From a virus: 27,115 nt of DNA. A program made the position numbers and the translations under genes. Below the pieces are notes generated by a model. That model was not told where the DNA came from. It saw only the letters and a list, made by a program, of their open reading frames with translations, and searched no databases. Positions 1 to 27,115 of this stretch are shown one piece after another (position 1 is the first letter of the stretch; every line of letters begins with the position of its first letter). The stretch is from the IMG/VR virus record IMGVR_UViG_3300021197_001740, positions 1 through 27,115 of that record; one strand, written 5' to 3'.

Positions 1-8
1 AGAGACTA

Positions 9-413
9 ATGAATAAAAATGAATTAAAGAAAATTTTGAAACCCTTAATCAAGGAGTGTATCAAAGAAGTTATTTTTGAGGAAGACGGTGCTCTTTCTCA
101 TATAATTAAAGAAGTTGCTGTCGGAATGTCAGGAAAACAACAAATAACAGAAGTTAAACAAGTTGCGTCGGCACCACCAAAAAGAAAAAATCAACAGCTA
201 AAACAAAGAAAAAAACAACTGCTTGACGCAATCGGAAAAGATGCCTATGGTGGGATTAACGTCTTTGAAGGCACTACACCTGCTCCCGCTCAAAACTCTG
301 GGGGGCAAGGGGCGCTGTCCGGTGTTGATGGTAGTGATCCGGGCGTAGATATATCAAACCTGTTCGGAAATAAATCAGCAACAATATATCAAAAAATGAT
401 GGAGAAGAAATAA
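9..413 (+). CDS. Small head-module-type phage protein of unknown function
   Basis: A 134-residue protein whose function I cannot assign. The N-terminal 40 residues form an amphipathic helix-like stretch (KKILKPLIKECIKEVIFEE, then a 'SHIIKEVAVGM' segment) of a kind I associate with small proteins of T4-like and other aquatic phages, but I cannot name a family. Residues about 50-75 are very rich in Lys and Gln (basic linker), followed by a low-complexity Gly/Ala/Ser/Pro segment and a short C-terminal helix ending in KKMEKK-like charge. The stop codon overlaps the start of the bS21 gene (TAATG), so the two are translationally coupled. In T4 this side of gene 22 carries small prohead genes (67, 68) and protease 21; a prohead-core role is possible by position only. 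No promoter or ribosome binding site is visible because the gene starts at the window edge. Confidence 0.7.
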   Translation: MNKNELKKILKPLIKECIKEVIFEEDGALSHIIKEVAVGMSGKQQITEVKQVASAPPKRKNQQLKQRKKQLLDAIGKDAYGGINVFEGTTPAPAQNSGGQGALSGVDGSDPGVDISNLFGNKSATIYQKMMEKK

Positions 414-619
414 TGGCAACCAATTTAGTTGTTCGCCCAAGACGAGGGGAAAATATTGAAAGAGCTATAAAACGCTTCAATAAAAAAGTTAAGAAATTAG
501 GCATCATTAGTGATTATAAAGAACACCAAAGCTATATGAAGCCTTCTGAGAAAAGACGAAGAGCAAAAAAACGCTCCGACAGAAGAAGAGCTAAGGAGCT
601 TGCAAAAGCTAATAAATGA
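413..619 (+). CDS. rpsU: Phage-encoded 30S ribosomal protein bS21
   Basis: A 68-residue, very basic protein that matches bacterial ribosomal protein bS21 along its whole length (E. coli bS21 is 71 residues). Diagnostic features are the N-terminal beta strand 'VVRPRRGENIERAIKRF', the helix 'NKKVKKLGII', the conserved 'YMKPSEKRRRAKKRSDRR' segment and a Lys/Arg-rich C-terminal helix. bS21 sits on the 30S platform near the anti-Shine-Dalgarno end of 16S rRNA and aids initiation; it is loosely bound and exchangeable, so a phage copy could replace the host's. Phage bS21 genes have been reported from cultured pelagiphage and from metagenomes. The start overlaps the upstream stop (TAATG) with a GGAG about 8 nt before it. 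Placing it among virion genes implies expression with them or just before them. Modification of host translation is inference. Confidence 0.93.
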   Translation: MATNLVVRPRRGENIERAIKRFNKKVKKLGIISDYKEHQSYMKPSEKRRRAKKRSDRRRAKELAKANK

Positions 620-628
620 CTATTTATA
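620..628 (+). promoter_or_regulatory. Putative late promoter motif CTATTTATA
   Basis: Copy 1 of the recurrent CTATTTA element. It begins at the base after the bS21 stop codon and lies 29 nt before the GTG start at 649. It resembles the T4 late -10 box TATAAATA with TT in place of AA at the centre. No -35 element is evident, as in T4 late promoters. Confidence 0.6.
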
Positions 629-648
629 AAGAGATTGGAGAATAAAGA

Positions 649-1083
649 GTGTCAAATTTCAAATATACAGCAGGACTGAATAATGTTGGTTCATATGAAG
701 TAAGCGGTATTCCCTTTGCCTCCGCCAGCATTGACTGCCGAGGCGCAGGTGGATTAAGAATCGTTTTTCCTTTTGTTACTAGATGGGTTTTGGTTAAGAA
801 CAATTCATTTGTTGACGCAGAGGATCTAAGAGTTGGGTTCTCCTCAAATGGCGTTAACGCCATAACTGGAAATAATTTTTTTACTCTACACGACACAACC
901 AACAATAGTCAAGATCGATCTTCTATTATGGAACCGATGGAACTAAAAATAACAGAAATATGGCTTTCTGGGTCTAGAAATGTTGAAGTTATAGCAGGAT
1001 TAACTAATATTCCAAATGAAAGGGTCGATAATATATCACCAGATGGACTAAATTGGTCTGGATCACACGGAGGAATAGGATAA
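649..1083 (+). CDS. Beta-rich phage protein, paralogue A (probable virion protein)
   Basis: A 144-residue protein starting with GTG, preceded by GGAG at about 10 nt spacing. It is a close paralogue of the next gene: both begin 'SxFKYTAGLNNVGSY' and share 'VTRWxxVxNNS', 'LxVGFSS', 'NNFFT', 'DRSSI', 'ELKxxExWLxGSxNxEVIAGLTNIPxER' and an end 'NWSGSxGxG'. The pattern of alternating hydrophobic residues, Gly and Ser predicts an all-beta fold. No signal peptide or membrane segment is visible. Its place at the head of a fibre operon suggests a virion surface or fibre-associated protein, but no function can be named. It ends with TAA immediately followed by the ATG of its paralogue, so the pair is surely co-translated. 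Confidence 0.8.
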   Translation: MSNFKYTAGLNNVGSYEVSGIPFASASIDCRGAGGLRIVFPFVTRWVLVKNNSFVDAEDLRVGFSSNGVNAITGNNFFTLHDTTNNSQDRSSIMEPMELKITEIWLSGSRNVEVIAGLTNIPNERVDNISPDGLNWSGSHGGIG

Positions 1084-1515
1084 ATGTCAGATTTTAAATA
1101 TACGGCGGGGCTGAACAACGTTGGCTCATACCAAGTAAGTGGGGCGCCCTTTGTGTCATCTTCTATCGATTGTGCTGCTTTGGGTGGCCCAATAAAAATT
1201 ACATTCCCGTATGTCACAAGGTGGATTATTGTTCAAAACAATTCAGTAGAAGAACCAGAGGATTTAAAAGTTGGATTCTCAAGCTTGGGGATAACAACGC
1301 ATAATAATTTTTTTACTGTTTTTAATAGACAAGCAGCAGTCAACGCCGACAGGTCTTCAATTGTTCCTAGATTAGAAATAAAATTATCTGAATTATGGCT
1401 AACGGGCTCATCAAATTGTGAGGTTATAGCGGGACTAACAAATATACCAATTGAAAGAATTAACAATATTGGGACTAAAGGCAATAATTGGTCTGGCTCA
1501 AGTGGAGTTGGATAA
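1084..1515 (+). CDS. Beta-rich phage protein, paralogue B (probable virion protein)
   Basis: A 143-residue paralogue of the protein at 649, arising from tandem duplication. The start codon directly abuts the previous stop. Sequence is best conserved at the N-terminus (FKYTAGLNNVGSY), in the middle (FPYVTRWIIVQNNS) and in the C-terminal third (WLTGSSNCEVIAGLTNIP); the stretches between these, including residues about 28-38 and 75-95, differ most. These variable stretches could be surface loops. GGAGGAATAGG just before the start can serve as ribosome binding site. The stop TAA shares its last base with the next start (TAATG at 1513-1517). Function is unknown; a virion decoration or fibre-tip partner is a guess from context. 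Confidence 0.8.
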   Translation: MSDFKYTAGLNNVGSYQVSGAPFVSSSIDCAALGGPIKITFPYVTRWIIVQNNSVEEPEDLKVGFSSLGITTHNNFFTVFNRQAAVNADRSSIVPRLEIKLSELWLTGSSNCEVIAGLTNIPIERINNIGTKGNNWSGSSGVG

Positions 1516-2126
1516 TGGCAGATTTTGGATGGGCATATCTATCTGGTACAGCAGTAGGGCGAGGCCCAGGTGATAGCGTACAGTACATAGAGTCAGCTAA
1601 TGGCGAATTGACTGGTAGTGCAAATTTCACATTTAAGCCTACCAGTAATCAAATGTTCTTAACTGGGACCATGATTATTAGCGGAACCATTCAAGCTCAC
1701 ACTTTTGATGTAATTCAAACAAACATAATTGAAATAGATTCTTCTGGTAATACAAACTTTGGAAGCAGCAATAGCGATTCGCATGCTTTTACCGGTAGTC
1801 TGGCAATTGTTTCCGGTTCATTTAGGCAACATTACAAAAAATTAGAAAGTGGTGGAACATACAATGTTACGGCACATGATAGTATAATCGGGGTCAGCGC
1901 CAGCACATATACTTCCATTCAGTTACCAACTGCCGTGGGCTCATATGGAAGAATTATTGTTATAAAGGATGAAAGAGCGGAAACAAGAACAACGACAAAT
2001 CCAATTGGTATTTCATGTTCTGTAGGTGGACAAACCATCGATCATGGGGCGCATTATCAGGTAACTGGTGATAGTGCTGCTTTAAGTGTCTATTCCGATG
2101 GTGTTTCTAAGTGGTTCATTTACTAA
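1515..2126 (+). CDS. Short fibre-like protein with TIDG-type C-terminal domain
   Basis: A 203-residue protein. I choose ATG 1515 over a longer frame open from 1488, because it overlaps the previous stop as TAATG and has GGAG just upstream; the extra nine residues would read through the paralogue's C-terminus. The N-terminus (about 1-40) contains 'SVQYIESANGELTGSANF', typical of phage fibre repeats that display reference test values. Residues about 120-203 form a C-terminal beta domain: 'DSIIGVSAS', 'IQLPTAVGSYGRIIVIKDE', 'GGQTIDHG', 'LSVYSDGVSKWFIY'. The same domain ends the next two genes, so the three form a fibre family. A role as a short tail or head fibre is inference. Confidence 0.78.
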   Translation: MADFGWAYLSGTAVGRGPGDSVQYIESANGELTGSANFTFKPTSNQMFLTGTMIISGTIQAHTFDVIQTNIIEIDSSGNTNFGSSNSDSHAFTGSLAIVSGSFRQHYKKLESGGTYNVTAHDSIIGVSASTYTSIQLPTAVGSYGRIIVIKDERAETRTTTNPIGISCSVGGQTIDHGAHYQVTGDSAALSVYSDGVSKWFIY

Positions 2127-2142
2127 CAGGAGGGATTAATGG

Positions 2143-2778
2143 ATGGGATACAATGTTCTAAGTGGAAGCACCTCAGTTATAAATGTAATATCCAGCGGAT
2201 CTTTTATCGGAGACGGATCTGGTCTTGATAATGTAGAGCAATTCCCCCTTCAAAATGCGTCAGTCACACTGATACCTTTTTATAAGACCATTAGCGGAGA
2301 ATTGGGCCTTAATGCTAACTCTGGTTTTTCTTTTAGTGTCAACAAAAATGCTCTAACAGTTCCCGGGATGACTAGCTCTGTTGGGATAAATTTATCTACT
2401 TTGATTTCCGGGTCTATTGCTGGTCCGGGGAGTTACCTTGGCGTTGATGTTCACGGCAACTTTGTCATAACATCTTCCACCGGAATTGGCTATAGTAGAA
2501 GATTTATAACTTCGTCCGCTACTGCTTCTGTCGATAATACTCTGATTGGCATTTCCGCCTCTTCCGCTTTAAGTTTGAGATTATCCCCCGCTGGTGAATA
2601 TAAAAAAGGACAATATTTTGTAATTAAGGACGAAGGCGGAAATGCCAATTTATATAATATTACCATAAAAACAAGTGGTTCTCAAACTATTGATGGAGAA
2701 AGTGCTATTGTTTTAGAAAGTCCCTATAGTTCGGTTAACTTGTATTCTAATGGTACCGATAAATTCTTTATTTATTAA
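2143..2778 (+). CDS. Short fibre-like protein with TIDG-type C-terminal domain
   Basis: A 211-residue protein with a strong GGAGGG at 2129-2134, 8 nt before ATG 2143. An ATG at 2139 lies in another frame and is not used. The N-terminal part is Ser/Gly/Ile-rich ('GSFIGDGSGLDNV'), a common phage fibre motif for strand-turn repeats. Residues about 130-211 repeat the C-terminal domain of the preceding gene: 'NTLIGISASSALSLRLSP', 'GQYFVIKDEGGNA', 'SGSQTIDGESAIVLESP', 'VNLYSNGTDKFFIY'. This arrangement suggests a trimeric beta-structured fibre with a conserved cap. It lies 16 nt behind the previous gene and is the last gene of the transcription unit begun at 620. The exact attachment site on the virion is unknown. 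Confidence 0.78.
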   Translation: MGYNVLSGSTSVINVISSGSFIGDGSGLDNVEQFPLQNASVTLIPFYKTISGELGLNANSGFSFSVNKNALTVPGMTSSVGINLSTLISGSIAGPGSYLGVDVHGNFVITSSTGIGYSRRFITSSATASVDNTLIGISASSALSLRLSPAGEYKKGQYFVIKDEGGNANLYNITIKTSGSQTIDGESAIVLESPYSSVNLYSNGTDKFFIY

Positions 2779-2800
2779 TGTAATTTCGAACTTTTAAACT

Positions 2801-2808
2801 CTATTTAT
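2801..2808 (+). promoter_or_regulatory. Putative late promoter motif CTATTTAT
   Basis: Copy 2 of the CTATTTA element, 56 nt before the ATG at 2857. A GC-rich hairpin (2812-2832) follows directly, so a transcript starting about 10 nt after the motif would begin at or in that hairpin. Confidence 0.6.
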
Positions 2809-2811
2809 GAG

Positions 2812-2840
2812 TGAGGGGGCATTGCTCCCTTAAGCTTTTT
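2812..2840 (+). other. GC-rich hairpin in 5' leader of the large fibre gene, possibly a weak terminator
   Basis: TGAGGGGGC (2812-2820) pairs with GCTCCCTTA (2824-2832) around an ATT loop, with G-U wobbles; five T follow at 2836-2840 after the spacer AGC. The position just after a promoter motif favours a leader hairpin that protects the mRNA or insulates it. A terminator for the upstream unit is the alternative. Confidence 0.45.
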
Positions 2841-2856
2841 ATTGGAGGATATATAT

Positions 2857-5121
2857 ATGGCTTATAAATTTCAATTGGGTGCGTACACCGCATCCGGTTC
2901 ATTAACTCAAGAAGGCGCCATTGAATGCGACACCAGTTTAACAATTGGTTCTGCTGAAATGACCGAAGCCGATCTTGAAAAATTGGATGGTATTACTAAT
3001 GGTACTGCTGCTGCTAACAAAGCATTGGTTTTAGATGCGAATGGAAAAGTTGGAACAATTACACAACTTACTGCTTCCTACATTAGTGCTTCTCACATAC
3101 AAGCAACTCATGGTACTTTTTCTGCTAACTCTCTTATTGTAGGTTCTACCACAATAAGCGAAACAGAAATTGCTTTGCTTGATGGTTTAACAGTTGGTAC
3201 TGTTGCGGCTTCTAAAGCAGTAACCGTTGATGCTAACAAAGATGTTGGTTCTTTTAGAAACATTGATGGTGCTGGTGACCTTACTATGGCTACTATTACT
3301 ATGACTGGTTTTTCTGTAGACGCAGATGGTGACACTGCTCTTAAATCTTTAAAGATTGATGATGATTCAACAATCGGTACTGATTCCGACGCAGACATGA
3401 TTCTTTTAGATCCGGGCGCTGACATTACTATTGCCAGTGATTTAGATTTTATTATTGGTAAAGCTGGTGGACTTCAGCTTGCTGATGGTGCAGTTGGTTC
3501 TACCGCTGCTGAGTTGAATCTTTTGGACGGCTTTGCTGATGCTTCTTACGTTTTCAATGCTGATAGTGTTGTGTTCTTTGATGCTACTGATAATAAACTT
3601 AAAAGAGATGCTGGTGGTGACTTCGTTGCTGCTATTGCTGGTGATGGCTTGGCAAATTCCAGTGGAAGATTAGAAGTACAAGTTACTGGTGCTGTTGTTA
3701 TTCAATCAGACTTCCTTGCTTTGTCTTCTTCTGTTGCTGGTACTGGTATTGAAGTTGGTGCTGCTGACGGACAAAAAGTTGATACTTTATCTATCGACTT
3801 AACCAACGTTTCTGCTCTTGGTGGAACCGGATTACATCAAACTCAGGACCATTTTATGTTTTCTGATAACGGTGCAATCAAAAAGATTACATTTTCTAAT
3901 TTAGAAGATGCTATTTTTGGTAACATTAGTGGTGATGCTACTATCGCTGGTGGTGGTGCTTTAACTATTGCTGCTGGTGCAGTCGAACATGGCATGCTTG
4001 CTGATGACATTATTTCTGGTCAATCTGCTCTCGGTGGCGCTTCTGTTGCTCAAGCTGATTTATTAATGCTTGATGATGGTCCCGGTGAAGTTAAAAAGGT
4101 TACATTCTCAAACTTTGAAGATTCAATCTTCGGTAATGTTTCTAGTGATGCTACTATCGCTGCTGGTGGTGCTTTAACTATTGCTGACAACGCTGTTACT
4201 TTGGCTAAAATGGCTGGATTGGCTGCTGGTAAATTCATCCTTGGTGATTCAAATGGTGACCCTGCTGCTGTAACATTAAGTGGCGATGCGACTGTAAGTA
4301 ACGCTGGTGTTGTTTCTTTGGCTGCTGCTCAAACCAATGTTACTTCTCTTTTAGCCGCTGATATCAAGATTGGTGAGGATGATCAAACCAAAATCGATTT
4401 CGGAACTGCTAATGAGATCAAGTTTTATGCAAACAATAATCAAGAAATGGTTATTGATGACAATGGTGTTGTTATTGCCGGTAACTTGACTGTTCAAGGT
4501 ACTACCACTTCCGTTAGTTCTACTACCATTAACATTTCTAGCTCTTTCACTTTTGAAGGGCCGGCTGATGCTCACGAAACTACTTTGGATTGCGGAATCC
4601 CTGTAGCTGATTCAAACATCATATTACCACAATTAAATGCTGGTACTTATTACCTTCCTGCGCTTGCTGCTGATCCGGGAACAACTGCTGTTGTTGCTAC
4701 TGTGGCTGAGTTGAACTTGTTGGATGGTGGTAATTCTCGCTCTGCGGTTGCTCTTGTTGATGGTGATGGATTCATTCTTAATGATGGCGGAACTATGAAG
4801 ACTGCCACTTTAGCAAGTATCAAAACTTATGTTGGTGGTACTACTAATGTTGCGTTAAAAGATGATACTGAAACATTGGCTGTTGGTTTTAATTATTTTG
4901 CTGATCTTGGTGGTGCCGAGACTTGTAACTTGCCTGCTTCTCCGGAAGTTGGACAAATTGTACAACTTAAAGCTCCAAACAATTGTTCTGTTTCAAATAA
5001 AATCACAGTTAGTAAACAGGGATCTCATACAATTGATGGTGCCACCTCAGTTATTTTAGAATCGCCTAATGCTGCTGTGTCGTTTGTATATGTCGCTAAC
5101 AACACATGGAAGATCTACTAA
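2857..5121 (+). CDS. Large repetitive tail-fibre-like protein
   Basis: A 754-residue fibre protein. Start ATG 2857 has GGAGG at 2844-2848, 8 nt upstream; a TTG at 2842 lies inside that ribosome binding site and is rejected. The protein is made of imperfect repeats with the phage fibre signatures 'LDGITNGTAAANKALVLDA', 'LLDGLTVGTVAASKAVTVD' and two copies of 'AELNLLDG'. Two repeat units around residues 333-376 and 403-447 share 'KKxTFSNxEDxIFGN' and 'DATIAxGGALTIA'. A module 'ADSVVFFDA...AIAGDGLANSSGR...LALSSSVAG' recurs in the fibre at 6188. The C-terminus (about 670-754) is the TIDG domain shared with the two preceding genes. Codons are strongly biased to GCT, GGT and GTT, like the capsid gene, suggesting high expression. 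Probable long fibre or its main shaft; receptor unknown. Two terminators follow. Confidence 0.85.
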   Translation: MAYKFQLGAYTASGSLTQEGAIECDTSLTIGSAEMTEADLEKLDGITNGTAAANKALVLDANGKVGTITQLTASYISASHIQATHGTFSANSLIVGSTTISETEIALLDGLTVGTVAASKAVTVDANKDVGSFRNIDGAGDLTMATITMTGFSVDADGDTALKSLKIDDDSTIGTDSDADMILLDPGADITIASDLDFIIGKAGGLQLADGAVGSTAAELNLLDGFADASYVFNADSVVFFDATDNKLKRDAGGDFVAAIAGDGLANSSGRLEVQVTGAVVIQSDFLALSSSVAGTGIEVGAADGQKVDTLSIDLTNVSALGGTGLHQTQDHFMFSDNGAIKKITFSNLEDAIFGNISGDATIAGGGALTIAAGAVEHGMLADDIISGQSALGGASVAQADLLMLDDGPGEVKKVTFSNFEDSIFGNVSSDATIAAGGALTIADNAVTLAKMAGLAAGKFILGDSNGDPAAVTLSGDATVSNAGVVSLAAAQTNVTSLLAADIKIGEDDQTKIDFGTANEIKFYANNNQEMVIDDNGVVIAGNLTVQGTTTSVSSTTINISSSFTFEGPADAHETTLDCGIPVADSNIILPQLNAGTYYLPALAADPGTTAVVATVAELNLLDGGNSRSAVALVDGDGFILNDGGTMKTATLASIKTYVGGTTNVALKDDTETLAVGFNYFADLGGAETCNLPASPEVGQIVQLKAPNNCSVSNKITVSKQGSHTIDGATSVILESPNAAVSFVYVANNTWKIY
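3853..4197 (+). repeat. Direct protein-level repeat within the large fibre gene
   Basis: Two tandemly arranged units, 3853-3984 and 4063-4197, encode matching segments (KKITFSNLEDAIFGN against KKVTFSNFEDSIFGN, then SGDATIAGGGALTIA against SSDATIAAGGALTIA). DNA identity is also high in the second half. This is a shaft-repeat duplication and a possible site of recombination-driven fibre length change. Confidence 0.7.
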
Positions 5122-5139
5122 TCCCGGATTAGTTTTTTC
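5118..5139 (+). terminator. Intrinsic terminator overlapping the fibre stop codon
   Basis: CTAATC (5118-5123) pairs with GATTAG (5127-5132) around CCG, followed by six T (5133-5138). The stem includes the TAA stop of the 754-aa fibre. Confidence 0.7.
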
Positions 5140-5155
5140 TTCAGTCGATTATTGT

Positions 5156-5187
5156 GGTTGGTGTCCTATGGGCACCAGCCCTTTTTT
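5156..5187 (+). terminator. Strong second intrinsic terminator
   Basis: An 11-bp stem, GGTTGGTGTCC (5156-5166) with GGGCACCAGCC (5170-5180), loop TAT, two G-U pairs, followed by C and six T (5182-5187). It is in tandem with the terminator at 5118, so transcription of the fibre is stopped twice before the next promoter motif at 5198. Confidence 0.85.
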
Positions 5188-5197
5188 ATTTTAAAAG

Positions 5198-5206
5198 CTA
5201 TTTATC
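5198..5206 (+). promoter_or_regulatory. Putative late promoter motif CTATTTATC
   Basis: Copy 3 of the CTATTTA element, 22 nt before ATG 5220 and directly after the tandem terminators, so it must start a new unit if those terminators work. Confidence 0.62.
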
Positions 5207-5219
5207 TTGGAGATCAAAA

Positions 5220-6146
5220 ATGGCTTATAATTTTACAAAAGGGAATCAGGCATTAGGAGATATATCTGGGTCCGATGATAGCAATAGAAACACGGGTATT
5301 GATTTTGAAGAGGACTATATTGGTCTTGAAACAAGTGGATCACTTCGATTTAAAATATCCGGATCAACTGGCGCAATCACATTTAACGAGGCTTTTACAT
5401 TTCCAACCTCTGATGGTAGTGCAAATCAAGTTTTAAAAACAAACGGATCGGGGCAATTAAGTTGGACTAACCAATCTAGTGGTGGTGGCGATGGTGGTGT
5501 TAGAATCCCTTACCCAAGATTGTATTTCTCAGGTATCTCGGCGGTTTCACAAATAGGAAACAATTCGTTTACAAATGCAACAATTAGCACAGATAACGGA
5601 AAATATGAGAACGGGTTTATTGATTTCGGTTCATCAGGAAATACAGCGCCCGCTAGGTTTGAATCAGAGATCCCATTGCTTGGCGGTGTTTATACATTTT
5701 CTTTTTGGTTTTATTCCAAGCGAACAGGATCAGACTGGGGGTCTATCTTAAGGCGAGAGTCCGGCGGGTCCCCTGTAAATACACAGGATTATCCCATTGT
5801 GACTGAAAACTCTACCGACGAACTCGGGGTCTATACTGAATCCGGTGGCCAATTTTACTCTTCTGGTTATGATATGACCTCACTTGAGGGGACGACCTCA
5901 TGGACACATATGGCTGTTGTTGCAAACGGAACAAATTCTAAATTTTATATTAACGGCTCGCTTGTGGGTACTGCCGATGCTGTTGTAACTACCTCAGCCA
6001 AAGAACTTGGCGCTTATGACGGCAACGACACACAGGTTTTCGGTGAAGGTATTGATGATTTTGCACATTGGGCCGATGTATTATCAGCCGAACAGATATC
6101 AGAAATTTATAATTCATCATCGAAGTTGAGTGAAATAGTAACATAA
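5220..6146 (+). CDS. Tail fibre with LamG/concanavalin A-like domain
   Basis: A 308-residue protein. ATG 5220 is chosen because the longer frame from 5154 would read through the terminator at 5156-5187 and the promoter motif. Residues 1-70 resemble fibre N-termini ('GSLRFKISGSTGAITFNE'), then 'GSANQVLKTNGSGQLSWT', a common phage fibre linker, and a Gly-rich hinge. Residues about 95-308 look like a Laminin_G_3/concanavalin A-like jelly-roll: 'YTFSFWFYSKR', 'TSWTHMAVVANGTNSKFYINGSLVG' (split here across the tract), and the closing 'IDDFAHWADVLSAEQISEIYN'. In phages such domains bind surface carbohydrate, so this is a candidate receptor-binding or capsid-adhesion protein. It has its own promoter motif and is followed by another at 6160. 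Confidence 0.82.
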   Translation: MAYNFTKGNQALGDISGSDDSNRNTGIDFEEDYIGLETSGSLRFKISGSTGAITFNEAFTFPTSDGSANQVLKTNGSGQLSWTNQSSGGGDGGVRIPYPRLYFSGISAVSQIGNNSFTNATISTDNGKYENGFIDFGSSGNTAPARFESEIPLLGGVYTFSFWFYSKRTGSDWGSILRRESGGSPVNTQDYPIVTENSTDELGVYTESGGQFYSSGYDMTSLEGTTSWTHMAVVANGTNSKFYINGSLVGTADAVVTTSAKELGAYDGNDTQVFGEGIDDFAHWADVLSAEQISEIYNSSSKLSEIVT

Positions 6147-6159
6147 TCACTAGTTTGTT

Positions 6160-6167
6160 CTACTTAT
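6160..6167 (+). promoter_or_regulatory. Variant late promoter motif CTACTTAT
   Basis: One mismatch (C for T at position 4) from the CTATTTA element; lies 28 nt before ATG 6188, the same distance as most exact copies. Confidence 0.42.
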
Positions 6168-6187
6168 TATAAAACAGAGGATTTTAA

Positions 6188-8077
6188 ATGTCATACAATA
6201 TTCTTAACAAAAATGTTAATTTTCAAGGCACAACACAAGGAACAGTAGAGGATTTAGCAGATACGCACTCAGATCAAACAATTTCCGGTCTTAAGACAAT
6301 AACACATCTAACTGGTACAAATGTTAAAGTTACCAACGATATTAATGTTTTTGGTAACGTTTCTGCGTCAGTCAACATATCTGCTTCGTTTTTCTACGGA
6401 GACGGGAGCACACTCAGCAATATAGATAGTATTTCATTTGATGGGAGTACTGCAAATGGTATACTGACATTTAAAGATGCTGATGAGGCAAGCGTTGAAT
6501 CTAGTCTTACTTTTGACGGATCTGTTTTAGATTTTAAAACAACATCTATCTCGGGATCAGGAAATATATCCGGTTCAACATTCTGGGGTTCTGGTGCTGG
6601 GCTGACTGGAATTTTAGGCAGCGCAGTTACATTAGCCTCCGGAGGAGGAATCACAGACTCTAGCGGACTTAAGCTGGATGTTGGCGTTGATGCTATAGGC
6701 TCTCTAAACATCGCAGATAAAATTTTAATTTTTGATGCTGATGGCGGGGATGCTGTAAAAAGAACAACCGCAGGTGACATTGCTGGTCTTTTTGATCCCG
6801 TAGTTTCTACATTTAATGGACAAACGCTACATAGAGTTGTAACTGTGGGCGGCACTGAGACAATTGATGGGGAAGCAAATTTAACATTTAATGGCTCTGT
6901 TTTGACAATTACCGGTGATGTGTCTGGGTCTCAAGTTATATCTGGCTCCATCGGCCACTTTGTAACAAGAGTGGAGGCCACCGCAATTTCATTAGGCGAT
7001 GCTACTGGATTGGCCGGACTAGGTCTGACAAATGGATCTGGTGAATTAGACGTTCAAGTTTCCGGTGCGCTTCATATATCATCCGACAAGGTTGCTATCA
7101 GCGGCTCATTCGCTGGGAGCGGATTATCATTTGCTGGTGCTGAAGAGGGCATTTCTTCAATTGCGATTAATTTAGCTTCGTCATCTGGGTTACAACTAAG
7201 CAGTGGAGAACTTTCAGTTAACTTAAATTCATTAGGGACTGCAACACCGCTTTTCAGCGCTGATAGTATTGTTTTTATCGATGCAGATGACGGCTCTACT
7301 AAAAAATCCGCATTTAGTAATTTTGTGGCCACCATGGCAGGAGATGGTCTTGTTAACAATTCTGGTCGTTTCGATATTAATGTAAGTGGCGCCATGGCTC
7401 TCCAATCAGATAAGTTAGTTTTGTCATCGTCTGTTGCCGGTAACGGCCTTGAAGTGGCTGCTGGGGATGGACAGATGGTAAATACACTATCTGTTAAAGT
7501 TTCTGACTTTATGGGCAATGGCGTTAATAATAGAATTGTAACTGCTGCTGATGCGAACTCCATGAATGCCGAGGAGAATTTGTCGTTTGGGGGAACAACA
7601 TTAGAATTGACCGGAACACTAGCAACCAGAGATACAGGAAACACCGCAATAATCATGGAAAGTACTGTGGGTGCCAGCGGATCTTTGTTATTAATGAGAT
7701 ATAAAGAGATCGCCCACACATGCACTACCAGTGCAGCCTCTGAAGATATCGCAGACTTCTTTACAACAAATATGATTCCTTTTGCTTTAGGCATTAGGGT
7801 GACAACAGCGATTACTCGTGGCGATGCTTCTTCTCCCCATATAACTAAAATCGGTACAGTTAATGATGACGATTCATTCGGAACATTTGGCGACAATGAT
7901 TTAGAACAAGCGGGAGATAATTTGGTAACTTCTTACCACCCAGCAAACGCCACTGGACAGAATACAAAATGGTTTACTTCCAATCATGAATTGAAAATAA
8001 CATACGCCGCACAACCTGCTGCGGGAGCTTTGAGGCTTGGTTTATATTACTACGAAATAACTCCGCCCACTTCATAG
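6188..8077 (+). CDS. Tail-fibre-like protein with exchangeable shaft modules
   Basis: A 629-residue fibre protein with AGAGG about 8 nt before ATG. The N-terminus 'MSYNILNKNVNFQGTTQGTV' and the segment 'QTISGLKTITHLTG', 'FFYGDGSTLSNI' are typical of fibre shafts. Modules recur: 'GDGLVNNSGRF...VSGAMALQSDKLVLSSSVAGNGLEV' (about residues 380-430) matches a module of the 754-aa fibre and also an earlier internal copy (about 280-330, 'GSGELDVQVSGALHISSDK'). The last 130 residues form a different C-terminal domain ('LLLMRYKEIAHTC', 'IPFALGIRVTTAITRGDASS', 'HELKITYAAQPAAGALRLGLYYYE') without the TIDG motif, so this fibre has a distinct tip. It likely forms part of the adsorption apparatus; the partner and receptor are unknown. 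Confidence 0.82.
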   Translation: MSYNILNKNVNFQGTTQGTVEDLADTHSDQTISGLKTITHLTGTNVKVTNDINVFGNVSASVNISASFFYGDGSTLSNIDSISFDGSTANGILTFKDADEASVESSLTFDGSVLDFKTTSISGSGNISGSTFWGSGAGLTGILGSAVTLASGGGITDSSGLKLDVGVDAIGSLNIADKILIFDADGGDAVKRTTAGDIAGLFDPVVSTFNGQTLHRVVTVGGTETIDGEANLTFNGSVLTITGDVSGSQVISGSIGHFVTRVEATAISLGDATGLAGLGLTNGSGELDVQVSGALHISSDKVAISGSFAGSGLSFAGAEEGISSIAINLASSSGLQLSSGELSVNLNSLGTATPLFSADSIVFIDADDGSTKKSAFSNFVATMAGDGLVNNSGRFDINVSGAMALQSDKLVLSSSVAGNGLEVAAGDGQMVNTLSVKVSDFMGNGVNNRIVTAADANSMNAEENLSFGGTTLELTGTLATRDTGNTAIIMESTVGASGSLLLMRYKEIAHTCTTSAASEDIADFFTTNMIPFALGIRVTTAITRGDASSPHITKIGTVNDDDSFGTFGDNDLEQAGDNLVTSYHPANATGQNTKWFTSNHELKITYAAQPAAGALRLGLYYYEITPPTS

Positions 8078-8102
8078 TTCCTTTTCTTGACGAAAGAACT
8101 AT
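8074..8102 (+). repeat. Inverted repeat spanning stop codon and promoter motif
   Basis: ATAGTTC (8074-8080) is complementary to GAACTAT (8096-8102), with further TTTT/GAAA pairing inside. It includes the fibre stop codon and the first bases of the promoter motif at 8099. It lacks a clean T tract, so I do not call it a terminator. Confidence 0.45.
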
Positions 8103-8107
8103 TTATC
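8099..8107 (+). promoter_or_regulatory. Putative late promoter motif CTATTTATC
   Basis: Copy of the CTATTTA element 40 nt before the scaffold gene, identical over nine bases to the copy at 5198. It would drive the gp22-gp23 unit, which ends at the terminator 11128-11155. Confidence 0.62.
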
Positions 8108-8138
8108 TTAGATAAAGTATTCCTAGGAGTTAAAATTA

Positions 8139-9170
8139 ATGTCTTCAATGTTAGAACAGGCAATCGTAGATGCGGCGGCATTACGAGAAGCAGCACTAAA
8201 AAATGCTGAACAATCAATTATTGAGAAGTACGCCCCTCAAATTAAAGAAGCGGTTAATTCATTATTAGATAAAGATATTATAAATGAAGATGTCGCAATG
8301 ACTGCTGGTACAGAACAAACACCATCTGGTATCGAAGCGCCTCTGGCTGCTTCTCCTGTGACTGATCCAAACCAAGATGTCACTCTCACCTTAACAGATG
8401 ATGACCAAGTCTATGAATTTGATTTAGAAGCGCTCAAGCAACCAGAAACGCAAGCAGCCTCGGAAGAAACAGCACCAGAAAGCACAGAAAACTTAATGGG
8501 AGACCTTGGGTTAGAAGCACCAGATACTGGTGGTGAAGATGCGGGCCTCGGTGGTGATGCGCTTCTTAATGAAATTATGGACATCTTGTCTGAAGTTAAC
8601 GACGAAGACGAAGAAGAGGTTCTCGAAGAAGAACTTGTTGTTGATATGGCCGGACAACACAAAAACGGCACCTTCGAGTCAAACGAAGGGACTTTAAAGT
8701 ATCAACAGGAAATGCAATTAGCAAAAGAAGAAGCTACCAAGCATAAAGAAGAGAATGAAGAGCTTGAAAAGAAAGCAAAAGAACTCGCAGAGTCTGTCTC
8801 TTCCCTTACTTCGAAGAACAAAGAATTACTAGAAATTATAAACAAATTGGACAACAGTCTCGAAGAGACGTTGTTATCAAATGCTAAGTTGCTTTATAGC
8901 AACCACACATTAAGCGATGCCTCCTTGAATGAGCGACAAAAATCAAAAATTGTTGAAGCCATCGCAAAGGCAAAAACACCAGAAGAGGCAAAAAATCTTC
9001 ATGAAGCGCTCAAGACTACAGTGGGAACATCAAAAACAGATGGTCCAAAATCACTTAGTGAGTCAGTAAATAAAAGATCAAATCTCTCAGGTATTATGCC
9101 ACGTAGAAAACAACCAGCACAAGAATTCTCATTTGCTGATAAAATGAAGAAACTTGCTGGTATTAAATGA
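8139..9170 (+). CDS. 22: Prohead core scaffolding protein (T4 gp22-like)
   Basis: A 343-residue acidic, helical protein directly before the major capsid gene, as gene 22 is in T4 (269 residues there). It would form the inner core on which the gp23 shell assembles and then be degraded by the prohead protease. The N-terminus (1-45) is an amphipathic helix; residues 60-175 are low-complexity and acidic, with 'DEDEEEVLEEE' near 158-168; residues 188-248 form a Lys/Glu coiled coil; residues 248-292 contain 'NAKLLYSNHTLSDASLNERQ' and 'EAIAKAKTPEEAKNL', features I know from gp22-family C-terminal regions. AGGAG at 8125-8129 gives 9-nt spacing to ATG. The 21-nt gap to gene 23 lacks promoter or terminator, so the two are co-transcribed. 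Confidence 0.85.
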   Translation: MSSMLEQAIVDAAALREAALKNAEQSIIEKYAPQIKEAVNSLLDKDIINEDVAMTAGTEQTPSGIEAPLAASPVTDPNQDVTLTLTDDDQVYEFDLEALKQPETQAASEETAPESTENLMGDLGLEAPDTGGEDAGLGGDALLNEIMDILSEVNDEDEEEVLEEELVVDMAGQHKNGTFESNEGTLKYQQEMQLAKEEATKHKEENEELEKKAKELAESVSSLTSKNKELLEIINKLDNSLEETLLSNAKLLYSNHTLSDASLNERQKSKIVEAIAKAKTPEEAKNLHEALKTTVGTSKTDGPKSLSESVNKRSNLSGIMPRRKQPAQEFSFADKMKKLAGIK

Positions 9171-9191
9171 CATACTGTAGGAGGTATTAAA

Positions 9192-11102
9192 ATGTCTATT
9201 GTTCAGAAATTATCTGAAGGCATAGTAAACCGTGATATGAAAGCAGAAGGGCAAGCTCTTTTGAATAAGTGGTCACAAACAGGTTTACTTGAAGGTCTTC
9301 AAAACGAACAATCTAAGCAAAATATGGCTAGATTGCTCGAAAACCAAGCTAAAGAGCTTCTTCGTGAAGCTTCTACTATGGGCGCTGGTGATGTCGAAGG
9401 TTTCGCATCTGTAGCATTCCCAATCGTTCGTCGTGTATTCGCCGGACTTATCGCTAACGAACTTGTTAGTGTACAACCAATGAGTCTACCAAGTGGTCTT
9501 ATTTTCTTCCTTGACTTCGTTTATAGCTCTGATAGCGGCGGAGTTGATAATATGAGCCCACGTATGGGTAATGTTGAAGATAAATCGATTTATGGTACAA
9601 ACGATGTTGCCAAAGGCATCATTGATGGTGTTGATCTTGTCGATGCTACTAACAAAGCAGGATTCGGTGGACCCGGACGTGATGGTTCTTTTGCTGGTGC
9701 GTATGCTAGCCCAACCGGATCTAACGTTGCCACAATCAACAACGCTACCACACACGCTGCAATCACCACTTTTGTGCTTGATGGCGCTGTAACCGAAGCA
9801 AATCAAAAGCTTATCCAATACGATCCAGATCTACTAACAATTACAGATAGTAGCTATGGTGTAATCGTTCTGGATGTTAAAGCTGATGGCGCAAACGGAC
9901 TTGAGTCTATCTCTACTAAATCAGATGGTGATTTGAAGAATGTTCATGCTTATCAAATTGATTCAATTCTGCCGTCCATTCAACCTACCCTTGATGCTGA
10001 GGCTAAAGCGTTCTATGATGCTATAATCAACCATGGTGGTATTACTACATCTGCCGCTGGTATGGAAGCTGCGGATTTCACACAGATTCGCCGTTTAAGT
10101 CGACATCTGACAAATGCTGGTAGCCAGTTAACTGGTGGAACAAACGCTGCTGTTCGTTTCGTAATGGTTGCGACTCAGGGTATTGGCGCTTCTGCTTCTG
10201 CGGCGGTTGGTGCGACTCTTCCCGCAAATACATTCAGTTTCCCAATCAAGGACAATCTTGATGTAGGTGGTGCTCTTGGCTCAGTTAATGCTGCTACCAA
10301 CAACTATGCGCTTGAGGGTGAAGACCAAATCCCAGAGATTGACATCAAAGTTGATTCAACTGCGATCACAGCGCAGACCAAGAAGCTTAAAGCTAAATGG
10401 ACTCCTGAGCTTGGTCAAGACTTGAACGCTTATCATAACCTTGACGCTGAAGTCGAATTGACTTCTATCCTTTCAGAGCAGATTGCTTTGGAAATTGATC
10501 GTGAGATCCTTGCTGACCTTGTTAATGGTGCCACTGCTGGTACTCTTTATTGGTCTCGTTCTCCCGGTTTGTTTGTAAATCGTCAAACTGGTGCTGAACT
10601 GGGTGCGACTGCTGCATCTCCTGACTTTACAGGAACTGTATCAGAATGGTATGAAACTCTTATTGAAACTATCAATGACGTTTCTGCTCAAATCCACAGA
10701 AAGACTCTTCGTGGTGGTGCTAACTTCGTAGTTTGTTCTCCAGAAGTTGCTAACATCCTTGAGTTCACCTCTGGATTCCGTGCTAACGTAACTGCTGACG
10801 CTGATAAAGGCGACATCGGTGCTGTTAAGACCGGTTCTTTGAGTCGTAAATTCGACGTTATGGTCGATCCTTACTTCCCAAGAAACGTAATTCTTGTAGG
10901 ACGTAAAGGGAATTCTTTCCTTGAGTCTGGATACGTATATGCACCTTACGTTCCGCTACAAGTAACACCTACCATCTTCGGACCAGAAGATTTCGTGCCT
11001 CGTAAAGGGGTCATGACTCGCTATGCGAAGAAAATGGTACGCTCCGATATGTACGGTCTTGTTATCGTTCGTGGATTGCTTGGAGAGAGCGGCGCAAGCT
11101 AA
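9192..11102 (+). CDS. 23: Major capsid protein (T4 gp23-like)
   Basis: A 636-residue HK97-fold major head protein (T4 gp23 is 521). Match blocks to gp23: 'LIANELVSVQPMSLPSGLIF' at about 86-105; 'KLKAKWTPELGQDLNAYHNL' then 'DAEVELTSILSEQIALEIDR' at 397-437; 'GYVYAPYVPL' and 'EDFVPRKGVMTRYAKKM' at 580-615. The extra length sits mainly between residues about 120 and 390, a region that could hold an enlarged insertion domain. The N-terminal ~60 residues are helical and charged, like the gp23 propeptide; LRE at 57-59 fits the (L/I)-x-E consensus of prohead protease gp21, though LLE at 48-50 is also possible. AGGAGG lies 7 nt before ATG. Arg codons are mostly CGT, unlike neighbouring genes that prefer AGA, consistent with very high expression. 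Confidence 0.96.
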   Translation: MSIVQKLSEGIVNRDMKAEGQALLNKWSQTGLLEGLQNEQSKQNMARLLENQAKELLREASTMGAGDVEGFASVAFPIVRRVFAGLIANELVSVQPMSLPSGLIFFLDFVYSSDSGGVDNMSPRMGNVEDKSIYGTNDVAKGIIDGVDLVDATNKAGFGGPGRDGSFAGAYASPTGSNVATINNATTHAAITTFVLDGAVTEANQKLIQYDPDLLTITDSSYGVIVLDVKADGANGLESISTKSDGDLKNVHAYQIDSILPSIQPTLDAEAKAFYDAIINHGGITTSAAGMEAADFTQIRRLSRHLTNAGSQLTGGTNAAVRFVMVATQGIGASASAAVGATLPANTFSFPIKDNLDVGGALGSVNAATNNYALEGEDQIPEIDIKVDSTAITAQTKKLKAKWTPELGQDLNAYHNLDAEVELTSILSEQIALEIDREILADLVNGATAGTLYWSRSPGLFVNRQTGAELGATAASPDFTGTVSEWYETLIETINDVSAQIHRKTLRGGANFVVCSPEVANILEFTSGFRANVTADADKGDIGAVKTGSLSRKFDVMVDPYFPRNVILVGRKGNSFLESGYVYAPYVPLQVTPTIFGPEDFVPRKGVMTRYAKKMVRSDMYGLVIVRGLLGESGAS

Positions 11103-11127
11103 TCTAATATAGCAAAATAAAAATAAG

Positions 11128-11155
11128 CCCCCTTCCATTTTGGTTGGGGGTTTTT
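11128..11155 (+). terminator. Intrinsic terminator after the major capsid gene
   Basis: CCCCC (11128-11132) pairs with GGGGG (11146-11150), with an inner CC/GG pair and a TT/TT internal loop, then five T, C and four T. It lies 26 nt after the gp23 stop. Confidence 0.82.
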
Positions 11156-11168
11156 CTTTTTATGGATA

Positions 11169-11176
11169 CTATTTAC
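11169..11176 (+). promoter_or_regulatory. Putative late promoter motif CTATTTAC
   Basis: Copy of the CTATTTA element directly after the gp23 terminator, 64 nt before ATG 11233, the longest spacing in the set. Confidence 0.58.
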
Positions 11177-11232
11177 TACTGATTGCGAATCAAACGCAAA
11201 AAACAATTTATTGATTATAGGAGATTGAATAA

Positions 11233-11697
11233 ATGGCTAAATTAGGAAGATACTCTGCGGATAGAAAAAAAGTACAAGAACTTACTGCTGGAAGTCATGC
11301 ACTTCAAGTTGCCGATTGCGGTACACTTTTTACATTAAATAGCTCAACAGGTGGAGCTATTGCGATTACTTTGCCTAAAGCTTCTGCTGCCGGAAAAGGT
11401 TGGTGGGCTAAATTTATCCTATCAGAAGATCCTGACGATCACAGTCATACCATTACTAAAAATTCTGGTGATTCAAATAATATATGGCTCACCAGCCACT
11501 TTGTTAGTGGTGCCATGAACTTGGCACAACCATCAGATGGGGTGGTAAGCGCACATAGTTCAGGGTCTGCTGATGATGTCATTACTTTTGTAACAGATAA
11601 AGCAACTATTGGCGACCAAGTGGAACTAGTTTGTGACGGAACATATTATTATGCAACAGCATTCATCTACCAACATGATGGACTAACATCAGCATAA
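11233..11697 (+). CDS. Small protein with fibre-tip-like beta domain, possible capsid decoration
   Basis: A 154-residue protein with AGGAG 9 nt before ATG. After an N-terminal 'MAKLGRYSADRKKVQELTAG' tract it resembles the C-terminal domain of the fibres at 1515, 2143 and 2857: 'GGAIAITLPKASAAGKGWWAKFILSE', 'HTITKNSG', and 'GDQVELVCDGTYYYATAF', i.e. the pattern of strand, LP, G, strand, then DG-x-YY end. The expected TIDG is replaced by other residues. It is a single-gene unit with its own promoter motif and a very good terminator, placed right behind the capsid gene. That context suggests an abundant head-associated or decoration protein, but the fold match points equally to a small fibre. 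The function is not established. Confidence 0.75.
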   Translation: MAKLGRYSADRKKVQELTAGSHALQVADCGTLFTLNSSTGGAIAITLPKASAAGKGWWAKFILSEDPDDHSHTITKNSGDSNNIWLTSHFVSGAMNLAQPSDGVVSAHSSGSADDVITFVTDKATIGDQVELVCDGTYYYATAFIYQHDGLTSA

Positions 11698-11721
11698 TCT
11701 AATCTCTGTATTATAAAGATT

Positions 11722-11744
11722 AAGCTCACTTCGGTGAGCTTTTT
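11722..11744 (+). terminator. Intrinsic terminator with UUCG tetraloop
   Basis: Perfect 8-bp stem AAGCTCAC (11722-11729) and GTGAGCTT (11734-11741) around TTCG, ending in a T run (11740-11744). UUCG loops give unusually stable hairpins. Confidence 0.92.
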
Positions 11745-11772
11745 CTATTTTAGGGCTAAAAACAGAAAACCA

Positions 11773-11812
11773 TAAATCTCAAAATATTTTTTCGACCATA
11801 TTTTGAGATTTA
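11773..11812 (+). repeat. 15-bp perfect inverted repeat in leader region
   Basis: TAAATCTCAAAATAT (11773-11787) is perfectly complementary to ATATTTTGAGATTTA (11798-11812) with a 10-nt spacer. It is AT-rich, has no following T run, and lies after the terminator at 11722 and just before the variant promoter motif at 11816. It could be an operator-like site, a hairpin, or a processing site; the sequence alone does not decide. Confidence 0.85.
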
Positions 11813-11815
11813 AAA

Positions 11816-11824
11816 CTAATTATA
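11816..11824 (+). promoter_or_regulatory. Variant late promoter motif CTAATTATA
   Basis: One mismatch (A for T at position 4) from CTATTTATA; 29 nt before ATG 11845, matching the usual spacing. It starts 4 nt after the inverted repeat, which could therefore control it. Confidence 0.38.
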
Positions 11825-11844
11825 GCAATTAACAAGGAGTTATT

Positions 11845-12273
11845 ATGGCTAGAAAATCACAACGTATAAGAAGGCAAAGAAGAATCGAGCGGATGAGAGC
11901 AATAGAACAGGAAGCAAGGCTCACACAGAAAATTGAAGACAACTCTGCTATTCTAGAGCGCATGAAAATTATGTCAAGCACAATCGATGAAGTCGTACAA
12001 AAAATTGAAACCCCAATCGAGGCGCAAATGGAACCAAGCGTTTCTCGTGTTGTTGAAATGAAAGCAGAACCTAATGTCGAAATGATGGAAGAACCTTCCG
12101 TTGAAATGACAATTCAGCCATTCAATGAGCCGACTCTTATAGCACCAAAAAAGACCCCGGACTTTAAAAGAATGACAAAGAAAAATCTATTATCTTACGC
12201 AAAAGAAAACGACATTGTAGTACGACCAACGATGACCAAGGCGCAGATAATAAAGGCCATAAATAAATCATAG
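11845..12273 (+). CDS. Basic phage protein with SAP/HeH-like C-terminus
   Basis: A 142-residue protein of unknown function with AAGGAG at 11834-11839. The first 25 residues are extremely basic (RKSQRIRRQRRIERMRAIEQ), followed by a helical segment (about 30-55). Residues 56-95 hold degenerate repeats 'VEMKAEPNVEM', 'MEEPSVEM'. Residues about 105-142 ('FKRMTKKNLLSYAKENDI', then 'MTKAQIIKAIN') resemble the helix-extended-helix of SAP, HeH or Rho-N domains, which often bind nucleic acid. Lying between the capsid and neck genes, it might be an internal head or DNA-associated protein. The domain match is by eye and modest. Promoter and inverted repeat upstream suggest separate regulation from gp23. 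Confidence 0.78.
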   Translation: MARKSQRIRRQRRIERMRAIEQEARLTQKIEDNSAILERMKIMSSTIDEVVQKIETPIEAQMEPSVSRVVEMKAEPNVEMMEEPSVEMTIQPFNEPTLIAPKKTPDFKRMTKKNLLSYAKENDIVVRPTMTKAQIIKAINKS

Positions 12274-12293
12274 ACCTATTAGTGTTTGAGAAA

Positions 12294-12301
12294 CTATTTA
12301 C
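12294..12301 (+). promoter_or_regulatory. Putative late promoter motif CTATTTAC
   Basis: Copy of the CTATTTA element 29 nt before ATG 12323. It would drive the three neck genes. Confidence 0.6.
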
Positions 12302-12322
12302 AAGTGAATGGAGGGTTCATGA

Positions 12323-13582
12323 ATGGCTTTACCTACTTTAACGCCAACATCTGTAGTTAGTGCGATAATACTACCAAAAACCGGTAGCACTTCTAACGTG
12401 GCTGCTGCTTGTCCAATTGCGGCATATACAAGTTCTGTAGATTTTGTAACTGGTGCGGTTGCACAAGTTGCCTATACATATAAAAAGCTTGGTGGAGATG
12501 TTTTAGATATAGAATTGACCGAGGAAAATGTTTATGCCAATTATGAAGAGGCATGTTTGGAGTATTCATATATTCTAAATCTACACCAAGCAAAGAACAT
12601 GCTTGGTGCTGCTTTAGGAGGATCTACTGGATCTTTTGATTATCAAGGTGCTATAAAATCTGGTGAAGCTTTGGAAGGCACGAATGTTGCGCTTAAATAT
12701 CCTAAATTTTCATTTGAAACCGCTTTTAGGATTGGCGAAGCATTCGCCACAGAGGCGCTGGTTGGTGGTCAACAAACTGTATACTCAGCATCTTTTGACA
12801 CCGTAACCGATCAGCAAGATTATGATCTACAAAATATTGTATCTGCTTCTTCCACGGACGCTTCCTCGGAATTTGCGGGTCTTGTTGGAAATAAGAGGGT
12901 TAAGATAAGGCACGTATATTACATTTCCCCAAGACAAATGTGGAGGTTTTACGGATATTACGGCGGATTAAACGTCACAGGAGATGGGCACAACTATGGA
13001 CAATATTCTGATGATTCTACATTCCAAGTGATTCCGGTATGGCAAAATAAGATGCAAGCTATTTCATATGAAGATCACCTATATACAAGAACATCACACT
13101 ATTCTTATGAGGTAGTAAATAACAAACTAAGATTATTCCCAACCCCGCAAGCGGTATCACCAGAAAAATTCTGGTTTAGATTTACTGTCGAGTCGGGAGA
13201 TGTTTGGGAAGATGATTACGACTCTGGTCAATACGGCATTAATAATATGAACACATTGCCATTTGAGAATTTGCCATATGAAAACATCAATTCAATTGGT
13301 AAACAATGGATTCGAAGATTTGCGTTAGCTCTTTCGAAAGAAACATTAGGTCAAATTAGAGGCAAATTCGGTGGCAATGTGCCAATTCCCGGAGACAATG
13401 TCACACTCAACGCATCAGACTTATTAAGTCAGGCAGCAACAGAACAAAAAGACCTTAGAGAAGAACTTAAGACAATCCTTGCTGAGATGACATACGACAA
13501 GCTTATCGAAACAGATAAGAATATGACCGAAAATGCAAAGGATATCATACAAGATGTCCCATTGAAGATATTTGTGGGGTAA
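12323..13582 (+). CDS. 13: Neck protein (T4 gp13-like head-completion/adaptor)
   Basis: A 419-residue protein with GGAGGG 7 nt before ATG 12323; the ATG at 12319 is in a frame that closes after 13 codons. Residues about 38-95 read 'VDFVTGAVAQVAYTYKKLGG', 'LDIELTEENVYANYEEACLE', 'YSYILNLHQ', the arrangement seen in phage head-tail adaptor proteins, where a short helix bundle plugs below the portal. The next genes look like gp14 and gp15, the T4 order 13-14-15, which supports the call. T4 gp13 is 309 residues, so this one is longer; aromatic-rich segments at 190-310 (for example 'HVYYISPRQMWRFYGYYGG') may form an added domain. C-terminal 60 residues are helical. It would seal the filled head and receive the tail. 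Confidence 0.68.
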   Translation: MALPTLTPTSVVSAIILPKTGSTSNVAAACPIAAYTSSVDFVTGAVAQVAYTYKKLGGDVLDIELTEENVYANYEEACLEYSYILNLHQAKNMLGAALGGSTGSFDYQGAIKSGEALEGTNVALKYPKFSFETAFRIGEAFATEALVGGQQTVYSASFDTVTDQQDYDLQNIVSASSTDASSEFAGLVGNKRVKIRHVYYISPRQMWRFYGYYGGLNVTGDGHNYGQYSDDSTFQVIPVWQNKMQAISYEDHLYTRTSHYSYEVVNNKLRLFPTPQAVSPEKFWFRFTVESGDVWEDDYDSGQYGINNMNTLPFENLPYENINSIGKQWIRRFALALSKETLGQIRGKFGGNVPIPGDNVTLNASDLLSQAATEQKDLREELKTILAEMTYDKLIETDKNMTENAKDIIQDVPLKIFVG

Positions 13583-13587
13583 ATTAA

Positions 13588-14079
13588 ATGTCAGATGATA
13601 AATGGAAAAAGCCAGACCAGCCGCCTCCTCCAATGTTTTTTGGAGAGAAAGAGCGCAATCTTGTAAAGCAAGTAAATGATGAAATTATTGAGCGTGTAGT
13701 CGGCCAACAAGTGCTATATTTTCCACTAGACATAGAATACACTGACTACCATCCCCTTTATGGTGAAGCAGTCGAAAAAACCTTCTTACCGCCCGTTAGA
13801 GTGTTTGCTTTGGTTGAGTATCAAGGCGTTGAAACACAATTTGCTCAGGGCCTTGGAATTGACAAGATAACCAAGATAGCTGTTAATTTCCATAGACGAA
13901 GATTGACCGAAGACCAAGATCTGTTTGTGAGAGAAGGAGATTTTGTGAGATATGGGAATATTTACTACGAAATAGTAAAATTAATTGAACCAAAATTATT
14001 ATTTGGACAACCAGAGCATCGCTTTGAAATAAAAGCAGAATGTATAAGAGCAAGAGACGGATTATTCAATGCCAGTTAA
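13588..14079 (+). CDS. 14: Neck protein (T4 gp14-like head closure)
   Basis: A 163-residue protein, 5 nt after gp13-like gene; the run GGGG just before the stop of that gene may serve as ribosome binding site. A Pro-rich N-terminus (KPDQPPPPMFF) leads into 'EKERNLVKQVNDEIIERVVG' and 'QQVLYFPLDIEYTDYHPLYG', the typical helix plus 'YY/YFP' strand of gp14-type head-closure proteins, then a beta-rich core with 'GDFVRYGNIYYEIVKLIEPK'. This last piece resembles the closing strands of head-closure proteins. T4 gp14 is 256 residues, so the family's extra loops are missing. Its reading frame overlaps the next gene by 11 nt. It would form the second neck ring between gp13 and the tail terminator. Confidence 0.75.
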   Translation: MSDDKWKKPDQPPPPMFFGEKERNLVKQVNDEIIERVVGQQVLYFPLDIEYTDYHPLYGEAVEKTFLPPVRVFALVEYQGVETQFAQGLGIDKITKIAVNFHRRRLTEDQDLFVREGDFVRYGNIYYEIVKLIEPKLLFGQPEHRFEIKAECIRARDGLFNAS

Positions 14080-14899
14080 ACAAACACCAATAGAGCCATC
14101 TTCAATAGAAAATATCGACACCGGTATTTATGAGTGGGCATCTGATCTAGAGCTTTCAACTACTACAAACGATGGTTTTAAGAGAACTCCTGTCATTTGG
14201 CTTGGCACTGAAAGGGCATTCCAGATTAAAAATAATAAAGAGCTTCGTGACGATGTTGGTAAACTTAAATTACCTCTAATAACTATCAATCGTGATTCAA
14301 TTAATAAAGACCCATCCTTTAAGGGTTCATTTCAGGCGCATATATTTGAGAACCCAGACTACAAAGGGGGGACCATCACAATCAAGAGAAGAATAAAACA
14401 AAATAAAACAAGAAATTTTGCAAATGCTGATGCCTCTAGAGTACAAAAAGGCGATGAGACAAGAAGAGGTAATAATAATAAAATTGTTTATGAGCACATA
14501 ACAATACCAATTCCTGTTTACGTAACAATGATGTATACGATTGTGTTGCGGTCAGAATACCAACAACAAATGAATGATCTGGTTGCTCCGTTTATAACAA
14601 GCACTGGACAAATTAATTCGTTCTTGTTTGAAAGAAATGGCTGGTCATACGAGGCGTTTATACAGCCAGATTTTGCTGAAAATAAAAATGTTGACAATCT
14701 TGGCGAAGAAGAGAGAATGTTTGAAACCAAAATTCAAATAAAAGTTTTAGGTTATTTGATTGGTGAAGGCATCAATAGAGTGAAGCCGAAATACTCCGTT
14801 CGAGAAACCAGAGCACAAATTAGAATTACAAGAGAAAGGGTAATTGTTGGAGATAAAAGGCCTTGGAGGAACAATGATGACTTCGAATTTAAAGAATAA
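14069..14899 (+). CDS. 15: Tail terminator/sheath stabiliser (T4 gp15-like)
   Basis: A 276-residue protein, almost the length of T4 gp15 (272). It starts inside the end of the gp14-like gene (11-nt overlap), so it is translationally coupled. Gp15 caps the finished tail tube and sheath and joins the tail to the neck. Visible features include 'IPIPVYVTMMYTIVLRSEYQ' near 145-165, 'NDLVAPFITSTGQINSFLF' after it, and 'GEEERMFETKIQIKVLGYLI' at about 216-235, all in the usual order for gp15 family members; the region 'RNGWSYEAFIQPDF' lies between. The C-terminus is basic (ITRERVIVGDKRPWR). In T4 the terminase genes 16 and 17 follow; here the next gene is the sheath after a promoter motif. Confidence 0.82.
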   Translation: MPVKQTPIEPSSIENIDTGIYEWASDLELSTTTNDGFKRTPVIWLGTERAFQIKNNKELRDDVGKLKLPLITINRDSINKDPSFKGSFQAHIFENPDYKGGTITIKRRIKQNKTRNFANADASRVQKGDETRRGNNNKIVYEHITIPIPVYVTMMYTIVLRSEYQQQMNDLVAPFITSTGQINSFLFERNGWSYEAFIQPDFAENKNVDNLGEEERMFETKIQIKVLGYLIGEGINRVKPKYSVRETRAQIRITRERVIVGDKRPWRNNDDFEFKE

Positions 14900-14920
14900 G
14901 GTTTTTAGTCCTAAAACGTA

Positions 14921-14928
14921 CTATTTAG
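14921..14928 (+). promoter_or_regulatory. Putative late promoter motif CTATTTAG
   Basis: Copy of the CTATTTA element 39 nt before the sheath gene. A short TTTTAG/CTAAAA inverted repeat (14903-14916) lies just upstream and could mark the end of the neck unit, though it has no T tail. Confidence 0.58.
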
Positions 14929-14959
14929 TGAGAGATAAGAAATATAAGGAGATTATTTA

Positions 14960-17860
14960 ATGCCTAGAAGATTTGATTTTATATCACCCGGCGTATCCAT
15001 CAGGGAGATTGATGAAAGTACAGTAGCACCAGATGTTAGTAATGATGGTATTTTATTAATTGGTCAAGCACCACAAGGTCCCGGTAACGTACCAGTTAAA
15101 GTTAAAAATTTGGAAGATTTTTATAGAATTTTTGGACAGCCAATTTCAGGCAAAGGTTCCAAAAACACTGACGTTTGGAGAGACGGAAATAGACAACTTA
15201 CAACATATGCCATGTATGCAGCACAAGCGTGGCTAGCCAGCGGAACATCTCCGGTTACATTTATTAGATTATTAGGTGAGGACACACCAACAGCTAAACA
15301 AGCATCCGGGTATACAAAGGCTGGGTGGTATTCTGGGCACAACAACTCTGTTCATTCTGAACACGAATCTAATGCTTTTGGTCTTTGGATTATGGCTTCA
15401 AGTTCGCATGCTGGTGAAGTCGATGGTATTACACAAGACGCTGTTTTGGCGGCTGTGATTTATACAACTGGGTCTCAATTTGGCCTTAAGGGGACACTGC
15501 CGTCCGAAGATCCTACGCTTTTAGATCCCGTTAAAGCCGTCGGTGGGCTTTTAAATACTTGGGTTGAGTCAAGTACTGTTGGAGGTGTTGCAAACACTTT
15601 TGAATTAGTACATAGTTCTTCTTATAACGTTCAAAAGAGTTTTCAGGTTCACTTTTCAAAAGACAATGCGGATGGATATATCAGAAATGTTTTAAATTGT
15701 AATCCGCAAAAAGTAAATGGAACAAATCAAGAGACAACTGAAACCTATTGGTTAGGCGAAACTTTCGAAGAGCATACTAGCCGACTAATTAATGAGACAT
15801 TGGGTGCGGCGTCATCCTCAGCAGGTCAACAATTTGGTATCTTAATACCATTAGGGTCTGGATATGTCGAAAGAAGAAAAGAAGCGACAGCGTCTAAAAC
15901 AGGGTGGTTTATAAATAGGAACCCTGCTCCAAAGACAGGATATGCCACTTGGAAGATATCCTCAGAATCTAAATTATTTAGATTAGTATCTTTACACGAG
16001 GGCGAATGGTTTAGCCAGAATTACGGCGCCAAGATCGATAATATCAAATTAGGAACAACATCAAATCCGGATTCAACTTTTTCAGTTGTTATTGTAGACG
16101 CAGATGGAAGTGAAATTGAAAGATGGGATAATTGTAATCTAAATCAGTCCTCCGTTAATTTTGTAGCAAATAAAATTGGTGACCAATTCCAAACTTATAA
16201 TGATACGCTAGAGAAGCACGAACTTTTTGGAGAATATAAAAATAATTCTGATTATATTCGTGTTGAAATGGCTCCCGACTGGAAGGCAGGAATTTCAGAT
16301 GCTAGAATGGTACCATGGGGATTTTGGGGACCGCTCAAGCCCAAATCTCTCTTGGTAAACACCGGCTCAATCACTTTTGGAACTAATACTTTTGGTGAAT
16401 TAGCTAAAAAAGCTACTTTCGGGCCTCAAGGGCACCACAATCCGAATGTAGCCCTTATGATCAGCGCATCAATATTACACACTGCTTCATTAAATTGGCC
16501 AGATATGAAATTAACAGATGAAAATTCAAATAATTCAGGAAATTATACAAGAGATTATGTTTTTGGAGTAAGGCAGACACTCGATACAGATAATAAGGGC
16601 AAAAAGCAATTATGGTATTCACCAGATTACAAAGATTTAGTGAGAGCGCTGCCAAATAATTTGTCTTCGGATATCTTGGCTAATACCACTCAAGCTAGTT
16701 GGATTTTCTCATTAGATGAGATAAGAAAAGAAGAAGATCAAGAGTTATGGTATTATAAATCTGGCTCACACATACAATCAACCGAAGCTAACAGATCTTA
16801 TACTGCTAAAAGCGGGTCTGCTGCTCTTCTGACCGCCGGAATTAAACAATTTCAGGCACCATTTGTCGGTGGGTGTGATGGCCTAGACGTTACGCAAGTC
16901 GATCCATTCTCAATTGTAAATGGCCTATCAAACACCGCAGCTTCAGCACACTACGCTTTTTATACAGCAGAAAGAGCATTAGGTATCATCGAAGACCCAG
17001 ACCTATTAAGATACGATTTAGTTTCTTTCCCGGGTAATGTCAATGAAACACTAAATAGAAAACTTATTAGAGGTGTAGAAGAGAGAGGAGATGCACTGGC
17101 TATTATTGATATTGATTCTAGCTATCGTAAGGCCTATGAAGGCAGCGGAACAGAAACTCTTGGAACTTCAACCCAAATTATTACAAACGCCAAGGCACGA
17201 GATTACAATACTAGCTACGCCGCAGCGTATTATCCTCCTGTTAGATTGAGAGATAATAATGGTGATATTACTGTTGTTCCACCATCTGTTGCAGCAATCG
17301 GAGCAATCGGGTTCTCAGAGGCTAATAGCCAAGGCCCTTGGTTTGCACCAGCAGGGTTTAATCGAGGCGGAATTAGCATTCTTGGTGGGTCTGCCGGACC
17401 TAGAGTGGCGGGCACAATAGAGCATTTAACAAAGCAAAACCGAGATGATTTATATGAAGTAAATCTTAATCCAATCGCAAGATTCCCTGCTGTTGGAGAA
17501 ATTGTCATCTTCGGACAGAAAACATTACAACAAACAAATTCTGCGCTTGATAGAATTAATGTACGAAGACTATTAATATATCTTAAAAAGGAAATCAACG
17601 CAATTGCTAATACAATCTTATTCGATCAAAATGTTCGAACAACATGGCTAAGATTTAAAACCGCAGCCGATAGAGTATTGAGCGATGTGCAGAGTCGTTT
17701 GGGCGTAACTGAATACAAACTGGTTTTAGACGAGACCACCACAACCGCAGATTTAGTCGATAGAAATATACTATATGCGAAGGTCTTTGTCAAGCCGGCT
17801 AGAGCGATTGAATTTATCGCAATTGATTTTATAATTACAAAAACTGGAATTGAATTTTAA
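14960..17860 (+). CDS. 18: Contractile tail sheath protein (T4 gp18-like)
   Basis: A 966-residue sheath protein; T4 gp18 is 659, so about 300 residues are added. AAGGAG at 14946-14951 gives 8-nt spacing. The N-terminus 'RFDFISPGVSIREIDES' and 'GILLIGQAPQGPGNVPVKV' with 'DFYRIFGQP' is the standard sheath N-terminal strand and domain I start. The C-terminal 300 residues are also standard: 'LGGSAGPRVAGTIEHLTKQN' with 'DLYEVNLNPIARFPAVGEIV', 'FGQKTLQ', 'RINVRRLLIYLKKEI', 'FDQNVRTTWLRFK' and a closing strand 'FIAIDFIITKTGIEF'. The extra sequence lies between about 100 and 600 and probably forms outward-facing domains. It is transcribed alone between promoter motifs at 14921 and 17869, fitting a protein made in many copies. 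Confidence 0.95.
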   Translation: MPRRFDFISPGVSIREIDESTVAPDVSNDGILLIGQAPQGPGNVPVKVKNLEDFYRIFGQPISGKGSKNTDVWRDGNRQLTTYAMYAAQAWLASGTSPVTFIRLLGEDTPTAKQASGYTKAGWYSGHNNSVHSEHESNAFGLWIMASSSHAGEVDGITQDAVLAAVIYTTGSQFGLKGTLPSEDPTLLDPVKAVGGLLNTWVESSTVGGVANTFELVHSSSYNVQKSFQVHFSKDNADGYIRNVLNCNPQKVNGTNQETTETYWLGETFEEHTSRLINETLGAASSSAGQQFGILIPLGSGYVERRKEATASKTGWFINRNPAPKTGYATWKISSESKLFRLVSLHEGEWFSQNYGAKIDNIKLGTTSNPDSTFSVVIVDADGSEIERWDNCNLNQSSVNFVANKIGDQFQTYNDTLEKHELFGEYKNNSDYIRVEMAPDWKAGISDARMVPWGFWGPLKPKSLLVNTGSITFGTNTFGELAKKATFGPQGHHNPNVALMISASILHTASLNWPDMKLTDENSNNSGNYTRDYVFGVRQTLDTDNKGKKQLWYSPDYKDLVRALPNNLSSDILANTTQASWIFSLDEIRKEEDQELWYYKSGSHIQSTEANRSYTAKSGSAALLTAGIKQFQAPFVGGCDGLDVTQVDPFSIVNGLSNTAASAHYAFYTAERALGIIEDPDLLRYDLVSFPGNVNETLNRKLIRGVEERGDALAIIDIDSSYRKAYEGSGTETLGTSTQIITNAKARDYNTSYAAAYYPPVRLRDNNGDITVVPPSVAAIGAIGFSEANSQGPWFAPAGFNRGGISILGGSAGPRVAGTIEHLTKQNRDDLYEVNLNPIARFPAVGEIVIFGQKTLQQTNSALDRINVRRLLIYLKKEINAIANTILFDQNVRTTWLRFKTAADRVLSDVQSRLGVTEYKLVLDETTTTADLVDRNILYAKVFVKPARAIEFIAIDFIITKTGIEF

Positions 17861-17868
17861 TCATGAAA

Positions 17869-17876
17869 CTATTTAA
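17869..17876 (+). promoter_or_regulatory. Putative late promoter motif CTATTTAA
   Basis: Copy of the CTATTTA element 32 nt before the tube gene; it would drive gp19, its paralogue and the hub/chaperone genes up to the terminator at 20225. Confidence 0.6.
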
Positions 17877-17900
17877 AAATAACATAGGAGAATTATAGTT

Positions 17901-18473
17901 ATGACTTTTTGGTCTAAATCGGCATTGGCGCCCAAGAGAAACTTTCGTTGGCAACTAAGAATCACAGGATTTGGAGATTCGGATGTTGTTTGGTGGGCAA
18001 AAACTGTCAACGTACCTTCCTTTGACGTTTCTGAGGTGGCACATGATTATTTTGATAATAAATATTATTATCCCGGAAGACTTACTTGGTCTGACTTAGA
18101 AGCGACATTAGTTGACCCAATCAGTCCTGATGCTGTTAATTTAACTTTAGATATCATAAATAAAGCCGGCTATAACGTTACTAATAAAGAAGGTGCTAAA
18201 AAAACAATGTCTAAAAAAGCTTCTTCGGCGGAAGGCTTGAAAGATGTTATAATAGACTTGGTAGATACAGAAGGAAAAATGATTGAAAGTTGGACTTTGA
18301 AGAACGCTTTTATTAAGGCTGCAAAGTTTGGCGATTTGGATTATTCAAACGATGAACTAAGAACTATATCATTAACATTTAAATATGATTGGGCAGTTTG
18401 TACCATTAAAGCAGAAAATGGAACTGAAACTGAATATTTTGAAGATATTAACCCTCCTTCACCAACTAGTTAA
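17901..18473 (+). CDS. 19: Tail tube protein (T4 gp19-like)
   Basis: A 190-residue tube protein (T4 gp19 is 163). AGGAG lies 10 nt before ATG. Signatures are 'FWSKSALAPKRNFRWQLRI', 'WWAKTVNVPSFDVSEVAHDY' and 'KYYYPGRLTWSDLEATLVDP' in the first 75 residues, and 'GKMIESWTLKNAFIKAAKFG' then 'DLDYSNDELRTISLTFKYDW' in the last 70, the usual layout of the two-sheet tube fold. It would stack as hexameric rings inside the sheath and carry DNA to the host. The next gene is a divergent paralogue with the same opening, so this one, more typical, is taken as the main tube subunit. Confidence 0.93.
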   Translation: MTFWSKSALAPKRNFRWQLRITGFGDSDVVWWAKTVNVPSFDVSEVAHDYFDNKYYYPGRLTWSDLEATLVDPISPDAVNLTLDIINKAGYNVTNKEGAKKTMSKKASSAEGLKDVIIDLVDTEGKMIESWTLKNAFIKAAKFGDLDYSNDELRTISLTFKYDWAVCTIKAENGTETEYFEDINPPSPTS

Positions 18474-18485
18474 TAGGATTATAAG

Positions 18486-19169
18486 ATGGCGTTTTGGTCT
18501 AAGGCAGACATTGAACCTATAAGAAAAAGAAATTTTTTAATAAGAATTTATAATTCCGCCCAGTTTTATGCTGTTAAATCAGTTACTAGGCCGGTTATTG
18601 AAACTGATGCAAATGAATATAAGATTTTGAATCATACATTCAAAATTCCTTCCATACCAAAGTATTCTGATGTAACAGTAAAATTTGTTGAAGAAGCTGG
18701 ATTACGAGCGCTCGCAAGGTCTCTTGGGGTATTCTATAACAGGGAGATGCCAACAGATGCTAATCCAAATGCGGTTGGTTTAAATAAAGGCGATTCAACC
18801 GATGTGGTTATTGAGTCTTATGATAGTGAAGGTAAGAGATATGATTCTTGGACATTGAAGGGAGCGTTTGTTAGGTCGATTAATTCAGGAGATATGGATT
18901 ATTCAAGTGACGACTTCATAGAGCCAGAACTTGTTTTATCGTATGATTATGCTGTTTATGAGGCAGGCCCGGGCAGCACTGGTGCATCAACAGCACCGAC
19001 CACAACTAATGCCCCAGTCGTAACAGACTCCGGTGGACCTAGTAATTTACCGGAGCAGTCAACCACAGGCGGAAATAATAATTTACCGGGGCAGGTGAAT
19101 GATCAACCGGTTCTGGATTCAGTAGAAGCGGCCCAATCGATATTGCCAAGTCTTTTGGATGTTTGGTAA
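18486..19169 (+). CDS. Second tail-tube-fold protein with disordered C-terminal extension
   Basis: A 227-residue paralogue of the tube protein, 12 nt behind it, with AGGA at 7-nt spacing. It opens 'MAFWSKADIEPIRKRNFLIR' and shares the closing tube strands 'DSEGKRYDSWTLKGAFVRS' and 'GDMDYSSDDFIEPELVLSYD'. After about residue 160 it adds a Pro/Thr/Ser/Gly/Asn tail with a short repeat (NLPEQ, NLPGQ) and a hydrophobic helix-like end (AAQSILPSLLDVW). The tail has no counterpart in gp19 and looks flexible. It might be a minor tube ring at the baseplate or neck end, or a second tube subunit. A gp48/gp54-type tube initiator is less likely because those lie by the tape measure gene. Confidence 0.82.
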   Translation: MAFWSKADIEPIRKRNFLIRIYNSAQFYAVKSVTRPVIETDANEYKILNHTFKIPSIPKYSDVTVKFVEEAGLRALARSLGVFYNREMPTDANPNAVGLNKGDSTDVVIESYDSEGKRYDSWTLKGAFVRSINSGDMDYSSDDFIEPELVLSYDYAVYEAGPGSTGASTAPTTTNAPVVTDSGGPSNLPEQSTTGGNNNLPGQVNDQPVLDSVEAAQSILPSLLDVW

Positions 19170-19198
19170 ATAAAAAGAAACAATTAGAGAGGTGAAAA

Positions 19199-20053
19199 TT
19201 GTCAAGAAATGATATGAATAGGGTTGGTGGAGCCCATGAACAAGCAGATCCACCAGTGTCAAACATGCAAGAAGGAGCGACTTTTAATCCTTTGAGTTTT
19301 GTAGCACCAACAGATTTTGTTGAGCTTCCTTCAAGAGGAATAGGCTACCCGGATAATCATCCATTGTCTGGTAAAGACACAATAGAAATTAAATTTATGA
19401 CAGCGAAAGAAGAGGATATACTTTCATCAAGAGCGTTACTCAAAAAAGGAGTTGCAATTGAGAGATTTATTGAAAGCGTCATAATTGATACAAAAATTAA
19501 AGCAGGAGATTTATTAGTTGGTGATAGAAACGCAATTTTAATTGCCGCTAGATCGTCCGGCTATGGTAATTTATATGAAACGCAAATTAATTGCCCTTCG
19601 TGTGGAGAAAAATCACATGTTACTTTTGATTTAAATGACAAAAAAGTGAAAGAAACATCCCTGACCAGCGAAATTACTAATAATAATGACGGCACATTCC
19701 AAATACTGATGCCTTTTTCAAAATTTAAAGTTGATTTTAAACTCCTAAAAGGAACAGATGAAATCTATTTAACTAAAATGGCTACAAATAAAAAGAAAAA
19801 AAATGCCATCGAGAGTACACTATCAGACCAATATAAAAGAATGGTAGTTAAAGTCGAAGGCCACGCAGATAATTCAATTATATCTAGATATGTCGATGCT
19901 ATGCCAACGCTGGATTCTAGACATTTGAGAAAATGCTATAAATCTGTTACACCAGACGTAACAATTAATAAAGATTTTGAATGCCTCTCTTGTGGCCATG
20001 AACAAGAGTTGGAGGTGCCTTTCGGGGCAGACTTTTTTTGGCCTGACCGATAA
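19199..20053 (+). CDS. 26: Baseplate hub protein of the T4 gp26 type (T4_baseplate family) with zinc ribbon
   Basis: A 284-residue protein starting with TTG; GAGGTGA at 19189-19195 supports that start, and the first ATG would be 18 nt past it. The T4_baseplate (gp26-type) core is visible as 'DFVELPSRGIGYPDNHPLSG', 'IEIKFMTAKEEDILSSRALL', 'ERFIESVIIDTKIKAGDLL', 'DRNAILIAARSSGYG'. Two CxxC pairs, C132/C135 and C262/C265, would form a zinc ribbon; the second ends 'CLSCGHEQELEVPFGADFFW'. T4 gp26 is 208 residues. The order tube, gp26, gp51-position ORF, tape measure fits the T4 hub cluster 26-51-27-28-29. It probably acts in hub assembly on the tape measure. Its last codons overlap a second reading frame, described separately. 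Confidence 0.85.
   Translation: MSRNDMNRVGGAHEQADPPVSNMQEGATFNPLSFVAPTDFVELPSRGIGYPDNHPLSGKDTIEIKFMTAKEEDILSSRALLKKGVAIERFIESVIIDTKIKAGDLLVGDRNAILIAARSSGYGNLYETQINCPSCGEKSHVTFDLNDKKVKETSLTSEITNNNDGTFQILMPFSKFKVDFKLLKGTDEIYLTKMATNKKKKNAIESTLSDQYKRMVVKVEGHADNSIISRYVDAMPTLDSRHLRKCYKSVTPDVTINKDFECLSCGHEQELEVPFGADFFWPDR
20033..20039 (+). other. Seven-T slippery run, candidate +1 or -2 frameshift site
   Basis: Codons GAC TTT TTT TGG of the gp26-like gene contain seven T. Reading on in the +1 (equivalently -2) frame from GGC at 20040 gives 59 sense codons to TGA 20217, fusing about 280 residues to the chaperone-like domain. A -1 slip meets TGA at 20044. A GGAGG at 20011-20015 lies 17 nt upstream and could stimulate shifting. 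Confidence 0.5.
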
Positions 20054-20219
20054 ATACATAGAGAGTGTATACGAACAATTTTTTATCTTAAAGCACCATG
20101 GTGGGTGGTCTTTTATCGAAGCATACAATCTACCGGTAGGTTTGCGGATGTGGTGGATTAAAAGACTAGAAAAGCAGTTTGAAGATGAAAAAAAAGCAAT
20201 GGAAAAAGCTTCCAAATGA
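20040..20219 (+). CDS. Tail-assembly-chaperone-like domain in a second frame (gp51 position)
   Basis: An ORF open from 19962 whose recognisable part begins near 20046: 'LTDKYIESVYEQFFILKHHG' then 'GWSFIEAYNLPVGLRMWWIK' and a charged helical end. This 'GWS-x-x-EA-x-NLP' pattern is common in small phage tail chaperones downstream of tube genes. It lies at the position of T4 gene 51, but is far shorter than T4 gp51 (249 residues). No ATG, GTG or TTG in this frame with a ribosome binding site precedes the domain; ATG 19998 lacks one and would add residues that read the zinc ribbon out of frame. So I favour expression as a frameshifted extension of the gp26-like protein, like lambda gpG-gpT. Coordinates give the part after the shift site. 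Independent initiation remains possible. Confidence 0.7.
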   Translation, partial: GLTDKYIESVYEQFFILKHHGGWSFIEAYNLPVGLRMWWIKRLEKQFEDEKKAMEKASK

Positions 20220-20224
20220 TAAAC

Positions 20225-20246
20225 GTGCTCGTGAGGGCATTTTTTT
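20225..20246 (+). terminator. Intrinsic terminator with GTGA loop
   Basis: TGCTC (20226-20230) pairs with GGGCA (20235-20239) with one G-U, plus a G-T closing pair; loop GTGA is a GNRA tetraloop; seven T follow (20240-20246). It lies 6 nt after the chaperone-like ORF. Confidence 0.72.
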
Positions 20247-20253
20247 ATTTAAA

Positions 20254-20261
20254 CTACTTAG
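20254..20261 (+). promoter_or_regulatory. Variant late promoter motif CTACTTAG
   Basis: One mismatch (C at position 4, as in the copy at 6160). It lies just after the terminator and 31 nt before ATG 20285, and would start the tape measure unit. Confidence 0.42.
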
Positions 20262-20284
20262 TGATAAACGGGAGGATTTTTAAT

Positions 20285-20665
20285 ATGGTAGTAATCGACT
20301 TTAGAAAAGATAACATTCTTTTGAATGAGGCAGGAATATTAAGTGCCTTGGGTAGTTGGACAAAATCCATCCTTAAACATATGTATGGAAAAGATGTTAA
20401 GATGGTTGGCAACGTTAATGTGGGTACCATTTCTGATATTATAAAAGAAGATGAAGAAGAACCAAATTTTATAATAAAGGGAAGATATCGAGATGTTAAA
20501 GCATACGCCAGTGCCATTGTTAAAGAAAAAGCGTATCTGGATGCCTACTCAGAATTTGGTAAGGACCACCCACAAACTGTAAAAGCGAGAGAAAATTTAA
20601 GACCGGCTGTTGCTGAGTTCGAATCGGCCACTGGGTTGAAATGGCCGTTTGTCGATGAGGTTTAA
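20285..20665 (+). CDS. Unknown tail-module protein between chaperone and tape measure
   Basis: A 126-residue protein. ATG 20285 has GGGAGG at 20270-20275, 9 nt upstream; a longer frame from 20216 would read through the terminator and promoter motif. The N-terminal half looks alpha/beta with 'LNEAGILSALGSWTKSILKH' and 'KMVGNVNVGTISDI'; residues about 60-126 are helical: 'YRDVKAYASAIVKEKAYLDA' and 'FGKDHPQTVKARENL', ending in 'TGLKWPFVDEV'. No membrane segment or signal peptide. I do not recognise a family. The T4 cluster has gp27 and gp28 here, but this protein is far shorter than gp27; a small hub or tape-measure chaperone is possible by position. It ends 3 nt before the tape measure start. 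Confidence 0.8.
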   Translation: MVVIDFRKDNILLNEAGILSALGSWTKSILKHMYGKDVKMVGNVNVGTISDIIKEDEEEPNFIIKGRYRDVKAYASAIVKEKAYLDAYSEFGKDHPQTVKARENLRPAVAEFESATGLKWPFVDEV

Positions 20666-20668
20666 TGA

Positions 20669-23236
20669 ATGGCTAATAAGAATGACATAAAAAACCAAGA
20701 AGAGCTAAATGAAAAGAAAAGAGAACAAAAGAAAATTGTCGAAGAAACACTTAGTGCAATAAAAAAATTAGAAAAATCTTCTTTTCAGATGCTTGAATAT
20801 CAAAAGGAATTAGCGCAAATTTCTGGTGATTCATTTTCGACAAAAGAAGCAGAAGTCAAAATTCTTGAGAAGTTTCTAGAATTAGAGAATATGAGGGTAA
20901 CCAGAAAAGAAGAGTTTACCCAAGAGATGCAACAGGAGTTACAACTCCAGCAAAAATTATTAGCAGGTATTAAGCTTGAAGGTGAGACTGCTGCCGAAGC
21001 CTTTGCTAGACTGAAACAAGAGACAACCGGGCTGAATAAAGAGGCGAATAAGTTTGCTAAAGATTTTTTTGGAGGTGTTGCCTCCAAAATAGGTATTGCC
21101 TCCGATATGTCAAACACTTTTTTAGGCAGAATGCAAAAATTAAGCTTATTGGCTACAAAACCCGGCGGATTAAAAGAGATTTCAAAAGTCTTTCGTGAAA
21201 CATTTACATTTAGTAAAATGGCATATGCTGGGGCGGCAACAATAATTCAGTCGACAATCGCCATGGCTTTCGCTGCTGAGAAAGCTACCGCTGCGTTTGC
21301 ATCACAAACTGGCGCTGGTAGATTATTAACAAAAGAGATAGCGACAGTCGGGTCTGAATATAGAAATCTGGGACTAACGCAGGAAGATTCTGGTAAGGCT
21401 GCAACGGCATTATTCAATAAGTTTCCCGGATTTATAAAACACTCAGGAAAGATGAGAAAAGATTTGATTTTATTAACATCCAGCCTGGAAAAGCTTGGAG
21501 TTTCAGGGGACACTACTGGTGAAATGTTAACCTCATTCACTAAAGGTATGGGAATGACAACATCCGAAGCAATGAGAATGACACAATCTGCTGCCCTGGC
21601 TGCGAAGAGTTTACAGATGTCGGCAGGAGATTATGTAAAAGGACTACAATCATCCTTAAAGGTTTTAAGCGTATATGGTAAAAAAGCAACGAAAATTTAT
21701 CAAAAACTAGCAGCACAAGCACAAGCAGCCGGCACCAGCACAGAAAAATTACTGGCCGTCGCAGGCAAATTTGATACTTTCTCGGATTCTGCTATGACAG
21801 CCGGTAAATTAAATGCCATTTTGGGTTCTAATTTGTCAGCTAACGAAATGTTGATGGCTTCTGAAGAAGAAAGAATAGAAATTTTAATCAGATCTATGCA
21901 GGCACAAGGAAGGTCATTTAATGAAATGGATAAGTTCACACAAAAAGCAGTTGCTGCGACAGTGGGAATTACAGATATGAATGAGGCTCAAAGAATTTTG
22001 GGCATGGATTTATCCTCTTATAAGAAAATGAATCGAGAAGCAGCAGCATCAGCTAAGACACAAGAAGAAATGGCAAAAAGAATGAAAGAGGTCATGGATG
22101 TTGCAACAAAGCTTAAAATGGCGTTGGCCGAATTTGCAACACAAGTGGCTCCTTTTGTAAAAGTTCTAGCAGACTCTTCACAATACATATTAGATTTTAT
22201 GCATGCAACTAGAGGTGTCTTGGGCCCGATTATAGCAATAGGCCTCGGTATAACAACCTTGACTAAAATATTCAGCCTATTTAGCCCAGTATTTATGCTA
22301 TTGGCAAGGATGGGATTCCCTCTTGGAGCAAAAGGGATGAAAAAAGTTGGTGATGCTGGTGGTAAAGCTGCTCCAAAATTAGGAGCCTTTGGGGTATCTA
22401 TGAATCTTGTTGGGTCCGGAGTAATGATCGCTGCATTGGGCATAACATTTGCCTTACTTGCTTTTACGGCGTTAATCGCCTCTCTTGCCTTACTGGCCTC
22501 CACAGGACCAACGGCAATTGGGGTTTTGCTTGGGTTGTCGATAGTGCTATACGCATTTGCTGCCGCTGTCGCAGTTTTAGCCAATCCAATCACAGCAATA
22601 GGTATGGGCATCCTAATAGCATTTATAGGAGCAATGGCATTATTAACTTTAGGTCAAGCAATGTTAATGATGGAAACAAACAAGTCTTACGATAAATTAG
22701 CAGCCATGATGGACAAAAATTCTGATCTAGTAAAATTCACAAAAAATATTAATAAATTAGCTGAGGCGCTCATCGGAGTTGGGAGCGCTGTTGGTGGCCT
22801 TGTCATGTCATTAGGAGGCTTGGCTCTTGCGAGCCCTGCTTTATTTGTGCTTGAAAAAGTTATCAACACGATAACGCCATTTTTAGAGGTGGTCTCGACA
22901 ATAACCGAGAATGTCAGCAGCATTGTTGATGGCTTGATAGAATTGGCTTCGCTTGATATGGCAAAAGTATTCACAGATCTGTCAATGGGACTTAATAAAA
23001 TTGGCGATGTTATAACAGACTCAGAAAAGGGAATTGAAATAAGTCATACTTTAGAGAATTTAGCACTGATAACAGCAGGAGTTAGCTCTAAAACAGCAAC
23101 ATCCGGTGTTGGAAATATAGCAAAGGCAATAGAAAAAATGAAACCCGCTTTCAGTGTAAAAGTCTCACTAAACGCAGAAGAAACCTTATCTGTTTTCGAG
23201 GGCAATATTCTTAACAAAATCACAAAGGCATCATAA
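20669..23236 (+). CDS. 29: Tape measure protein (T4 gp29 position)
   Basis: An 855-residue tape measure; T4 gp29 is 590. GAGG lies 9 nt before ATG 20669, and the ATG at 20665 closes at once. Residues 1-140 are a long charged coiled coil. Helical, Ala/Met/Gln-rich sequence follows ('AAQAQAAGTSTEKLLAVAGK' near 346-365). Residues about 517-660 hold hydrophobic helices ('VLGPIIAIGLGITTL', 'VMIAALGITFALLAFTALIA', 'IGVLLGLSIVLYAFAAAVAV', 'GMGILIAFIGAMALLTLGQA'), typical of tape measures that enter the host inner membrane. The C-terminus is helical and would sit at the baseplate. At the usual 0.15 nm per residue the tail would be about 125-130 nm. It follows the hub/chaperone genes as in T4-like order. 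Confidence 0.88.
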   Translation: MANKNDIKNQEELNEKKREQKKIVEETLSAIKKLEKSSFQMLEYQKELAQISGDSFSTKEAEVKILEKFLELENMRVTRKEEFTQEMQQELQLQQKLLAGIKLEGETAAEAFARLKQETTGLNKEANKFAKDFFGGVASKIGIASDMSNTFLGRMQKLSLLATKPGGLKEISKVFRETFTFSKMAYAGAATIIQSTIAMAFAAEKATAAFASQTGAGRLLTKEIATVGSEYRNLGLTQEDSGKAATALFNKFPGFIKHSGKMRKDLILLTSSLEKLGVSGDTTGEMLTSFTKGMGMTTSEAMRMTQSAALAAKSLQMSAGDYVKGLQSSLKVLSVYGKKATKIYQKLAAQAQAAGTSTEKLLAVAGKFDTFSDSAMTAGKLNAILGSNLSANEMLMASEEERIEILIRSMQAQGRSFNEMDKFTQKAVAATVGITDMNEAQRILGMDLSSYKKMNREAAASAKTQEEMAKRMKEVMDVATKLKMALAEFATQVAPFVKVLADSSQYILDFMHATRGVLGPIIAIGLGITTLTKIFSLFSPVFMLLARMGFPLGAKGMKKVGDAGGKAAPKLGAFGVSMNLVGSGVMIAALGITFALLAFTALIASLALLASTGPTAIGVLLGLSIVLYAFAAAVAVLANPITAIGMGILIAFIGAMALLTLGQAMLMMETNKSYDKLAAMMDKNSDLVKFTKNINKLAEALIGVGSAVGGLVMSLGGLALASPALFVLEKVINTITPFLEVVSTITENVSSIVDGLIELASLDMAKVFTDLSMGLNKIGDVITDSEKGIEISHTLENLALITAGVSSKTATSGVGNIAKAIEKMKPAFSVKVSLNAEETLSVFEGNILNKITKAS

Positions 23237-23238
23237 TC

Positions 23239-23877
23239 ATGGCACACCCAACAAAAACATCTTTTTCTACTTTAAATAATTATATTTCAGGCTCAGGGGC
23301 GGAAATTGTCATCACCAGCATGGTTGCATCAACAAACAACGTGGTAAAACTACCAGCCTTCCTAACAGATATGGCACAAAGCTTTTCATCAAATTGGAAT
23401 ACGGAAGATGTTTATGGCAGAAATGATCCGATTGCAACATTTCAAAACACGACGAGAACAATATCATTGGGTCTAGAGATCCCAGCCGGAACCTTGGCCG
23501 ACGCTAAAAATAATTTAGAGGCGTGTGCAAAAATTGCTACATTTTTATATCCCGGCTATAACAAAGTAGGCTACGAAGATGAAGACGGCAAGTTTGTTAA
23601 AACCGCCATGGTTCTTTCAAAGGCACCTTTGGTTAAAATAAAATTTGGTAACTTAATAAGATCAATGAAAACCGGAGGGGGCCTGTTAGGATATTTAGAT
23701 AGTTTTGATTTTTCGCCAGTACTAGATGTTGGTATGTTTATAGCTGCGAGGGGTAAATTCTATCCTAAGGTCATTTCCATTTCGCTTTCGTTCAATGTTT
23801 TACACCAAGATGAACTAGGTCACGAAAAAAATAGTAAAGGCTCAAGATGGAGAGCCAAAAGGTTACCGTGGAAATAA
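23239..23877 (+). CDS. Baseplate-tube junction protein (gp48/gp54-like)
   Basis: A 212-residue protein starting 2 nt after the tape measure stop; AAAGG about 10 nt upstream is a weak ribosome binding site, so translation is probably coupled. The segment 'DVYGRNDPIATFQNTTRTIS' followed by 'LGLEIPAGTLADAKNNLEAC' and 'FLYPGY' is a pattern I associate with tail-tube initiator and adaptor proteins of contractile phages: a YxRxDPIxxY-type strand, then a strand and a helix that ends at 'YPxY'. Residues 150-200 add 'GYLDSFDFSPVLDVGMF' and 'GKFYPKVISISLSFNVLHQD'. T4 has 48 and 54 after 29, so position agrees, but T4 gp48 and gp54 are longer (364 and 320). Which of the two it replaces is not decidable here. 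Confidence 0.62.
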   Translation: MAHPTKTSFSTLNNYISGSGAEIVITSMVASTNNVVKLPAFLTDMAQSFSSNWNTEDVYGRNDPIATFQNTTRTISLGLEIPAGTLADAKNNLEACAKIATFLYPGYNKVGYEDEDGKFVKTAMVLSKAPLVKIKFGNLIRSMKTGGGLLGYLDSFDFSPVLDVGMFIAARGKFYPKVISISLSFNVLHQDELGHEKNSKGSRWRAKRLPWK

Positions 23878-23895
23878 TTGGTAAGGAGAGATAAG

Positions 23896-24219
23896 ATGTC
23901 AAGAAATAAAAATAGAAAAAAAGCCATTAACGACTTGAAGTTTTACAGAAATCTTCTAGATTCCAGAGGCGTAAAACAACTGGAACAATACAGGACTATG
24001 ATTTTAAAAAATTATGATGAAGAGTCCGTAGAGTACTTTGAATATTATTGGACCCAAGGAGACACCTATTGGAATTTATCTGATAAGGTATTTGGAGATC
24101 CAAAATATTGGTATTTAATTGCCAGATTTAATAATAAGCCAACAGAGGCGCATGTTAATATTGGAGACACTTTAAAAATTCCAATCGATCTGACAACCGC
24201 TCTACAGGTGGTTGGGTAA
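23896..24219 (+). CDS. LysM-like baseplate protein (gp53-like)
   Basis: A 107-residue protein. ATG 23896 is preferred over TTG 23878 because AAGGAGAG lies at 23882-23889, 6 nt before it. The N-terminus is a basic helix (SRNKNRKKAINDLKFYRNLL). Residues about 52-100 form a LysM-type fold: 'YYWTQGDTYWNLSDKVFGDP', 'KYWYLIARFNN', 'VNIGDTLKIP', i.e. the 'GDT-W-x-x-x... W-x-x-I-x-x-x-N ... G-x-x-L-x-I-P' pattern. In T4-like baseplates gp53 carries such a domain and clamps wedges together; short LysM tail proteins also occur in Mu-like tails (gp45-type region) as tube-baseplate glue. T4 gp53 is 196 residues. Its stop overlaps the next start (TAATG). Confidence 0.72.
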   Translation: MSRNKNRKKAINDLKFYRNLLDSRGVKQLEQYRTMILKNYDEESVEYFEYYWTQGDTYWNLSDKVFGDPKYWYLIARFNNKPTEAHVNIGDTLKIPIDLTTALQVVG

Positions 24220-27115
24220 TGGGAATTTTTACCAATTTCACCGCTGCCGCCGCAGAAGACTATAACTACACAGACGATAGTTCTCGCAAGTCGGCTGGAT
24301 ATAAACTCGCTACTCCAAAGAAATTTAAAGATATAAGCTTTGATTCTGTATCAATTGGTGATATGTATGACTTAACTTTTCATGCCGGCACGCTGGGGAC
24401 AAATATATCAGATTTCGAACAACAAGATAGCGACTTGCTTATGCGAAAACTTGATGCCTTAAACGTTCGTTCGCTCGATACATCAGACAAGTTGTTTGAG
24501 TGGTTTTTAGATGTAATGTATCATTTTTGGGATATTTATGAAGAAAATGATAAGATGGATAGAGACACACTAAAAGACCCAGCGATTTGGCCGAAATCAC
24601 ATATAAAGTTGATTGAAAAAGCACTTAATGATTCATGGGACGGCTCTAGAAGCGGCACACAATCAATTTGGTGGTGGGTTGGGAATAAGAAGGGTGGCTC
24701 TGATAACGCCGAGGCTTGGGCAAACGCCGTTCTCACAGAATATGCTGCGGTGTCCCCAGCAGGTAGTATTACTACGACAAGAGCCATAGCGCCAATTAGA
24801 AGCGAAGAGGATTTTATAAAAGAAGCAATAGATAAGGCCGATTTTTTTGTTAAAGGGAGAGGCTTGCCTCCGGAGTATGATATCAACATAAAAAATCACG
24901 ATGATTTAGTTTTAGGGGAAAAGAAAATTGGTTTTGTTGGTGCCTCTCTTTCGAAAGACCTCAATTGGTTTTTTGATTACAAAACGAATATTGAGACATA
25001 TATGGGAATAACCTATTTCACAGAAAGAAAATATTTGAAAGACCCCAGTTCCGGAGAACACATTTCGCCCAGTGGAACGCCCAAAAAAAACGCTGGGACG
25101 TGGGACATCAAAATGGTGAACAGAACCGGTATTTTTAAATCGACACATAGTGTGCTTGGACTTTATGCCGATAATATTATTGGAGAAATGCATAAATCCG
25201 ACGCTGGAAGGGGAGTTAGATCGTCGATACTGGTTGGTGATAGATTTAAACCAAGAAAAATACAAACCCTTGGCTCGTATAAGGACGGAACTACATATTT
25301 TTATAAACACACAAAAGATTTGACAGATAGCTTGGGGATACAAGGCAGAGACTTACAAGGCCTAGAGGAGTTTGCAGTAGCGGCACAAACCGAATTGAAA
25401 GAGGTCGCACAAGGAACTTACGATAGCGATTGGGGGTCCACTGGGGTACGTAATACTATTAATAGATTTGTGGGTAGCACAACTCAAATGGATAGTATTA
25501 TTGATTCATATCGAAAAGCTTCACTAACCGAAGCAAAAAACAATTGTTATAATAAATTTAAAGAACATATCGAGTCCGGCGATTGGGCGAAAAAAGTAAA
25601 AACCTCGGCAATCGACAGAAAATTCGATATGGTAGAAAGATTATTTGAAGATGCAAAGGCGGATCTTCGAGGCTGGCTTAGACCATGGAATGGTAGAGAG
25701 TCAATACCTATCCTTACAATTCTACGACAAGGCAAAGAAAAATATTATGGAGCAGCGGCAGACGCAATTTTGGATTATATGGATAGTGCTAAACGAGTTA
25801 CTGGGTCGGAGCCTGTAAAAGAAACACAGCGATTTGAATTGCTCGAAAAAGCAGCAAAAGAATTATACGGATTATATAATCTTGGAAAAGATATATCTTT
25901 CGAAAAAAAAAGTCCATTTAATGTCCGGCATAGCAGGAAATCAGTAAGTGGGTTTGAAGACTATATTGAAGACGTTGTCGCTAGAGACAATAGCGGAAAA
26001 GGAAAAAGATATACTCAAAAGCAATGGTTTAAGCAATTTACATCAGTGTTGGGTTATTTAATAGCGTTTAATTATGTCACATGGAAACATACACTAGAAA
26101 ACATTGGACTCTGGAAAGCCGCATTACAAGTTCCTTTCAGTGATATAACATTGAAAACCGATGAAGAACTCGCAGCTATAATAGCTGCTGCCATGGATTA
26201 TGATCAAGAAATATTCGATGGCAACACGTCCGCAGCAGCAAACGCCGACGAGTTGACTGAAGAGCAAATAGAAGAAAGACAATTATACTTAAAACAATGC
26301 GCCCTTCTCCTTAATATGTCTAGGCTGAGGGATACTATCGTGACAGATCAATATGTCGCAATGGGGACGGGTGATATGGATTTTCCCTATGGTCAGTTTA
26401 TTTTACCAATGGACGTTGAAGACGGCGGCAAAGGCAACAAAGAACCTAGAAGTCAAATGATAAATCGATTAATAGCGCCCAAGTTAGACGACATTAACGC
26501 TTTTTTAAATTTAACCCCAGACATTCAAGCAGCTTTAGTACCAAAGCTTAGATTATTTAAGGTCATGTCGGTGGACGGAGAATTAGAAGAAGTAGAAATA
26601 GTATTCCCCACTAGAATGAGCAACAAAACCTCAAATTTTAGAGTCAAGGATGGGAAGTTTAGCAGAGGAGACGGGTGCGGTGTAAAAGATTTTACCATGA
26701 GTTTCCAAGGAGGGAATCCTGCAACATCTAGAAAAGATATGAATGCTTCATTAACTCTATTTTTTCAAGATTTTTCTGAGTTTGTTAAAATGAGAAGAAC
26801 AAGTGATTTATTTAAAAACTCAGCAAAAGTAAAAACACCAGAGTATCGATATGTAGATTTGCTTTTAATGCCCGGGTCTACCGGGGGGCATAGTAGCCCA
26901 AAGCACCCATTCAATTATAATGCCTCCGACTACAGAATAAGAGTAGACGTTGGGTGGTCAATCAGAAAAGACTCTAATTTTAAAAATTTAGTAAAACAAA
27001 GAATTAAAACAAAAAAAGTCAAGATAGTGGGTGACGACGGGAAACCAAAAACAAAAAGAATTTCCGGGCATCAGCAATTAACAAATGCATTAGAAAAGAT
27101 TAATAAATCTTATTT
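24219..27115 (+). CDS. Very large baseplate-module protein, 3' end beyond the window
   Basis: An ORF of at least 965 codons, ATG 24219 overlapping the preceding TAA, with no stop before the window ends. I do not recognise it as a whole. Early residues contain 'DMYDLTFHAGTLGTNISDFE' and a Trp-rich patch (SIWWWVGNKK). The middle (about 430-700) is helical and charged. A C-terminal part (about 800-900) reads 'MSNKTSNFRVKDGKFSRGDG', 'GVKDFTMSFQGGNPATSRKD', 'ASLTLFFQDFSEF', then 'YRYVDLLLMP'; the G-x-x-x-F-T-x-x-F-x-GxNPxT-x-x-x-D pattern with 'LTLFFQ' resembles tube-initiator/baseplate hub strands, weakly. Codon use matches the neighbours, with no frameshift seen. By position it is probably a baseplate hub, wedge or adsorption protein. 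No lysozyme motif is visible in this part. Confidence 0.8.
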   Translation, partial: MGIFTNFTAAAAEDYNYTDDSSRKSAGYKLATPKKFKDISFDSVSIGDMYDLTFHAGTLGTNISDFEQQDSDLLMRKLDALNVRSLDTSDKLFEWFLDVMYHFWDIYEENDKMDRDTLKDPAIWPKSHIKLIEKALNDSWDGSRSGTQSIWWWVGNKKGGSDNAEAWANAVLTEYAAVSPAGSITTTRAIAPIRSEEDFIKEAIDKADFFVKGRGLPPEYDINIKNHDDLVLGEKKIGFVGASLSKDLNWFFDYKTNIETYMGITYFTERKYLKDPSSGEHISPSGTPKKNAGTWDIKMVNRTGIFKSTHSVLGLYADNIIGEMHKSDAGRGVRSSILVGDRFKPRKIQTLGSYKDGTTYFYKHTKDLTDSLGIQGRDLQGLEEFAVAAQTELKEVAQGTYDSDWGSTGVRNTINRFVGSTTQMDSIIDSYRKASLTEAKNNCYNKFKEHIESGDWAKKVKTSAIDRKFDMVERLFEDAKADLRGWLRPWNGRESIPILTILRQGKEKYYGAAADAILDYMDSAKRVTGSEPVKETQRFELLEKAAKELYGLYNLGKDISFEKKSPFNVRHSRKSVSGFEDYIEDVVARDNSGKGKRYTQKQWFKQFTSVLGYLIAFNYVTWKHTLENIGLWKAALQVPFSDITLKTDEELAAIIAAAMDYDQEIFDGNTSAAANADELTEEQIEERQLYLKQCALLLNMSRLRDTIVTDQYVAMGTGDMDFPYGQFILPMDVEDGGKGNKEPRSQMINRLIAPKLDDINAFLNLTPDIQAALVPKLRLFKVMSVDGELEEVEIVFPTRMSNKTSNFRVKDGKFSRGDGCGVKDFTMSFQGGNPATSRKDMNASLTLFFQDFSEFVKMRRTSDLFKNSAKVKTPEYRYVDLLLMPGSTGGHSSPKHPFNYNASDYRIRVDVGWSIRKDSNFKNLVKQRIKTKKVKIVGDDGKPKTKRISGHQQLTNALEKINKSY

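Follow-up and report, generated by a model that had tools for sequence, protein, structure and literature searches.

The ribosomal protein bS21 is exchangeable and is loosely bound beside the 3′ tail of 16S rRNA. Phage-encoded copies are widespread (PMC6375957) and occur in huge phages (PMC7162821), and bS21 has been described as the commonest ribosomal protein encoded by phages (PMC9976891). In the lytic lake myoviruses of Bacteroidetes described by Chen et al. in 2022, as in the phages analyzed here, bS21 lies in a conserved context near the terminase, portal, prohead protease, and capsid genes; in the lake phages, bS21 and the capsid genes are expressed together late (PMC9723584). Pelagibacter phage HTVC008M and the pelagimyophages are likewise marine T4-like phages, and bS21 is a core gene of their group (PMC6375957, PMC7029224). 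The HTVC008M protein enters E. coli ribosomes, but the protein output of ribosomes containing it reached only about 5% of the normal level (PMC6375957). In Bacteroidia, ribosomes hide the anti-Shine-Dalgarno (anti-SD) sequence with the help of bS21 residue Tyr54, and in Flavobacterium johnsoniae strong SD sites are translated more when Tyr54 or the C terminus of bS21 is lost (PMC9976891). A preliminary description of the present DNA, which stated that phage copies had been reported and that their role was largely untested, was fair, although previous work on other phages has documented phage bS21, its capsid-gene neighborhood, and its late expression (PMC9723584, PMC6375957, PMC7029224). What we add is a marine clade in which bS21 has a fixed, same-strand slot in the protease unit and is coinherited with head genes. 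We also compare this clade with its sister lineages and report a test for an SD advantage of late genes that proved negative.

Comparison with these and other known systems reveals differences. The lake-phage bS21 gene is on the reverse strand and position 54 of its product is still aromatic (PMC9723584), whereas the gene described here is on the strand of the structural genes, overlaps or adjoins the gene that follows the protease, encodes no aromatic residue at that position, and is found among SD-led genes. The pelagimyophage gene was reported outside any gene cluster, with a product most similar to that of the host (54% identity), in contrast to the fixed head-module slot seen here (PMC7029224, PMC6375957). 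Microcystis phage Mel-JY01 carries RpsU (PP395634) in the same slot, with the order protease, small gene, bS21, and then scaffold and capsid, but it has a freshwater cyanobacterial host and its RpsU is only 31% identical to our protein. Flavobacterium phage immuto and its relatives share a related capsid protein (49% identity) and terminase, yet bS21 was found in 0 of 35 testable loci and their genes are SD-poor (4%). Finally, the chromosomal rpsU of Bacteroidia (PMC9976891) encodes a bS21 with a similar N-terminal half (GENIERAIK), but that protein carries Tyr54 and its gene is preceded by an extended SD that serves in autoregulation (about −15.5 kcal/mol in the Bacteroidales genes tested), and the phage gene has neither.

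The window, by which we mean the whole 27,115-base stretch of DNA analyzed, covers part of the genome of a T4-like myovirus from a clade that we take to be marine, to judge by the source samples behind many of the contig identifiers. It encodes a gp23-like major capsid protein (9192 to 11102, plus strand; PHROG 138, E = 3e-74), a gp18-like tail sheath (14960 to 17860, plus strand; PHROG 23, E = 1e-54), a tail tube, and a baseplate hub, and its relatives encode a gp21-type protease. The virion-gene module named in the preliminary description is, by the capsid and sheath matches, a T4-like one. The capsid gene is preceded by a gp22-like scaffold gene (8139 to 9170, plus strand), identified without a family match by its position and its likeness to the precapsid gene of relatives. 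Between bS21 and the scaffold gene are fibre-like genes (649 to 8077, plus strand), assigned by position and repetitive sequence only; two adjacent genes in this region, 649 to 1083 and 1084 to 1515, encode similar proteins of 144 and 143 residues (SNFKYTAGLNNVGSY and SDFKYTAGLNNVGSY) and likely represent a tandem duplication. Among named phages, the capsid protein is best matched by those of LR756508, immuto, Mel-JY01, and Rhodothermus phage RM378, and comparison at the DNA level with named phages gave no near match. The left side of the module is supplied by a 185,652-base relative, G004, in which terminase and portal genes are followed by the prohead protease (PF03420, E = 4e-35), the small gene, and bS21, and then by the fibre-like, scaffold, and capsid genes. 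G004 also encodes a ClpP-like, head-maturation-type protease (128574 to 129176; L078:8574-9173) far from its head module.

The bS21 gene occupies positions 413 to 619 on the plus strand as a complete reading frame, ATG to TGA, that encodes 68 amino acids. Its product matches Pfam family PF01165 (Ribosomal_S21) with 59.9 bits (E = 2e-16), well above the curated cut-off of 27 bits, with residues 7 to 59 aligned to positions 2 to 54 of the 55-position profile, and it matches PHROG 21469 (ribosomal protein S21; E = 3e-10). In addition, a phmmer search of the PDB with the protein recovered 30S bS21 chains. The AlphaFold model, based on 37 phage relatives, has a pLDDT of 88 and predicts helices at residues 15 to 29, 31 to 39, and 44 to 67. 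Foldseek comparison of the model returned bS21-family chains as its sole matches, the top one being Acinetobacter baumannii bS21 (TM score 0.71, probability 1.00), although the E-value, for a protein of this small size, is weak (0.03). The family core residues F22, K25, and K27 and the KPS motif are retained. Hence, the earlier identification of the 68-residue product as full-length bS21 is upheld by the HMM comparison it had proposed and by the predicted fold. Searching named phages with the protein by tblastn gave no matches, probably because the low-complexity filter masks so basic a protein; profile searches do detect bS21 in Mel-JY01 and LR756508.

The start codon of bS21 overlaps the stop codon of a small conserved gene (9 to 413, plus strand; 134 residues, beginning MNKNELKKILKPLIKECIKEVIFEE) in a TAATG, exactly the coupling noted previously, and in relatives this small gene follows the prohead protease. 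It had been called a small structural-type gene. Its conservation is borne out, but the structural label is unproven, as searches against family profiles returned no significant match and no structural family; a RelB-like antitoxin match was weak and below the cut-off. The small gene also occurs in relatives in L002 to L031, and the amphipathic start of its product is reminiscent of the capsid-targeting leaders of T4 internal proteins, a resemblance only.

The gene order in relatives is fixed as prohead protease (gp21), small gene, bS21, fibre-like genes, scaffold (gp22), and major capsid protein (gp23). The window bS21 thereby falls within ten genes of the prohead protease and capsid genes, with the protease located outside the window and read from relatives. 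Among loci fetched through the protease or the capsid protein, never through bS21, bS21 was present in the slot, no more than 4 kb downstream of the protease and on the same strand, in all 79 that could be judged, and every locus with more than 3.5 kb available had it. This is the fair figure, since a wider tally of 109 loci includes ones fetched with bS21 itself; the protease-fetched set comprises the best 80 of 592 matches and so represents the near clade only. The median distance between the protease and bS21 frames is 436 bases. A further 16 loci were too short to judge, and two of these, L297 and L327, extend 2.6 to 2.8 kb past the protease without bS21, being possible losses or longer insertions.

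The bS21 gene is also inherited with the protease gene. Pairwise distances of bS21 and protease are correlated (r = 0.60), with 0 of 1,000 permutations as high. Moreover, bS21 is under strong purifying selection, with dN/dS values of 0.04 to 0.12 where these were computable, most pairs being saturated at synonymous sites. The combination of purifying selection and tracking of the protease tree indicates that bS21 is an old resident gene. In a 64-row bS21 tree, built from a short alignment with narrow cellular sampling (Bacteroidota and E. coli only), the marine phage proteins group in a single clade that excludes Mel-JY01, LR756508, and 12 cellular sequences (support 96/95). In both Mel-JY01 and LR756508, bS21 is again found a short distance ahead of the scaffold and capsid genes. 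The capsid tree pairs immuto with Mel-JY01 (95/88) within a group that includes LR756508. The simplest reading, given an uncertain root and long branches, is that the common ancestor of the marine, Mel-JY01, LR756508, and immuto lineages already carried bS21, which was later lost in the immuto lineage. The recurrence of the same slot in almost every sampled relative points to a lasting role that bS21 may have in virion-protein production.

The sequence surrounding this unit suggests how it may be expressed. A copy of the late-promoter-like motif CTATTTA (CTATTTATAAAG, 620 to 631, plus strand) begins immediately past the stop codon of bS21, in agreement with the earlier placement of bS21 directly before the first late promoter motif, the promoter role being one that we infer. 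CTATTTA differs from the T4 late promoter, TATAAAT. The window contains 10 copies on the coding strand compared with 3 expected, 7 of them intergenic, and the motif is overrepresented in relatives as well. Of 94 distinct loci, 55 have a copy within the 50 nt that follow bS21, compared with 1.6% of random windows, and the motif is also enriched before the protease. Thus, the protease, the small gene, and bS21 resemble a single unit flanked by two late-type promoters. From motif and position, late production of bS21 along with the protease is most likely, and bS21 is likely cotranscribed with late genes. The motif recurs ahead of structural genes in the window, at 620, 2801, 5198, 8099, 11169, 12294, 14921, and 17869.

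The phage genes are strongly SD-led. Using gene starts taken as the first ATG after the previous gene, a rule that makes the fractions approximate but was the same in all comparisons, a four-base SD match precedes 74% of genes in the window (control, 4%), 69% in G004, and 66% in the clade. The corresponding shares are 43% in Mel-JY01 and 56% in its relatives, 14% in RM378, 9% in LR756508, 3% in immuto, 4% in immuto-like loci, and 4 to 19% in four Bacteroidota genomes. The idea that bS21 might bias ribosomes toward late messages with strong GGAGG sites is supported as far as strong SD sites on phage genes are concerned, but not as a late-message bias, as predicted SD pairing energies in G004 are equivalent for structural genes (−6.4 kcal/mol) and others (−6.7 kcal/mol; p = 0.50). 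Hence, the phage is SD-led throughout and a simple late-gene SD advantage fails.

The SD site of bS21 itself (GGAG, 400 to 412, plus strand) is ordinary, with a predicted pairing of −6.6 kcal/mol. Across 86 phage loci the mean before bS21 is −5.7 kcal/mol, and only 1 of the 86 passes the −13 kcal/mol threshold for an extended SD. At the position aligned with Tyr54 the window protein has Arg57, scorable relatives have R, A, K, Q, L, or P, and no scorable bS21 of the clade has an aromatic residue. With neither Tyr54 nor an extended SD, the window bS21 is not of the Bacteroidia type. Tyr54 is likewise missing from the bS21 of E. coli and of early-branching Bacteroidota, its absence being, from these alignments, the common state. 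These early-branching forms are the closest of the Bacteroidota bS21 proteins sampled, but as that sampling covered only Bacteroidota no host is claimed, and the tree with cellular copies that had been proposed for finding one separated the phage clade from all 12 cellular sequences. The phage tRNA-Thr, at most 84% identical to those of sampled Bacteroidota, is uninformative in this regard. One bS21-bearing relative, L031, is on a contig (IMGVR_UViG_2684622992_000002) whose identifier looks like that of an IMG genome rather than a metagenome.

Collectively, these data lead us to favor, with some reserve, a reading in which a phage bS21 lineage has become fixed in a protease/small-gene/bS21 head unit and, made late, fills 30S subunits in support of SD-led phage initiation. 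The phage bS21 would be produced late alongside the protease, and, because bS21 is loosely bound next to the 16S rRNA 3′ tail, the phage copy could occupy new or bS21-depleted 30S subunits, such that initiation on SD-led phage mRNAs would stay efficient during bulk virion-protein synthesis. Entry into ribosomes may be expected by analogy with the published HTVC008M data, and a preference for phage mRNA is likewise something we infer; our literature search found no report demonstrating such a preference by a phage bS21. Two observations weigh against this reading, namely the near inactivity of E. coli ribosomes with a pelagiphage bS21 (PMC6375957) and the equal SD strength of structural and other genes. 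The main competing explanation, which we judge rather unlikely, is that phage bS21 tops up a limiting host protein and works like the host copy, with no preference for phage mRNA. The conserved core residues and KPS motif, the ordinary SD sites, and the purifying selection all fit such a role, but the separation of the marine phage clade from the cellular proteins (96/95), sampled from Bacteroidota and E. coli only, argues against frequent replacement by host copies.

A switch in SD mode would give bS21 a more active part: lacking Tyr54, the phage protein would free the anti-SD, or keep it free, so that ribosomes read SD-led phage mRNAs, most strikingly in a host that hides its anti-SD. This would fit the lack of an aromatic residue in every scorable bS21, the strongly SD-led phage genes, the boost to strong-SD translation when F. 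johnsoniae loses Tyr54 or the C terminus (PMC9976891), and the SD-poor genes and missing bS21 of the relatives on SD-blind Flavobacterium. If true, it would account for the fixation of bS21 in SD-led lineages and its absence from related phages of those hosts. However, the host probably makes ordinary use of SD sites, Tyr54 is missing from E. coli and early-branching Bacteroidota too, LR756508 is an exception with bS21 present yet SD-poor genes, and the contrast with immuto amounts to essentially one loss; we regard the switch as very improbable. The fixed slot between the gp21-like and gp22-like genes could instead suggest that bS21 is a basic protein packaged with the prohead core, and packaging was raised as a possibility for the lake phages (PMC9723584), but the retention of the full bS21 family profile and fold argues against a virion role, which we likewise regard as very improbable. 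Whichever function bS21 has, its fixed slot, the many diverse members of the clade, and the sister lineages without bS21 make this a clean comparative setting. With an identified host, the clade would permit a direct test of whether phages respecify ribosomes for their own mRNAs.
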